DNA of 64,000 bases from Bacteroidota bacterium (GTDB taxonomy: Bacteria > Bacteroidota > Ignavibacteria > Kryptoniales > JAKASW01): contig JAJYIT010000021.1 of assembly GCA_021789975.1 (NCBI GenBank), positions 1-64,000 on the forward strand, given 5' to 3'. The position numbers and the translations under genes were made by a program. The notes beneath the pieces are model-generated. The model made no database searches. It was not told where the DNA came from and saw only the letters and a program-made list of their open reading frames with translations. Shown in pieces: positions 1 to 64,000 of the stretch (position 1 is the stretch's first letter; each line of letters starts with the position of its first letter).

Positions 1-99
1 TGAGACGTCCCCCTTCAACTTCATCATCAGCTCGCCGACTTCCGCTCCCCTTTTCCCATTGACCACCTGCTTCGACGAAACACTCCCGTTTTCAGCCAA
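1..99 (-). CDS. Possible partial gene running off the left edge, function unknown
   Basis: On the minus strand a reading frame stays open to the window edge from a TTG at 99-97. That TTG sits behind a strong purine-rich ribosome site (AGGAGG followed by GAGGAG, revcomp of 100-112). The visible 33 residues begin LAENGSVSSKQVV and contain a GELMMKLKGD stretch; no family is recognisable. The frame is also open further upstream to a stop near 160, without any ATG. The complementary plus frame is open too but reads like an antisense shadow. The rest of the gene lies outside the window, so this is a weak call. Confidence 0.35.
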   Translation of the reverse strand, partial: MAENGSVSSKQVVNGKRGAEVGELMMKLKGDVS

Positions 100-461
100 C
101 TCCTCCCTCCTATGTCGGATTTCAGGTGGTTTTTGCTCTCTGTCCGCTAGCCTGCCGGCTGTGGGCTATGAACTGGATTTGCCGGACAACAATTCGCGGA
201 TTCTACCTTGAGCCACACCCCCCTCCCGTAACCAGGCGCAGGTCTCTACGAAGGGTAGCCAATCTTAAGTCTAGAGGTAATTACAGATATCGTCTGGACT
301 GAGAATCAAACTCAGAAACCACTAAGAACTAGAGACCCGGCCGAAAGCTGCAACCGCCAAGACTCTGTTTACCAGTAGGCAGGGTCAGAATAAGTAATTC
401 AATAAACATCCTCGCGGCAAGCGGCAAGGAATTTGTCGAAATCCAAAAGAGCCATGATGTA

Positions 462-486
462 ATTCCCGAACGCTCCTGTCGGGAAT
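462..486. repeat. Inverted repeat with 8-bp perfect stem
   Basis: ATTCCCGA at 462-469 and TCGGGAAT at 479-486 form a perfect 8-bp stem with a 9-base loop. The word ATTCCCG recurs at 503-509. Similar TTCCCG words occur in intergenic DNA near 6930 and 48390, so this may belong to a dispersed intergenic repeat family. Confidence 0.55.
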
Positions 487-518
487 CCACGCTCCTGAAC
501 CAGATTCCCGCTGAGAGT

Positions 519-537
519 CTGCCTGTCCGTTAGGCAG
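519..537. repeat. Short palindromic repeat of the CCTGCC type
   Basis: CTGCCT (519-524) and AGGCAG (532-537) form a 6-bp stem around a 7-base loop. Related CCTGCC/GGCAGG words occur around 151 and 24353-24371, which suggests a small dispersed family. No T-run follows, so it is not an obvious terminator. Confidence 0.45.
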
Positions 538-783
538 GTTCGGATTGGGAAAACAGAATTCGTGCGATTCTCAGCCAGAGGCTGATGAGCCAACGGCTCA
601 CTGGTAAGTTTTTTCCTATGCCAAAGTAGCCCACTACATAGGAACTGGGAAGATTGAAAGAGATGCCGTTACTCGATAAATTTCACAATGAGCGCCCGTT
701 TCCCACTTGGGTATGAAATGAACCAATCTAGGAAATACTAGAATCTGTACCGATCACAAACAAAAGAAATCAGGTTAAGAAAA

Positions 784-1488
784 ATGAGACTATACGCATT
801 GGCATTCGGCGCTCATCCAGACGATGTGGAGATGAGCTGCGGAGGGACCCTTTCGATGATTCATAAGCATGGCAAGAAGTTTGGGATTGTTGATTTCACG
901 CGCGGCGAAATGGGAACGCGCGGGAATGCTTCGATTCGAGCCGACGAGGCCGAGGAAGCCGCCAAGATCCTCGGAGCCGACGTGCGCCGGAATCTCGAAA
1001 TACCAGATTCAGACATTGAACTTTCAAGACCAAATCTTCTCAAAGTGGTACAAGTTATCAGGGAGTTTCAGCCGGAGATAGTGTTTGCACCTTACCGCAA
1101 GGAACGCCACCCAGATCATGTCCGCGCTCACCAACTCGTCAGCCAGGCACTATTCTATTCGGGACTCATAAAACTCAAGACCGGCTCGCTCGCCCCATAC
1201 AGACCGAGACGCGGATTCTATTACATGCAACACCGACAATTCAACCCGACACTGTATGTCGACATATCCGGAGAGTACGAAACAAAAGTTGCTGCTATAA
1301 AAGCACATAAGTCCCAGTTCTTCAACCCGGAGAGCAAAGAACCCGAAACCGTTCTCTCGACACCGGAGTTCATGGAATACTTACTTGGTCGGATGAGATA
1401 CTTCGGCAGGATGGCCGGAGTAAAATATGCTGAGCCATTTTGGACCGAAGAACCGATCACGGTGACAGATTTCAACGGGGTGTTGTAG
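784..1488 (+). CDS. bshB1: Bacillithiol biosynthesis deacetylase BshB1 (PIG-L/LmbE family)
   Basis: A 234-residue PIG-L family zinc-dependent deacetylase, the usual length for BshB1. In bacillithiol synthesis it removes the acetyl group from N-acetylglucosaminyl-malate in the cytoplasm. Visible hallmarks are the metal-binding AHPDDVE motif at residues 10-16, the GEMGTRG block near residue 43, and an HPDH motif supplying a further metal ligand. The FGAHPDDVE plus TRGEMGTRG combination is characteristic of the BshB1 subgroup in Bacteroidota rather than mycothiol MshB. ATG start; the ribosome site is weak. bshA and bshC are not in the window, so the gene stands alone. It implies bacillithiol as the low-molecular-weight thiol, which fits the peroxiredoxins encoded further on. 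Confidence 0.88.
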   Translation: MRLYALAFGAHPDDVEMSCGGTLSMIHKHGKKFGIVDFTRGEMGTRGNASIRADEAEEAAKILGADVRRNLEIPDSDIELSRPNLLKVVQVIREFQPEIVFAPYRKERHPDHVRAHQLVSQALFYSGLIKLKTGSLAPYRPRRGFYYMQHRQFNPTLYVDISGEYETKVAAIKAHKSQFFNPESKEPETVLSTPEFMEYLLGRMRYFGRMAGVKYAEPFWTEEPITVTDFNGVL

Positions 1489-1756
1489 CCGGTTGCTGGC
1501 GAGCGGGGGACAGATGTCCGCAATTGACTCTGTCCCAGAGGCAAGGGAGGACGAGCTTGAGATCTGAAATGAATGCCAGTCTATCGCTCAAGTAAATATC
1601 CGGACATCTTCTGTTCACACCCGTTCACGCATATCCCGACTTCGTTCAAATGCAGATCTCAGGAAAGACGCTCCCCTCCGGCAAAGATGTCGGAAAAGTG
1701 AACCTTATACACCACAATCGTTGATAAAAGAAACCTCCTTTGTTATCTTAGACTCG
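1489..1756. other. Intergenic gap with a REP-like hairpin
   Basis: Between bshB1 and the GWxTD gene there is no convincing reading frame. The segment holds the hairpin at 1507-1536 shortly after the bshB1 stop. A promoter for the downstream five-gene run must lie here or further downstream, but none stands out. Confidence 0.4.
1507..1536. repeat. REP-like inverted repeat, 8-bp perfect stem
   Basis: GGGACAGA (1507-1514) pairs perfectly with TCTGTCCC (1529-1536) around a 14-base loop. The GGGACAGA...TCTGTCCC pattern resembles REP hairpins associated with REP-associated tyrosine transposases in other bacteria. A truncated member of that transposase family is present at 25507-25779. It may also stabilise the bshB1 transcript end, but it lacks a T-run. 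Confidence 0.6.
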
Positions 1757-3019
1757 ATGACGGCTAAGGTGAGTGTTGCCCTTTTTATATTCTCGATCCT
1801 GCCATCATCATTCGCTCTTTGTCAGAGATCGGCTCAACATGAAACTTTCCCGGTGGAATCATGGATAGTAAACTCAACTCATGACAGCGTGTCAACCTGC
1901 TTTTCCTATAGCATACCTTTCAGCAGAATGATTTTCGAAAAGGGAGTGAGTGGAGGAACGCAGCTCAAATCGGATCTCTCTTTCTCACTTGACGCAGTTG
2001 ACTCTACCACCGGAGCTGCGTACCATGCATTCAAACAGAAAGAATTCCAGGCAGACAATTTTACCGCGACATGTGGTCTATCAAGGAGAGCCATAGATTT
2101 TGTGCTCTTGACTCTCCCCCGCTCGACGTACGAGATTGCAATTGAGGTAAGAGACGAAACTCAGCATATCACCTACATCCATGAGAACCGAGTGAAGAGA
2201 TACTCCGGATGGGCTTCTTCCAGGATTATCTCAACGTTTTTTCTTGATTCAGTTTCGGACAATCGCTTGTATCCCACTTCAGTCAGCCGTACAATACCTT
2301 TCCCGGGATCGTTCAACTTGGCGATCCTTGTGAAAGGCGAATCTTCCATGCCTTTATCACTTCAGTTGTTGAGTGAAAAAGGTGATGTCGTTTGCAGAGT
2401 GGACTCGATCATCCCTTGGAAGGAAAGGCTCGAACCCCGGCTATCTGATTCCTTATTATACTTTGTAAAAGAATTCGATCCGATTTGTTCCTTGTATCTT
2501 ACGGCATTTCACATCGATACGTTGGAACCTGGCAAGTATAGGATCCGTGAAGAGATCGGATCGTCAGCAACTGAAGAAAGAATGTCTTACACTTGGTTGA
2601 ACGAGCCACTGACTCTGCGGAACTTTGATACCGCACTACCTCTTTTGAAATACGTTACATCAGATTCTCTTTATGCATACCTATCAAGCGGCAGTAATAA
2701 AGAAGTCAGAGAGAAGTTCCGTCTCTATTGGAAAGCCCAGGATCCCACGCCGATGACTGCCTACAACGAGCTGGAAGCAGAGTTCTATCGAAGGGCAGAC
2801 TATGCCGTCGAACATTTTCGAACCATCACAACCAATAACGGAGCGAATACCGACAGGGGGAAGTCGTATATACTATACGGACCTCCATCAAGAGTGAAGC
2901 GGGACTTCCGGACTGACGGTACATATGAGACATGGGATTATCCTCACCTGGAGAGGAGATTAATCTTCAAGGGAGAGAACCCCGGAGATTTTTTGCTTTA
3001 CGAAACGGAGAAATTATGA
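1757..3019 (+). CDS. Secreted GWxTD domain-containing protein
   Basis: A protein of about 420 residues with an N-terminal secretion signal (MTAKVSVALFIFSIL... ending near LCQRS). Its C-terminal domain matches the GWxTD family of Bacteroidota and relatives: a block with RLYWKAQDPTP, then TDRGKSYILYGPP and a final YETWDYP segment. The literal GWxTD tetrapeptide is not obvious, so it is a divergent member. Function of the family is unknown; the protein is probably periplasmic or surface-exposed. The ATG at 1757 is preferred to an upstream TTG at 1721 because it gives a normal signal peptide. Its stop overlaps the pdxA start (ATGA at 3016-3019), so the two are translationally coupled. Confidence 0.75.
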   Translation: MTAKVSVALFIFSILPSSFALCQRSAQHETFPVESWIVNSTHDSVSTCFSYSIPFSRMIFEKGVSGGTQLKSDLSFSLDAVDSTTGAAYHAFKQKEFQADNFTATCGLSRRAIDFVLLTLPRSTYEIAIEVRDETQHITYIHENRVKRYSGWASSRIISTFFLDSVSDNRLYPTSVSRTIPFPGSFNLAILVKGESSMPLSLQLLSEKGDVVCRVDSIIPWKERLEPRLSDSLLYFVKEFDPICSLYLTAFHIDTLEPGKYRIREEIGSSATEERMSYTWLNEPLTLRNFDTALPLLKYVTSDSLYAYLSSGSNKEVREKFRLYWKAQDPTPMTAYNELEAEFYRRADYAVEHFRTITTNNGANTDRGKSYILYGPPSRVKRDFRTDGTYETWDYPHLERRLIFKGENPGDFLLYETEKL

Positions 3020-4017
3020 GCGTCATTGCTATCACTATTGGAGATTACAACGGAATTGGCCCGGAAGTGGCACTTAAAGCCGCTGCGAGCCGCACAATTC
3101 GAGCCAACTGCACCCCTCTTCTCATCGGCCCTTTTAAAGCCTTTGAGTATTATGCGAACAAGTTTTCACTTCGCCGAAAGGTAATGGCGGTCAACTCACT
3201 TTCCGATGCCGTGGGAAGAAGCGAGATTACTATTCTCGATGTCTGTCCGGATTTCTCTGAAAGAGTTAAGCCCGGCAAGCTGACGCTGGAGAGCGGAAAG
3301 TGGGCAGGAAAGGCAATTGAAATTGCGACAAAGCTGTGTGTTAGTGGAGATGCCGCAGCGATGGTTACTGCTCCGATTTCGAAAGAGGCTCTGCGCATGG
3401 CGGGCCACATGTACCCCGGCCAGACTGAGATGGTAACGAGCCTTTCAGATTCTTCGGGTTCAATAATGATAATGGTCTCGAACTTCGGCAGGATAGCGCT
3501 GGCAACAATTCACACTCCTTTATCAGATGTCGCAAAGTCTATCACTAAAGATTCGGTTATCCGTAAACTGACGACATTCAACGATTCAATTAAAAGAGAT
3601 TTCGGCGTCAAGGCACCGAGGATTGCGGTGCTCGGATTGAATCCACATGCAGGCGAAAACGGCTTGATCGGAAAAGAGGAGAATGAGACGATCAAGCCGG
3701 CAATCCTTGAGGCAAACTCCATGAAAATGAATGCACTGGGTCCATTCCCCGCTGATGCCTTCTTCGGAACCTACAGGGAGGGACTCTATGACGGAATTTT
3801 CGCAATGTATCACGATCAGGGGCTTATTCCATTGAAAATGAGGTCGTTCAGCTCCGGCGTGAATTTCACGGCAGGCATCAGCATAATTCGCACTTCACCC
3901 GATCATGGCACAGCCTTCGACATTGCAGGTAAAGGGATCGCAAATCCCACTAGCACAATTGAAGCCATAAAGCTCGCTCTCGAAATCTCCGCCAACAGGA
4001 AAGCATGGAGAAAGTAG
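3016..4017 (+). CDS. pdxA: 4-hydroxythreonine-4-phosphate dehydrogenase PdxA
   Basis: A 333-residue NAD-dependent dehydrogenase of the PdxA family, which oxidises 4-phosphohydroxy-L-threonine in DXP-dependent pyridoxal phosphate synthesis. Family signatures include GDYNGIGPEV at the N-terminus, the metal histidines in AGHMYPGQTE, GLNPHAGE and YHDQGLIPLK, and the C-terminal GTAFDIAGKG block. The start at 3016 overlaps the upstream stop by four bases (ATGA); an earlier in-frame start at 2932 would add 28 residues that overlap the upstream gene and is unlikely. PdxJ, the partner enzyme, is not in the window. Some PdxA paralogues act on other hydroxy-acids, but the residues seen are compatible with the classical reaction. 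Confidence 0.92.
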   Translation: MSVIAITIGDYNGIGPEVALKAAASRTIRANCTPLLIGPFKAFEYYANKFSLRRKVMAVNSLSDAVGRSEITILDVCPDFSERVKPGKLTLESGKWAGKAIEIATKLCVSGDAAAMVTAPISKEALRMAGHMYPGQTEMVTSLSDSSGSIMIMVSNFGRIALATIHTPLSDVAKSITKDSVIRKLTTFNDSIKRDFGVKAPRIAVLGLNPHAGENGLIGKEENETIKPAILEANSMKMNALGPFPADAFFGTYREGLYDGIFAMYHDQGLIPLKMRSFSSGVNFTAGISIIRTSPDHGTAFDIAGKGIANPTSTIEAIKLALEISANRKAWRK

Positions 4018-4073
4018 CGCTGAAAGCGAGGGCCTCAAGAGCTGTCAACACGAGAAAGAGAAGCCTATTCACC

Positions 4074-4853
4074 ATGGATGCAATTTGCGTCCCAGCTTAC
4101 ACCGTCTCTGCAATTATTTATGATCATATGATGAGAGAGGTGGACTACAAGGCATGGTGTAAATACATTTTGCTTTTGATGAAGATGGCGGGGAACCGAT
4201 TTCAGTCATCCAAATTGCGTGGGAAGAAACTCTGCGAACTTGGTTGCGGAACTGGAAATTTATCCCTCCTCCTGGCGCAGGCGGGATTTGATGTAACAGG
4301 AGTTGACAGTTCAGTTAATATGCTGGATGTTGCAAGAGGTAAAAAGATCCGGGCAGGCACCTCGCGGCCTTTGTTCGTAAATCATGATATGACTTCGTAC
4401 CGCTCATCTGAAGCTTTTGAAGCCGCAGTTTGTGTATACGACAGCCTAAATTACCTCCCAACCAGAAGTGCCCTCAAGAGCTTTTTCTCAAATGTATATT
4501 CTAATCTGAAACCCGGAGGGGTTTTAGTTTTTGACGCAAGCCTCGAGTCCAACTCCCTGGGCGAAGCTGCGACCTTCAAACAGAGGGGAAAGTACAAAAG
4601 TATGGTCTATGAGAGACAATCGTCTTACAACTCTTCGGAAAAAATCCACACCACATACGTGAGAGTGGCAGTCGGGAGCAGTATATCGGAAGAAGTTCAC
4701 CGGGAGTACGTATACACCCTCGGCACACTGAGAAGGCTTTTCAACCAGGCCGGTTTTGTGGAAAGGTTCGCTGCAAGTGATTTCACGATGATTGAGGCCG
4801 ACGAGAATTCGGAGCGTGTACATTTCGTACTTGTGAGACCAGACCATGATTAA
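4074..4853 (+). CDS. Class I SAM-dependent methyltransferase
   Basis: A Rossmann-fold methyltransferase of about 259 residues. S-adenosylmethionine-binding motif I is LCELGCGTG; the acidic end of strand 2 is GVDSS, followed by NHDM. The ATG at 4074 gives the family-typical beginning (PAYTVSAIIYDHMM). A longer version from 4005 would overlap pdxA and add a basic, featureless extension. The substrate cannot be told from sequence; close relatives are generic Methyltransf_25-type enzymes acting on small molecules or sugars. Its end overlaps the next gene by eight bases, so it belongs to the pdxA run. Confidence 0.8.
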   Translation: MDAICVPAYTVSAIIYDHMMREVDYKAWCKYILLLMKMAGNRFQSSKLRGKKLCELGCGTGNLSLLLAQAGFDVTGVDSSVNMLDVARGKKIRAGTSRPLFVNHDMTSYRSSEAFEAAVCVYDSLNYLPTRSALKSFFSNVYSNLKPGGVLVFDASLESNSLGEAATFKQRGKYKSMVYERQSSYNSSEKIHTTYVRVAVGSSISEEVHREYVYTLGTLRRLFNQAGFVERFAASDFTMIEADENSERVHFVLVRPDHD

Positions 4854-5514
4854 CTGCCTTAGCGTCTCATTCGCGTTCGACGAACACGTTGTCTTTACGG
4901 ACGTTAATTTATCGGTCGCAAAGTCCGAGTTTGTGTACATAGTGGGCGAGACCGGATGCGGAAAGACCACTCTCCTCCGACTCTTCTACATGGATCTCTT
5001 GCCAACCACGGGTACTGTAAAAGTCGACACCTTTTCATCCGCCATGTTGAAGAAAAGGAAGCTCCATATTCTGCGTAGAAAACTCGGAATAATCTTCCAG
5101 GACTTCAAATTACTGGATGACCGATCAGCATTCGACAATATTACATTTACGCTGCAGGCGGTGGGCAATTCGTCAAGAGAGATGAAGATGCGTGCTACTC
5201 AGGCACTGACTCAAGTTGGCTTGATCCACCGCAAGAATTCTATGCCCGGAGAGATGTCGGGAGGAGAACAACAAAGGCTTGCGATAGCACGCGCAATTGC
5301 GAAGGACCCCGTAGCAATCATTGCAGATGAACCCACAGGCAATCTCGACCCGGCAACCTCTGCCGAAATTGTCACGATCCTAAAGAAGATCAACTTATCC
5401 GGCACGACGGTAATAGTGGCCACACATAACTATGAAATCATCAGGCGTTTTCCCGCAAGGACAATTTTGATCAGGAACTACAAATGCGAGGAGCTTGATC
5501 CGAAGTCGCTTTAG
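4846..5514 (+). CDS. ftsE: FtsE-like ABC transporter ATP-binding protein
   Basis: A 222-residue ABC ATPase. Walker A is GETGCGKT (residues 34-41), the signature is MSGGEQQRLAIARA, Walker B is [12 protein letters not shown], and the switch histidine is in VATHNYE. The short length and overall pattern match FtsE, which with the membrane protein FtsX couples ATP hydrolysis to activation of septal cell-wall hydrolases. No FtsX-like permease follows: the next gene is convergent and only eight bases away. The start overlaps the methyltransferase stop (ATGATTAA). Other MacB/LolD-family ATPases are the main alternative. Confidence 0.75.
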   Translation: MINCLSVSFAFDEHVVFTDVNLSVAKSEFVYIVGETGCGKTTLLRLFYMDLLPTTGTVKVDTFSSAMLKKRKLHILRRKLGIIFQDFKLLDDRSAFDNITFTLQAVGNSSREMKMRATQALTQVGLIHRKNSMPGEMSGGEQQRLAIARAIAKDPVAIIADEPTGNLDPATSAEIVTILKKINLSGTTVIVATHNYEIIRRFPARTILIRNYKCEELDPKSL

Positions 5515-5522
5515 CCGCCCTT

Positions 5523-5774
5523 TCAGACGGCGAGCTCCACGCGCCTCACTTCTTCCACTTTCAACATAACCGCCCGCTCAACTCCTGCCCGGAGAGTCAT
5601 AGGTCTTAGAGGGCAATCCGCGCACGAGCCATAGAAACGAACCCGCAGTATCCCGTCGTCCTCAAGGTTAACGAATTCCACCCCACCGTCATCGATCGAG
5701 AGAAATTTGTTCGCCTCACCGAGAACGTTTCGGATTTTGTCTATCAGGTCTTCTTTGCAGTAGAGAGTAGCCAT
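5523..5774 (-). CDS. NifU C-terminal-domain Fe-S scaffold protein
   Basis: A short 83-residue protein consisting only of the NifU C-terminal domain, with the cluster-binding CADC motif (Cys51, Cys54) in the expected GSCADCPLRPMTL context. Such proteins (Nfu type) hold and pass on Fe-S clusters. A GTG three codons upstream at 5783 overlaps the mrp stop as GTGA, so that start is also possible. Tight coupling to the Mrp/ApbC-type cluster carrier just upstream strengthens the Fe-S assignment. Confidence 0.85.
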   Translation of the reverse strand: MATLYCKEDLIDKIRNVLGEANKFLSIDDGGVEFVNLEDDGILRVRFYGSCADCPLRPMTLRAGVERAVMLKVEEVRRVELAV

Positions 5775-5779
5775 TCGAA

Positions 5780-6868
5780 TCACATGGAAATTTCAATCGT
5801 TGGTTTGTTTGACTCGTTCATATTTGTGATGCTGATCCTTGCCGCTAGCCGTCTCGCCACAGACTGTATGATTTGGGCTTGCTCCGATTCCGGCTCCATC
5901 AGCACTATGGGTTTCCCGATATCCCCTCCTATGCGGATCGGAGTATACAGAGGTATTTCTCCAAGGAACGGAACGCCGAACTTTTCAGCGGTCTTCTTGC
6001 CGCCCCCGTGGCTAAAAATCTCTTCCCTGTGGCCGCAGTGTGAGCAGACGAAATAGCTCATATTCTCGATAACTCCGAGAATCGGAACGTTCACTTTTTC
6101 GAACATCCGAACACCGCGGCGAACATCTGCAAGCGATACATCTTGCGGAGTTGTCACGATAACCGCACCGGTCAGAGGAATTGTTTGAACGACCGTGAGC
6201 TGGACATCTCCCGTACCCGGCGGCATGTCGAGTATCATATAATCGAGTTCATCCCAGATGACGTCCGTAAGAAACTGCTTCATCGCCCCGCTCGCCATCG
6301 GGCCGCGCCAGATCATAGGCGTTTCTGTATCGACGAGAAAACCGATGGACATCATCTTTATGCCAAATTTTTCCACCGGGTAGATTTTGAATCGTTTCTC
6401 GTCTATTTGTTGCGTTTCCGGTTTTTCAGTAACTCCAAGCATCAAAGGCAAAGAAGGTCCGTAGACATCTGCATCTACGATAGCTACTCGCGCTCCGTCC
6501 AGCGCCAGAGAGGCAGCAAGGTTGACGGCGATTGTAGATTTCCCCACTCCTCCCTTTCCGCTCGCCACGGCGATCGTGTTCTTGACACCCGGAAGTATCT
6601 GTTCCCGGATCTGATTATTGTGTGTAACAACCTGACTCGACATCACAACATTCACGTCGCCTATGAAGCCAAGCTTTCTGATCTCCTCCACTGCCTGCAC
6701 TTTCATCTCATCACGCACCGGACAGGCAGGCGTGGTCAACTGAATTTCAACATCGACTTTGTGATCAGTGATATTTACTTTCTTTACGAAGCCGAGAGAA
6801 ACAATATCTTTATGAAGATCCGGATCTTCTATTTTTCCAAGTACTTTTATTATCTCTTCTTTTGTCAT
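5780..6868 (-). CDS. mrp: Mrp/ApbC family Fe-S cluster carrier ATPase
   Basis: A 362-residue protein. An N-terminal MIP18/DUF59 domain (about residues 1-85) includes the TTPACP motif. It is followed by a deviant Walker A P-loop ATPase domain (SGKGGVGKS, about residues 103-111) and the CSHCG pair that holds a bridging 4Fe-4S cluster between monomers. Mrp/ApbC proteins transfer Fe-S clusters to target apoproteins in the cytosol. The ATG at 6868 is preferred over a TTG one codon earlier because of the GGAG ribosome site at proper distance. It forms a two-gene operon with the downstream NifU-like gene. Confidence 0.92.
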   Translation of the reverse strand: MTKEEIIKVLGKIEDPDLHKDIVSLGFVKKVNITDHKVDVEIQLTTPACPVRDEMKVQAVEEIRKLGFIGDVNVVMSSQVVTHNNQIREQILPGVKNTIAVASGKGGVGKSTIAVNLAASLALDGARVAIVDADVYGPSLPLMLGVTEKPETQQIDEKRFKIYPVEKFGIKMMSIGFLVDTETPMIWRGPMASGAMKQFLTDVIWDELDYMILDMPPGTGDVQLTVVQTIPLTGAVIVTTPQDVSLADVRRGVRMFEKVNVPILGVIENMSYFVCSHCGHREEIFSHGGGKKTAEKFGVPFLGEIPLYTPIRIGGDIGKPIVLMEPESEQAQIIQSVARRLAARISITNMNESNKPTIEISM

Positions 6869-6996
6869 CAAAATCTCCGATACAGTTAGATAAACTTAGC
6901 CATCGAGAATATACTTTTCAATCCTGGATTCCCGCTACGAAACGGCCATTTGTGTAAGTCTCAGCTAGCTTAAAAGAGAGTCATCAAGCGAGATCA

Positions 6997-8139
6997 TCAC
7001 ACACGAAGAAGGCTTCTGGCGATCACCATTTTCTGAATCTCGCTGGTCCCCTCTCCGATCGTGAGAAGTTTTACGTCGCGGTACAATTTCTCAACCGGGA
7101 AGTCTTTTATGAAGCCGTAACCTCCGTGTATTTGGATAGCTTCCTCAGTGCACTTCACCGCGACTTCACTCGCGAAATATTTGGCTCCCGCAGCAGCAAG
7201 CTTTATGTCCCGACCACTGTCTTTTAGAAAGGCAGCATTGTAAGTCATAAGCCTGGCAGCCTCGATCTTTGTAGCCATTTCTGAAATCTTCCATTGGATA
7301 GCTTCGAAATGCGAAAGCTTGCTTCCGAATTGAACTCTTTCGTTTGCGTATTTGACGCTGGCGTCCAGAGCTCCTTGCGCCACTCCTACAGCAAGAGCCG
7401 CGATACCTATTCTACCTGCGTCAAGGATATCTAAGGCCTGATTGAATCCTTCGCCTTCACCGCCGATCATGTTTGCGGCGGGTACTTCCACATCGTTGAA
7501 TATCATGGTAGAGGTATCGCTTGCTCTCATACCAAGTTTGTTTTCTTTCTTACCGACGGATAACCCCGGCATTCCCCTTTCAAGAATGAATGCAGTAATC
7601 CCTTTCTTTTTCTTTTGCGGATCAGTAACTGCCATGACAACGATCGTCTCCCCAACGGAGCCGTGTGTGGTGAATTGTTTCATGCCGTTAAGCTTGTAGG
7701 ATCTGCCATTACGAACTGCTGTGGTGCGCAACGCCCCCGAGTCACTTCCGCTCGCAGGCTCCGTCAAACCCCAGGCTCCGATCTTTCGACCCGAAGCAAG
7801 TTCAGGCATGTATCTCAGCCTGAGTTCCTCACCCGCGAAATAGTATATGTGGCTTGTGCAAAGACCGTTATGAGCAGCAACCGATAGTCCCACAGACGGA
7901 TCGATGCGAGATATCTCTTCGACAACACTGCAATAGTCAATATAAGAAAGGCCGGCTCCGCCATACTTTTCCGGAAACGTTACGCCCATGAAACCAAGGG
8001 CGCCCAATTTCTTCATAATCTCAGAAGGAAATTCCTGCGCCTCATCATACTTCATTACTACCGGTTTAATTTCTGTTTCGGCAAATTCCCGCGCTAGATC
8101 TCGGACTTGCCTGTTCTCAGGCGTCAATGAGTAATCCAT
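6997..8139 (-). CDS. Acyl-CoA dehydrogenase, short-chain (butyryl-CoA) type
   Basis: A 380-residue flavoprotein of the acyl-CoA dehydrogenase family, catalysing alpha,beta-dehydrogenation of short-chain acyl-CoA and passing electrons to ETF. The N-terminal, middle (WGLTEPASGSD) and C-terminal domains are complete. The C-terminal catalytic block reads IGEGTSEIQ, with the base glutamate in place, and IHGGYGF precedes it. The ATG at 8139 has an ideal AAGGAGG ribosome site; a 21-residue upstream extension is rejected. It lies downstream of meaB in the same direction. Exact chain-length preference is inferred from overall resemblance only. Confidence 0.88.
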   Translation of the reverse strand: MDYSLTPENRQVRDLAREFAETEIKPVVMKYDEAQEFPSEIMKKLGALGFMGVTFPEKYGGAGLSYIDYCSVVEEISRIDPSVGLSVAAHNGLCTSHIYYFAGEELRLRYMPELASGRKIGAWGLTEPASGSDSGALRTTAVRNGRSYKLNGMKQFTTHGSVGETIVVMAVTDPQKKKKGITAFILERGMPGLSVGKKENKLGMRASDTSTMIFNDVEVPAANMIGGEGEGFNQALDILDAGRIGIAALAVGVAQGALDASVKYANERVQFGSKLSHFEAIQWKISEMATKIEAARLMTYNAAFLKDSGRDIKLAAAGAKYFASEVAVKCTEEAIQIHGGYGFIKDFPVEKLYRDVKLLTIGEGTSEIQKMVIARSLLRV

Positions 8140-8220
8140 TTTGCCTCCTTGCTCTGTTGAGTGAATACGTCGTGGGATCTTCCACGAGATCCAGGGTTTC
8201 ATTTACTGATGAGAACTAAT

Positions 8221-9180
8221 TCATTCCTTAATCAGTTCCTCTACAAATTGGAGCGTGGATTTCCTGTTGCCAAGAATCAGATTCAATCCGTCTTCCAGCC
8301 TGGTGATCCGGTCGCCCGTCCAAAAAGCAGACCGAGTCTTATCTTCGACTAATTGTATTACCAACTTCCGGAGTCTATCTTTCCGCTTTTCGATGAGTCG
8401 GTCTCCGCTCATCATGTTTTGATGATGCTTTTGAATACCCTCGATAACTTGTTCTATGCCGATGTTCTGACTAGCAACAGTTTTCACGACAAAAGGGGAC
8501 CACCCGTCCTTTCGCTCATTGACGGACGAAGAAGTCTGCGTAATCTGGAGCACGTTTAGCAGGGCGTTATACGACTGGTCGGCACCAGGTCTATCAGATT
8601 TGTTCAAGACAAAGAAGTCGGCAATTTCCATCAGGCCGGCTTTCATAGCCTGCACCGCGTCGCCGGATTCAGGCGTTAGGACGACAATCGTCGTATCAGC
8701 TGCCTCGGCTACGTCAAGCTCTGCCTGTCCCACTCCCACGGTTTCGAGGAAAACAACTTCATATCCTGCCGCGTCAAGGACATCAGCAGCACGTTGTGTG
8801 GTCCTGCTAAGCCCACCAATACTTCCTCTAGTAGCCATGCTTCGCACAAAAATGCCCTCGCGAAGCCCGAGATCCATCATCCTGATCCTGTCCCCAAGCA
8901 ATGCGCCGCCGGTAAACGGGCTGGTCGGATCGACGGCGATTATTCCGACTCTCCTGCCTCTATCGTTCAACGCAGCTGCAAGTTTACCTACAAGTGTACT
9001 CTTACCAGCTCCCGGCGGACCAGTGATCCCAACTCTGTGTGCCCATCCGATCCTCCCATCAACTTCATTCAATACTCCCGTTGAGTTCTCATCCTGATTT
9101 TCAATCGAGGATATCGCCCTAGCTAGTGCCAGCTTGTCTCCCGCAAGAAGCCTGGCTATAAGTTCGTTAGTTGCCGCCAC
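8221..9180 (-). CDS. meaB: MeaB/ArgK-type G3E GTPase (methylmalonyl-CoA mutase chaperone)
   Basis: A 319-residue GTPase with P-loop GPPGAGKS (residues 54-61), the DPTSPFTGGALLGDR switch region, ETVGVGQ and the guanine-specificity motif NKSD. MeaB protects and reloads B12-dependent methylmalonyl-CoA mutase. No mutase gene lies in the window, so the partner must be elsewhere. The start is a GTG overlapping the end of the upstream epimerase gene by 14 bases. With the adjacent acyl-CoA dehydrogenase it points to propionate or branched-chain acyl-CoA metabolism. Confidence 0.9.
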   Translation of the reverse strand: MAATNELIARLLAGDKLALARAISSIENQDENSTGVLNEVDGRIGWAHRVGITGPPGAGKSTLVGKLAAALNDRGRRVGIIAVDPTSPFTGGALLGDRIRMMDLGLREGIFVRSMATRGSIGGLSRTTQRAADVLDAAGYEVVFLETVGVGQAELDVAEAADTTIVVLTPESGDAVQAMKAGLMEIADFFVLNKSDRPGADQSYNALLNVLQITQTSSSVNERKDGWSPFVVKTVASQNIGIEQVIEGIQKHHQNMMSGDRLIEKRKDRLRKLVIQLVEDKTRSAFWTGDRITRLEDGLNLILGNRKSTLQFVEELIKE

Positions 9181-10102
9181 CAGCTTTTTTCTTCTTGAAG
9201 AATTCCACCGTCAGCCGCAGGCCTTCATCCAAATTGACTTTCGGGGCCCACCTTAGAACGCTTTTCGCTCTGGCGCTATCGATCACGCTTCGGCGTTGCT
9301 CGCCTGCCTTTGCAGGTCCATGCTTTTCACTTGCTGGGGAACCTGTTGCAGTCCTTATCTTGCCGAAAAGCTCGTTGACATCTGTTTCTTTCCCTGTGCC
9401 TATGTTAAATATATCTGTGGCATCATGAGTAAGCGCCAATACATTTGCCTGGACTACATCACCAACGTAAGTATAGTCTCTTGTCTGCTTGCCGTCGCCA
9501 TTGACCAGCGGTTCTTCACCGTTCAGAAGTTTGTTCGTGAAGATCGCAACAACGCCGGCCTCGCCCAACGGATTTTGGCGAGGGCCGTACACGTTCGCAT
9601 ACCGTAGAACGACATATTTGAGGCCATAAACCGCGTGATAGAAGAACAGATATTTTTCCACCGCCAGTTTTGCAATGCCATACGGTGACAACGGGCGCGT
9701 CGGGTGCTTTTCATCTGCCGGGAAATAATCCTGCTCTCCATAGACGGCGCCGCCCGTCGAGGAAAACACGACCTTCTTTACTCCGGTTCTGATGCAATTC
9801 TGAAGCAGGTTTAGCGTCCCGACAATGTTGACACTCGCGTCAAACATCGGATCAGCTACCGAATGTCTGACATCCATTTGTGCTGCAAGGTGTGCCATGA
9901 CGTCAAACTTGCCTTCATCAAACACCTTGTTTATATCCGTATCGCGAATATCGACCCGGAAAAATTTGGCGTTAGGATTGAGGTTATCTACAGATCCTGT
10001 ACTGAAATTGTCTACTATTGTAACATCGTGACCTTCTCCGACGAATGCATCTACCAAGTTGGAACCGATGAAACCTGCCCCTCCAGTTACGAGTATTTTC
10101 AC
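9167..10102 (-). CDS. NAD-dependent sugar epimerase (UDP-glucose 4-epimerase type)
   Basis: A 311-residue extended short-chain dehydrogenase. The N-terminal NAD motif is TGGAGFIGSN, the catalytic serine lies in SSTGGAVYGE, and the active-site pair is in SPYGIAK (YxxxK). The family converts nucleotide sugars such as UDP-Glc/UDP-Gal or UDP-GlcNAc/GalNAc. It starts two bases after the purD stop and follows a glycosyltransferase two genes upstream, so it may feed surface glycan synthesis. The exact sugar is not determinable. Confidence 0.85.
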   Translation of the reverse strand: MKILVTGGAGFIGSNLVDAFVGEGHDVTIVDNFSTGSVDNLNPNAKFFRVDIRDTDINKVFDEGKFDVMAHLAAQMDVRHSVADPMFDASVNIVGTLNLLQNCIRTGVKKVVFSSTGGAVYGEQDYFPADEKHPTRPLSPYGIAKLAVEKYLFFYHAVYGLKYVVLRYANVYGPRQNPLGEAGVVAIFTNKLLNGEEPLVNGDGKQTRDYTYVGDVVQANVLALTHDATDIFNIGTGKETDVNELFGKIRTATGSPASEKHGPAKAGEQRRSVIDSARAKSVLRWAPKVNLDEGLRLTVEFFKKKKAGGGN

Positions 10103-10104
10103 TA

Positions 10105-11397
10105 CTAGACTCCTTTTCTCGATTCAAGTTCAATTGCTTTCCTGCCGATGTCCTTCCTATAAAACATACCTTCGAAGGAGAGATTGTGCAAGTACCCATA
10201 CGCAAGCGCAGCGGCGTTTCCTATACTGCCGCCTGCATCTATTCCGGTAACTCCGAGGACTCTCCCTCCCGACGTCGCAAGCTCGCCTTTGATAAACTTG
10301 GTTCCTGAGTGGAAAACCTTAATCTCACGCGGAGCTTTTTCAAGAAATTCGACACTCTTTCCGGTTTCATAACTGTCAGGGTATCCGCCCGAGGCCGCGA
10401 TCACACAGACAGCTGCCGACCTGTTCACGGAGAGCCGATAGGCAGCAATGTTCCCGTTCGCAGAAGCCGTCATCAGCTCAACCAGCGAGGAGTCAATCAA
10501 CTGAAGGACTGCTTGCGTTTCCGGGTCACCAAACCGAGCATTGAATTCTACGACCTTAGGTCCGTCCGACGTGAGCATAATTCCGCAGTAAAGGCAGCCT
10601 GAATACGGGAATCCTTCGGCCCGTGTCCCCTCTATCGTCCTTTCAATTATCTCCGACCGAATTCTATTCATCATCGATTGATCTACAAATGGCGTTGGTG
10701 CAAAAGATCCCATCCCGCCGGTATTTTTTCCGGTATCATTGTCGCCGACTCGTTTGTGGTCCTGTGCCGGAGGGAGGACAACATAGTCCTTTCCGTCAGT
10801 TATCGCAAACACGGAAGCTTCGACGCCTGTCATAAATTCTTCCACGACTAAATTCTCACCTGAAGCCCCAAAGACTCTCTTTACGAAAAAGTTTTCGATC
10901 TCTTCCAGTGCTTCACGGAAAGAGCCGACAATGATTACTCCTTTGCCTGCGGCAAGTCCGTCTGCTTTGAGGACGAGCGGGTACTTCGCCCCGGCAAGGT
11001 ACCTCGTCACATCTTCGTGTTGGGAAGCTGCGAAGGCACTGAACTCTGCGGTTGGAATCCTCCACCTTTGCATGAACTCTTTTGCAAAGACCTTGCTTGT
11101 TTCCAATCTAGCCGCTGACTTTGATGGGCCGAAGACCATTTTGTGTCGAGCGGAAAATGCGTCTACGATTCCGATCGCCAGCGGCTGTTCCGGCCCCACG
11201 ACCGTCAGATCTATTTCTGTCTCTTCGACAAACTTCAGTATCTGTTCAATCGACTCGGCTTTCAGGTTAACCGGTTCGGCCTGTTGCGATATTCCTGCAT
11301 TCCCGGGTGCACAGAAAACATGAGCATCTTTTTCCCTGCAGATTGAATCTACAATTGCGTGTTCACGCCCCCCGCCTCCGACAACAAGTACTTTCAA
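10105..11397 (-). CDS. purD: Phosphoribosylamine-glycine ligase PurD
   Basis: A 430-residue ATP-grasp ligase that joins glycine to phosphoribosylamine, the second step of purine synthesis. Visible signatures include the N-terminal VGGGGREHA, the ATP-grasp LKADGLAAGKGV, NTGGMGSFAP and the metal-binding EFNARFGDPE block. Length and domain order are standard. It overlaps the upstream glycosyltransferase stop by four bases and sits in the same run as guaB, another purine gene. Confidence 0.95.
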   Translation of the reverse strand: MKVLVVGGGGREHAIVDSICREKDAHVFCAPGNAGISQQAEPVNLKAESIEQILKFVEETEIDLTVVGPEQPLAIGIVDAFSARHKMVFGPSKSAARLETSKVFAKEFMQRWRIPTAEFSAFAASQHEDVTRYLAGAKYPLVLKADGLAAGKGVIIVGSFREALEEIENFFVKRVFGASGENLVVEEFMTGVEASVFAITDGKDYVVLPPAQDHKRVGDNDTGKNTGGMGSFAPTPFVDQSMMNRIRSEIIERTIEGTRAEGFPYSGCLYCGIMLTSDGPKVVEFNARFGDPETQAVLQLIDSSLVELMTASANGNIAAYRLSVNRSAAVCVIAASGGYPDSYETGKSVEFLEKAPREIKVFHSGTKFIKGELATSGGRVLGVTGIDAGGSIGNAAALAYGYLHNLSFEGMFYRKDIGRKAIELESRKGV

Positions 11398-12710
11398 TCA
11401 TGCGCTCCGATTTTTACATATGACCCGCGATAGTCCAACTGAAAGGAAAGCTCTTTTGCAAGCTCACCTGCCAATCTTATCCGATTGTATTCATCGGCAA
11501 ACTCCAGGGGGATCTTCGGGAGCTGACGTTTTTCCCATTGCTGGAACAGATTCTCTATGGCTTTCTTTATCTCGGCGACATCTTGAGGCCCAGCCACGGT
11601 GCCGGCTTTAGATGCCAGGATCGTAGCCTTCGCTATCCCTTCCGGAACGAGTCCGAGGATCGGTTTCCTGGCACCTATGTACTCGAAGAGTTTGCCGGTC
11701 GAAATCATGTCCTCTCCATTCCCGTTTCCGATGGTCAGCCAGAGCACATCGCTCGTCATCAAATACCTGACAGCCGCCTTGTGATCCAGATACCCGAACA
11801 CTTTCACCAGGTCCTGAAGACCAAGTGATTCAATTAACCCCATATTCTCTTTGCGAAACGTACCGATAAATACAGCCTCGATCCTATCTCTCAGCCCCGG
11901 TCTATCCTTTAGAAGCTGGGCGAGTGCCACAAGGAAGTACTTCGGTGTTCGGTTTCGATAAAAGGTGCCTGCATAGGTAAATCGCATCTTCCTGGAGAAC
12001 GGCAGCTCCACGCCATCGTCGAGCTGAAAATCTTCGGGGTCGAAGCCCTGTGGTATGATCGCTATGTCGTTGTAACTCAGGAAGCCATACCTGGAAATCA
12101 TCAGCTCTTTTATCCGACGATTAATTGTGATGACTCTACTGGAAGTTTTCAGGACGCGCCGCTCAAGTTTTTGATGGGCAAGCTTATGAAAAGGCGTTAG
12201 ATAGAAATGAAGCGGGTTGTCAACCCAGGCATCCCTGTAATCCAGAACAAGAGGGACGCCAAACTCTCTTGAGAGTTCCTGCCCGATCAGATGACAGGTA
12301 TAGGGCGGTGCTGTTGAAAAAATGACATCGAATTGTTGCTCGTGCATAAGTTGCCGGCCGACTCTCAGCGCCTCGCGCTTCCAGCCGATCTTGTTGTCAG
12401 GGATAAAAACAATTTGGCTGAGTATACTAAGAAGTCCCCGCAACTTTTCATGAGGCATCTTCACCGGCTTTCCCTTATCAAAGAGCCTTGTTGGGTCGAG
12501 AGAGTTTGTACGAACCGTTTTGACACCCGACTCTTCAAGTTCTTCCATCATAGCATAGTCAAGGGCATAATATGCCGTAGGAGTTATTGTAAGTACAGTC
12601 GGTTCCCAGCCGTGGTGAGGCAGGTACTTTACGAATTTCAAAGTCCTTTGAACCCCGCTCATTCCCATCGGCGGAAAATAGTATGCGATAACGAGTACTC
12701 GATTCACCAT
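11394..12710 (-). CDS. Glycosyltransferase, GT4-like
   Basis: A 438-residue GT-B fold glycosyltransferase. The N-terminal acceptor domain begins with VIAYYFPPMGMSGVQR, a signature of a Bacteroidota GT4-like group, and includes the DYRDAW block. The nucleotide-sugar domain includes FTYAGTFYRNRTP and a late GKLFEYIGARKPIL motif. It likely adds a sugar to lipopolysaccharide, capsule or a glycoprotein at the cytoplasmic face. Donor and acceptor are unknown. Coupled by a four-base overlap to purD, an unrelated housekeeping gene. Confidence 0.82.
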   Translation of the reverse strand: MVNRVLVIAYYFPPMGMSGVQRTLKFVKYLPHHGWEPTVLTITPTAYYALDYAMMEELEESGVKTVRTNSLDPTRLFDKGKPVKMPHEKLRGLLSILSQIVFIPDNKIGWKREALRVGRQLMHEQQFDVIFSTAPPYTCHLIGQELSREFGVPLVLDYRDAWVDNPLHFYLTPFHKLAHQKLERRVLKTSSRVITINRRIKELMISRYGFLSYNDIAIIPQGFDPEDFQLDDGVELPFSRKMRFTYAGTFYRNRTPKYFLVALAQLLKDRPGLRDRIEAVFIGTFRKENMGLIESLGLQDLVKVFGYLDHKAAVRYLMTSDVLWLTIGNGNGEDMISTGKLFEYIGARKPILGLVPEGIAKATILASKAGTVAGPQDVAEIKKAIENLFQQWEKRQLPKIPLEFADEYNRIRLAGELAKELSFQLDYRGSYVKIGAHD

Positions 12711-12751
12711 TCGACTGATATCTTCAAAAGGGGCGGATGGCGGAGTACTTG

Positions 12752-13882
12752 CTACATCTGTCTTCTGCCATGTGCCGAAGTAAAGTAGTCCCTATCTTTA
12801 GAAAAATGAGAAAGCTGCTGAACGCCAACGCTGGTCACGAGAAAATCATCTTCAATACGAACGCCGCCCAATTTAGGCACATAGATTCCCGGCTCAATGG
12901 TTATCACATTCCCTTCTTCCAGAACATCTTCACTGGTTGCTGATACGCGCGGGAGTTCGTGGATTCTGAGCCCGACTCCGTGTCCCAGACCGTGTCCGAA
13001 ATATTTACCGTAACCTTTCTTCGTAATATAATCTCTCGATGCTTTATCGACTTTGTTCGTCTTCACACCCGCACGAGCTGCGTCAAGCCCTTTTCTCTGC
13101 GCATCATAGACTATCTGGTAGATCTTTTTGAGTTCGGGTCCAATTTTATCGCTCGTTTGAAAAGTCCTGGTGATATCGGATGCATAGCCTTCGTAGAAGC
13201 ACCCAAAGTCGAGTGTTACAAGCTCGTTTAGACCGACCGGCTTGTCTGAGGCGACGCCGTGCGGCAGTGCCCCACGCCAACCGCTTGCAACGATCGTGTC
13301 GAATGACTCCTTAGAGGCACCCATCGTCTTCTGGTTGAATTCAATCGATGCAGCGAGATCTTTCTCGCTCATCCCAACCCACTCTTCCTTTGTCAAGACT
13401 TCAAGTGCTGTTCCGCTTATCCAACATGCCTTTCGAATTCTCTCAACTTCTGCCCTCGATTTTACTGCTGCCATCTGTTCAATTACAGAGGATGTCTTCA
13501 CAAAAAGACATTGCTTGATCTTTGTGGAAGCCTCGTCGAATGTACCAACCGGAATGCTATCTTCTACGCCGATGAACAGCTTCCGCCCCGATGATTGTTT
13601 AAAAAATCTGTTCGCAACAAAATCCCAAACGTTGCCTGAATAGACCGTAACCTCACTGCTTAAGACCTCCGCACCTGCCTGCGACCTGTACCGAAAGTCA
13701 GTCAAGAAAAATGAGCTGTCGGGGAATACTAAACAGAATCCGGACGTTCCGCTGAACGTCGTTAGATACCGGACGTTTGAAATGTCGGCGACAAAAAACG
13801 CGTCGAGAGAATTCCGCTTAAGATAGGACTGAAGCTTCCTGACGCGAGAGACCGAGTCTTTTTGTAAATCGTCCGGTTTCAT
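12752..13882 (-). CDS. M24 family metallopeptidase (Xaa-Pro aminopeptidase/dipeptidase)
   Basis: A 376-residue pita-bread metallopeptidase with an N-terminal creatinase-like domain (about residues 1-140). The five metal ligands sit in the [13 protein letters not shown] (two Asp), GHGLGHGVG (His), ITIEPGIY (Glu) and RIEDDFLV (Glu) blocks. It removes N-terminal residues preceding proline or splits X-Pro dipeptides in the cytosol. It overlaps the guaB stop by four bases (ATGA). PepP and PepQ cannot be separated by eye. Confidence 0.88.
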
Positions 13883-15357
13883 AGATGGTAGTTCGGAGCC
13901 TCTTTGACGATATCTACGTCGTGGGGATGGCTCTCGCTCAGTCCGGCAGAAGTGATCCGAACAAACCTACCATTCTTTTTGAGATCCGGTATAGTCTTAC
14001 ATCCAAGGTATCCCATCGCGGCCCGCAGGCCTCCGACCATCTGGTAAACTGTATCGCTGAGCGGCCCCCTGTACGGCACCCTTCCTTCAATGCCTTCCGG
14101 GACCAGCTTCTTGATATCGTCTTCAGCGTCCTGAAAATACCTGTCGCTGCTCCCTGCCTTCATTGCCTCAAGCGAACCCATCCCGCGATACGTCTTGTAT
14201 GCTCTTCCCTCGAAGAGGACTTTTTCTCCCGGACTTTCTTCAACGCCGGCGAAGAGGTTCCCAATCATGACACTGTCTGCTCCCGCGGCGATTGCTTTTG
14301 CAATATCGCCGGTTTGCTTTATTCCACCGTCGGCAATAATGGGAACGCCATGTTTCTCCGCAGCGGCGGCGCACTCCATGACCGCGCTGATCTGAGGGAC
14401 ACCTATCCCTGCCACAACCCTCGTCGTACAAATACTTCCGGGCCCGATTCCGACCTTCACCGCGTCCACGCCGGCATTGATAAGATCTACGGTTCCCTCC
14501 TTCGTGCCGACATTACCGGCAACAATCTGGAGTTGTGGAAATTTCTTTTTTACCTCTTTTATCATCCCGATGACACCGCGAGAGTGGCCATGAGCGGTAT
14601 CGATAATTACGACATCAACCCCCGCCTTTGCCAGAGCCTCTACCCGGGCAATCGTTTCTGATTTCACACCGACTGCAGCTCCGACTCGCAGTCTACCGCG
14701 CTCGTCTTTGCAGGCGAACGGGTATTTCCTCTTCTTCTGAATGTCTTTGAAGGTAATCAGCCCACGGAGCTTCCCATTGCTGTCGACAACGGGTAGTTTC
14801 TCTACTTTGTGTTTCTGTAGAATAGTTTCGGCAGCCTCAAGTGTCGTCCCGAGTTTGGCAGTGACAAGGTTGTCTTCAGTCATGTATTCTGAAATCTTGC
14901 GTTCGTGATCATCAACAAATCGCAAGTCACGGTTCGTCAGGATTCCGACGAGGATCTCGCCGTTGACGACGGGAATGCCGGAAATGTGATACTTGTTCAT
15001 CAGTGACACCGCCTCACGAACGGTATGATCAGGACCGAGAGTGACAGGGTCCGAAATCATTCCGCTTTCTGATCTCTTGACTCGATCCACTTCTTCAGCT
15101 TGCTTTTCAATTGAAAAATTCTTGTGAATAATACCTATACCGCCTTCGCGGGCCAGCGCAATTGCCAACTCACTCTCTGTCACGGTATCCATGGCAGCGC
15201 TTACAAGAGGGATGTTGAGTTCAATACCTTTGGTGAACCTGGTGCGGACGTTTGCTTCTCTCGGGAGCACACTCGAATAATTCGGAACCAGCAGGACGTC
15301 ATCAAAAGTCAACGCATCTCCAACCACCTTACTCGTCAAATTGCCATTCATCTTCAT
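13879..15357 (-). CDS. guaB: Inosine-5'-monophosphate dehydrogenase GuaB
   Basis: A 492-residue IMP dehydrogenase, which oxidises IMP to XMP in guanine nucleotide synthesis. Two CBS domains are inserted at about residues 97-212. The catalytic cysteine is Cys310 in GPGSICTTR, followed by the flap region with YRGMGS. ATG at 15357 with a GGAG site; a second ATG two codons on is possible. First gene of the tight run guaB, M24 peptidase, glycosyltransferase, purD, epimerase and meaB. Confidence 0.95.
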
Positions 15358-15389
15358 TTATTTCGTCTCCTCTACGATATCACAGATCG

Positions 15390-16559
15390 TCAATTGAAAG
15401 CCTGAAATCCTGTTATGTCGCTTCCGATTATTAGAGTATGGATGTCATGAGTTCCTTCGTAAGTATATACGCTTTCGAGATTAGCCATGTGACGCATCAC
15501 AGGATATTCGCCCAGAATGCCGTTAGCGCCGAGTATGGTCCTGGCAATCCTGGCTATCTCCAGTGCAAACTGGACGTTGTTCCTCTTTGCCATTGACACC
15601 TGAGTAAACTTATGCTTTCCCTGGTCTTTCAGCCTGCCGAGCTGAAGATTCAACAGTTGGGCTTTGGTAATTTCTGTCAGCATGAAAACCAATTTCTCCT
15701 GAGTGATCTGGAATGCGGCAATCGGTTTGTCGAATTGGATTCTGGACTTTGCGTAGTTTAAAGCCGAGTCATACGTCGCCATCGCAGAACCGACGGCGCC
15801 CCATGCGATGCCATATCTTGCCTGGTCGAGGCACATGAGCGGTGATTTTAGCCCCGAAGATTTCGGGAGGATGTTTTCTTCAGGGATATCGCAATCCTGG
15901 AAAACAAGCTCGCTCGTTACCGATGCGCGCAACGAATGTTTACCTGTCATTTCGGGGGCAGTGAATCCGGGCGTTCCCTTTTCCACAAGAAAACCTCTCA
16001 CCTCGCCATCAAGCTTTGCCCAGACCACGGCGACATCGGCAATCGTCCCGTTCGTGATCCACATTTTCGCTCCGTTGATGACGAACGTGTTGCCTTTGCG
16101 GGTTGCTCGCGTGGTCATGCCTCCCGGATCTGAACCATGGTCGGGCTCGGTCAATCCAAAGCAGCCCACCGCATCACCTTTCGCAAGACGAGGAAGCCAA
16201 TGCTCCTTTTGCTCCTCGCTCCCGAAGGTGTGTATCGGGTACATTACAAGCCCGCTTTGAACCGAAGCGAAACTCCTTACGCTCGAATCGCCGCGCTCGA
16301 GTTCCTGCATGATGAGCCCATAAGCCACGTTGTTAAGCTCAGCACAGCCATACTTTGAAGGAAGTGTCGGACCGAGGAATCCAAGTTCCCCCATTTTCTT
16401 GATTAGATGAGTCGGAAACGTACCTTCGCGGTAATGCTTCTCGATAATTGGGATCACCTCTTCGGATACGAAATCGCGAACTGTGTCCCTGACAAGTTTT
16501 TCTTCTGCGGAGAGGAGACTCTCCGTATTGAAATAGTCGACGCCGTTAAACTGCTCCAT
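15390..16559 (-). CDS. gcdH: Glutaryl-CoA dehydrogenase-like acyl-CoA dehydrogenase
   Basis: A 389-residue acyl-CoA dehydrogenase of the glutaryl-CoA dehydrogenase branch. It carries the SVQSGLVMYPI block following an arginine (RSFASVQ) that in GCDH binds the distal carboxylate, and the catalytic glutamate in YTYEGTHDIH. The enzyme would dehydrogenate and decarboxylate glutaryl-CoA to crotonyl-CoA in lysine/tryptophan breakdown, feeding ETF. ATG start with a GAGG site. It is transcribed in the same direction as guaB, with a 32-base gap. Confidence 0.87.
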   Translation of the reverse strand: MEQFNGVDYFNTESLLSAEEKLVRDTVRDFVSEEVIPIIEKHYREGTFPTHLIKKMGELGFLGPTLPSKYGCAELNNVAYGLIMQELERGDSSVRSFASVQSGLVMYPIHTFGSEEQKEHWLPRLAKGDAVGCFGLTEPDHGSDPGGMTTRATRKGNTFVINGAKMWITNGTIADVAVVWAKLDGEVRGFLVEKGTPGFTAPEMTGKHSLRASVTSELVFQDCDIPEENILPKSSGLKSPLMCLDQARYGIAWGAVGSAMATYDSALNYAKSRIQFDKPIAAFQITQEKLVFMLTEITKAQLLNLQLGRLKDQGKHKFTQVSMAKRNNVQFALEIARIARTILGANGILGEYPVMRHMANLESVYTYEGTHDIHTLIIGSDITGFQAFN

Positions 16560-16930
16560 TGCAACCTCAGGATATGGGAGAGCCGTCTTAAATTAGCCAA
16601 AAGCCCGCGTCAAGCGGGCCGCCAATCCGGCATTACCGGATCGAAAGTGAGAAAAAAAATACTTAAGCGGCGGCAGAAAATCAAGGTAAGGGCTCCGCCA
16701 GTAGTGTCCTGATTTGAATCTCACTTCAAAGAAAAAAAGTAAATGAACTGCCATGATCGCAAGGATCGCAAAGTTCTGTATCGCTAAGAGATCCTCGGTG
16801 TACCTTAGCAATCTTCGCGGTTTGAGTAGAACACAAATTACGACACCACTGCTCCGCCTGACCTTGCAGCAAATCTGTTGAAGCGATACATCCCTCGAAT
16901 TTCAAGATGCCATAAGGAATTTTGCCGGCT
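16560..16930. other. Intergenic gap with two hairpins and degenerate repeat DNA
   Basis: Separates the MFS gene from gcdH. It contains a terminator-like double hairpin (16603-16641). Around 16740-16830 there is A-T/CGC-rich repetitive DNA whose minus-strand reading (cgcgaag..., tttgcgat..., cttgcgat...) resembles degenerate leader DNA often found near GxxExxY-type repeats. Two short frames here (16593-16811 and 16726-16953) are explained by the repeats and are not called as genes. Confidence 0.45.
16599..16641 (-). terminator. Tandem hairpins, probable terminator of the MFS operon
   Basis: In minus-strand order, a 6-bp hairpin (ATCCGG/CCGGAT, 16625-16641) is followed by a second 6-bp GC-only hairpin (GCCCGC/GCGGGC, 16603-16619) and then TTTT. 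This fits a weak rho-independent terminator for the operon ending at 16931, though it lies about 300 bases downstream. It may also be a dispersed repeat. Confidence 0.5.
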
Positions 16931-18196
16931 TCAGCTTGCCTCAGTTGCTTCACCGATTTCCCGATTGCGCATCAATGAGAGTTTTCTCCTTAAATAAATT
17001 GTACCTGATCCTACACCCACGAGACACAACAGGCCTTCAATGAAAATCATGCGCGTGGTGCCGATCCAGTCTGCCATAAATCCGGTGAATAGAGCTCCGA
17101 TAGGCGTGCTACCGGCAAAAATCACCACATACAACCCCATGATCCTTCCCCTGAGATGAATCGGGCTATTCATTTGAAGTGAAGTATTGGTAGAAGCGAT
17201 ATATGCTATACTTGCAACGCCGAGGGCAACTATCAGCAATACTGTGAGCTCGTAGGTACGGGATAATGAAATTGCAATGTCGATCACCGCAAACACCGTG
17301 GCAAAAGTGTAGATGAACTTGCGCGTCGGTCTCTGCTTCCCAGCGACCAACAAGGCTCCGACCATGGAGCCGATACCAAGTGCAGAAGTTACCGCTCCAA
17401 ACACTTCCGGGCCGCCGTGGAGAACAAATTTCGCGAGCAACGGAAGGATGGTGCTGAAGTTGTAGCCGAATGTCCCGACGAAGACTAAAACAATAAGGAC
17501 GGACAAGATCGACGGCTCATTCATCGCAAAGGAGACTCCCTCCTTGATGCCTTCCTTCAAAGTAGTACGAACCTTGGAGACGGAAACTCTGAGACGCGAT
17601 TTCTTCATCATCGATAGGGCAGCAATTATGGCAATGAAACTCAGTGCGTTTATTAGAAAAGAAGGGGCGACACCTACCAGGGCAATAGTCAAGCCGGCAA
17701 TCGCTGGTCCGATAGTTCTTGCCGCATTAAAGAGAAGTGAGTTCAGCGCAATTGCATTGCCGATGTCTTCATCGGGCACCATCTCCGGAACGAATGCCTG
17801 CCTCGCAGGCTGGTCAAAAGCATTTACAAATCCGATGAACAATGAAAGCGCGTAGATCTCTATTATCGTTATGGCATTAAAAGCGACCAGTAGCCAAAGG
17901 GCTAAAGCTTGAATTGCAGAGAGACTCTGCGTCCACAGAACTATCTTGCGCTTCGGTAATCTGTCGATGTAGACACCGGCGAACAGTGAGAGAAAGAGAA
18001 TGGGAAGAAACTGAAGTGCCGTGGTTGTGCCGAGTGCCACAGCAGAACCCGTGAGCGTAACCACCAGCCAGGCAAGTGCTACATTCTGCATCCAGGTTCC
18101 GGTGACAGAAATCAACTGCGAAATCCAGTAAAGCCTGTAGTTGTAGTGCCTCAGGGAACTGAAGTTCCTGACGACCCGGGCGGTTAAATACCTCAT
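16931..18196 (-). CDS. MFS transporter (MFS_3/EntS-like exporter)
   Basis: A 421-residue major facilitator protein with about 10-12 membrane segments. It shows the SVTGTWMQNVALAWLV beginning typical of the MFS_3/enterobactin-exporter group and the YIDRLPKRK loop between helices 2 and 3. It lies in the cytoplasmic membrane and probably exports a small molecule by proton exchange; the substrate is unknown. It is the last gene of the run bcp, folE, SDR, fnr, MFS. Confidence 0.82.
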   Translation of the reverse strand: MRYLTARVVRNFSSLRHYNYRLYWISQLISVTGTWMQNVALAWLVVTLTGSAVALGTTTALQFLPILFLSLFAGVYIDRLPKRKIVLWTQSLSAIQALALWLLVAFNAITIIEIYALSLFIGFVNAFDQPARQAFVPEMVPDEDIGNAIALNSLLFNAARTIGPAIAGLTIALVGVAPSFLINALSFIAIIAALSMMKKSRLRVSVSKVRTTLKEGIKEGVSFAMNEPSILSVLIVLVFVGTFGYNFSTILPLLAKFVLHGGPEVFGAVTSALGIGSMVGALLVAGKQRPTRKFIYTFATVFAVIDIAISLSRTYELTVLLIVALGVASIAYIASTNTSLQMNSPIHLRGRIMGLYVVIFAGSTPIGALFTGFMADWIGTTRMIFIEGLLCLVGVGSGTIYLRRKLSLMRNREIGEATEAS

Positions 18197-18218
18197 GGAG
18201 TAATTTACAAAACTCCAG

Positions 18219-19244
18219 TCAACCGAGCGTTCCAGAGTTGAGATCTTTCAAATCACTGGAGTGTCCCGGATAAACTTTCGAGATGGGGCTGATAAGGTTC
18301 TTAGCGAAGTTTACCGCTGTCGCGACTTCCCCAAACCCCGTACTGATCAGCTTTAGTTTTCCAGGATGCGAGGCGACATCTCCTGCGGCATAAATCCCTT
18401 TGATATTCGTTTCCATCCTGGAGTTTACCACTATCCCGCCTTTGTCCAGATCGAGTCCCCACTTTTTTATCGGACCAAGATCAGTGCGATATCCGAGGTT
18501 GAGTATTATCGAGTCCACATTCAAACTGCTTTCTGCCAGCGTCTTATTGTTGAATATGACTGCCTCCTCGATCCTGGAAATACCTTTGACAGTCTTCAGC
18601 TCGTGAAATGTTCTGACATCAACGCTTGATGCCAGAAGTTCCTCCACCTTCTCCTCGTGGGCACGAAATTGATCGCTTCGATGAATAAGCGAGATGTGGT
18701 TGGCAATATCCAACAAGTTGAGAGACCACTCCACTGCAGAATCCCCTCCGCCGACAATAAGAATATCTCTTCCCTTGAAGACACTCTTATCGTTGACGAA
18801 GTAGTAGACACCACGGCCTTCAAACTCGGCGAGTCCCGGGACCTCCAGTTTCTTCGGTTTGAACGCTCCTATCCCGGCTGTGAGAACAATCGTCTTCGTA
18901 AAATGTGAGACCTTCTGTTCTGATGTAAGCTCAAAGACGGATTGATCACCATCCTTGTGCATCGTGAAGGCCACGATCTTTTCATCGAGGCAGACAGCCG
19001 GGTGAAAAGTCGACGCCTGCTTGATGAGTTGCTCAGCCAGATCCCTTGCAAGAATCTTCGGGATGCCACCGACATCGAAAATGGTTTTTTCCGGATAAAG
19101 CGTGACGAGCTGGCCGCCAAGCTCCGGCAGAGCATCGAGTATTTTTGATTTCATCCCCCGCAGGCCGGCGTAGAATACACCGTATAACCCAACCGGCCCT
19201 CCCCCGATTATTGTAACATCGAATACATTTCGCTCCGAAAGCAT
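18219..19244 (-). CDS. Ferredoxin-NADP+ reductase, thioredoxin-reductase-like type
   Basis: A 341-residue FAD/NAD(P)H protein with GGGPVGLYGVFYAGLRG at the FAD-binding end and GGGDSAVEW for NADPH. The CxxC redox centre of thioredoxin reductase is absent. This matches the homodimeric ferredoxin-NADP reductase of green sulfur bacteria and Bacillus. It moves electrons between ferredoxin and NADPH in the cytosol. Two 2Fe-2S ferredoxin-like genes occur at about 60.5-61.2 kb and might be partners, which is only inference. One base separates it from the SDR stop. Confidence 0.87.
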   Translation of the reverse strand: MLSERNVFDVTIIGGGPVGLYGVFYAGLRGMKSKILDALPELGGQLVTLYPEKTIFDVGGIPKILARDLAEQLIKQASTFHPAVCLDEKIVAFTMHKDGDQSVFELTSEQKVSHFTKTIVLTAGIGAFKPKKLEVPGLAEFEGRGVYYFVNDKSVFKGRDILIVGGGDSAVEWSLNLLDIANHISLIHRSDQFRAHEEKVEELLASSVDVRTFHELKTVKGISRIEEAVIFNNKTLAESSLNVDSIILNLGYRTDLGPIKKWGLDLDKGGIVVNSRMETNIKGIYAAGDVASHPGKLKLISTGFGEVATAVNFAKNLISPISKVYPGHSSDLKDLNSGTLG

Positions 19245-19245
19245 A

Positions 19246-19953
19246 TTACTTCGGGTTAGTGGGCCTCAGGTCGATTTCACTCATCATGGCGCGCGGCGGA
19301 AGAGAAGCGGCCAGGACGGCAGCTTCCGCGACGTCGTCGGCCTGCAGGATCTTTTCTCCATCGGGATGATGACCGGAGCCAAATTCAGTGTCAACGGATC
19401 CGGGATAGATCGCCACAACTCTGATATTGTGTTTTCTCATTTCGAGCATGATGCTCTTTGAGAATCCGAGCAAAGCCCACTTGGTGGCGGCATACACCGC
19501 TCCATTTTCGACCGGGTTCTTCCCAGCCAAAGATGCGATGTTGATGATGGTGCCGTCATTTTGCTCCACCATATGCCTCAGCACCTCACGTGTTGCGATG
19601 AACACTCCACGCATGTTGACGTCGAATAGCGCATCAAACTCATCTGTTCCCGTCTCGGACACGGGCTTGAAGATTCCGATCCCGGCGTTATTCACCAAGA
19701 TGTCGATTTTACCGTAGTTGCGAGCAGCCGCAGCTATAAGTGCCACCACGTCCCGTTCAATCGAAACATCGGCAGGCTGGACAAGGACTTCGACACCGGT
19801 CTCTCTAAGTTTTTCGGCGATAGCGTCAAGAGTCGACCTTGTGCGCGCAGACAAGACAAGCATTGCTCCCTCGCGCGCAAATTGCTCAGAGATCGACTTG
19901 CCGATGCCTCTGCTGGCACCCGTAATCACCGCAACTTTTCCTTCTAACCTCAA
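19246..19953 (-). CDS. Short-chain dehydrogenase/reductase (SDR)
   Basis: A 235-residue classical SDR with cofactor motif TGASRGIG, NNAG, a catalytic serine in NIASLAG and the YAATK active-site pair. The size and pattern fit an NADP-dependent 3-ketoacyl-type or sepiapterin-reductase-like enzyme. It lies eight bases downstream of folE, which makes dihydroneopterin triphosphate, so a pterin-related role is conceivable but not shown. Substrate unknown. Confidence 0.82.
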   Translation of the reverse strand: MRLEGKVAVITGASRGIGKSISEQFAREGAMLVLSARTRSTLDAIAEKLRETGVEVLVQPADVSIERDVVALIAAAARNYGKIDILVNNAGIGIFKPVSETGTDEFDALFDVNMRGVFIATREVLRHMVEQNDGTIINIASLAGKNPVENGAVYAATKWALLGFSKSIMLEMRKHNIRVVAIYPGSVDTEFGSGHHPDGEKILQADDVAEAAVLAASLPPRAMMSEIDLRPTNPK

Positions 19954-19960
19954 GACCGGC

Positions 19961-20533
19961 TCACCTGCGTCCGATCAAATTCAAGAATTCTTCCCTTGTC
20001 TTCACATCCTCGTGAAACTCTCCCAGCATCGCACTCGTCGTTGCAATAGTATTCTGCTTCTCCACCCCACGCATCATCATACAGAGATGCTGAGCTTCAA
20101 CGACCACGCCGACTCCGAAAGGCTCCAGGTAGCTGTAAAGTGTTTCCGCAATCTGTTGTGTCATACGCTCCTGGACTTGAAGCCGTCTTGCGAATACCTC
20201 AACCACTCGAGGCATCTTACTCAATCCCACGATTTTGCCGTTGGGGATGTACGCAATGTGCACTTTGCCGAAGAACGGAAGCATATGATGCTCGCACAAG
20301 GAATAGAAGTCGATGTCCTTCACTATGACAATCTGGTTGTACTTATCCTTGAACACTGCGTTGTTCATCACGGTCTCTATGTCCTGGTGATAGCCCTTGG
20401 TAAGGAATTCGTAGGCGCGCGCGACACGATAAGGAGTTTTTTGCAAACCTTCGCGTTCCGGATCTTCGCCAAGCTTCAAGAGTATCTCTCTGACTAGATC
20501 TTCCAATTGAAGATCGATCTTAACTTCGCTCAT
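19961..20533 (-). CDS. folE: GTP cyclohydrolase I FolE
   Basis: A 190-residue GTP cyclohydrolase I, the first enzyme of folate/pterin synthesis, converting GTP to dihydroneopterin triphosphate. The zinc ligands are visible in [10 protein letters not shown] and in the [10 protein letters not shown] block, and [16 protein letters not shown] is the family core. It overlaps the bcp stop by four bases, so the pair is coupled. Confidence 0.94.
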
Positions 20534-21024
20534 AGCTCTTCCAGGACCTCATTGTAATGGCCGTCTACTTTAACTTTTGGAAATACCTTCTTGATCTTGC
20601 CGGCCTCATCAATAACGAATGTTGTCCTCTCAATGCCCATGAACTTCCTGCCGTAAAGAGATTTCTGTTTCCATACGCCATAGGCATTCAGGACTTTCTT
20701 CTCTTCGTCGCTCAATAACGGGAAATTCAGATGGAACTTCTCTTTGAATTTCTTATGCGACTCGACGGAGTCGCCACTTACTCCAAGCACCACCGCGCCT
20801 CTCTTCATTATTTCGCTGAAGCCGTCTCTGAAAGAGCATGCCTCTTTTGTACATCCGGGAGTATCGTCTTTCGGATAAAAGTATAAGACAACTTTCTTTC
20901 CTTTCAAGCCCGATAGCTTCACCGTATCGCCTGCATCACTCTTGAGGGAAAAATCCGGCGCTTTTACTCCTGCCTGAATCTCGTCAACAATGTTCTTCTG
21001 CGTTGTCTTTGCAGCCTTCGCCAT
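20530..21024 (-). CDS. bcp: Thiol peroxidase Bcp/PrxQ
   Basis: A 164-residue peroxiredoxin. The peroxidatic cysteine is in [12 protein letters not shown], with the resolving cysteine five residues on, the arrangement of the atypical 2-Cys Bcp/PrxQ class. It reduces hydrogen and organic peroxides using thioredoxin. First gene of a five-gene run ending with the MFS transporter. Confidence 0.92.
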
Positions 21025-21073
21025 CTCGTAGGTCTCCCTTCTACTCGAATCTTATGGACTAAAATACTGTAAG

Positions 21074-21108
21074 AAAAAAACAGGCGCGCAACTTTCGTTA
21101 CGAGCCTG
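21074..21108 (-). terminator. Strong rho-independent terminator
   Basis: Read on the minus strand, CAGGC and GCCTG enclose a second stem CGTAAC/GTTGCG with a GAAA tetraloop (21081-21108), followed by seven T residues (21074-21080). It lies 24 bases after the peroxiredoxin stop at 21132 and separates it from bcp. Confidence 0.85.
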
Positions 21109-21131
21109 CAAATGAAGTAAACCTGGTGAAA

Positions 21132-21605
21132 TCAGCTGGCAGACTCCACTGCTTTAAACACTTCATCATAGTTCGGTTCGACACCCGGATCGTTGGATAC
21201 CCATTTGTATTTGATTACTCCTGATTTGTCAATCACGAACACTGCCCGCTTGGCAGAAGTGTAGCCCTTCAGGCCGACGAAATTATCATGGTAAGCATCG
21301 TAGGCCTTGACAACAGTTCTCTCATAGTCCGAAAGGATTGGGAAATTGAGCTTGTTCTGTTCAGCAAAAGCTTTGTTTGAGAAGGGCGGGTCTACGCTTA
21401 CGCCGATCACCTGCGCACTAATATTGTTGAACTTACTCAGTGAGTCCCGGAAGTTACAGAGCTCTTTAGTACATACGCTCGTAAACGCGCCTGGATAGAA
21501 TGCGAGGACCACTTTCTTGCCCGCAAATTCAGAAAGACTTCTTTCCTTCCGATCTGTGTCATAAAGTTTGAAGTCCGGGGCTTTCTTACCGATCTCGACC
21601 GACAT
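21132..21605 (-). CDS. Peroxiredoxin, AhpE-like
   Basis: A 157-residue peroxiredoxin with the active site PGAFTSVCTKE. It differs from the Bcp copy just downstream and resembles the AhpE-like/1-Cys-like group; a second cysteine occurs in ELCNF. It reduces peroxides in the cytosol. The ATG at 21605 is set by a clear GGAGG site; six residues upstream are dropped. Ends at its own strong terminator, so it is probably monocistronic. Confidence 0.87.
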   Translation of the reverse strand: MSVEIGKKAPDFKLYDTDRKERSLSEFAGKKVVLAFYPGAFTSVCTKELCNFRDSLSKFNNISAQVIGVSVDPPFSNKAFAEQNKLNFPILSDYERTVVKAYDAYHDNFVGLKGYTSAKRAVFVIDKSGVIKYKWVSNDPGVEPNYDEVFKAVESAS

Positions 21606-21757
21606 ACTTACCTCCTGTTGCATTAAGAAGTTAAATTCCGATTAAAAGATTTTCAAATATGCCATGATGCCTGGTTCCTCGTCTGAGTCAAGACTCCATT
21701 TCATCAGCTTTCTATTGCAACCGCAAGCATCAGCAGCACTTGAACTGAATAACGCCG

Positions 21758-22522
21758 TCAGCGAGTTAAAAATTCCATCACAAGCTTCGTGAATTCTACA
21801 GGTTCGTCCGCATGAACCCAATGCCCTGCGCTATCGATCGTTACGAACTCAGCCAGCGGGAAGTGATCCCGGATGTCCTTCTTATCCGATTTTATGAGGT
21901 AGGACGATCTGCCACCGCGAATGAACAATGCCGGTTTATCAAATGATCCATCAAGGGTTACGGCGGCATTCACATTTTCGTAATTGCGGTAAATCGCTTC
22001 GATGTCAATTTTCCATTTGAATCGTTTGTTGTCATCGCGTTCCACATTCTTGAGAAGAAGCTGTCTGACAGCCGAATCTGCAATGCGTGGAGCGAGTGCG
22101 GAATCCAACTGCGACCTCGTTTCATACTTTTGGAGATCCAGCTTGAACATGGCTTCGAAAATCTGATCGTGTCCGGGTGGATACCCCCGCGGAGAAATAT
22201 CGACGACAACCAGTCTATCCACTTTCTCTGGATACATGCCAGCGAATTGCATCGCGGCCTTTCCACCCATGGAATGGCCAAGTACATTGGCATTTTCAAT
22301 CTGTTCGTGGAACATCAGCTCATTGATGTCTTCCGCCATGACTCTATAATTGAATTCATTGCCGTGCGGGGAGCGGCCATGGTTGCGCTGGTCGACCGCG
22401 TATGTCTTGAACTTCTCACCGAAGATCTTAGACAATGTATACCAGTTGTCACCTGATCCAAACAGGCCGTGAAGAAGTATGAGTGGTCGTCCTTGTCCTG
22501 TAACACGGTAAGCGAGCTTCAT
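21758..22522 (-). CDS. Alpha/beta hydrolase (YbfF-like esterase)
   Basis: A 254-residue alpha/beta hydrolase. The oxyanion segment is LLHGLFGSGDNW, the nucleophile elbow GHSMGG (Ser84), and the catalytic histidine is in SAGHWVHAD near the C-terminus. DQRNHGRSPH is typical of the YbfF/ABHD11 esterase branch. It hydrolyses small esters or thioesters; the natural substrate is unknown. Confidence 0.82.
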   Translation of the reverse strand: MKLAYRVTGQGRPLILLHGLFGSGDNWYTLSKIFGEKFKTYAVDQRNHGRSPHGNEFNYRVMAEDINELMFHEQIENANVLGHSMGGKAAMQFAGMYPEKVDRLVVVDISPRGYPPGHDQIFEAMFKLDLQKYETRSQLDSALAPRIADSAVRQLLLKNVERDDNKRFKWKIDIEAIYRNYENVNAAVTLDGSFDKPALFIRGGRSSYLIKSDKKDIRDHFPLAEFVTIDSAGHWVHADEPVEFTKLVMEFLTR

Positions 22523-22627
22523 TAAACGCTAATCCAATAATCCCCGCCTGAGCGCGTTGTGCTTCAGCGGGCAGGCATCATTTCGACGCACTTTAATATC
22601 ACTTTTCTCTCCAGATTGAAATCGAGC

Positions 22628-24325
22628 CTACGATTTCCCTGCGCGGTCAACCATCGGCATATCAATTCCCTTTTGCCGGGCTACACGAACAGCGTCATCA
22701 TACCCCGCATCGGCGTGTCTGATAACACCCAGACCGGGGTCATAAGTCAGTACTCTTTTTAGCCGCCTCGCCGCTGAATCGGTTCCGTCCGCGACGACGA
22801 CCATCCCTGCATGGATGGCGAGCCCGATTCCTACGCCTCCGCCATGATGAACCGAAACCCAGCTCGCGCCACCGACCGCATTCAGGAGAGCGTTGAGTAT
22901 CGGCCAATCTGCAATCGCGTCTGAACCATCTTTCATCTTTTCCGTTTCACGATTTGGTGAAGCGACACTTCCAGCGTCAAGATGATCGCGTCCGATCACA
23001 ATAGGCGCCTTTACTTTTCCCGATTTAACGAGGTCGTTGAAAATGAGTCCCATCTTGTCGCGCTCACCATATCCAAGCCAGCAAATCCTCGCGGGTAGTC
23101 CCTGGAATTTCACATGCTTCTGAGCTTTCTGAATCCAGTTTACAAGATTGGCGTTTTCAGGAAACGTCTTCATTACTGCTTCATCGGTGACATAGATATC
23201 TTCGGGATCGCCGCTTAGGGCCGCCCACCTGAATGGTCCTTTGCCCTCACAAAACAGAGGACGGATAAACTCAGGAACAAAGCCCGGAATATCGAACGCG
23301 TTTTCCAATCCGCTGGCCTTTGCTTCGCCGCGAACGTTGTTTCCATAATCGAAGGTCACAGCACCAAGCTTTTTGATTTCCAACATGCCCCGGACGTGAT
23401 TGACGATCGAGTCTCTGGCCATCGAAATATACTTTTGAGGATCAGTCTTTCGAAGGAGTAGCGCCGATTCATAGGGTATCCCTGCCGGCACGTATCCGTT
23501 CAAAGTGTCGTGTGCGCTTGTCTGGTCAGTCAGTAAGTCAGGTACGATACGTCGGCGGGCAATCTCGGGAATTACGTCTGCCGCATTACCGAGGAGTCCG
23601 ACCGAAAGCGGGATTCGCTTCGACTTCGCATCCGTGACAAGTGATAGTGCCTCGTCAATGTTTGTGCTCATCCTGTCGAGGTAACCGGACTTCAGCCTGC
23701 GCTCTATTCTTTGGCGGTCGACCTCCACTCCGAGGAATGCCGCGCCGTTCATGGTGGCCGCGAGCGGCTGTGCACCGCCCATTCCGCCGAGTCCGCTCGT
23801 CAAGACAAATCTGCCCGATAGACTGCCGCCGAAATATTTCCTACCAGCTTCGGCAAACGTCTCGTAGGTTCCCTGTAAAATTCCCTGGGTCCCGATGTAT
23901 ATCCAGCTTCCGGCAGTCATCTGCCCGAACATCGTTAAGCCGAGTGCTTCGAGTCGGCGGAACTCGTCCCAATTGGCCCAGGCCGGAACAAGCATTGCAT
24001 TTGAAATTAGGACCCGCGGTGCCTCTTCGTAGGTCTTGAATACACCTACCGGCTTACCCGATTGGATCATTAGCGTTTCGTCATTCTCCAGCCGTTTGAG
24101 GGTCGCAACAATTGCGTCGAAAGCCTCCCAGTTTCTTGCGGCTTTTCCGCTTCCGCCGTATACGATAAGTTCATTTGGCTTCTCGGCAACTTCCGGATCC
24201 AGATTGTTCATCAACATCCGGAGAGCGGCTTCCTGCTGCCAGCCCTTCGTGTTCAGTTGTGTACCCCGCGGGGCACGTACAGTGCGGAATGCTTTCTCCG
24301 TCGATTGCTTCGTTTCAGTAGACAT
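22628..24325 (-). CDS. hutU: Urocanate hydratase HutU
   Basis: A 565-residue urocanase, which hydrates urocanate to imidazolonepropionate in histidine breakdown, using a tightly bound NAD+. Hallmarks include the N-terminal [46 protein letters not shown] and the late [11 protein letters not shown] block. It starts with ATG behind an AAGGAGG site. It is the last gene of the cluster containing hutH; hutI and formiminoglutamate-processing genes are absent from the window. Confidence 0.95.
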
Positions 24326-24352
24326 GTTTTTCCTCCTTGCTTTTCAGGAGCT

Positions 24353-24371
24353 TACCTGCAGGTAGGCAGGT
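24353..24371. repeat. CCTGCC-type palindromic repeat
   Basis: A 10-base perfect palindrome ACCTGCAGGT is followed by AGGCAGGT, in the 61-base gap between ada and hutU. It resembles the element at 519-537 and may be the same dispersed family. Confidence 0.45.
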
Positions 24372-24386
24372 TGAACTCGTGAGCAT

Positions 24387-25493
24387 CTATCTTCCGCCAT
24401 ACGGCGCTTCGCCCGTCAGTCCGTACTTCTCACGAAGTCTCCTGAACCCGGGCTTGATTATGTCATAGATATATTTCATACGCTCTCCGTAGGGTATGAA
24501 CGCGCTCTTCATAGCGTTGATCGTGAGTTTTTCCATCTCCGGGAAAGTGAGGTGGAAAACGTCTCGCGCAATTGTGAATTCCTTTGTCAATGTCGTGGCG
24601 CTCATAAGGCGGTTGTCGGTGTTAAGCGTAACTCTGAATTTCTCATTGTAATAAATCCCAAACGGATGTTCCTGCAAGTTCTTGGAAGCGCCCGTGTGCA
24701 CATTGGAACTCAGACACATTTCAAGCGGAATTCTCTTATCGAGAACATATTGTGCGAGAGTTCCAAGTTTAACAACTTTACCGTCAACCATGACGATATC
24801 TTCCAACAGTCTTGTCGCGTGACCTATCCGATGCGCACCGCACCACTGGATCGCTTGCCAGATCGATTCCTTTCCGAAGCCTTCACCCGCATGAATTGTA
24901 ATATTGAAATTCATCCTCTGGATATAGTGGAAGGCCTCGACATGTTTCTTCGGTGGATACCCTCCTTCCTCGCCGGCGAGATCGAACCCGACTACGCCGC
25001 GATCACGAAAGTCTACCGCCAGTTGTGCCATCTCCTCACTGAGATTCATATTTCTCATCGCGGAAATTATCAGGCCGTAACCGACGCCGAAATCTTTCTT
25101 CCCTCTTTCAAGTCCGCGCAGGACTGACGCAACGACCTCCTCCCAATGCAGACCTTTATCGGTATGGAAAACGGGCGCGAATCTCGTCTCGACGTAGACC
25201 ACGCCATCATTCTTCATGTCTTCCATCATTTCATATGCAACACGCTCCAGCGCGTCCGGGGTTTGCATGACACCGCACGTGTGAGCGAAACCTTCGAGAT
25301 ACAGCGGAAGACTTCCCCTGTTAGCACCGCGGTGAAACCACTCGCCGAGCTCAACCGGATCCGTTGTCGGAAGTGAATCGTATTTCTGTCCTTTCGCGAG
25401 CTCGATTACTGTTTCAGGTCGCAGGCCGCCGTCAAGATGATCGTGCAGCTGGACCTTCGGCATTTCACGAATCGCTTCTTCTGGTATTGGCAT
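24387..25493 (-). CDS. add: Adenosine deaminase
   Basis: A 368-residue metal-dependent deaminase converting adenosine to inosine (purine salvage). Zinc ligands and catalytic residues are visible in order: HDHLDGG, HAGEG, the RIGHATRL histidine and LNTDN. The usual second aspartate of the final motif is Asn here, as in several bacterial members. It sits between two histidine-degradation genes without an obvious pathway link, other than both releasing ammonia. Confidence 0.88.
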   Translation of the reverse strand: MPIPEEAIREMPKVQLHDHLDGGLRPETVIELAKGQKYDSLPTTDPVELGEWFHRGANRGSLPLYLEGFAHTCGVMQTPDALERVAYEMMEDMKNDGVVYVETRFAPVFHTDKGLHWEEVVASVLRGLERGKKDFGVGYGLIISAMRNMNLSEEMAQLAVDFRDRGVVGFDLAGEEGGYPPKKHVEAFHYIQRMNFNITIHAGEGFGKESIWQAIQWCGAHRIGHATRLLEDIVMVDGKVVKLGTLAQYVLDKRIPLEMCLSSNVHTGASKNLQEHPFGIYYNEKFRVTLNTDNRLMSATTLTKEFTIARDVFHLTFPEMEKLTINAMKSAFIPYGERMKYIYDIIKPGFRRLREKYGLTGEAPYGGR

Positions 25494-25506
25494 TTATTCT
25501 CCGATT

Positions 25507-25779
25507 TTAACGATCAAGATGAACAAATTGGTCATCATTTCCCCATTTCACAAACGCGAAATGATTTGGAATATCCGCCCGACATTTATCGGCGACTGCT
25601 CCAATTTCTGATAGAATTATCTTTCCATCGAGTGCGCGGACAAAAACACATTGCCTCTCCTTCACACAAACCGTATCGAAACAATAACCACCACCAGAAA
25701 AATCCCATCCTCTTAACCGTGTCGATTGTACTCGATATTTACTCCGAAAAAGATCGGATGTACTTTCACCGTTAATCAT
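25507..25779 (-). pseudogene. Truncated REP-associated tyrosine transposase (RAYT, IS200-like Y1 family)
   Basis: The 90-residue frame matches the N-terminal part of REP-associated transposases: YRVQSTRLRGWDF, a TVCVKERQCVF strand and LSEIGAVADKCRADIPNHF are all family-typical. It stops just where the family would continue into the HUH motif (MPNHVHG) and the catalytic tyrosine, so it cannot be active. The start overlaps the upstream gene stop as ATGA, and the end lies 13 bases before the adenosine deaminase start. It is a remnant of a mobile or domesticated element. Confidence 0.8.
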
Positions 25780-26048
25780 CTGTGGTTCAGCACATCCAAT
25801 TCTTGCTTCGTCGGCGCGCCGTTAACCACCGTAAGAACCATCACCGTGTCTCCTTCATTCGAGGCAGACAAATACGCTTTCTTCAGTGCATCAAAGATTT
25901 TATCGGCGTTCCCGGATCCGATGGTCGATGTCTCGTGCACCACGACGTTGAGTTTATCCTCCTTGAGGCTTGCGATGAAATTATCAATTGGTGTCTTGAA
26001 ATCCTTTTTGGCAATCGGATACAAACTCACCTGAAATGTTATATCCAT
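25776..26048 (-). CDS. Thiamine-binding/YqgV-MTH1187 family protein
   Basis: A 90-residue ferredoxin-like-fold protein of the thiamine-binding protein family (PF01910, also MTH1187/YkoF-like). It begins MDITFQVSLYPIA and has the conserved HETSTIGSG core. Family members bind thiamine or its precursors; some are linked to transport, but no transporter is near. The ATG at 26048 is chosen for its AAGGAG site; 15 upstream residues would overlap hutH. Confidence 0.72.
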   Translation of the reverse strand: MDITFQVSLYPIAKKDFKTPIDNFIASLKEDKLNVVVHETSTIGSGNADKIFDALKKAYLSASNEGDTVMVLTVVNGAPTKQELDVLNHR

Positions 26049-26061
26049 TCTATGGTCTCCT

Positions 26062-27636
26062 TTACTCAAGGTTTCCTGAAGCAGATTCGGCAACTCGGAT
26101 GACTTCTCCTGATTTCAGCAGTATCAATGCCTCTTCAATATCCGCATGAAGCAGCCGGTCTTTCTCCAGGTGGGATATGTTCTTCCTGACGAGATCGTGC
26201 ACCGCCTGTGTTCCGGTACCGCATCGAAGCACACTCCCGTTGACGCCGATACGACGAGTGAAATCTATGGCCTGACAAGCAACGAGCAGCTCGATCGCCG
26301 CGACCCTCCACACATTCTCCAGAACCTGAAAGCACTTTTGCGCCGCGATGGATCCCATCGAATTGTGGTCCTCCTGGTTTGCACTAGTTGGGATTGAATC
26401 GACACTTGCAGGGTGCGAAAGCACTTTATTTTCGCTGACCAGCGATGCCGCCGTATACTGCGCTATCATCATACCTGAATTCAGACCGCCGTTTTCGATC
26501 AAGAATTTCGGCAAACCGCTGAGCTGCCAATTCACCATTCGTTCCGTTCGACGCTCCGATATGCTTGCGAATTCACTCAGCGCAATCGCCAGAAAGTCGC
26601 ACGCGAGCGCCAGCGGCTCACCATGGAAATTCCCGCCTTCAAGATGGATTCCTCTCGTCTTTCCGGAATTGCCGGAGTCGGCAAATATCAGCGGATTGTC
26701 GGTGGCAGAGTTAATCTCAATATTTACCTGCCGAGTGCAAAATTCAATTGTATCCCTAACTGCACCATGCACCTGCGGCATGCACCTCAGCGAATAAGCA
26801 TCCTGGACCTTACCGTCGTTGTGGAGATGTGATTTGCGTATCTCGCTGCCTTTCATGAGTTGCCTGACATTGCCCGCCGATATCTTCTGCCCATTGTAGG
26901 GTCTCAGATTATGTATCCTTGCGTCGAATGCGACGTCCGTCCCACGCAGAGCTTCCACGCTTAGCGCACCAGTTATATCGAATATCTTGGCAAGCTTTGC
27001 GGCTTCAACAACGCAGTGGACGGCGAATGCACCCATCATCTGTGTCCCGTTTACTAGTGCGAGTCCTTCTTTTGCGCTGAGACTGATCGGTGACAACCCG
27101 GCTTTCTTCAGAACTCTTCGTGCCGGGATGATCTCTCCATCTTTGATAAAGCTCCCTTCGCCGACCATTGCGAGCACCAGATGAGCCAGTTGAACAAGAT
27201 CACCGCTGCTTCCAACCGAACCCTTCGAAGGTATAAACGGGATCAACCCAAGATTAAATATATCCAGCAAACGCTCCACGACGGAGTGCCTGATGCCGCT
27301 GTATCCTTTCGCGAGCGCGTTGGCACGAAGCAGGATTATGAGACGGACAATATTCGGTAGGAGCGGCTCGCCAGTACCGGCGGAGTGGCTTCTGATCAGG
27401 TTGATCTGGAGCTGCTTGATATCTTCATGCGGAATGTTCACGGTGGCAAATTCACCGAAACCGGTAGTAACACCGTAGATTACTTCATTGCCATCGAGCC
27501 ACCCTTCAACCACTCTTCTCGACCGTTCCATGTTGCGGATAGCGGCCCGGGATAAAGAGACTTGTGCACGTTCTTTCTCTGCGCCGTATGCGCTAACTGC
27601 CGTAAGAGAATTCCCGTCAAGCATGAGGTCTGACAT
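26062..27636 (-). CDS. hutH: Histidine ammonia-lyase HutH with unusual Ser-Ser-Gly triad
   Basis: A 524-residue MIO-family lyase that removes ammonia from histidine to give urocanate. HutH-type active-site features are present: YGVTTGFG, RSHSAGTGEP (the His that favours histidine over Phe/Tyr), SLRCMPQ and NQEDHNS with its glutamate. The tripeptide that self-cyclises to the MIO group is normally Ala-Ser-Gly; here it is Ser143-Ser144-Gly145 within GSVGSSGDL, and the residues after it (VQL instead of APL) also differ. The ATG at 27636 has a GAGG site. First gene of the cluster leading to hutU, supporting a histidine substrate. Confidence 0.87.
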   Translation of the reverse strand: MSDLMLDGNSLTAVSAYGAEKERAQVSLSRAAIRNMERSRRVVEGWLDGNEVIYGVTTGFGEFATVNIPHEDIKQLQINLIRSHSAGTGEPLLPNIVRLIILLRANALAKGYSGIRHSVVERLLDIFNLGLIPFIPSKGSVGSSGDLVQLAHLVLAMVGEGSFIKDGEIIPARRVLKKAGLSPISLSAKEGLALVNGTQMMGAFAVHCVVEAAKLAKIFDITGALSVEALRGTDVAFDARIHNLRPYNGQKISAGNVRQLMKGSEIRKSHLHNDGKVQDAYSLRCMPQVHGAVRDTIEFCTRQVNIEINSATDNPLIFADSGNSGKTRGIHLEGGNFHGEPLALACDFLAIALSEFASISERRTERMVNWQLSGLPKFLIENGGLNSGMMIAQYTAASLVSENKVLSHPASVDSIPTSANQEDHNSMGSIAAQKCFQVLENVWRVAAIELLVACQAIDFTRRIGVNGSVLRCGTGTQAVHDLVRKNISHLEKDRLLHADIEEALILLKSGEVIRVAESASGNLE

Positions 27637-27751
27637 ACGGATCCTCGTTTTAGAAAATTTAATCAATCGTGGATGGAAGTAAAAGGGGGAACCACTCATG
27701 AATCGTCTACAGCCCCAGTCTTGGAAGAGATACCTGGTCTCTCAGAACCAT

Positions 27752-28696
27752 TCAGAAATCAAGGAGCGATTTATTGTAGGCGGGGGTGAGGAAGGCGAAG
27801 CCTGTAAAGCCTGACTGCTTCATAGAAATATCCCTTATGTATTCAGTTGCAGCCGCGCCGAAACGAACAGTCGTCGGAGTGATCGTAATTCTATCACGCT
27901 CGATTCGATAGGACGAAAAGCCGTTAGAAAGATATCTCGCGATGAGTTCCAGGTGCACCGGAAGACGCGCGGTAGCAACCGCAGATTGTGCAGATGGAAC
28001 AATGGTCGTTTCGAAAGCTCTGCAGTCGGACTCGTAAGGTGTTCTGTCAAATGAAATTGAGCAGACGAATCCACTGACGAAAAACGGAGAGTAGTTGGTA
28101 ACGCGAACTGAGGCTTTAGCAGAGTAGTCGCCGTGACTGGTTGTGTAGACACCGACGGTTCTGGGAACCACTACAATCAAAAACGAATAGCGACTCATAA
28201 TGGACCGGTAGGATTCCTCGAACTCCTTGAACTTATCTAATCCAAGGTATACATAGAGACGACCCTGCTCTTTGACTACACTTATCATGCGCGAACTGTC
28301 AAGCCTGATCGGCACCGCCTTCTCAGAATCCATTCTGGCAAAGAAGGCGGAGAACCTTATATCCTGCGGTTTCATACTGTCGATAAGTGCGTAGTCAGGA
28401 ACGCGCCACACCTGTCTGACCCAGCTCGTGTCGCGCTCTGTTCTTTCAACGACAGTGCTGACGGGTGAAGAGCAATTCAAGGCGACAGTCTGATCGTACA
28501 TCTTGCACGACATGATGTTGAAACTATCCTGGGACATACACCGTTTGTCGGCCGAAGACAACATGGTGTACGCCAGCTTGAAGTCTCTTTGATCACAAGC
28601 CTGGAAGAACCTGTTCGACAAACTGATGATCTGACTATTCCTGGAACACGAACTCAGCACAGAAAAGCATAGAACGACGACGATCTTTCTGAACAT
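27752..28696 (-). CDS. Lipoprotein of unknown function
   Basis: A 314-residue protein with a lipoprotein signal: a short hydrophobic stretch followed by LSSC (Cys17). It is therefore likely anchored in the outer or inner membrane. The N-terminal part contains an FFQACDQRDFKLAYTMLS segment reminiscent of helical DUF4878-like domains. The C-terminal half is beta-rich. I do not recognise a family. It is the first gene on the minus strand opposite the divergent 29302 gene. Confidence 0.65.
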   Translation of the reverse strand: MFRKIVVVLCFSVLSSCSRNSQIISLSNRFFQACDQRDFKLAYTMLSSADKRCMSQDSFNIMSCKMYDQTVALNCSSPVSTVVERTERDTSWVRQVWRVPDYALIDSMKPQDIRFSAFFARMDSEKAVPIRLDSSRMISVVKEQGRLYVYLGLDKFKEFEESYRSIMSRYSFLIVVVPRTVGVYTTSHGDYSAKASVRVTNYSPFFVSGFVCSISFDRTPYESDCRAFETTIVPSAQSAVATARLPVHLELIARYLSNGFSSYRIERDRITITPTTVRFGAAATEYIRDISMKQSGFTGFAFLTPAYNKSLLDF

Positions 28697-29301
28697 TGTC
28701 TTTCCTTAACGGATGTTGCAAGCTTAAAATGTCATGATAGCCCCCGGAACATTCCACTCAACACCAACGGCAAAGAAGTCGTCGCGAATTCCGCAGATTA
28801 ATACTTTCGTACAATCCATGGTAAAGCGACAATCGGTTTGAAGCGAGCTTCCTTGTTACAGGAAAAAGACGCAATTGATAGTCTGACCATTACAGGGATC
28901 TTAATCTTTGGCAATTGTTTTGAGCACTCACCCTTCTTCACATGGATCGCAGAGAAAATCACTCTCTTGATTAACCAGATGTGCACCAAGATGGTTTTTC
29001 AAATGTAACTTTCCTGTGCATAATTATGTTAAAATCAATTTTGTTCTACGATGTTATCCGTTTGATTCTCATCATGCATCCATGGTGGCAACGCCCAAAT
29101 CGTGGATCTCGTGCGCAGGAAGCCCTGACAAATATTGCGAGAGAAATTTATATAGGTTGTTCGGGAGATTCAAGCAATGGGACAAAATTTGCTCACCCCT
29201 TTCCCCTCTCTCAAAATTGCCGAGGCGATGCTGGGTTATATCGAGGACAACAGAGATAGGTGAGTTTGTTGTTTCCCCATTCACCAATTACTTTCTCAAC
29301 C
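28697..29301. other. Divergent intergenic region without a supported gene
   Basis: About 600 bases separate the minus-strand lipoprotein gene from the plus-strand isoprenoid-kinase gene. Short frames in both strands (for example 28798-28989 minus, 29016-29318 plus) show no protein-like pattern. A plausible sigma70-like promoter lies at 29125-29154. Confidence 0.4.
29125..29154 (+). promoter_or_regulatory. Candidate promoter for the isoprenoid-kinase gene
   Basis: CTGACA (29125-29130) and TATATA (29149-29154) are spaced by 18 bases, a good match to a sigma70-type promoter about 150 bases upstream of the start at 29302. Promoter consensus may differ in this phylum. Confidence 0.3.
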
Positions 29302-30786
29302 ATGGACGAACCTCTTGAATGCATTTTGTGGCTGCTTCTACTCTTGTTCCTCGTTCTGATTGCCGACGGAGCGAGGAGGATATTCAAGCTTCAATCGACA
29401 ACTACACGAAGATTCGTCCATGTAGTCGTCGCCCTGGCCGTCCCCTGGGCCCCGTTCCTGTTCCATGATGCATTCTACCCCGAGCTCCTCGGCTTGATTC
29501 TCATAGTCGTGAATTTCCTCTCTTTGCGGTTCGGTATGTTCAAAGGAATTAATGTGGAGAAGAATGATTACGGGACCGTTTATTACCCGGCCTCGTTCTT
29601 CATCTTCGTCGTCCTTCTCTGGAACAAAGAGCCTTTTGTCGTTTCCATCGCGATGCTGGTGATGGGCCTCGGCGATCCGGCTGCTGCCATCGTCGGTACA
29701 TCGCTTCACGACACGCACCGAATTCCGGCATTCGGTGAACACAAGACGCTTGAGGGAAGCGTCACCATGTTTGTCGTCTCTTCAATCTCTGTGTTCGTAG
29801 GGCTTACTGTCTTAGGTGGGTACTTTCCAGCGCTGGCGGCCATCTCGATTTATTCATCCGTCAGCATCAGCCTGTCAATCGGCATCATGGTCGCTGCCGT
29901 TGAGCTGGTATCACCGAGGGCGACGGATAATCTATCTGTGCCGCTTGTTGCCGGACTGCTTGCTTATACCGCAGTCACAACCCCTTCTTCCTTTGAAGGC
30001 TTCATTGTCGGTGAGCTTCTCGCGGCACTCGTCGCGATTGTTTCATACAGACTGAAGTTTCTTTCGAGCGATGGCGCGTTCGCGACCTTCATAGCCGGAA
30101 GCTTTATTTTCGGATTTGGCGGATGGGAATGGGCAATCCCGATCCTGACGTTCTTCGTGATCGGCACTGTGTCATCGAAGCTCTATTCGAGAAGGAAGGC
30201 GGCGTATAATCTCCTCTACGAAGAAGGACCTACGCGCGATTCCGGACAGGTGTTCGCAAACGGAGGAGTCGGGCTACTCACGCTGGTCGGCAGCATGCTG
30301 GCTCCTAATCATCATTGGTTCCTCGCCTACGTCGGCTCGCTTGCGGCGGTAACCGCAGACACCGTTGCCACCGAACTGGGAGTTTTTTCAAGAAGAGATC
30401 CATTCTCTCCAACAGCATGGCAGAGAGTAGCGAAAGGGACCTCCGGCGGAATTTCTCTCTATGGATCTGCAGCCGGACTAATTGGAGTCGCATCCCTATC
30501 TGCGCTGGCTCTTCCCCTCGCGGGAGTTTACTCACTGCACGTCGTCCGGTTCATAGCGGTCGGTGCGATTAGCGGAGCAGTGGGGAGCCTTGCGGACAGC
30601 ATCCTTGGTGGAACAATTCAAGCACAGTACCGGTGCCCGGCTTGCGGAAAGACGACGGAGAAAAAGAAACATTGCGACGATAATGGGACTAAGCTCACCA
30701 AAGGATACCGATGGGTCAACAACGACGTGGTGAACTTCGCTGCCAGCCTGATCGGGGCAGTTACAATGCCGATGATCTTCAAGTAG
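29302..30786 (+). CDS. Fused phytol kinase-like and DUF92 (phytyl-phosphate kinase-like) membrane protein
   Basis: A 494-residue membrane protein with two parts. The N-terminal half (about residues 1-210) resembles CTP-dependent dolichol/phytol kinases, including GDPAAAIVGT and the GEHKTLEGS motif. The C-terminal half (about 220-494) is a DUF92 domain (TIGR00297), the family of plant VTE6 phytyl-phosphate kinase, with GTSGGISLYG, ADSILGGTIQA and a cysteine pair CPACG. In plants VTE5 and VTE6 act in sequence to turn phytol into phytyl diphosphate; one chain here may do both steps on an isoprenoid alcohol. The ATG at 29302 is preferred over 29260. Confidence 0.8.
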   Translation: MDEPLECILWLLLLLFLVLIADGARRIFKLQSTTTRRFVHVVVALAVPWAPFLFHDAFYPELLGLILIVVNFLSLRFGMFKGINVEKNDYGTVYYPASFFIFVVLLWNKEPFVVSIAMLVMGLGDPAAAIVGTSLHDTHRIPAFGEHKTLEGSVTMFVVSSISVFVGLTVLGGYFPALAAISIYSSVSISLSIGIMVAAVELVSPRATDNLSVPLVAGLLAYTAVTTPSSFEGFIVGELLAALVAIVSYRLKFLSSDGAFATFIAGSFIFGFGGWEWAIPILTFFVIGTVSSKLYSRRKAAYNLLYEEGPTRDSGQVFANGGVGLLTLVGSMLAPNHHWFLAYVGSLAAVTADTVATELGVFSRRDPFSPTAWQRVAKGTSGGISLYGSAAGLIGVASLSALALPLAGVYSLHVVRFIAVGAISGAVGSLADSILGGTIQAQYRCPACGKTTEKKKHCDDNGTKLTKGYRWVNNDVVNFAASLIGAVTMPMIFK

Positions 30787-30849
30787 AAGTTTTCCTTCAT
30801 CCGAGCTTAGGCAGTGCGGAAGGAAGCACTCAGCAACGCAGCGATGCGG

Positions 30850-32538
30850 CTATGATATCCCCGCCAACAATTCTTTCGTATCGTTCAAGAAATCTTTTCC
30901 GAGCATCAGAGAAACTACCGGCTTCCCTTTTGACTTCAGAGAAATATAATCTCCGATTGCTTGCGCCCTGAAAAGACTGGAGAAGCCATATTTCTCACCC
31001 GGGATATTGAAGTCGTTCATAGGCTCATGAACCAACTGAAGGAAGAGTCCGTTTGGTGTACCACCCTTGTGGAATTGTCCGGTGGAGTGGAGAAACCTCG
31101 GACCATAGCCGATTGTAACTGGAATCTTCAACCTGTCCCTCAAAAGAATTTGCATGTCGTCGAGAAGTTGTCCTACTTCTTCGGTGCGTGGCAGGTAAGC
31201 CATCACTGCCAGATAGTCACCACTCTTCCTGAGTCCGAACAAATTGTTCAACATATCTCTTGAACTCCCTGCGGGCTGGATATTCCCGAATATCTTCCGG
31301 GGACTCTCCAGAAGAGGAGAAACGTCAAACTCAAGTCTGCCGGTCGACTCGTATTCTTCCAGCACACGTTTCGTGTTATCCTTGCTTTCCTTGACGTTCG
31401 GCTCGTCAAACGGATCTATGCCGAGTAAGGAAGCAGACGCAGCAGTAGCAATTTCCCAATCGTAGAAAAGTCCGGCAAGATCATACAAATCAGTTATTTC
31501 TACAAAGACGACAGGGAAACCGTTCTTCCGAAGTATCCTGAGTTTCTCTTCCTTTGAAACATCGATGTCACCCCTGAGTTTCATATATACGAAGACCCGA
31601 TCATTCGAGTAGAAGGGTGCGGCATTGATAGCTTCACCAGCCACCGGAAGAATTCCCTTTCCTTCCTTGCCTGTACTTTCAGCCACAAGCTGTTCTATCC
31701 ACCACCCAACGGTCGAGAGTGAAGGACTTGTTTCAATTGTGAGCTTATTTGTCCCGGTGGACGCGAGCTTTCCAAGCAATGCGCCAAGCCTCAGTGCATC
31801 GCAATCGGAAGACTTCGTGCCAATTCCACAGGCATCCTCTTCAGCTTTGGCCGGATCCAGCAACCGCGTCAGATCCCACCCGAGCAACGCGAATGGGACA
31901 AGCCCGAAGTAGCTAAGTGCGGAATATCTCCCACCGATGTCTGAAGGATTCACGAAAACTCTGCCGTACTTCTCTTTGGCTTCACTTTCAAGAGAGGTAC
32001 CAGGATCAGTGATGGCAATGAAATGGTCTGCAACCCCTTCGATGCCGGCAGCGGAGAGCTTTTCGTAAAAAAACTTGGCAAGTGAAGAAGTCTCAATTGT
32101 CCCGCCTGATTTAGATGCCACGATGAAGAGTGTGGATTCGATATCGATCCTTGCCATTACTTGTGCGATATAATCAGGATCCGTCGAATCGAGCACGATC
32201 AGTTCCGGATAATCCGCCGCGTTGCCGAATGTCCGGAAGAACACTTCCGGAGCGAGGCTGGAGCCGCCCATTCCGAGATGGACGATGTGTGCAACTTTTC
32301 GAAATACTTTATCGCCAGCGAACTGTTCGAGGGAATCGGCATCCAGTTTCATCCTGCTGGGAAGATTCAGCCAGCCGAGTCTGTTGGCCGCAATCACGTG
32401 ATGGCGAGTGTCGGACGTCCATACGGAGCCATCTTTCTGCCACATCTTTTTCAGAAATTCTTTTGAGTCAAGCTCCTTCAGTCCATCTGAAATGAGCGCA
32501 TCGGTTCGTCCGATTCCAAAGTTATAGTTGATTGCCAT
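30850..32538 (-). CDS. pgi: Glucose-6-phosphate isomerase
   Basis: A 562-residue sugar isomerase interconverting glucose-6-phosphate and fructose-6-phosphate. SIS-type phosphate-binding segments are visible (HLGMGGSSLAPEVF, VASKSGGTIET) together with NPSDIGGRYSALS and the late FLHSTGQFHKGG block. The pattern resembles the isomerase domain of bifunctional transaldolase-isomerase proteins, here without the transaldolase part. It lies downstream of transketolase and the phosphorylase on the same strand. Confidence 0.9.
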   Translation of the reverse strand: MAINYNFGIGRTDALISDGLKELDSKEFLKKMWQKDGSVWTSDTRHHVIAANRLGWLNLPSRMKLDADSLEQFAGDKVFRKVAHIVHLGMGGSSLAPEVFFRTFGNAADYPELIVLDSTDPDYIAQVMARIDIESTLFIVASKSGGTIETSSLAKFFYEKLSAAGIEGVADHFIAITDPGTSLESEAKEKYGRVFVNPSDIGGRYSALSYFGLVPFALLGWDLTRLLDPAKAEEDACGIGTKSSDCDALRLGALLGKLASTGTNKLTIETSPSLSTVGWWIEQLVAESTGKEGKGILPVAGEAINAAPFYSNDRVFVYMKLRGDIDVSKEEKLRILRKNGFPVVFVEITDLYDLAGLFYDWEIATAASASLLGIDPFDEPNVKESKDNTKRVLEEYESTGRLEFDVSPLLESPRKIFGNIQPAGSSRDMLNNLFGLRKSGDYLAVMAYLPRTEEVGQLLDDMQILLRDRLKIPVTIGYGPRFLHSTGQFHKGGTPNGLFLQLVHEPMNDFNIPGEKYGFSSLFRAQAIGDYISLKSKGKPVVSLMLGKDFLNDTKELLAGIS

Positions 32539-32991
32539 TTTCCTGACGAGGTTTGATTTCTAATTCAGTTCGTTTGTTAGAAACTTTGCTGCCGGTGGTC
32601 ACCTAATAGGTGTCATCTATCGTCCGCTCCAGCACGTTGAAGTGTTGAACGGGCCTTTCGACGACGAGTATTCAATCGTCGTTCTTCTTTTGCCCTTTCT
32701 GCTAAATACATCTTCATCGATGACTGCGCAGGGACATCCCTCTTCTTTGTGATTCCTTTTAGTTCAGTCATCAGCCACCAGGATGCCGGATTGAAGTGAG
32801 TACGGGAGAGGGCTTGAGATTGCAGAACAGTTGAACCGTGAATATTGAATCATGTTCATAGTCAAGCGAGAATGTTTTGGCCAAAATTTCCGCTCCGCAT
32901 TTTCGTTCTTGAACTCCGACACTTAACTCGTTTCTTCTTCATAAAAGTGGTCTTCCCTTCTCTTCGTCATGGGGGCGAAAACTTCGCTTGT
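32539..32991. other. Gap upstream of pgi, mostly non-coding
   Basis: About 450 bases between pgi and the 32992 gene. It contains a candidate 52-codon basic reading frame on the minus strand (32613-32771). A plus-strand 62-codon frame at 32845-33033 has no protein-like character. Confidence 0.4.
32613..32771 (-). CDS. Possible small, strongly basic protein (52 residues)
   Basis: An ATG-initiated frame gives MTELKGITKKRDVPAQSS followed by MKMYLAERAKEERRLNTRRRK and ends at a TGA at 32613. It is rich in Lys/Arg and predicted helical, as in small nucleic-acid-binding proteins. The ribosome site is weak (GGTGG). It is shorter than usual gene-calling limits. It lies upstream of pgi in the same direction. 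Existence is uncertain; the function is unknown. Confidence 0.3.
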   Translation of the reverse strand: MTELKGITKKRDVPAQSSMKMYLAERAKEERRLNTRRRKARSTLQRAGADDR

Positions 32992-33315
32992 TTATTTCTC
33001 CGCCCGGCGGAGGAATTCCTTGCACGAATCTGAAAGGTGCTCGACGTGCTCGCTTGTGATCAGTCCATGCTTGCGGAGAAGAAGAAGCGTGATGTCGATT
33101 CGTGAGCGTCTCCAATCATCAAAACAGTCCGCTATGATCTCATCTGAATCTTTGATGTGCCTGTACAATTTCCGATACTTCTCATGCTCTGACCCCAGGT
33201 CAGAGTTCACTATTCTCGAAGCTTCCTGGTTGATCCTGTGGCAAAGGCTATTAAGCAGAGTCTTCTCCATGCTCCGAAGATACTTCCAATCAAGCTCTTC
33301 AAGCGGCCCTTCCAT
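32992..33315 (-). CDS. Conserved-looking small helical protein, function unknown
   Basis: A 107-residue, mostly helical, charged protein beginning MEGPLEELDWKYLRS and ending with CKEFLRRAEK. No signal peptide or membrane segment. The ATG at 33315 overlaps the upstream small frame by one base (TGATG), a translational-coupling pattern that supports both; a GTG one codon earlier is also possible. Family not recognised. It lies downstream of transketolase. Confidence 0.55.
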   Translation of the reverse strand: MEGPLEELDWKYLRSMEKTLLNSLCHRINQEASRIVNSDLGSEHEKYRKLYRHIKDSDEIIADCFDDWRRSRIDITLLLLRKHGLITSEHVEHLSDSCKEFLRRAEK

Positions 33316-33533
33316 CACTTGCCCTCCGAATTCTCCCTTTCCAGCAAATCGTAATTGCCATCCTGGACCAGCCTAGTTGGATCGGCATTCAGCCTATGGA
33401 ATTCATCCACCGGAATTCCGTCCATCACGTAGATTTTCTGGAACCTTAATTTACCATCGACAAAATACTTAAGGCGGATGTAATCGCCCTTGGAGTCATG
33501 ATGAACCTTATGTTTCCGTTTCTGCTTCTTGAG
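33315..33533 (-). CDS. Probable small gene with unresolved start
   Basis: A 72-codon open frame with protein-like composition: a basic start (KKQKRKHK), then GDYIRLKYFVDGKLRF, YVMDGIPVDEFHRLNAD and LLERENSEGK, ending TGA that overlaps the next ATG as TGATG. The only ATG is at codon 37, preceded by a GTG. An in-frame TAA stop lies just before codon 1, so the true start may be non-canonical, internal (36 residues), or broken by an indel. Located in the 38 bases after transketolase. Family unknown. Confidence 0.4.
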   Translation of the reverse strand, partial: LKKQKRKHKVHHDSKGDYIRLKYFVDGKLRFQKIYVMDGIPVDEFHRLNADPTRLVQDGNYDLLERENSEGK

Positions 33534-33571
33534 TTAGTACCGCCACACAACGACGGGAGTTGTACCGAATT

Positions 33572-35572
33572 CTACTTCTGCTCAAGAAGTTTCTCCACGG
33601 CGGCAACGACCGCTTCGCTTGTGATACCATACTCCTTCATGACTACGTCACCCGGGGCTGACGAGCCAAACCTGTCGACGCCGATAGAAATGCCGTCCGG
33701 GCCGACATACTTGATCCACCCTTTGGTAATCCCGGCTTCTATCGATACTCTTCGATTTATATTTGGCGTGAGTACTGAATCTCTGTATTTCTGATCCTGC
33801 ATTTCGAACAATTCCCAACTCGGCATGCTGACGAGTCTGACTGTCTTTCCCTTCGATGCAAGTTCTTCGTAAGCTTTGAGTGCAACTCCCACTTCGCTGC
33901 CGGTCGCCATGATTATCGCTTCCGGTGAGCCGGTGTCTGCGAGCACGTATGCGCCTCGATGCAAACCCGATTCACTCGCATATTTCTTTCTGTCAATGAC
34001 TGGTAGCTTCTGACGTGTCAGAGCAAGTGCGACCGGACCTTTCCCGTACTGAAGAGCGAACTTCCATGCCTCTGAGGTCTCGTTCGCGTCTGCCGGCCGT
34101 ACGAAGACGAGATTCGGTATTACTCTGAGTGCCATGAAATGTTCAATTGGTTGGTGTGTCGGGCCATCTTCACCAAGCCCGATGCTGTCATGAGTGAAAA
34201 CGTAAATGGCTCTGAAGTGTGAAAGTGCCGCGAGTCGAATCGGAGGACGCATGTAATCCGCGAACACAAGAAATGTCGCACCAAACGGGATCAGTCCGCC
34301 ATGGACGGCCATCCCGTTCAGTATTGCACCCATCCCGTGCTCGCGAATACCGAAATGGAAGTTTCTCCCGCCCCGGTCTGTCGCAGAAAAATCCGTCTCG
34401 CCTTTCATTATCGTGTCGGTCGACGGCGAAAGGTCTGCGGCGCCTCCGAGGAAGTTCTTCACTTTCGGAGCAAAAGCATTGATTACTTTTCCGGATGCCG
34501 CCCTGGTCGCCACCGCTCCTGCCGCCGGATCAAAGCTCGGAAAATCGTTTAGCGCGTCGGCGGGCAATTCACCTGCCATCCATGATCTGTATTCTCTCGC
34601 AAGCTCTGGGTATTTCTTCTCGTATTCACCAAAGCGTTTGTTCCAATCCGACTCAAGCTTCGGACCCTCTTCCGTGCATTCGCGGAATACCTTCAGCGAT
34701 TCTTCCGGCACGAGGAACTTCGGCTCGAGCGGCCATCCGAGATTCTTCTTTGTAAGCTCAACCTCCTTTTCCCCCAGAGGCGAACCGTGTACCTCACCCG
34801 TATCCTGCTTGTTCGGAGATCCGTACCCGATATGAGTCCTCACTGCAATGATCGACGGCTTGTCGGTTACTCCTTTCGCGGTCTCAATCGCTTTGGCAAT
34901 CGCCTCCAGGTCGTTGCCGTCGCTCACGCGCTGAGTGTGCCACCCATACGCCGCGTAGCGCGCAAGCACGTCCTCACTAAACGTGATACCTGTCTTGCCT
35001 TCGATCGTGATGTGGTTATCGTCGTAGAAGACGACAATTTTCCCGAGCTTGAGATGGCCGGCAATCGAGCCTGCTTCACTCGTGACTCCCTCCATCATAT
35101 CTCCATCACCCGCAATCACATATGTATAGTGGTCCACGATATTGAAATTTTCCCGATTGAAATGCGCTGCGAGATGCGTCTCGGCGATCGCCATCCCGAC
35201 GGCGTTTCCTAATCCCTGCCCGAGCGGACCGGTTGTAGTTTCCACTCCCGGAGTCAGCCCATATTCAGGATGTCCCGGAGTCTTGCTCCCAAACTGACGA
35301 AAGTTCTTCAGATCGTCCATAGATACCTGGTAACCGGTAAGATGAAGCAGGGAGTAGAGAAGCATTGAGCCATGTCCGGCAGAAAGGACGAACCTGTCAC
35401 GGTTATCCCATTTCGGATTCTTCGGATTGTGTTTTAAATATTTGGTCCAGAGTAAGTAGCCGATCGGCGCAGTTCCCATAGGCATGCCGGGATGTCCGGC
35501 ATTAGCCTTCTGCACCGCATCGACTGCCAGAAAACGAATAGTGTTTATGCAGAGTTCATCGGTTTTAGTCAT
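33572..35572 (-). CDS. tkt: Transketolase
   Basis: A 666-residue thiamine diphosphate enzyme moving two-carbon ketol units in the non-oxidative pentose phosphate pathway. N-terminal TPP-binding signature [13 protein letters not shown], the central [11 protein letters not shown] with the catalytic glutamate, and the [14 protein letters not shown] block are all present. Full length. The start lies 13 bases from the end of the upstream phosphorylase gene, so the two are probably co-transcribed. Confidence 0.95.
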
Positions 35573-35585
35573 TTCAAAATCCCCA

Positions 35586-37700
35586 TTACTTTTCAGAGTA
35601 ATATTTACTTATGTATTCATTCACCATTCTGCCGGTGTTGTAGACCGGTGCGATAGTCTTGATCGATTCCCTAATTGTCTTGATCCACTTGAGCGGGACT
35701 CCCGATGCGTCGCGATCATAGAAGAGTGGAATCACTTTCTTCTCCATCACCTCATAAAGGCTTGCAGCATCGGCGCTGTCCTGCTGCTCCACCGGAAGGC
35801 TAACGTCCTTGTCCTCTCCAATCGAGAAGCCGTTTTTCCCGTTGTAGGCTTCCCTCCACCATCCATCCATAACACTGCAATTAAGTCCGCCGTTCAGGAT
35901 CACTTTTTGGCCGCTAGTTCCGCTTGCTTCAAGCGGTCGTCTCGGGTTGTTGAGCCAGAGATCGCAGCCACTGACAAGTTGCCTTGCAACTCCAATGTCA
36001 TAATCCTCGACAAAGACGACTTTGCCGGTGAAACGAGGATCTCGCGTTAGATGCTCTATCTGTTGAATGAAAGTTTTACCGGCATCGTCACGCGGATGAG
36101 CCTTGCCGCTGAAGATCAGCTGTACGGGTCGCTTCGGGTCACCGAAAAAGCGTGCAGCTCTTTCAATATCGGTAAACAAGAGCGGAGCCCGCTTGTATGT
36201 GGCGAACCTCCGTGAAAAACCAATGGTGAGCGCATCTGCAGAGAGAGATTTCTCTACCCAGTCAGAAGCGTTGCCGAATCTGGTTTGTTGTCTCCGCATC
36301 CTTTGACGAATGAATTCGATCAACTTGCGTCGGAGGGCGTAACGCAATGCCCAGATTTCCTCATCTTGAATTTTTAAAATCGCCGTAGCCCAGTCTCTCG
36401 GCCGTACCAGTTTGTCCTGCCACCTTAAGCCGATTCTTTTCCTGTACAATTCATTCGCCTCGGTTGAAATCCATGTCAGGCTGTGGATTCCATTTGTAAC
36501 GTGACCGATCGGGACGTGCTCTGCTTTCCTTCCCGGATAAAGCGGGAGCCACATCTTCCTGCTAATCCTTCCGTTCAACTCGCTCACCGCATTCGCTGCC
36601 CGGCTCATTTTCAATGCCAGGACGGTCATGCAAAAAGTCTCATCCTTGTCTTCCGGCTGAACCCGTCCGAATCCCATGATCTGATCCAGTGAAATGCCGA
36701 GTGAACTCACGAAGCCGCTCAAGCTGAAATTCATAAGGTCGCGTGTGAACCTGTCGTGACCCGCAGCGACCGGCGTGTGGGTGGTGAAGACACATTTCCT
36801 TTCCACCATTTCAACTGCTTTGGACAGATGTGTCCCGGCGAGCAACTCCTCTCGCAATAGTTCGAGAGTCAGGAAGGCGGAGTGCCCTTCGTTCATGTGG
36901 TATACGGAAGGCTCGTATTCCATAGCTTTCAGAAACTTGGCACCGCCAATGCCAAGTATGATTTCCTGAGAAATGCGCGTCGTGCTGTCTCCGCCGTAGA
37001 CTCTGGCGGTGAGATCGCGATAGTGCTCCTCATTTTCCGGCAAGTTTGTCTCAAGGAGATAAAGCACAGACCTTCCGACAACCGCTTTGTAAGCAGCAAC
37101 CGAAACGAGACTGTTCCCTACTTCAACCTGCACCTTTAGGAGATTTCCACCTTCATCCGCTACCGGAGTAATCGGCAGACCATGATAGTCCTGCTGTCTA
37201 TATTCTTCCAGTTGCCAGCCGTCGCTGTTAATTCTTTGAACGAAATATCCCTGGCGATAAAAGAGGGTAACTCCAACAAAGTTAAGCCCAACATCACTTG
37301 CGCTTTTTGTGTGGTCACCAGAAAGTATTCCGAGTCCACCGGAATAAATCGGCAGGCTCTCGTGAATTCCAATTTCTGCGCTGAAGTAAGCCACAGGCTT
37401 CTTCGAAAAACGCTTTAAGGATTCACTGGTCTTCCCGACACGTTCCAGGTATCCCTTTAGAGATTCGTAACAATTATCGAGATCGATTCTGAGTGTCTCA
37501 TCAAGAAGACGCGATCTAAGTTCTTCCTCGGAAATTTCGTTGAGCACGGCAATCGGATTATGGTTCGACCGATCCCAAACACGTGGACTAAGTTTGGCAA
37601 AGAACTGCTGTGTCGGGCAGTCGTATGCCCATCTCAAATTATAGGCAAGCTCGTAAACTTTCTTTCTCTCTTTTGCAAAATGAAAAACTCTTTCTCCCAT
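35586..37700 (-). CDS. glgP: Alpha-glucan (glycogen/maltodextrin) phosphorylase, GT35
   Basis: A 704-residue phosphorylase of the short, archaeal-type subgroup (TIGR02094-like). It releases glucose-1-phosphate from alpha-1,4-glucans. Visible blocks: [20 protein letters not shown], the [10 protein letters not shown] segment, [12 protein letters not shown] and the PLP-lysine region EASGTSGQK, where the usual Met before Lys is Gln. Coupled to transketolase and in the same block as pgi, giving a route from storage glucan into sugar phosphates. Confidence 0.9.
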
Positions 37701-37790
37701 GAACTCCTCATTTTTCTTGAATCCTGACCTGGAAAGCTTGAAATGATCAGGTAACGATGTAGAAGGTAAGAAGTACCAAAGTCTTTTCTT

Positions 37791-40043
37791 TCATTGATTA
37801 ACAACAGGAAACAAGGAGGGGAGCACGCTGTAGAAGATCGAAGAGAGCTCTTTCACATCCACGTTTATGAGATCGTCGATCAGCAATCTATCGCTTCCCA
37901 CTTCTCCGATTACATCGAAAGGGATGTTGATCCTTGAAGCGGCTGCTTCCAGCTTCGCAACGTTCTCTGCGCTGAACGAGACGACAACTCTTCCCCCACC
38001 TTCGCCAAAGTATTCGAAGTCTGTTCGGTCATCCCGTTTCACAGTAATTCTTGCACCGAGCATCCGTTCGTCATCCATTATGCAACATTCTGCAATTGCT
38101 GCAGCCAGCCCGCCTTCGCTCACGTCATGAGCTGAATTAATAAGACCCTCGCCAATATTTCCGATGAGGAACTCATGAAGACCCCTTTCGTAATCATAGT
38201 CTACCGGCGGTGTTCTTCCGGCGACGACGCCATGGATAATCTTTAGATATTCACTCCCTCCCATTTCCTTTGCCGGTATTCCCAAAACTCCAACCAGGTC
38301 ACCCCGACGCTTGAACGCAGATCGACACGCTTTTGCTGCATCATCGATAATGCCAAGCATCCCGATCACAGGCGTTGGGTAAACCGTACGGTTCGGGCTT
38401 TCATTGTAGAAGCTGACGTTCCCGCCGGTGACCGGAGTCTCGAATTCCATGCATGCTTCGGTCAGACCTGCTACTGCCTGTTCGAACTGGTAATAGACTT
38501 CAGGCTTATACGGATTCCCAAAGTTAAGACAATTGGTTATTGCAACGGGCCTACCTCCGACGCAAGCTATGTTCCTGGCTGCTTCAGTGACTGCGTGAAC
38601 GGCACCTAGTCTGGGATCCAAATAAACGTACCTCGCATTGCAGTCCGTCTTAAGGACGATGCCGCGCTTTTTTCCCTGAGCACTCGTCGCCCACCTTTCG
38701 AGCCTCATCACGGCAGCATCCCCTTCACCCGGCATCTCAACCGTGTCTGTCCCAACCATAAAATCATATTGCTCGTAGACGTACCTCTTGCTCGCAATGT
38801 TCGGAGATCCTAAAAGTCTTTTCAATATTGAGTTGTAGTCGGACGGTTCAGGCAACGTCGCGGGATCGAAATTTGCCAGATCATCCAGGTATTCAGGCCT
38901 CGAACTCGCACGAACGTAAACCGGGGCGCCCTCACCGAGTGCCAGAACTTTGGAAGGTATCTCTGCCTCTATCCTTCCATTTCGTCGGATTCTCAGTACC
39001 CCATCATCGGTGACTCTTCCTATGACCGCCGCGTTCAAGTCCCATTTTGAGAATATCTTCTTGATAGCATCTTCGTTTTCAGGCTTCACGACAACTAGCA
39101 TTCTTTCCTGGGATTCTGAAAGCATAATTTCGTAAGCAGACATGTCCGATTCCCGTAATGGCACCAGATCGAGATTGACGTCCATCCCAGTGCTTGCCTT
39201 CGCACTCATCTCGGAAGTTGAGCAGGCAATTCCTGCCGCTCCCATATCCTGAATTCCAACCACGAAACCGGCGTCGATCGCTTCCAGGGTTGCTTCCAGG
39301 AGAAGCTTTTCGGAGAAGGGGTCACCGACCTGGACCGACGGTCTCTTTGCTTCGGAAGCTTCCGAGATATCTTCTGAGGCGAATGTCGCACCGTGAATTC
39401 CATCTCTCCCGGTGGATGAACCCACGATCATTACAAGATTTCCCGGTCCCTGCGCTGCTGCCCTCGCAATTTTGTTGTGCCTCACGATTCCGACTGCCAT
39501 CGCGTTAACAAGCGGGTTTTCATCATAGCATTCGTCAAAATAGATTTCGCCCGCTACCGTGGGCACCCCGAATGCATTCCCATAATCGCCAATGCCTTTG
39601 ACCACATTTTCGAGTAAATACTTGACCCTTGAATTGTCGGGATTGCCAAATCGAAGTGAATCGAGCGCCGCGATCGGCCGGGCACCCATAGTAAAAATGT
39701 CCCGGAGAATGCCGCCCACTCCCGTTGCAGCGCCCTGGTAGGGTTCCACTGCGCTCGGATGATTGTGGCTTTCTATCTTGAAAGCTACCGCAAGTCCATC
39801 ACCGATGTCCACAAGTCCTGCGTTTTCTTCCCCAGCACTAACCAGCAAGCTCTTCCCCTCTCGAGGAAGCTTTTTCAGCTGCAGTATGGAATTCTTATAA
39901 CTCGCGTGCTCGGACCACATCACTGAAAAGATACCCAGTTCAGTATAAGTAGGTTTTCTGCCGAGTATCTTCTTTATTTCATCAAATTCTTCCGGGGTAA
40001 GGCCCATCTCCCGGGCTGCATCTAAACTCGATTCCATTTTCAT
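37791..40043 (-). CDS. purL: Phosphoribosylformylglycinamidine synthase subunit PurL (small type)
   Basis: A 750-residue small-type PurL, the ATP-dependent subunit that converts FGAR to FGAM with ammonia from PurQ and help from PurS. Recognisable segments include [39 protein letters not shown] and NCLNFGNP. Length matches the bacterial three-subunit system, so purQ and purS are expected elsewhere. The start abuts the stop of the upstream zinc-ribbon gene with no gap; a second ATG two codons on is possible. Confidence 0.94.
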
Positions 40044-40337
40044 CTATGGGGTACCTAAAATAGTTCTCAATGACTTTTCAACTGTGTCCGCTTTCAAATT
40101 TATCAAAACAAGGAGAGCCAAAATCAAGAAAGCGAAAGTCAACGCGAAAGTATAGCTGCCTCTCGTCGACCCACGTGCATCACTGCCGATTCGTGAATGG
40201 AGCATTCCTCTCCAGCCACAGCCTCTACATCTGTAAGGCCTCATTTGCCTCAAACGGTAGACTCGCTCCATTAATCCGCGAGTCCGACTTCTCCGCAAAT
40301 CAGTTGACCGACAATTTGGACAGATTAGGATTGCCAT
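40044..40337 (-). CDS. Zinc-ribbon membrane protein of unknown function
   Basis: A 97-residue protein with two CxxC knuckles (CPNC and CRGC, about residues 6-9 and 37-40), forming a likely zinc ribbon. A basic middle region follows, then one C-terminal membrane span (about residues 66-82). It would sit in the inner membrane with the ribbon in the cytoplasm. Function unknown. It runs directly into purL with no intergenic space. Confidence 0.65.
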   Translation of the reverse strand: MAILICPNCRSTDLRRSRTRGLMERVYRLRQMRPYRCRGCGWRGMLHSRIGSDARGSTRGSYTFALTFAFLILALLVLINLKADTVEKSLRTILGTP

Positions 40338-40381
40338 TATTCTAAAGACGGAAGAGAAGATACGATGAGAGTAGGATGATC

Positions 40382-40591
40382 CTAAGCGACTTCAACCTCC
40401 ACGCCCTGTAAGAGACTATGAAGGGAATGTATAGGAAATTCTTTAGCGTCCAAAATCTCCCGGAAAACTGACTTGCCTTCCGTGGTAGAATGCATTATCA
40501 AATCCCCCTTTTCCTGCGCGCAGTCGATCGGCTTGTCAGAAAGCTCGATTGTAAGCCCATCAACATCCTTACTATAGTTAGTCTTTTTCAT
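40382..40591 (-). CDS. DUF2283-like antitoxin candidate
   Basis: A 69-residue protein beginning MKKTNYSKDVDGLTIELS. Its D..GLTIELSDKPID...GDLIMH...EILDAKEF pattern matches DUF2283, a small family often found as the putative antitoxin beside DUF4258 proteins. The internal ATG at 40591 is preferred to an upstream start at 40657. It overlaps the upstream DUF4258-like frame by 14 bases, as expected for a two-gene module. Confidence 0.65.
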   Translation of the reverse strand: MKKTNYSKDVDGLTIELSDKPIDCAQEKGDLIMHSTTEGKSVFREILDAKEFPIHSLHSLLQGVEVEVA

Positions 40592-40808
40592 ACTGCGATT
40601 TCCTTCCAGGATACGTCGTAACATTCCAAATATGGCCTTGACGCACCTCATAAACAACCCTGTGAACGTGTCCTTCGTCCGTCTTCTCCAATAATATCAA
40701 TAACCTTTCGTGTCCTACAAAAGCATGGTCTAACTCCAATATCGCGACAGTGACAGTTTCCTTTACGATGTCAACCCCGCAGATCTTCACCACCTTCGCC
40801 TTCTGCAA
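40578..40808 (-). CDS. DUF4258-like toxin candidate, possibly N-terminally degenerate
   Basis: A frame of 76 residues whose C-terminal half (GHERLLILLEKTDEGHVHRVVYEVRQGHIWNVTTYPGR, shown here only as a pattern of hEr...hvhrVVYE...i.vvT.Y) resembles DUF4258/BrnT-like RNase-fold toxins. The usual N-terminal H-A..R-xER segment is missing and only a TTG start is available. The frame is open a few codons further upstream but without an ATG. The module may be decayed. Confidence 0.5.
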   Translation of the reverse strand: MQKAKVVKICGVDIVKETVTVAILELDHAFVGHERLLILLEKTDEGHVHRVVYEVRQGHIWNVTTYPGRKSQYEKD

Positions 40809-41096
40809 AACACGGCCACTGAAAAAATTCGGGTTGACGACCTAAGGATGTAATTTGAGTTTAAGAGGAATCCTGAAAGCAGGTTGCCATCTCGGCAAAC
40901 CTGTTTCGCAAGCATCCAGACTTCGTGACTTAACAAGCTGATGCGTGCAACAGAACCGCAGATTCTTCGGCAAACTGGTGACGATCAAAGAGAGACACGA
41001 CACAATGGACTTCTCCCCACCGGGTAATCGACCAACCACGAAACGCGCAGGTCGCAAATTGATTGCGACCTACACTTGAGACGCACTTCGAAATCT
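40809..41096. other. Intergenic gap with a REP-like hairpin
   Basis: No supported gene. A minus frame at 40842-41057 has no family resemblance and ends in repeat DNA. The 9-bp hairpin at 41049-41071 lies just after the end of the lipoprotein gene. Confidence 0.4.
41049..41071. repeat. Hairpin with 9-bp perfect stem
   Basis: AGGTCGCAA (41049-41057) and TTGCGACCT (41063-41071) flank a 5-base loop. It lies 26 bases downstream of the SGNH lipoprotein stop. No T-run, so it may be an mRNA-stabilising or REP-type element rather than a classical terminator. Confidence 0.6.
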
Positions 41097-42533
41097 TTAT
41101 CGCAAATCAGTACGCTGGATCAATTGCAGCATCGGTTTCAAATCGGAGTAACTCACGTGCTGCCAGAGGCGAGCTTTCTGCGCTTGTGTAAGTCCAGCCA
41201 GCGGTATTGAAGATGGTACGGACGAAATCGCGACCATAGGAATATTGGAGCCGAACTTTTGGTTAATCGTTTGGATGAACAAATTTGCTATGTATGCGTA
41301 TCCCTGGGAGGTTGGATGAACTCCATCGAGTCCAAAGAATCCGCCTGTTATGTAGCTAGCTGACAGATCCACACCCTGGGCGACATATCCATCCTTAGCA
41401 AACGCATCCAGCGCCGTGTTCGCATTAAAAACGGCGACGCGTGATGGATTTGCCGCAGCAACCGCAGCGATCGCAGAGTTGTAACCGCTGATTGCGTTCT
41501 CGACTTTTGCAATCTCATAGGAGTCGAGGACATACTGATCAGGAAGCGGCCTGCCTGTGCCTCCTGGAATAGAAGCTGGAATACCAACTCCAGCCTCCAT
41601 CGAGTCGAGAGCCGTAAGACAGATCAGGTCCGTCTGAGGATTCGCTTGTGCCACGATAAGATTTCCGCTCGCATCATGCTTCTGAACAATAAGCGGAATC
41701 GGCTGACCGTTGATGAGAATCGGCTGCCTTGTAGCTGGATTCACAACCACCGCGGGAATAGTCGTGAAAAATGGAATCGCCGTTACATTGGGCAAGTTTC
41801 CCACCACGAACTTTGCGTTAGGGGCTCCTGTCAACAGGGCATTCATCATTCCCGCGAACATCAGCCCCCATTGGTTCGGATCTGTCGGACCAGACCCTGG
41901 ACCCAGTGTCCCGACGGTACCGCCGGAAGCAGCATACCCAAGTACATCGTTGGCACCTATCCAGACTGAGACAAACGTAGGATGGAGGTTCAGCGCCTGT
42001 GCGACAACTGAATTTCCAAAAGCTGAATTCCGAAGAATCATCGCGAAGAAAGGATTAGATCGTGCAATACTCTTCTGCAGGAAATTAGTTGTATCGATCA
42101 TATCATACAGCACGGCACCCGGTACGCCGAGATTGTTGTAAGGCCTTAGTAAGCTTGACGCGTCGGTAGGACTCGTCTGAGTCGGGGAAGCGGTACTGAT
42201 TGTCGGGCCAGAAAGACTTGTTATCGACATCATCGCTCCCGTTCCGGGATTTGGCATCAACGGTTGTTTGAAGGAGGCGTAGACCCCTGCCTCCCTCGCG
42301 ATATCGGCCGGATAGCTGTACTCTTGTGCGGATTCATACAGAGCACCCTCCTGGTACCCGGAAGTGAGAGAGTTGCCTATCGATACGTAAACCGAAAAAT
42401 CGACGCTGCCGTTAGAAGGCGGAGCGACCACGCTCGATTTCTTAAAATCCCCGCACGAGACCACCAGGACCGATATGATTAGGACGAACAATCCCGGCAG
42501 CAAAACTCTGGATGCAAAAAATCTTGGCTTCAT
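41097..42533 (-). CDS. SGNH/GDSL-family lipoprotein hydrolase
   Basis: A 478-residue lipoprotein with signal sequence and lipobox VVSC (Cys27). The catalytic domain has SGNH blocks: SIGNSLTSG (Ser55; GNSL instead of GDSL), a GANDVL segment (block III Asn) and DGVHPTSQG (Asp and His). Probably an outer-membrane or periplasmic esterase or lipase. The ATG at 42533 with GGAGAAAG is preferred to an upstream start giving 20 extra residues. It lies 67 bases downstream of a FadL-type channel gene and is probably in the same operon, suggesting action on hydrophobic esters whose products enter through that channel (inference). Confidence 0.82.
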   Translation of the reverse strand: MKPRFFASRVLLPGLFVLIISVLVVSCGDFKKSSVVAPPSNGSVDFSVYVSIGNSLTSGYQEGALYESAQEYSYPADIAREAGVYASFKQPLMPNPGTGAMMSITSLSGPTISTASPTQTSPTDASSLLRPYNNLGVPGAVLYDMIDTTNFLQKSIARSNPFFAMILRNSAFGNSVVAQALNLHPTFVSVWIGANDVLGYAASGGTVGTLGPGSGPTDPNQWGLMFAGMMNALLTGAPNAKFVVGNLPNVTAIPFFTTIPAVVVNPATRQPILINGQPIPLIVQKHDASGNLIVAQANPQTDLICLTALDSMEAGVGIPASIPGGTGRPLPDQYVLDSYEIAKVENAISGYNSAIAAVAAANPSRVAVFNANTALDAFAKDGYVAQGVDLSASYITGGFFGLDGVHPTSQGYAYIANLFIQTINQKFGSNIPMVAISSVPSSIPLAGLTQAQKARLWQHVSYSDLKPMLQLIQRTDLR

Positions 42534-42600
42534 TCTTTCTCCAATAAAATGTTTAGAAAACAACTCATCGTTTTGTGAAGATTTGTTGCTCATCCTGAAA

Positions 42601-43860
42601 CTAGAGTCTGTAGCTGATGTCCAGTCCCATCAGATTCGCCGTAGTATTATAAGTCCCGTCGAATCCATATGCCGAGGTCGTAATTGTCCTCTGCTTGAAC
42701 GGTAGGAACATGTAGAATGCGTCCAGGCCGACATTTTCCGTCAAGTTGACTCCAAGTCCGATATTCAATCCAAGTCGATCTGCATCGGGGAGGATCGGTA
42801 GATCATAGGAATCGGGCACAGGATTCTTATCATAGAAAACTCCAGCGCGGGCCGTCCACATGTTGTCGATCTCATACTCGCCACCGACGCGGAGAATATA
42901 GCTATCTTTATAGTCGCCCACGATCGGTGCCGGGTTCCCTGATCCAGGATTCTGGAAGGTTATGTTCAACTGTTTGTATGCACTCCAGCCGACAAACTGG
43001 TAGTCAGCTTCGACCGACCAATTCAATCCTTCGTAAGCGATACCAGCGTACCAGGTCGTCGGGAAAGGTAAAGAAGTCGAGACAGAACCACTCGGGAGTA
43101 GGGCGGAGAGTCCGTCGGCCCCGCTGTACGTCGCTGTACCATTATCTACCTTGAAATCAATCTTGCTTCTGTAGGAAAATCCGAGCGAAATGTTAGGATA
43201 TGGTTTCAAAAGTACCCCGAAGTTGTAACCGGTCCCGTTTGCGTTTCCTTTCATATCAATGAACGGCTCAACCGGATTTCCGGCAGGATCGCTGAACTGA
43301 GTGGAGTTATACTTCTGGAGCGTCACATTACCAAGTACATAGTCGAAGCCAACTCCCACTGATATTACATCACCGAGTGCGTACGCAATAGTGGGATTGA
43401 TGTCGAACGACTGAATGTTGACTTTTGTAATAATGAACTTGCCGACCCAATTTTGTGGCCAATCGGTGCCCAACCCTTCGGGGGTGAAAACGCCGACGCC
43501 CGCCGCAAACCCGTTGTCAAAATTGTAAGTAACGTACGCGTTAGGAGGATAGAACGCGAGCGAGTTCATCTTCCACTCGGTATTATTCGGATAAGGCCCG
43601 GTGAAAGTGGTGCTCGGCAAAATAAGTGTCGCCCCGGCCATAACATTTAAACCATTCGAGAAACCTAAACCCGCAGGATTGAAATAGATAGCAGAGGCGT
43701 CCCATGCCCGTGCCACAAAGGCGCCACCCATCGAGACGGCTCTTGCGCCGTGTTCGTTCAACTGATAGCCGCTGCCATAGACGACGGATGATGAAGTCAG
43801 GACCACTGCCGCAAGAATTGCCACCACAATACATCGTGGTGCGTCATATTTGTGTGCCAC
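42601..43860 (-). CDS. OmpP1/FadL family outer-membrane transport protein
   Basis: A 419-residue beta-barrel with a signal peptide of about 29 residues and the FadL N-terminal hatch signature (SGYQLNEHGARAVSMGGAF and SAIYFNPAGL with NPA). Family members import long-chain fatty acids or other hydrophobic compounds. The start is a GTG seven bases behind a strong AAAGGAGG site. It opens a probable operon with the SGNH lipoprotein and diverges from the Rossmann-protein gene at 43983. Confidence 0.88.
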   Translation of the reverse strand: MAHKYDAPRCIVVAILAAVVLTSSSVVYGSGYQLNEHGARAVSMGGAFVARAWDASAIYFNPAGLGFSNGLNVMAGATLILPSTTFTGPYPNNTEWKMNSLAFYPPNAYVTYNFDNGFAAGVGVFTPEGLGTDWPQNWVGKFIITKVNIQSFDINPTIAYALGDVISVGVGFDYVLGNVTLQKYNSTQFSDPAGNPVEPFIDMKGNANGTGYNFGVLLKPYPNISLGFSYRSKIDFKVDNGTATYSGADGLSALLPSGSVSTSLPFPTTWYAGIAYEGLNWSVEADYQFVGWSAYKQLNITFQNPGSGNPAPIVGDYKDSYILRVGGEYEIDNMWTARAGVFYDKNPVPDSYDLPILPDADRLGLNIGLGVNLTENVGLDAFYMFLPFKQRTITTSAYGFDGTYNTTANLMGLDISYRL

Positions 43861-43982
43861 AGAGTACCTCCTTTTTCGTTTGAGTTATGGGCTATTTTAA
43901 CGCATGGGACAAAGAAAAACAAACTTGTTCAAGGGACCTGCAACGGTTATTTTTCCTACACCCGAAAAGAAAGGAACCCACA

Positions 43983-45689
43983 ATGGAGATCAAAGGAAAA
44001 ACAGTCCTTGTTCTTGGTGGATGGGGCCTGGTGGGCTCTGCTGTCTGCCGAAAACTCGTGCCGGAAAAGCCGGACAGGATCATAGTTTCATCTCTCACAA
44101 AATCAGAATCACTTGATGCCGTAAAGCAACTCCGCAGCGAATATCCGCTTCTCATGCCCGATTTTTTTGTACCGTATTGGGGAAATATTTTTGTGCGAGA
44201 AGACTTCAAGGATCTTACACGCGATGAGATTATCAGTGACCCCGTCAAACGCCGGATACTCATCGCGGACACTCTTGAAGAACTATCCGATGAGACAATA
44301 AAATCCAGTTCTCTCTATAATCTCCTGACAGATTACAGGCCCGAAGTCATAGTAGATTGCATAAACTCCGCGACCGCGATCGCTTACCAGGATCAATTCC
44401 AATCAAGCCGCCTCCTATTGAAAGAACTCGACAGAGCAAAAGAAGGAAAGGCTAACACTCTCTACGAATCCATGGAGAAAGTTCTTTGCACTCTTTACAC
44501 CCCGCAGCTGATCAGACATGTGCAGATACTCTACAGATCAATGCACGATGCAGGGACAAGGATTTACGTGAAGATCGGGACAAGCGGTACCGGCGGCATG
44601 GGGCTGAACATACCATATACTCACAGTGAGGAAAAACCGAGCAGCGTCCTTCTCAGCAAATCGGCTGTCGCAGGCGCACACACGCTTTTAATGTTTCTGA
44701 TGGGCCGCACTCCGGACGCCCCGATAACGAAGGAAATAAAACCGACTGCGGCAATAGGCTGGAAGCGCATAGAATTTGGAGAAATCAAGCGACGAGGCAA
44801 ACCGATAATGCTGCAGGATTGTTCGCCAGATGATCCTTACTTGATCAATGATTCGCTCGAATTGAAAAATGCGGCAAAATCAGTGAAGACAGATGTGCCG
44901 CTTAGGTCGGTTTTCGTGGATACAGGCGAAAACGGGTTGTTCTCCCGCGGTGAGTTCGAAGCGATCACAACCCCGGGGCAAATGGAATACGTGACTCCGG
45001 AAGAAATTGCGGAGGATGTGATTTTTGAAATTAAGGGCGGGAACACCGGCCACGATATTATCAACGCTCTGGACAACGCTACACTTGCACCAACCTACCG
45101 TGCCGGTTACTTGTTCCACTCTGCGTTCTTAAAGATGAAAGAGCTGGAGGAAGAACACGACGTAGATAGCGTCGCCTTCGAATTGCTCGGGCCGCCTCGT
45201 CTGTCAAAGCTTCTCTACGAGAGCTACCTGCTTTCCAGACAGTTCCGCAATTTCAGCGCGGTAGGAAGTGTATCTGCAGATGAAATGTCTGCAACATTGT
45301 ACCAACTAATAAAGTCGGATAAGAAGTTGAGATCCGAGATTATTTCGATCGGGATACCCATACTCCTACCCGACGGGAAAAGTCTTTTGAGGGGCGACGA
45401 TATCAAGATCCCCCCGTTCAGAGGAGAGCCTGTCTTGCCTGCCAATCATAAATCGATAGACGCATGGGCACATGACGGCTGGGTCGACTTGAGAGTGCGC
45501 AATATGACGACTTGGAAAGAAAGATTGTGCGAGATACAGAAGATGACAGAGCCGATCCCCTCAGGCGAGACCAGCTCGCGGTATATCTATACGAGAGACT
45601 ACTGGAACAATTTCGAAAAGATAGAACCGGGTAAAGTCGTTGGATGGATTTTCTCTTATGAGGAGAAAGGGTTGAGGATGAAAGCGTAA
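43983..45689 (+). CDS. Large Rossmann-fold NAD(P)-binding protein, function unknown
   Basis: A 568-residue protein starting MEIKGKTVLVLGGWGLVGSAV, a dinucleotide-binding GxGxxGxxG-like motif of the extended SDR/epimerase type. A middle region contains IVDCINSATAIAYQD and GTSGTGGMGLNIPYTHSEE. The long C-terminal part has no recognised domain. I recall similar proteins in Bacteroidota/Rhodothermota annotated only as epimerase or short-chain dehydrogenase; no function is established. The ATG at 43983 is preferred because of the AAAGGA site, rather than an upstream ATG at 43887. It ends convergent with the duplicated ABC permease operon. Confidence 0.7.
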   Translation: MEIKGKTVLVLGGWGLVGSAVCRKLVPEKPDRIIVSSLTKSESLDAVKQLRSEYPLLMPDFFVPYWGNIFVREDFKDLTRDEIISDPVKRRILIADTLEELSDETIKSSSLYNLLTDYRPEVIVDCINSATAIAYQDQFQSSRLLLKELDRAKEGKANTLYESMEKVLCTLYTPQLIRHVQILYRSMHDAGTRIYVKIGTSGTGGMGLNIPYTHSEEKPSSVLLSKSAVAGAHTLLMFLMGRTPDAPITKEIKPTAAIGWKRIEFGEIKRRGKPIMLQDCSPDDPYLINDSLELKNAAKSVKTDVPLRSVFVDTGENGLFSRGEFEAITTPGQMEYVTPEEIAEDVIFEIKGGNTGHDIINALDNATLAPTYRAGYLFHSAFLKMKELEEEHDVDSVAFELLGPPRLSKLLYESYLLSRQFRNFSAVGSVSADEMSATLYQLIKSDKKLRSEIISIGIPILLPDGKSLLRGDDIKIPPFRGEPVLPANHKSIDAWAHDGWVDLRVRNMTTWKERLCEIQKMTEPIPSGETSSRYIYTRDYWNNFEKIEPGKVVGWIFSYEEKGLRMKA

Positions 45690-45702
45690 GTGGGAAAACG
45701 AC

Positions 45703-45825
45703 GGAATAATGGAACGGGCAATATTGAAATTGTGGAATGATGGATGGCGGATGGATGGATTAGTGGATTGACGGATCATCGGAATATCTCACCAATATTC
45801 CAGAATTCCATATTTCCATTATTCC
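45703..45825. repeat. Convergent intergenic inverted repeat with TGGA-rich core
   Basis: GGAATAATGGAA (45703-45714) is matched by TTCCATTATTCC (45814-45825), a 12-bp inverted repeat around about 100 bases. The core contains near-tandem GATGGATGG and GGATGG words. It lies between convergent genes ending at 45689 and 45839 and could act as a bidirectional transcript end. Confidence 0.55.
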
Positions 45826-45838
45826 CTTCTCTCTTTTC

Positions 45839-47092
45839 TTATTCATATCTCAGTGATTCGATAGGGTCCACGCTTGCAGCTTTGAATGCCGGATACACAC
45901 CGAACACCACCCCGACAAGCGAGCAGACCGCGAGACCGATGATTGCCCAGTCGAGCGGGAAGGCTGCCTTCATGTGTAATGCCAATGCGGCAAGATTGCC
46001 GCCTACCAATCCGAGCAAGACGCCCACTATTCCTCCTACCTCACAAAGCACAATTGCTTCGAGCAAGAACTGAGCAAGTATGTTCCTCTTCGTAGCGCCG
46101 ATAGATTTTCTCACGCCGATTTCCCGTGTTCGCTCGGTAACTCCGACAAGCATTATGTTCATTATGCCGACACCGGCCGCGAGAAGTGCAATCGCACTTA
46201 CAATGATCGCACCTACCCTTACATAAAATGTTATATGATTGAATTGGTCGATGAGAGCAGCGTTTGAGATCATCTCAAAATCATCGGGTTTCCCGGGAGG
46301 AACATCGCGTATCGCCCTCAGCATACCTTCCACTTGTTCTTCCGTCTCGGTAAACAATTTCTGGCTGGGAGCCTGCACATAAATATCCAGGCTTCGCTGC
46401 TCTCCGTACCTGGCGAGGAAAGTCGTAATTGGGATCATCATGTAGGGGCTTCCCTCCCCAACCAGGTTCCCCTGGTTTTTTATGACACCTACTACGCGAT
46501 ATCCTATCCCATCAACTTTGACTTTTTGTCCGAGAGGATCGCTGTGCGGAAATACATCCTTCGCCAGGACGGGATCGATTACGCAAACGAGAGCACTAAT
46601 ATCGATATCACTCTGGGTGATAGCTCTCCCCTCTCCGATTGGTTTATTTTCCGCCGAGAAGATGTCAGGTGTGACGCCCTGCAGGTCCGTATTGGGATTT
46701 GTCTCCTGCTTTCCGTGGCTGGCAATCCTTCCATCCCGGTCGCCCATAGCGCCGATACTGCTCGCAATGGTCGCTTCATTTCTGAGCCTTAGAACATCGT
46801 CGTAAGTCAGATTCTTCCTGTTCCAGTACTTTCTCCACCAACCCGGGCCGCCAGCATGGAACACGGGAAACTTAGTAATCTCAAACGTAGTCGAACCAAG
46901 TGAGTTGAGTTGACCCTCGATGTTATTCTGCATAACTCTCATCGCAGTGGTCACTGCGATAATTGAGAACACACCCACAATGATCCCGAGGAGGGTTAGG
47001 ATTGAGCGCAGCATATTGGCACGAATTGCAGCCACTGCCATTTTGAAGCTCTCGGACCACTCGGATAACAGGAAGCTAATTCTCTTGTTCAT
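45839..47092 (-). CDS. MacB-like ABC transporter permease (second copy, B type)
   Basis: A 417-residue permease with one membrane span near the N-terminus, a large periplasmic MacB_PCD domain (about residues 45-270) and three C-terminal spans including NIMLVGVTERTREIGVRKSIGA. No ATPase domain is attached, unlike E. coli MacB. Family members export peptides, lipoproteins or small molecules with a MacA/TolC partner. It is about three-quarters identical (by eye) to the gene at 48788-50035. A GTG at 47101 overlaps the preceding stop as GTGA; the ATG at 47092 gives the same beginning as the paralogue. Last gene of the operon. Confidence 0.85.
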   Translation of the reverse strand: MNKRISFLLSEWSESFKMAVAAIRANMLRSILTLLGIIVGVFSIIAVTTAMRVMQNNIEGQLNSLGSTTFEITKFPVFHAGGPGWWRKYWNRKNLTYDDVLRLRNEATIASSIGAMGDRDGRIASHGKQETNPNTDLQGVTPDIFSAENKPIGEGRAITQSDIDISALVCVIDPVLAKDVFPHSDPLGQKVKVDGIGYRVVGVIKNQGNLVGEGSPYMMIPITTFLARYGEQRSLDIYVQAPSQKLFTETEEQVEGMLRAIRDVPPGKPDDFEMISNAALIDQFNHITFYVRVGAIIVSAIALLAAGVGIMNIMLVGVTERTREIGVRKSIGATKRNILAQFLLEAIVLCEVGGIVGVLLGLVGGNLAALALHMKAAFPLDWAIIGLAVCSLVGVVFGVYPAFKAASVDPIESLRYE

Positions 47093-47097
47093 ATCAC

Positions 47098-48321
47098 TCA
47101 CTCGTATCTTAGTGCAACTACAGGATCCAGCTTCGACGCCCTCATAGCCGGTACAAGTCCGGAGATCACGCCGACGAATAGCGAAATAATGATCCCGATC
47201 AATGCGATTGATATCGGCATTGATGTCGGGAGAAATTTATCGACAAGCATACTGAGAGGATACGAAAGGCCGAGGCCGATCAGACCGCCGCCGAGACAGA
47301 TGAGAGTCGACTCGATTAGAAATTGAACGAGTATGGTTCGCCTCTTGGCGCCCAAAGCCTTGCGAACGCCGATTTCCTTGGTACGCTCAGTTACGCTCAC
47401 AAACATTATGTTCATTATACCTATGCCGCCTACGAACAGCGAGAGGGCAGTTATGAAAATTCCTACAGCTCCGATTACGCGTGCGATCTTGTCGAAGGCA
47501 TCAGTCAGCATGCTTTCCTGATTTATCGAGAAATCATCTTGCTGAAACGGAGAGAGACCTCTAATCTTCCTCATGATCCCTTCGAGTTCTGCCTGCGCGT
47601 TCGACATCTGTTTTTGATTCATAACCCTGCACTCGATTGAAGGAAAGAAGTGACGACCGTAAATGTCCCGGAACTGGTTTATAGGTATGATCACTTCATT
47701 GTCGAGGCTGAACATTCCCATAAAGCTGCCCTGCTTGCTCCTCACCCCGATGACCCTAAACGGCAGGCCGTCGATCTTTAGCTGCATGCCAATCGGGTGC
47801 CCGTTTGGAAACAGCTGATTTGCTACATCTGATCCAATGACAGCCACCGGCATGTTCCCTCGAGACTCAACATCCGTGAAGAAGCGGCCCTGTTGGAAAT
47901 TCATGCTCGCAACATAGGCATAAGCGGATGTAGTACCTTCCACTTGGACATTCTCCGCAGTCCTATTCTTGTATTTAATGGTGCCGAGTCTCTGAACCAT
48001 GGGGGCCACGGCCGAAAGAAGCGTCGCCTGTTTGCTTATCTCCCCCGCGTAATAGACGTGCATTCGTCTCCGATCTCTGTATTTCCACCACAACCCGTGA
48101 CTTAGCCACGGCCATTTTTGCACGTAAAGAACGTCGGCCCCAATCGAAGAAATGCTTGAGTTAAAGGCCTTGTTCAGTCCCTCGATAGCCGAACCCATCA
48201 AAGTGACCGAAACAATTCCGATAATTATGCCGAGCATTGTCAGTACGGCCCTCGCCTTGTTTGCCATCAAAGCGGCAATTGACAGTTTCATTCCTTCCTT
48301 GAGCTCTACACCGAATGTCAT
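47098..48321 (-). CDS. MacB-like ABC transporter permease (second copy, A type)
   Basis: A 407-residue permease with the same four-span plus periplasmic-domain layout: MacB_PCD after the first span, then [25 protein letters not shown] near the C-terminus. It is the partner of the B-type permease, with which it overlaps by four bases, and a close paralogue of the gene at 50028-51254. The A/B pair presumably forms a heterodimer. ATG start preceded by GGAG. It follows a 466-base gap after the first pair, which may carry its own promoter. Confidence 0.85.
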   Translation of the reverse strand: MTFGVELKEGMKLSIAALMANKARAVLTMLGIIIGIVSVTLMGSAIEGLNKAFNSSISSIGADVLYVQKWPWLSHGLWWKYRDRRRMHVYYAGEISKQATLLSAVAPMVQRLGTIKYKNRTAENVQVEGTTSAYAYVASMNFQQGRFFTDVESRGNMPVAVIGSDVANQLFPNGHPIGMQLKIDGLPFRVIGVRSKQGSFMGMFSLDNEVIIPINQFRDIYGRHFFPSIECRVMNQKQMSNAQAELEGIMRKIRGLSPFQQDDFSINQESMLTDAFDKIARVIGAVGIFITALSLFVGGIGIMNIMFVSVTERTKEIGVRKALGAKRRTILVQFLIESTLICLGGGLIGLGLSYPLSMLVDKFLPTSMPISIALIGIIISLFVGVISGLVPAMRASKLDPVVALRYE

Positions 48322-48787
48322 CTTTCAATCTCCAATTGCGTAATCCTTTCTCCCGCAGATCTCTGGTAGTTACACTTTCCAACAAGAGGATGGATTCCCG
48401 GTAATATCGGGCATATGGAGTTCTCAACAGACTTGAACATCCATTTGTTCACATTGGGCGTAGTCCTCCCATCCCAGCAGACTACATATTCGGATGCGAG
48501 CGAGAAATCTCGCTGCAGCGACGATGATCCGACTTCCGGTGACTTAAATTTCACGTATGTTGGTCCTTCAGCAATTCAAAACTAACGCCCCGCATCCCCC
48601 TGCGCGGCAATGGTGCTTTGCAAACACTCAACCGGGCTGTATCCCTACTCCTTCACTATCTAGTACATCCATCCAGCAACGACTCCCGCCAATTTGCCAT
48701 CTCCCGGAATATCCCGAGTGGAGACTCGAACAGCAATCCCAAATACAGCGCATCGTTTCGATCACACCGAGATGAATATCCACATTA
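48322..48787. other. Non-coding gap between the duplicated permease pairs
   Basis: About 466 bases interrupt an otherwise overlapping operon. Short frames here (48318-48554 minus, 48557-48775 plus) look spurious. The DNA contains a CCCG...CGGG inverted word around 48396-48410, similar to intergenic words near 462. It may be the joint of the duplication and could carry a separate promoter for the second pair. Confidence 0.4.
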
Positions 48788-50035
48788 CTACTCATACCTT
48801 AACGATTCAATCGGGTCAACGCTCGCGGCTTTGTATGCTGGATAAACTCCAAAAGTCACTCCCACTATCGAGCAAACAATCAGGCCAATCATCGCCCAAT
48901 CGACCGGGAACGCGGCCTTCATGTGCATTGCGAGTGCGGCTAAGTTTCCTCCGACTAGACCGAGCAAAATTCCTACTACTCCGCCTACCTCGCAAAGCAC
49001 CACAGCTTCGAGGAGAAACTGGGCGAGGATGTTTCGCCTCGTAGCGCCGACAGATTTGCGCACGCCGATTTCTCTAGTCCGCTCAGTAACTCCGACGAGC
49101 ATGATATTCATAATGCCGACTCCGGCGGCAAGCAGCGCAATTGCGCTGATGACAATCGCCCCGATCCTGACGTAGAAGGTTATTTGGTTGAACTGATCCA
49201 CGAGCGATGCATTCGAAATGATTTCAAAATCATCCTCTTTACCGGGCGGCACGTTCCTGATAGAGCGTAGAATTCCTTCGACCTGCTCCTGTGCAGCCTG
49301 GAAAGTCTTTTGATCAGCAGACTGTATATAGACATCCAGGCTCCGCTCTTTCCCATACCTGGCAAAGAAAGTACTAATCGGTACCAGCATATATGGCTGT
49401 CCGCCCCCGACTACATTCCCTTCATCCTTTATTGTGCCGATCACCCTGTAACCGATCCCGTCCACCTTCACTTCCTCACCGAGTGGGTCGGTATGTGAGA
49501 AAAGGGTTTTGACAAGATTCGGGTCAATGACACATACCAGCTGACCTGTCTCCACGTCGCTTTGACTCAGAGGCCGCCCCTCATCGATCTTCTTATTCTG
49601 GGCAACGAAAATGTCAGGCGTGATCCCTGAGATAGACAGATTCGGATTTGTCTTTTGACCGTTATACTGTGCAATCTTTCCACCTCTATCGGCCTGCGCT
49701 CCAACGCTGCTGGCTAATGTGGCTCGCTCCTTTAGCCGCAGTACTTGCTCGTAGGTAATATCTTTCCGATTGTGATACTTCTGCCAGGAACCGGGACCAC
49801 CGGCGTGGAAGACGGGCCACTTCGAAATTTCAAACACGTTCGAACCTAAAGAGTTGAGCTCTCCCTCAATGTTGTTCTGCATGACACGCATTGCAGTCGT
49901 GACGGCAATTATGGAGAACACTCCAATAACAATTCCGAGCAGCGTCAGCGTTGATCGGAGCTTGTTGGAGCGGATCGCAGCAAGTGCCATATAGAAACTC
50001 TCGCTCCACTCTGACCAAAGAAAACTCTTATTCAT
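48788..50035 (-). CDS. MacB-like ABC transporter permease (first copy, B type)
   Basis: A 415-residue permease in the same architecture as 45839-47092: N-terminal span, periplasmic domain, and NIMLVGVTERTREIGVRKSVGATRR with three C-terminal spans, ending DPIESLRYE. The ATG at 50035 overlaps the A-type stop by eight bases (ATGAATAA). An upstream start at 50071 would overlap much further and is rejected. Confidence 0.85.
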   Translation of the reverse strand: MNKSFLWSEWSESFYMALAAIRSNKLRSTLTLLGIVIGVFSIIAVTTAMRVMQNNIEGELNSLGSNVFEISKWPVFHAGGPGSWQKYHNRKDITYEQVLRLKERATLASSVGAQADRGGKIAQYNGQKTNPNLSISGITPDIFVAQNKKIDEGRPLSQSDVETGQLVCVIDPNLVKTLFSHTDPLGEEVKVDGIGYRVIGTIKDEGNVVGGGQPYMLVPISTFFARYGKERSLDVYIQSADQKTFQAAQEQVEGILRSIRNVPPGKEDDFEIISNASLVDQFNQITFYVRIGAIVISAIALLAAGVGIMNIMLVGVTERTREIGVRKSVGATRRNILAQFLLEAVVLCEVGGVVGILLGLVGGNLAALAMHMKAAFPVDWAMIGLIVCSIVGVTFGVYPAYKAASVDPIESLRYE

Positions 50036-51254
50036 ATCGCAATGCCTCCACAGGGTCCAGTTTGGATGCACGCATAGCCGGTATCAATCCGGAAACAAGC
50101 CCCACCAGAAGCGAGATCAGGATTCCGGTTATTGCAATTGAGAAAGGCATGGAAGTCGGGAGAAACTTGTCGACCAGCATACTGAGCGGGTAAGAAAAAG
50201 CGAGGCCGAGCAGGCCGCCACCGAGACAAATCAGAGAGGACTCAATCAGAAATTGTACAAGTATGGTTCGTCGTTTTGCACCGAGTGCCTTTCTAATCCC
50301 GATCTCCTTGGTCCTCTCTGTAACGCTCACGAACATGATGTTCATAATCCCGATTCCGCCGACGAATAAAGACAATGCAGTCACGAACAATCCGACGCCA
50401 CCGATAATGCCGGCAATCCTGTCGAATGCTCTCGTCAGCAAGTCCTGCTGATTTATTGAAAAATCATCCGACTGAAGCGGTGAAAGGCCCCGAATCTTGC
50501 GCATTATCCCCCGCAACTCTTCACGTGCGTTGTCCATGTCGCTTGGGTCGGCGACACGAGCCTCTATGGAAGGATGGAAATGCTTCCCGTAAATGTCCTG
50601 AAACTGCCCCATCGGTATGATTACGACGTTGTCCAGGCTGAACATTCCCATGAAGCTTCCTTCTTTGCTCCGCACGCCGATTACTCTGAAAGAAAGCCCG
50701 TTCACTTTGAGCTTCTGACCTACAGGCTCTCTGTTGGGAAAGAGCTGGTCGGCGACGTCCGAACCAATGACCGCGACAGGTCTATTGCCGCGCGACTCCT
50801 CGTAGGTGAAGAAGCGGCCGTCGGTGAACTCCATTTTGGAAACATACATGAAGTCGGAAGTTGTTCCTTCCACCTGAACATTGTTCGCAGTTATGTTCTG
50901 GTACTTAAGCGTACCGAGCCGGCCGACAACCGGTGCGACTGCGGCAAGCAACGTGGCGTCCCTTTTTATTTTTTCCGCATAGTCGATCTCAAGATCCTTT
51001 CGATTCCTGAACTTCCACCATTCACCGCTGGTATCCATCCATGGCCACTTCTGCACGTAAAGTACATCTGCGCCAATTGAAGCTATGCTGTTGTTGAAGG
51101 CACGTGTTAAACCTTCGATGGCAGCACCCATCAGCGTTACGGAAATTATTCCGATAATGATGCCCAGCATAGTAAGAACTGCTCTTGCCTTGTTGGCCAT
51201 TAATGCCATAAAAGAAAGCTTCAGCCCTTCCCGAAACTCGCCCCCGAAAGTCAT
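50028..51254 (-). CDS. MacB-like ABC transporter permease (first copy, A type)
   Basis: A 408-residue permease paralogous to 47098-48321. It has the N-terminal span, a MacB_PCD periplasmic domain, and [25 protein letters not shown] near the C-terminus. It overlaps the ATPase stop by four bases and the following B-type permease by eight, so ATPase, A and B are translationally coupled. Confidence 0.87.
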
Positions 51255-51985
51255 ACTTGCACTTTCTCCATTACTTGGGGTGACTTCACCTTACCGTTCT
51301 TCGCAATTGGAAGATCGCTTTCAATTCCACCATCTCTGATCCTTATGATTCGCTTCGCATGTTCCGCGATATATTCTTCATGGGTGACCAGAATTATCGT
51401 GTTACCTTTCTTGTACAACTCTTCAAGGAAGAGCATAATTTCGTCACCCGTTTTAGAATCGAGGTTACCGGTGGGTTCGTCGGCCAGTATAATCGAAGGG
51501 TTGTTGATCAGCGCCCTGGCGATTGCCACACGCTGTCGCTGCCCGCCGGACAACTCATTGGGCTTGTGATGCACTCTTTCGCCGAGTCCGACCATCTCAA
51601 GGGTCTTCTTTGCCCGATCCTTCCGTTCAGACGCGGGGACGCCGCTATAGATTAGCGGCAACTCCACATTGTGAAGCGCATCCGACCTGGGAATCAAATT
51701 GAATGTCTGAAAGACGAAGCCAATCCCTTGGTTTCGTATCTTAGCCAGCTCGTTGTCATCCATATCGCTTACGTTGACGCCATCGAACAGGTACAAACCG
51801 CTCGTGGGTGTGTCCAAACAACCCAAAATATTCATGAGTGTCGTCTTGCCGGATCCCGATGGTCCCATAATGGCCACATATTCACCTCTCTCAATCGACA
51901 GAGATATTTCTTTAAGAGCCTGGACCTGCACTTCGGCTCCCATGTCATATACTTTATTTACCTTTACCAGCTCGATTACTCTCAT
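51251..51985 (-). CDS. MacB/LolD-type ABC transporter ATP-binding protein
   Basis: A 244-residue ATPase with Walker [10 protein letters not shown], a Q-loop in VFQTFNLI, signature [15 protein letters not shown], Walker [12 protein letters not shown] and switch histidine in VTHE. It should energise export through the A/B permeases. It is the only ATPase in the operon, although there are two permease pairs. Overlaps the MacA-like gene stop by four bases. Confidence 0.92.
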
Positions 51986-53280
51986 GATCCGCCTCCGATG
52001 GCTTGCATGGCAACCATCTTGTTGTTCTCCACTCTCACCTTCGATCCGTCCTGAAGCTCACGACTTATCGCCACAAAACTACCCGAAACGACCTCCTCAC
52101 CGGCAGTAACTCCCGATTCGATCTCGACGTAGTTGTCGTCGCTGATTCCTCGCTTTACAGCCAAGGTGTGCACGACCCCATTCTTCACTACAAATACCAC
52201 TTCCTGTGCTTTCTCTCTGGCCGGGCCGCCTTTGGTTTTGCTGTTATCCATGCTAGCTTTTTCAATTTTAGCACCCTGCGGCATCTTCGGTGTTCTTATT
52301 GTAACGCTCTGAATCGGGACAGAAAGCACGTCGTGATGTGTGGCAGTTTGAATATCCGCAGTCACCGACATCCCGGGTTTAATATCGAATTCCGTCGGGT
52401 CAACCACGCGAATCTTCACCAGGAAATTAGTCACCTGATCTTGAGTGCCGGCACCCGTAGTAGTACCCGAGGAGGCAATTTGATACACAACCCCTTTGAT
52501 TTTTGCCTTTGGCAGCGCATCGACCGAAAGGTTTGCAGTGTCGCCAACCGCGACAAGTACAACGTCGTTCTCGTCGACGTTCACCTGTGCTTCCATGGTG
52601 TTCATGTTGGCGATATCCATTATCTCGGTTCCCGTCGTGAAGTTCGTTCCGAGGACCGTCTCACCGAGCTTGGAGTTCAGGACAGTGACCATACCGTCCA
52701 TCGGAGATTTAATCGTAGTCTTGTTGAGCGCATCTTGATTAACCCCCACCTGCGCCCGCGCCTGATCTACATTTGCCTGAGCGGATGCATAGGAAGCCTT
52801 ATCAACCTCGTAGGTTGTTTTTGCGGTTTCCAGATCCTGCTGGCTCTCCAACTTCCTGGCATAGAGTGCTTCGGCACGTTTATATGTGGACTCCGCGTTC
52901 TGAAGATTGGCCTTCGCCAACTGCTCCTGACTTATTACCGACTGCAACTGAGCTTCGCTCTGCTGGAGTTGAGCGATATACTGATCGGGCCGAATTTTTA
53001 CGATGACTTCACCTTTTGCAACCTTTTGTCCTTCCACGACGGGGAGATCGACAATTTGACCCGACACTTCAGGGTTGATCGCAACAAGGTCTTTCGGTTC
53101 CAGTTGACCGGAAGCAGTAACGATCTGAGTTATAGTGCGCCTCGAAACCTTCTCAGTTTGCACCGTGATAACCGGCTCCTTCTTTCCACCGATGACGATT
53201 GCAGCGACAAGTATAACCAGCAATAAGCCGGCCCCTGATAGAATAAAAACTCTCTTCTTCTTTTTCTTATTTGTTGCCAT
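51982..53280 (-). CDS. MacA/HlyD-type periplasmic adaptor protein
   Basis: A 432-residue membrane-fusion protein. A lysine-rich start and one N-terminal membrane span (about residues 10-28) anchor it. Then come a lipoyl-like half, a coiled-coil hairpin (about residues 110-190, rich in Gln/Ala), a second lipoyl half ([10 protein letters not shown]) and a beta-barrel. It connects the inner-membrane permeases to the TolC-like outer-membrane channel encoded eight bases upstream. Overlaps the ATPase start by four bases. Confidence 0.9.
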
Positions 53281-53288
53281 TACCTACC

Positions 53289-54638
53289 TCAGTATTTTAA
53301 AGTTCCAATTGCGTATTCTATTTGTTGTTTCGCCTGGATAAAGCTATACGCAGCCATGACTCGGCTGGACAATGCGCTTGTGTAAAGAGCATTAGCGGTT
53401 AGTACATCCAGAAGTGTGGCACTCCCGATGGAATACTTTTCCTGCTCTGTCTCCAGATTTATTTTTGCCGACGCCACTTGATTGATTCCAGCCTCATACT
53501 GCTTCTCCGATGCATACAAATTCAATAACCCTTGAAAAATATCGAGCTGAACTTGCCTCTTTGTTGCATCGAGAGTTTCCTTCGCCGATTTAACAGCCAC
53601 GTCGGCGACTTGAATATTCGTCTGCGTTTGGAAGCCGTTGAAGATGGGTAACGATAAACTCAGCCCGGCGTAGAGATTTTTGTTCTGGTTAATCTGCGGA
53701 ACACCCGGACCGCTGATTCCATACTGGGCAAAAGCGCCGATTGTCGGTGAGTACTGTGCCTCCGCCACAGAGAGTTGAGATTTAGAAGCACTAACATTCT
53801 GAACCGCGGCATTGTAATCCGGGCGAGACTTAAGCGCTGTGCCCAGGAGATCAGCGATCTGCCTGTACCTTTCGTTGAGCACAGGAAACTGAGTTGTGTC
53901 GATTTGGGTGACGATCGTCGGGTCAGCAAACTCCACGGAATCCGTCACTGGGATTCCCAGATAGTATTTGAGAGCCGCGGAAGCCTGATCATAAGCGTTC
54001 TTCGCCTGTATCAAAGCAGACTCATCCGCGCTGACCGTAGCCTGCTGCGTGTACACGTCGGCTATGGACGCCGATCCTACACTATTCTCTTCCTTTATGG
54101 TTTCCAGTTGCTGCTGGTCCCTCTTAAGGTTGTCTTCCGAAATCTTCAACTGGTCTCGCGCATTGAACACACCCAAGTAATCAACGGTGGTCTGATAAGC
54201 AGCGGTTTGCTTTGTCCTGTCTAAACTAAATCCGGCTGCCTCGCTCGCCGAGTTCGCCTGATCGATGCCGGCATAATTTGCAAACCCGTTAAAGAGTGTG
54301 TAGTCCGCGCCGACATTTGCTTGCCATCTTCTGGATTGGGTCGTCTGGTTGAATGGAAATAACACACCTCCAACGAGCACTCCGGTGGATATTTGACTCC
54401 TTTGCCATGAAAATTGCCCGGTCGCGCTAAGCTGGGGGAGAAGCTGTCCGTATGCACTCAGGACTCTTGCGTTCTGACTCTGCGCGTTGTATTGAGCCTG
54501 AACGACGTTAGTGTTCTTGTGCAATGCTATGTTGATACAGTCCTGCAAACTCAATTGCTTCTGCAAGCTCCCCTGTTGTGCAAGCAGAACGCCTGAAAAC
54601 AAGAATAGCATACTAATGGTCAGTACTTTGTTCACCAT
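53289..54638 (-). CDS. TolC-family outer-membrane efflux protein
   Basis: A 449-residue protein with a signal peptide (ending near LLAQQ) and two TolC-type repeats of helix-rich sequence, including QARVLSAYGQLLPQL-like and DYNAAVQNVSASKSQL segments. It forms the outer-membrane exit duct of the efflux complex. First gene of the operon TolC-MacA-ATPase-permeases. Confidence 0.9.
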   Translation of the reverse strand: MVNKVLTISMLFLFSGVLLAQQGSLQKQLSLQDCINIALHKNTNVVQAQYNAQSQNARVLSAYGQLLPQLSATGQFSWQRSQISTGVLVGGVLFPFNQTTQSRRWQANVGADYTLFNGFANYAGIDQANSASEAAGFSLDRTKQTAAYQTTVDYLGVFNARDQLKISEDNLKRDQQQLETIKEENSVGSASIADVYTQQATVSADESALIQAKNAYDQASAALKYYLGIPVTDSVEFADPTIVTQIDTTQFPVLNERYRQIADLLGTALKSRPDYNAAVQNVSASKSQLSVAEAQYSPTIGAFAQYGISGPGVPQINQNKNLYAGLSLSLPIFNGFQTQTNIQVADVAVKSAKETLDATKRQVQLDIFQGLLNLYASEKQYEAGINQVASAKINLETEQEKYSIGSATLLDVLTANALYTSALSSRVMAAYSFIQAKQQIEYAIGTLKY

Positions 54639-54718
54639 TTAAGAACTCCTCAGAATTTAAAGAAAAACACCTTTTTGAATTGCCTCTTTACTTTAGACGA
54701 AAAAGACGTAATTGTGTT

Positions 54719-56146
54719 TCATTTTTCGAACAGTATTTCCGCAAAATGTGCCTTCAGAAAAGCGACGGCAGACTCATGGTCGTTAGGAATCACCCCATCG
54801 AGTACTGCGGTTTCGACAGCCTTTTTCAGGACACCGACATCCTTTCCGGGTTTAATCTTGAACAAACCCATGATCTCATCTCCGTTGACCGGCGGTTTCC
54901 AACTCTTGATCCTGTCCTTCTCCTCTATCTCTCTCGCCCTTGCATAAACCAGATCGTAGTTCGAAGTGTACTCGGCGACCAGGTTTCTGTTTTTGCTGGT
55001 TATATCTGCCCGACATAATTTCATCAAGTCGTCGAAGTCTTCGCCCGACTCGAAGAGTAGCCTGCGCACTGCAGAGTCCGTCACACCATCGACCGCAAGC
55101 GCCATTGGACGAAGATGGAGTCGAACTAGTTTCTCTACATACTGCAGATTCTCCATCGGGAGCTTCATCCGTTGAAAAATTCTTTTCATTTTCCTTGCAC
55201 CAATCTCATCATGTCCATGAAAGGTCCAGCCAACCCCGTCGATGAACTTCTTCGTCTCGGGTTTGGCAATATCATGTACGAGACCGGTAAACCTAAGCCA
55301 TACATTGTCCGACACTCCCGCTAAGTTGTCCACCACGTTCATCGTGTGCAAGAACACGTCCTTGTGGTGATGGTCCTGCCTCTGCTCAACTCCGGGCATT
55401 TCACTTATCTCCGGAAAAACGATCTTCATAACGCCGGTTTCCTGCATTAGCTTCAACCCCAGCGACGGACGGGCAACAGCCAGTACCTTCATGAACTCGT
55501 CGGTTATTCTCTCCTGCGATACAATGCTGAGACGATCCTTCATCCCGGTAATTGAATCGCGCACCCTCGGAGATAGCGATGCGTCGAACCTGCTGCTGAA
55601 CCTGATTGCTCGCATAATTCTCAACGGATCTTCGGAGAAAGTCTCACTCGGGTCTAGCGGTGTATCGATAATCCTTTCAGACAATGCCGTCATTCCGTCG
55701 AAAGGGTCCACTAGTTGTCCAAAGGACGTCTCATGGTAGTCGGCAAAACGATTCAACCCGACAGCCATCGCGTTGATCGTGAAATCCCTTCGGGACAAAT
55801 CTTCTTCAAGAGTTCCAGCTGTAACGACCGGTTTTCTGGATTCGGGATCGTACTTTTCTTTTCGCGCACCGACCACTTCGACTTTTGTTTCCCCGATCGT
55901 CATTTGTGCAGTCCTGAACCTCTCAAACACAACAATGCCGCTCGCATCCAACTTCCGACTGATTTCTCCTGCAAACTTGATCGGATCCCCCATCACCACA
56001 ATGTCCAGGTCCTTGCTCTCCAACCCCAGGATCAGATCTCTGACATACCCGCCGACAACGCAAGCTTCAATTCTCAGATCATCGGCCAATGCGCCTATCT
56101 TTACGAGTGTCGGTTCATCTATCTCGAATCGCTTCCCATCTGTCAT
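54719..56146 (-). CDS. cca: CCA tRNA nucleotidyltransferase / poly(A) polymerase family, with HD domain
   Basis: A 475-residue class II nucleotidyltransferase. The head domain has CVVGGYVRDLILG, the catalytic DLDIVV pair and RRDFTINAMA. A central tRNA-binding region follows, then an HD phosphohydrolase domain (LVHDIAKP). It completes tRNA 3' ends with CCA; the tRNA-Pro gene in this window lacks an encoded CCA, consistent with need for it. One base separates it from the oxidoreductase stop. Confidence 0.9.
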   Translation of the reverse strand: MTDGKRFEIDEPTLVKIGALADDLRIEACVVGGYVRDLILGLESKDLDIVVMGDPIKFAGEISRKLDASGIVVFERFRTAQMTIGETKVEVVGARKEKYDPESRKPVVTAGTLEEDLSRRDFTINAMAVGLNRFADYHETSFGQLVDPFDGMTALSERIIDTPLDPSETFSEDPLRIMRAIRFSSRFDASLSPRVRDSITGMKDRLSIVSQERITDEFMKVLAVARPSLGLKLMQETGVMKIVFPEISEMPGVEQRQDHHHKDVFLHTMNVVDNLAGVSDNVWLRFTGLVHDIAKPETKKFIDGVGWTFHGHDEIGARKMKRIFQRMKLPMENLQYVEKLVRLHLRPMALAVDGVTDSAVRRLLFESGEDFDDLMKLCRADITSKNRNLVAEYTSNYDLVYARAREIEEKDRIKSWKPPVNGDEIMGLFKIKPGKDVGVLKKAVETAVLDGVIPNDHESAVAFLKAHFAEILFEK

Positions 56147-56147
56147 A

Positions 56148-57146
56148 CTAGAAATTCAACAACCTCTTTGACTTTTCTATTTGATCGACTATGGTCTCCG
56201 CGATGACCATGACCTTTAGTGCCTCCTCTGCAGTCACCGCCGGTTGAGTATCTTCAAGAATACTTTTCGCGAAAAGCTCCAGCTCCATCTTCAATGAATT
56301 TACCTGAGGTACTTCGGGTTGCTCATAGGTTACGATGCGGCTCGAATCTCCCATGCCGATTATTCCCAGGTTGATGCCGCTGAGCTCGGGCAGTCCGGGC
56401 TTGACCGCCCTGTAGACTTCTGCAACACCGTCTGCAAAATCTATAGTGATGTAGGCATCTCGCTGGAATAGTCGCATCTTCCTCATTTGATGCTGCGAGA
56501 TACGGCTGGAGGTTATGTTGGCAACCGCGCCGTTCTCGAATTTTATCCGAGCATTGGCTATGTCGACGGTGTCGGATATGACACCCACACCGCTGGCATC
56601 TATGCTCGCAACCGGATTATGAACGAAACTAAGCACAAGATCAATATCATGTACCATAAGATCGAGGACCACCGCCACATCGATTCCTCGCGGCTTGAAC
56701 TGAGCAAGTCGGTGAGACTCGATGAACATTGGTGCAAGCTTGAGATGCGAGAGGGCAAGCACCGCCGGGTTGAACCTTTCGATATGCCCGACCTGCACCT
56801 TCACTTTTCTCTCCACTGTCAGCTTGCATATTTCTTCAGCCTCGGGAACCGTCGATGCGACGGGCTTCTCAATGAAGCAGTGTTTGCCTGCACCTATGAT
56901 TTCCTTGGCAAGCGAGTAATGACTGCTCGTGGGGGCCACCACTGAAACCGCATCTACTTTACCCAACAACTGCTGAAGGGAACTGAACACTTCAACTCCA
57001 AGTTCACTTCCAATTTTGTCGGACTTAGCCCGGTCAATATCATATACACCTGCCAGATGAAACAAATCGATCTCACGTATCAACTTAGCGTGGGTCGCAC
57101 CCAGGTGACCGATTCCCACAACACCCACTCTTACTTTCTCATTCAT
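56148..57146 (-). CDS. Gfo/Idh/MocA family NAD(P)-dependent oxidoreductase
   Basis: A 332-residue oxidoreductase with the N-terminal VGVVGIGHLGATHAK nucleotide-binding motif and the conserved HCFIEKPVAST block with catalytic lysine. The DLMVHDIDLVLS segment in the C-terminal domain is also typical. Family members oxidise sugars or nucleotide-sugars such as UDP-GlcNAc derivatives (WbpB-like). Clustered with wecB and a membrane protein, so surface-glycan synthesis is plausible. Confidence 0.83.
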   Translation of the reverse strand: MNEKVRVGVVGIGHLGATHAKLIREIDLFHLAGVYDIDRAKSDKIGSELGVEVFSSLQQLLGKVDAVSVVAPTSSHYSLAKEIIGAGKHCFIEKPVASTVPEAEEICKLTVERKVKVQVGHIERFNPAVLALSHLKLAPMFIESHRLAQFKPRGIDVAVVLDLMVHDIDLVLSFVHNPVASIDASGVGVISDTVDIANARIKFENGAVANITSSRISQHQMRKMRLFQRDAYITIDFADGVAEVYRAVKPGLPELSGINLGIIGMGDSSRIVTYEQPEVPQVNSLKMELELFAKSILEDTQPAVTAEEALKVMVIAETIVDQIEKSKRLLNF

Positions 57147-58498
57147 TTATGGATTCCCCTCTCGATGACTTCAACAGTATGTCTGTCTCCGCCTGCAAGA
57201 TAACTGATATTCAAAAGTGTTTTGCTTCCTCGAGGCAACGAGTCTACCGGTGCGGTCCTTTCAACCACGTACAAGGCTGGTGAGTCGTTAATCCGAAAGT
57301 CAGAAATCCCCAACAAGCCGCCTCCAACCTCTACAACAGGATTATCGAGTTTGACCGCCAATTCGGAGGGAGCGAAATTGCTCACGACCTGCGCGCCATG
57401 TGCCTTTGGTATTAATGTCTCGACGACTTCGTTCAGAACTTTCTGCGCCCGCACCGATTCTTCAAGGACGACATCGCGGACAAAATAGTTGTTGGCAAGA
57501 AGATCCGTGAATAGAAAAACCGTCGCGAAAAGGAACAACACTGTGTCTACGGACAGCCGCTTGATTCTCCAGCGAGCTGCAAATTCATGGAGAAAAATCA
57601 CTGATAGCACAGTCGATACGCTGATCGCAAAGAAGAGATTAAGCGTAGTAGGTTGAGCAATACAAAACGCAACCGAAGCAATCCACAGCATTAGGGTGTG
57701 GAAGTGCCTGTTGTACAAGTGGTAGGACTTCTCGATGAAAAGATAGATCAGCCCCCACACATTGATAAGGTTAACAACGAGAAGCGGGACAATACCTTCC
57801 AACGTCCAGGAAACATCCGTTTCGCCCAACGGCAGGAAGAATGCTCCGGGATATCCTTCATAAAGCGAATAAACATATATTAGGATGCCCGTTACAAAAA
57901 AAGCGGCTGACGATGAGAAGAGAGTTCCCACCATGGATTTCCTAAGATTGTGATCCTGAAGGATTTCAAGAACGACAATGAGAAACATAATCAGCCCTGG
58001 CAGGTTCGCAGCAAAGCCGAGAGCAGAAAGCATTCCTGCGACCACATATTCCCTTTTGTACAAAGCGATCAGAAACAACAATGCAAATGTTACTGCGATT
58101 GCGGCAGGTCCACCTGAAGTCGCAGCTACCACAGCGTATGGAGAAAGTGCGACAAGGAACACTAAAATGAATCCCCAAAACTTCTGACCGAACACTAGGT
58201 TCGCCAGTATCGATAATGCAATAAGGTCAATCAGCACAATTGCCGTACTTAATAGCTTCAAGCCTAGAATCGATCTCGGATTTATGACCTGTTCCACAAG
58301 CCCAAAGAAATTCCACACGAGGGAGCGATTTGTAAGCATTCCCGGGACCGGTGTCAGTTGGATTACTTCCTGCTGGGCAACGTATGAGTACACTGAGGAA
58401 ACATTGATTCCGCGAAAGCGCCAATAAGTCAGGAGTGCAATAAGGATTGCTGCTAAAATGAAATACCGGGAATAACTGTCAAGCCTCGAGAAATCCAT
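57143..58498 (-). CDS. Polytopic membrane protein of unknown function
   Basis: A 451-residue protein with about 9-10 predicted membrane spans in the first 340 residues and a C-terminal soluble domain of about 100 residues (VSNFAPSELAVKLDNPVVEV...). The N-terminal half resembles lipid-linked-sugar glycosyltransferases (GT39/DUF2029 type) in general layout only. It overlaps the oxidoreductase start by four bases. Context suggests glycan or polymer assembly in the inner membrane. Confidence 0.6.
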   Translation of the reverse strand: MDFSRLDSYSRYFILAAILIALLTYWRFRGINVSSVYSYVAQQEVIQLTPVPGMLTNRSLVWNFFGLVEQVINPRSILGLKLLSTAIVLIDLIALSILANLVFGQKFWGFILVFLVALSPYAVVAATSGGPAAIAVTFALLFLIALYKREYVVAGMLSALGFAANLPGLIMFLIVVLEILQDHNLRKSMVGTLFSSSAAFFVTGILIYVYSLYEGYPGAFFLPLGETDVSWTLEGIVPLLVVNLINVWGLIYLFIEKSYHLYNRHFHTLMLWIASVAFCIAQPTTLNLFFAISVSTVLSVIFLHEFAARWRIKRLSVDTVLFLFATVFLFTDLLANNYFVRDVVLEESVRAQKVLNEVVETLIPKAHGAQVVSNFAPSELAVKLDNPVVEVGGGLLGISDFRINDSPALYVVERTAPVDSLPRGSKTLLNISYLAGGDRHTVEVIERGIHK

Positions 58499-58500
58499 GA

Positions 58501-59190
58501 CTACGCGGCCAAATCCTTCTCGTCAAGCAGAGCGGCAGAAAGCTCTGTTACAGTGTGCGCTCTTTGGCACTGGATAGTATCGAAGTGGTTTCTTGCAAGG
58601 TCGTCATAAGTTACAGCCACGAAATTGGTGCCGGCTGAGATCGACGCCTTGTAGTCCGACACGGAATTACCTACCACCACTGCTTTCGTTGCCTCGACAC
58701 CAAGCTTTCGAAGTGCCAGTTCAACTCCTTCAGGATGCGGCTTGTGGTTTTGCACACCTGACCCGGTCACGATTATGTCAAAGTCGTTTCCTATCCCGTG
58801 ATAATCCAGGGTCAAACTGGTGGTCTCTTTCCCCTTTCCAGTGAACACAGCGAGCTTCGCCCCTCCAGATCTAAGGTTCACAAGAATTTCCTGAATCCCC
58901 GGGAAAAGTGAAGTTTCATCGAGATGCTTTTCATAATACTCCAAGTATTCGCGCCACGCTGTTTCAAAGACATTCTTTCCCAACATATTTCTGATACAAA
59001 CATCTTCCGGAGGACCGAAGTAGGCCATTATCTCTTGAGGGGACAATTTTACCGACTTGTACTTTAGCATTATGAAATTGAAGCTATCAAAAATCAGCTG
59101 ATGTGTATCGGCAAGTGTACCATCCAGGTCGAATATTACCAGAGAATACTTAGTCCTAGTCAATGAAATTCCCTGTGAAGTATTCTTCAA
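58501..59190 (-). CDS. HAD-superfamily hydrolase (phosphoglycolate-phosphatase-like)
   Basis: A 229-residue HAD phosphatase. Motif I is FDLDGTLAD, the cap contains YFGPPEDVC, motif II is VFTGKG, motif III lysine is in KPHPEG, and motif IV is GNSVSDYKA. Acts on a small phosphorylated compound, perhaps a sugar phosphate given its place between wecB and a sugar oxidoreductase operon. Its start overlaps the wecB end by 35 bases. Confidence 0.82.
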   Translation of the reverse strand: MKNTSQGISLTRTKYSLVIFDLDGTLADTHQLIFDSFNFIMLKYKSVKLSPQEIMAYFGPPEDVCIRNMLGKNVFETAWREYLEYYEKHLDETSLFPGIQEILVNLRSGGAKLAVFTGKGKETTSLTLDYHGIGNDFDIIVTGSGVQNHKPHPEGVELALRKLGVEATKAVVVGNSVSDYKASISAGTNFVAVTYDDLARNHFDTIQCQRAHTVTELSAALLDEKDLAA

Positions 59191-60292
59191 GAATCTTCAG
59201 AATTCTTTCAGATGCTTTCCCGTCGCCATACGGATTGTGAGAGCGACTCATGAGAAGATATTGATTCCGATCAATGAGCAACCTGGAGACTTCCTCCTCA
59301 ATTTTAGTCTTGTCGGTTCCCACCAACCTTACCGTACCGGCTTCCACAGCTTCGGGTCTTTCCGTCGTCTCCCGCATCACGAGCACGGGTTTACCGAGCG
59401 ATGGCGCTTCCTCCTGTACCCCGCCTGAATCCGTCAATATCAAATAAGACTTCTCCATGGCGTAAACAAATGGCTCATAGTCGAGCGGCTCAATCAGGTG
59501 TACGTTCACTATATCATGGAGGATGCTGTAAACTGGCTTGCGAACGTTTGGATTGAAATGGACCGGATAAACGAACTCAACATCGGCAAATTTCCTAGCG
59601 AGGGTTGCTATAGATTCACAGATATTCCTAAAACCCTCACCGAAGCTCTCACGTCTGTGCCCTGTTATCAAGACAACATTCTTCGTAAAGTCTATACCTT
59701 TGAATGTCGCTCCGAAATCCGGATGATTTCTTTTCAACATCGCGACGACCTGGAAGAGAGCATCAATAACCGTATTTCCAGTTACAAAAATATCTCTTGC
59801 CGGAATGTTCTCGCGGAGTAAGTTGTCGCGCGCCCAAGGAGTCGGTGCCAGATGTATATCTGCGATAACACTTGTGATCCTGCGGTTAATTTCCTCCGGA
59901 AACGGTGCAAGCTTGTTACCCGTCCTCAATCCGGCTTCAAGATGCGCCACTGCAGTTCTGGTGTAAAATGCTGCGAGGGACCCGGCAAATGTGGTAGTGG
60001 TGTCTCCCTGCACAACGACAAGATCCGGCTTCTCAACTGCAAGTACTTCCTGAAGGCGCGAAATGATCCTTGAGGTGACATCAAACAGTGATTGATTCCC
60101 CGTCATTATGTTTAGGTCGTGATCTGGATTGATTCCGAATATCTTCAGCACCTGGTCCAGCATTTCGCGATGCTGGGCGGTGACACAAATCCTCGTGTCG
60201 AATTTTTCCGAATTCCTCATAGCGTCTATAAGGGGGGCCATCTTTATCGCTTCCGGTCGTGTACCGAAAATAAAAAGGATTTTCTTAGGCAT
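59156..60292 (-). CDS. wecB: UDP-N-acetylglucosamine 2-epimerase (non-hydrolysing)
   Basis: A 378-residue epimerase converting UDP-GlcNAc to UDP-ManNAc. It shows GTRPEAIKMAPLI at the N-terminus, GHRRESFG, and TDSGGVQEEAPSLGKPVLVMR near the C-terminus. UDP-ManNAc feeds surface polysaccharide synthesis. First gene of the run wecB, HAD, membrane protein, oxidoreductase, cca. Confidence 0.93.
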   Translation of the reverse strand: MPKKILFIFGTRPEAIKMAPLIDAMRNSEKFDTRICVTAQHREMLDQVLKIFGINPDHDLNIMTGNQSLFDVTSRIISRLQEVLAVEKPDLVVVQGDTTTTFAGSLAAFYTRTAVAHLEAGLRTGNKLAPFPEEINRRITSVIADIHLAPTPWARDNLLRENIPARDIFVTGNTVIDALFQVVAMLKRNHPDFGATFKGIDFTKNVVLITGHRRESFGEGFRNICESIATLARKFADVEFVYPVHFNPNVRKPVYSILHDIVNVHLIEPLDYEPFVYAMEKSYLILTDSGGVQEEAPSLGKPVLVMRETTERPEAVEAGTVRLVGTDKTKIEEEVSRLLIDRNQYLLMSRSHNPYGDGKASERILKILEEYFTGNFID

Positions 60293-60513
60293 TATGGATT
60301 AGTTTGTAATTTGAATTACCCGTCAATTTAATGATTTTGCTGGACCTAATCAGCAGCCTGACTTCATTTTATTTTCCTGCTGACTCCCCTTTTCCGGTCT
60401 TACCCATATCGGTCAATCACGCACAAGATAGCATCAAGTCCCCTTGTTAACTGAAAGCGCAGTTGATGGTAACGCGGTTGAATTGCTAAGTGGTATAAGC
60501 CAGACCCGGCACT

Positions 60514-60903
60514 CTACGAAGAGCTTCCGCCCTCAGGTTTTTCGATTCCATTATGCAGCGATGGATATTTCAAATTATCGGGAAGGTACCTGCCGTCCGT
60601 ATGCGACAATCTCGCAACCACCTCTCCGCCGATGATGTGCCTTTCAATAATCTCCACCACATCTTCTTTCGAAACGCCGCGATACCACACGCCCTCGGGG
60701 TAGATGACGATATTAGGCCCGAATTCACATGCATCGAGACACCCGGATTTATTTGCCCGGACGATGTTGCTCAGACCCCTTGCTTTCAATTCCTTCTTGA
60801 AGATCGCCTGTATCTCTTCGCTTCCTTTTTGAGCACACGACCCGCGCGGATCGGTGCCGCTTCTTCTGTTGGTACAAATAAAGATGTGTCTTCTATATCT
60901 CAT
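60514..60903 (-). CDS. Thioredoxin-like 2Fe-2S ferredoxin
   Basis: A 129-residue thioredoxin-fold ferredoxin. The four cluster ligands are Cys10, Cys23, Cys55 and Cys59 (ICTNRR, GSCAQKG, SGCLDACEFGP), followed by the conserved VWYRGV. Such proteins carry one 2Fe-2S cluster; roles are varied and often unknown. The ATG at 60903 is preferred to an upstream start at 60924. It lies 50 bases downstream of the second ferredoxin. Confidence 0.85.
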   Translation of the reverse strand: MRYRRHIFICTNRRSGTDPRGSCAQKGSEEIQAIFKKELKARGLSNIVRANKSGCLDACEFGPNIVIYPEGVWYRGVSKEDVVEIIERHIIGGEVVARLSHTDGRYLPDNLKYPSLHNGIEKPEGGSSS

Positions 60904-60953
60904 TATGCAAATCCATTTCCGCATTAATCAACGTTAATACCCTCATCAAAAGG

Positions 60954-61241
60954 CTACCAATACCCGGTCGATATGCTAACATCCCCGAAGACTCTCGTAC
61001 TGCAAGCAACTCTCTCATTCATATGGTAATTACCGATCCTCATTAGATGGCGTTCACATTCTTCCGGTTCTGAAAGATTCTGCATTCCATCTACGATTTC
61101 GACTTTGCACCAGCCACAGACACAGTCGCCACGACAGGAGCTGCCGAGAGGAATCCCGTTTACCCTTGCCGCCTTGAAGAGTGTTTCCCCCTTTTTGATC
61201 TCCACTTCTCGATCAAGGGGAACAAATCTAACCTTTGGCAT
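60954..61241 (-). CDS. 2Fe-2S ferredoxin (adrenodoxin/Fdx-like spacing)
   Basis: A 95-residue ferredoxin. Ligand spacing is Cys36-x5-Cys42-x2-Cys45 with a distal Cys80, and an extra Cys40, the same CxxxCxCxxC layout as E. coli Fdx. It shuttles electrons, for example to Fe-S assembly or oxygenases. Its start overlaps the polX stop by 14 bases, suggesting coupled expression with a DNA repair enzyme, which is unexpected. Confidence 0.82.
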   Translation of the reverse strand: MPKVRFVPLDREVEIKKGETLFKAARVNGIPLGSSCRGDCVCGWCKVEIVDGMQNLSEPEECERHLMRIGNYHMNERVACSTRVFGDVSISTGYW

Positions 61242-62955
61242 TGGCTAGATATTTCTTAACTTCGTCGGCGGTCATGCAGTTAAGAAGGTCGTGCTTTGTG
61301 AGCCATCCCTTGCGGGCTATCGACACTCCGTAAGAAAAATCCGATAGTCCCGCAATGGAGTGAGCATCCGGATTAATCGAGAACTTTATCCCCGCCTCTT
61401 TCGCCTTTCTAATGTAACGCCAGTCCATATCCAGTCTATGTGGATTCGCATTAATCTCAATCGTTTTCCGGTACTTCGAGGCTATCCTTATGATTTCATC
61501 CATGTCAACTTCGTATCCTGGTCTTCCGAGGAGCAGCCTCCCAGTCATGTGGCCGAGCATGGTCAAGTATTGGTTCTTGAGGGCACCGGATAGTCGCTTG
61601 GTAGCCTCGTCTTTTTTCATATTGAGTTTGCTGTGGACAGATCCAACGCTGAAATCGAGTCTCTTCAGAACTGCGTCGCTGAAGTCGAGTCTGCCGTCTG
61701 CGAGAATATCTACCTCACTCCCTTTGAATATAGTGAAGTCCTGCAGGCCGCTGTTGAGCTTATCCACTTCGGCCCACTGTTCTTTCAATCGCTTTTCATC
61801 CAGACCATTAGCATAGAACGCGGATTTGCTGTGGTCAGTCAAACCGAAGTAGCTGAGTCCCAGTTTCCGGGCTGCCGCCGCCATATCTTCCAACGACTCA
61901 GCGCCGTCGCTCCAGTTTGTATGTACATGGAAAAGTCCGATTACATCTTCAAGTTTCACAAGCTCTGGTATTTCACCCTTTGAGGCGGAGACGACACCTT
62001 CCGATGTCTCTCGCAATTCCGGCGGCACATACTGGATCCCGATCTCGCCGAATATCTGTTCCTCAGATTCGAACTGAATCTTGTCTCTTCCCTTCTTCAT
62101 GGTATCCATGGCGAGATTATATCCGCGGGATGAGGCATACTCCTTTAAACTTTGAAAGAACTCCTTGCTCCCGATGGAATGCAGAATTGCAAATGGATAT
62201 TCAGCCTTATTTACAATGATAAACTCGACCGAAATGCCATTGTGCCATACTACCGAGACAAGATCATCTTTGATTTCCCTGATCTCGCGGACACTCTTCA
62301 ACTTCTGGAGAGACAAAAAAAGCTTGTCGCGCTCGCCTGATTTGAATTTGATCACGCAATCAATATCACGAATTATCTCTCTCCTGCGACGGTAGCTCCC
62401 GGTGAACTCGTATTTGTCAACTCCTGAAATCTTCTCAAGGAAATCAGAAATCTCAAGCGCCGTTTCATTGACAACGTCGATGAGATGATAGTCGCTGTTT
62501 AGCTTCATCTGTCGGATGGCTTCAATCACCTTAACCTGAGTCTTCTGACCGAAACCTTTAAGCGACACGAGTCGATTTTCACCACAGGCGTATTCAAGCT
62601 CGGCGACAGATTTTATGTCAAGCTCTTTAAAGAGGGTTCGAACTTTGCTCGGCCCCAACCCCGGTATATTCAAGACATCCGGCAGACCTTCAGGCAGCGT
62701 CTTGCGGAGCTCCTCCAGGTATGTGAGCTTGCCAGTCTCAACGAATTCCGAGAGTTTCTTTGACAGGGCGTCACCCACACCGGCGATTGATTTTGCCTCG
62801 CCCTTCCGAATCAAACCGACAACGTCGGATGTTGATTGCTGAATTGATCTCGCCGCTCGATTGTATGCACTTACTTTAAACTTGTCTTCGCCCTTCAACT
62901 CGAGGAGTGAAGAAATCTCCTCCAGCAGTGCTACGATATCTTTCTTATCCACCAA
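61228..62955 (-). CDS. polX: PolX-type protein: DNA polymerase beta-like domain fused to PHP domain
   Basis: A 575-residue protein. An N-terminal helix-hairpin-helix region (about residues 55-145, with NIPGLGPSKV and LKGFGQKT) leads to a polymerase-beta-like domain with GSYRRRREIIRDID (Asp197 and Asp199). The third metal ligand, usually Asp in a VDL-type motif, is Glu244 here (SVEF), and the GSKEHN block is changed to GSKEFF (262-267). The C-terminal PHP phosphoesterase domain (from about residue 340) keeps HVHTNWSDG, LTDHS and the final DAHS. PolX enzymes fill gaps and trim 3' ends in base-excision repair; polymerase activity may be weakened here. Confidence 0.87.
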   Translation of the reverse strand: MVDKKDIVALLEEISSLLELKGEDKFKVSAYNRAARSIQQSTSDVVGLIRKGEAKSIAGVGDALSKKLSEFVETGKLTYLEELRKTLPEGLPDVLNIPGLGPSKVRTLFKELDIKSVAELEYACGENRLVSLKGFGQKTQVKVIEAIRQMKLNSDYHLIDVVNETALEISDFLEKISGVDKYEFTGSYRRRREIIRDIDCVIKFKSGERDKLFLSLQKLKSVREIREIKDDLVSVVWHNGISVEFIIVNKAEYPFAILHSIGSKEFFQSLKEYASSRGYNLAMDTMKKGRDKIQFESEEQIFGEIGIQYVPPELRETSEGVVSASKGEIPELVKLEDVIGLFHVHTNWSDGAESLEDMAAAARKLGLSYFGLTDHSKSAFYANGLDEKRLKEQWAEVDKLNSGLQDFTIFKGSEVDILADGRLDFSDAVLKRLDFSVGSVHSKLNMKKDEATKRLSGALKNQYLTMLGHMTGRLLLGRPGYEVDMDEIIRIASKYRKTIEINANPHRLDMDWRYIRKAKEAGIKFSINPDAHSIAGLSDFSYGVSIARKGWLTKHDLLNCMTADEVKKYLANAKG

Positions 62956-63082
62956 TGAATTTAGTGGGACAGGTCATAAAATGCCATTGAGTGCGACAAA
63001 GTTCGCCTGGGAGTGTGTTGCTGAACTCAAAAATCGCTCCCGCGAAATACAGGAATTAGGCAAAATGATTACAAAATATTAG

Positions 63083-63104
63083 TGTGGTTCGCGTGTTTCG
63101 CGGG
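63083..63104. repeat. Short degenerate TTCGCG repeat
   Basis: Two tandem TTCGCG-like units (GTTCGCG TGTTTCGCGGG) lie between polX and the DUF167 gene. Similar TTCGCG/CGCGAA words occur around 16790-16820, suggesting a degenerate dispersed repeat. No protein frame is involved. Confidence 0.35.
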
Positions 63105-63129
63105 CATAAGAGCTTTTGGCAACGCGCTC

Positions 63130-63351
63130 CTAGTCTAATAGTTCTACGAGCTTATTGTGGGACATGGCTCCCCTGATAAGGCGAAGTCGAGATCTTGGGA
63201 CATCCAGGAAATTCCTCAACAAGACCATGGCGGATTCTGTAGCCCTTCCGTCAATGGGTTTGGCACGCACAAATATTTCGAAGCTATCCTGCGACTTCTG
63301 AACGATTCTGTCTTCCTTGGCGGAAGGGTGGACTTTTAGTTTGAGGTACAA
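63130..63351 (-). CDS. DUF167/YggU family protein
   Basis: A 73-residue protein of the DUF167 (YggU) family: VHPSAKEDRIV, then FEIFVRAKPIDGRATESA and a C-terminal SRLRLIRGAMSHNK block. The family is widespread and small; its biochemical role is unknown. The gene lies 15 bases after the tRNA-Pro gene on the same strand. Confidence 0.85.
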   Translation of the reverse strand: MYLKLKVHPSAKEDRIVQKSQDSFEIFVRAKPIDGRATESAMVLLRNFLDVPRSRLRLIRGAMSHNKLVELLD

Positions 63352-63366
63352 GTGGGTAAAAAGTTG

Positions 63367-63441
63367 TCGGGGCGGTGAGATTCGAACTCACGACCTCTTG
63401 GTCCCGAACCAAGCGCTCTAACCGGGCTGAGCCACGCCCCG
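63367..63441 (-). tRNA. tRNA-Pro (anticodon CGG)
   Basis: A complete 75-base cloverleaf: 7-bp acceptor CGGGGCG/CGCCCCG, D-arm GCTC/GAGC, anticodon arm CTTGG/CCAAG with loop TTCGGGA (anticodon CGG), T-arm GTGAG/CTCAC with TTCGAAT, and discriminator A. CCA is not encoded. The 70-codon frame overlapping it (63284-63496) is not a gene. Confidence 0.95.
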
Positions 63442-63893
63442 TGGCTGACACAATATAACGATTACACATATTTTGGGAAAGGAATGACAGGCACATTTTA
63501 TTTGAGGTGGTGTCTGTCTATATTTTTTTGAAATCAACAGGGTAAGTGCTACCGTGGGATGTCTAATTGGAGACTGAACGTCAAGCTGTTAGCCAGAACT
63601 ACCGACAAAGAATAGACTATGAAACAGTCCTGTTCACGGTAACGATCACTCTCGTCGGCTTTGTGGCTATGTCGATCTCAAGCATCTCGCTGAAGAGAGT
63701 TCTTCGTTCCACGAAAGCAACAGAGAGGTAATGGTGATACTTCCTGCCGCCCCCGGAGTCGCCGAACCGACAACACACTGAATTAAGATAACATGATTAG
63801 TTGTTATCAATCGTGGCCACTTTGGAGCTTGGAATTTGATTGGAGCTTTGTGTCTGACTAGAAGGGACGCCCTCGGAAGAACTTGGAGCCTGC
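63442..63893. other. Intergenic region upstream of tRNA-Pro
   Basis: Holds the hairpin at 63486-63529. On the minus strand a 60-codon open frame (containing RKYHHYLSVAFVERRTLF and ending TVNRTVS near 63625) has protein-like wording but no ATG start, and could be part of a dispersed element or gene remnant. No confident gene is called. Confidence 0.4.
63486..63529 (+). repeat. REP-like hairpin followed by a T-run
   Basis: GACAGGCAC (63486-63494) pairs with GTGTCTGTC (63510-63518) with one G-T pair and a 15-base loop, followed by seven Ts (63523-63529). On the plus strand it looks like a terminator, but no plus-strand gene lies upstream. The GACAGGCAC word resembles RAYT-linked REP elements, as at 1507-1536. 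Confidence 0.5.
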
Positions 63894-64000
63894 TTACGGT
63901 ATCGCGCTGTTGAACTTCTTTCTTCTGTTCCGAATATAATCCACAAAGATATACTCACCGAGTTTGTTGAGTGATGAGTAGTAAGCCCGCCCTTTGTTCG
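63894..64000 (-). CDS. C-terminal end of a gene running off the right edge
   Basis: The minus frame is open from the window edge to TAA at 63896-63894. The visible 34 residues (AYYSSLNKLGEYIFVDYIRN followed by RRKKFNSAIP) look like real, aromatic and basic protein sequence. The family cannot be named from this fragment. Confidence 0.5.
   Translation of the reverse strand, partial: NKGRAYYSSLNKLGEYIFVDYIRNRRKKFNSAIP

Follow-up and report, generated by a model that had tools for sequence, protein, structure and literature searches.

In the 64,000-nucleotide window, a stretch of contig JAJYIT010000021.1 from a Bacteroidota bacterium, a gene for an uncharacterised protein of 568 residues, called T here, lies between genes for a FadL-type channel and a MacB-type permease (Table 1). 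The frame at 43983-45689 (+) encodes 568 residues up to its stop codon, the same interval is stop-rich and non-coding on the opposite strand, and the family is conserved; the protein proposed in the initial annotation is therefore upheld. The mechanically called ORF is longer, starting at 43887 and encoding 600 aa. The start at 43983 is preferred, because Met1 is invariant in an alignment of 103 sequences and the putative ribosome-binding-like AAAGGAA is present 6 nt upstream.

Table 1. Features of the T locus, with positions in the window.
Feature	Position	Strand	Basis
T coding sequence, 568 residues and stop	43983..45689	+	Met1 invariant in 103 sequences; same-length homologues in 201/291 class genomes
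Putative ribosome-binding-like AAAGGAA, 6 nt 5′ of ATG	43970..43976	+	Inference from reading the sequence
Predicted SDR-type Rossmann domain with insertions, residues 1 to ~370	43983..45092	+	AlphaFold2 model; VIA-align; Foldseek
GxxGxxG nucleotide-binding motif, residues 12-18	44016..44036	+	In 62 wide-spread sequences G12 and G18 never vary and G15 hardly does
GTSGTGGMGLNIPYT, residues 199-213, SDR Ser/Thr position	44577..44621	+	Model (low-confidence loop) and alignment
VLLSK, residues 222-226, YxxxK Lys present and Tyr missing	44646..44660	+	Columns of 93 sequences
Predicted C-terminal helical domain, residues 366-568	45078..45686	+	Modelled alone; no fold match in PDB
FadL-type outer membrane channel, divergent	42601..43860	-	PF03349, E 6.2e-60
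GDSL-type lipase/esterase	41097..42593	-	PF00657, E 3.5e-8
MacB-type ABC permease, convergent	45839..47101	-	PF12704, PF02687

The orientations and the Pfam matches agree with the reported arrangement, in which the FadL channel and the esterase are divergent from T and the exporter is convergent with it. On the minus strand at 45839-51985 there are two consecutive MacB-like permease pairs, then one ATPase gene and one membrane fusion protein gene, making up a duplicated exporter. The FadL and GDSL genes are beside T in 8 and 7 of 101 loci, respectively, all of them from the window or its genus. A MacB-type gene accompanies T in 18 of the 101 loci and is convergent in other families too. Of the lipid and export setting that had been suggested for T, the local adjacency is thus borne out and the lipid link does not extend beyond the genus; the MacB association is wider, and neither yields a function.

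Pfam yields nothing for the window protein at E<=0.01, NCBIfam nothing close to a cut-off, and no characterised family in Pfam, NCBIfam, or the PDB sequences matches it over its full length, as the initial annotation had anticipated. Within the literature searched, by topic and by short motifs as text, no relevant report on T was found. The closest Pfam family is approached without being reached, the window protein scoring 11.7 bits against PF02719, below the gathering threshold of 20.2, and 24 of 62 T members match this family at E<=0.01 (best 7e-6). By profile the nearest known sequences are UDP-GlcNAc 4,6-dehydratases (3pvz, E 4.7e-5; 6bwc, E 0.0075), and outside the T family it is bacterial PF02719-like proteins that score highest. 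This similarity is confined to the first 60-160 residues.

T is a real and widespread protein family for which there is no named family, and the view that it is conserved and unassigned holds. Among 291 genomes of the class with completeness of at least 95 %, 221 have a match at E<=0.001, of which 20 were judged by E-value to be weak or partial, leaving 201 genomes with full-length T. Two of these 20 (G584 and G512) may be cut by contig ends, and one (G183) is a relic. In the nearest genomes there is a T match in 33 of 41. A phylum-wide draw gave matches in 67 of 296 genomes, 58 below E 1e-140 and nine weak or partial, and in a second phylum, which holds 'Deferribacteres bacterium JdFR-76' and BMS3Bbin03, full-length T is present in 34 of 82 genomes. 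Named contigs gave 137 candidate T loci, of which 80 were retained, from Kryptoniota, Ignavibacteria, Melioribacter, Stygiobacter, and others. No relatives were found in 72,556 plasmids, in 50,697 phages, or in viral contigs, and a viral, phage, or plasmid origin was rejected on these sets.

The family is old and strongly conserved. The lowest identity among T relatives is 36 %, the copy of Stygiobacter electus 09-Me (L071) is 62 % identical, and within the genus of the window T is 79-82 % identical (eight loci, two from one genome), far beyond chance and higher than PurL (75-78 %, six loci), FadL (59-74 %), and GDSL (55-65 %). T is retained in genomes of 1.7-2.0 Mb (G604, G605, and G469-G473). 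It can also be lost. In G183, all that is left is a relic of about the final 100 codons (L215:2792-3091), which contains a stop and is flanked by the conserved neighbours PurL, EIIA, and HisS; in the family to which this relic belongs T is often lost. The T of L085 and L032 has one in-frame stop codon, at residue 557 of 566, perhaps an error or the beginning of decay.

The AlphaFold2 model made from 103 sequences has a pLDDT of 88.1 and a pTM of 0.84. Over model residues 1 to ~371 it aligns in VIA-align with SDRs at Z 16-17 (rmsd 3.3-4.1 over ~200-243 residues), and its best Foldseek E is 7.8e-7, Pen/CapD and PglF being the top matches. The predicted model therefore has a Rossmann fold of SDR topology. 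Together with the GxxGxxG at residues 12-18, also kept in the 103-sequence alignment, this supports the view that the protein begins like an NAD-dependent epimerase. The segment GTSGTGGMGLNIPYT, previously placed beyond the Rossmann part, instead lies at the end of strand beta-5 within the SDR domain, based on alignment to the extended-SDR pattern and on the model. In this segment G199, G202, G204, G205, M206, G207, P211, and T213 are invariant among 62 sequences, and T200 is kept in 92 of 93, followed by Ser/Thr and then Gly. The YxxxK pair of classical and extended SDRs is incomplete. Its Lys (K226) is kept in 91 of 93 sequences, and column 222, where the Tyr would be, has V in 70 of 93 and Met in six, the other residues listed being K, L, Q, R, D, and N, with no Tyr among them. 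Candidates for the residue that would take over from the Tyr are H179, K197, H214, E216, and K226. At the end of strand 2, alignment by eye places a Ser where an acidic residue marks NAD+ preference. Across the 62 sequences, with identity down to 36 %, 55 columns are invariant, many of them charged and around the expected active site. Two conserved loops (213-215 and 356-365) are poorly ordered in the model.

Residues 366-568, folded alone from 93 sequences, have a pLDDT of 86.8 and a pTM of 0.84. Foldseek against the PDB gave a best E of 2.1, VIA-align on 61 chains a maximum Z of 2.5 (rmsd 4.2 over 74 residues), and a PDB sequence search nothing below E 0.75; no Pfam family matched more than one of 93 members at E<=0.1. 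FAR, KARI, and other two-domain dehydrogenases do not appear in the VIA listing, an absence that excludes nothing. This part is confidently predicted to be helical and is unmatched in the PDB, and a new fold is not claimed for it. The initial description of several hundred residues with no recognisable domain is therefore to be shortened, since the SDR fold runs to ~370 and only 366-568 is unmatched; the proposed structure comparison succeeded for the first part and gave no PDB match for the second. On the models, T would represent a new SDR-fold family, probably NAD(P)-binding, with a predicted family-specific helical C-terminal domain.

Gene neighbourhoods were compared in 140 oriented loci, in which some genomes are present twice (e.g. 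L115/L178 and L050/L200). A same-strand partner within 150 nt of T is present in 58 of the 140, and T is alone in most. The partners vary by lineage, with RsuA-T-Cmk (nine loci each), IspG-T (seven), ALDH-T (six), T-PurN (six), and E1-T (three), and Kbl is within the IspG-T operons in three loci. Across several families of genomes (L132, L135, L140, L142, and L144), secreted-looking ORFs of ~1600 aa are downstream of T or T-PurN. In two related genomes T is within a gene cluster for phenylacetate catabolism. The operon is ECH-E1-T in L126 and E1-T in L127, with gaps of 20-30 nt around T, and in both it sits between paaZ...paaG and paaDCBA. PaaZ, PaaJ/PcaF (3-oxoadipyl-CoA thiolase), PaaG, and PaaA, B, C, and D of L126 are above the NCBIfam cut-offs, and PaaI and PaaH are slightly under the cut-off or partial matches. 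In L125 the order is E1-E2-T. The E1 beside T is a fused alpha-beta 2-oxo acid dehydrogenase, under the pyruvate-dehydrogenase cut-offs. Catabolic partners of T were counted at 18/182 against 19/1406, a comparison that is circular, the reference proteins having been picked from those same neighbours.

A number of candidate roles based on individual neighbours were rejected. Replacement of DXR, prompted by IspG directly 5′ of T in seven loci, is refuted, as all 41 relatives have DXR (TIGR00243) above the cut-off, including the 33 with a T match. A partnership in acyl-CoA oxidation was set aside on the presence of ETF alpha in 40 of the 41 relatives, whether T is present or not. Indolepyruvate oxidoreductase is not an obligate partner; of the 291 genomes 51 have IorA, T being present in 26 of these and missing in 25, therefore T does not track that pathway. 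Likewise, for threonine dehydrogenase, prompted by the Kbl neighbours, G415 has T beside both Kbl and a 346-aa Tdh-like protein (read by eye), and T is therefore not needed for that step there.

Evidence of a different kind comes from sites at which T is missing. In genus g25 (family f10), T of G206 is flanked by a PTS-EIIA gene on one side and a small gene on the other. In all four T-less genomes of this genus that were opened, G448, G449, G080, and G446, an aminotransferase of 397-417 aa is beside PTS-EIIA at the T site. Both genes that flank the aminotransferase in G448 also flank T in G206, and in G446 IorA and IorB are also at the site. Among the loci of this genus, L227, L228, L229, and L230 show the aminotransferase at the T site, the last with IorAB. 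The nearest solved relatives of the aminotransferase are the KAT II homologue PH0207, a multiple-substrate aminotransferase, and LysN.

When the 291 class genomes were searched at a preset limit of E<=1e-120, the aminotransferase was found in 17, and 16 of these are without full-length T, the exception being G447, which has both. Outside g25, the genus of discovery, T is missing in 12 of 12 genomes with the aminotransferase (eight genera) versus 74 of 272 without it (Fisher p 3e-8 for all genomes and 3e-7 without g25, ignoring relatedness; 8 of 8 when counted by genus). Within g150, another genus, seven of the eight genomes listed (G415-G421) have a readable T and no aminotransferase, and G414 is the reverse. 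Elsewhere the aminotransferase clusters with a PaaK-like phenylacetate-CoA ligase, an ACT-like protein (named by eye, with no NCBIfam match), and/or IorAB, that is, with genes which would oxidise aromatic 2-oxo acids to arylacetyl-CoA.

It is proposed, with a probability of roughly 0.3, that T acts at the node between amino acids and 2-oxo acids, probably the aromatic ones. Two independent lines suggest such a step, the paa cluster with its 2-oxo acid dehydrogenase and the recurrent mutual exclusion of T and an aminotransferase that in other lineages feeds IorAB/PaaK. T would carry out an NAD(P)-linked oxidative deamination, or the reverse, without the usual SDR tyrosine. The 2-oxo acid would then be converted to arylacetyl-CoA by a 2-oxo acid dehydrogenase (E1/E2) or by indolepyruvate:ferredoxin oxidoreductase. 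A KAT II/LysN-type PLP aminotransferase would be able to do the same job, and lineages having it are mostly without T. The NAD(P) cofactor is putative here, as are the substrate, the direction, and the chemistry. This reading is weakened because 74 of the 90 T-less class genomes are also without the aminotransferase at E<=1e-120, because the IspG, RsuA/Cmk, and PurN neighbours fit no amino-acid theme, and because persistence in genomes of 1.7-2.0 Mb is odd for a catabolic enzyme. The fuller version, in which T is the first SDR-fold (or other PLP-free) aromatic amino-acid dehydrogenase, lacking the Tyr, capped by a new helical fold, and repeatedly exchanged for a PLP aminotransferase, is improbable.

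The anticorrelation of T and aminotransferase may reflect way of life rather than equal function. Strict anaerobes gaining a module of PaaK, ACT-like protein, aminotransferase, and IorAB would need no T, whose function would be unrelated, and this explanation is about as probable as the proposed role. PaaK orthologues nearly exclude T as well, with 10 of the 11 genomes that have one being without T, and IorA is mildly commoner where T is missing (25 of 90 T-less versus 26 of 201 T-bearing genomes); the solitary position of T in most loci fits too. However, seven genomes with the aminotransferase and without a PaaK orthologue are all T-less, and the swap in g25 is at an identical site with the same neighbours. 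G447, furthermore, has T beside the whole module, so having the module is not enough for T to be lost.

A less probable but serious alternative is that T is a nucleotide-sugar SDR, such as a dehydratase or an epimerase, that branched off from CapD/PglF with a new cap domain, a bound NAD(P), and no catalytic Tyr. The profile neighbours (3pvz, 6bwc, and PF02719) and the Foldseek neighbours are of this type, and WbpM and PglF, which belong to this branch, are described in a review (PMC8987622) as having Met in place of the SDR Tyr, both being active. The main contextual hint is a glycosyltransferase 2 gene no more than two genes downstream of T in the divergent loci L160, L161, L162, L163, and L167. 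Set against this, the likeness stops within the first 60-160 residues, and of the residues named for PglF catalysis in the same source, Thr395, Asp396, and Lys397 (PMC8987622), only the Thr has an equivalent in T, which has Thr-Ser/Thr-Gly at these positions (Thr-Ser-Gly for the PglF triad) and so lacks a PglF-type Thr-Asp-Lys followed by Met/TyrxxxLys. Most of the 140 loci have no sugar genes adjoining T, and the aminotransferase exclusion is left unexplained. The sequence argument is better, and the genomic argument weaker, than for a step between amino acids and 2-oxo acids.

It is unlikely that T shares the catabolic neighbourhood of the main proposal but works at a different step, with an acyl-CoA, an aldehyde, or a 2-hydroxy acid as substrate instead of an amino acid. 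Partners within 150 nt include ALDH (six), E1 (three), Kbl (three), thiolase (two), enoyl-CoA hydratase/FadB (two), and methylmalonyl-CoA epimerase (one), families found in 14 of the 58 loci with a same-strand partner at that distance, but they were chosen after being seen, which makes the enrichment circular, and ETF alpha, taken to stand for acyl-CoA oxidation, is distributed irrespective of T. That T is a sensor or scaffold which binds NAD(P) without catalysing a reaction, as the missing canonical Tyr and the two poorly ordered loops could suggest, is very improbable given 55 invariant columns, many charged around the expected active site, as is typical of enzymes.

About two-thirds of the well-assembled genomes of the class keep an enzyme-like protein that no curated family names and part of which is unmatched in solved folds. 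If the proposed role at the amino acid/2-oxo acid node is true, T would be an unrecognised route between the two, with a reaction new to the SDR fold, and the exclusion of T and aminotransferase would narrow the choice to a few candidate substrates.

Among known systems, the PF02719 (Polysacc_synt_2) proteins CapD, FlaA1, PglF, and WbpM share with T the GxxGxxG start and the SDR fold and are its top profile and Foldseek neighbours, and WbpM and PglF, according to the review cited above (PMC8987622), likewise work without the SDR Tyr. T differs from these dehydratases in not keeping Thr-Asp-Lys and in having the extra predicted helical domain at 366-568, and the window protein has no member-level assignment to their family. 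The fatty acyl-CoA reductases consist of an SDR domain and a helical C-terminal domain. They resemble T in this plan and in length; T has no Pfam match, and its helical domain no match among PDB chains, which does not exclude likeness. Amino-acid dehydrogenases are of the Glu/Leu/Phe/Val type, the Ala type, and the diaminopimelate type. They catalyse the reaction proposed for T, but no Pfam family of amino-acid dehydrogenases matches T over its length, its predicted fold is instead of the SDR type, and amino-acid dehydrogenases are not known to have an SDR fold. The KAT II/LysN-type PLP aminotransferases (PH0207 and Thermus LysN) have an unrelated fold, a different cofactor, and no homology to T, and it is with these enzymes that T is proposed to be functionally interchangeable.
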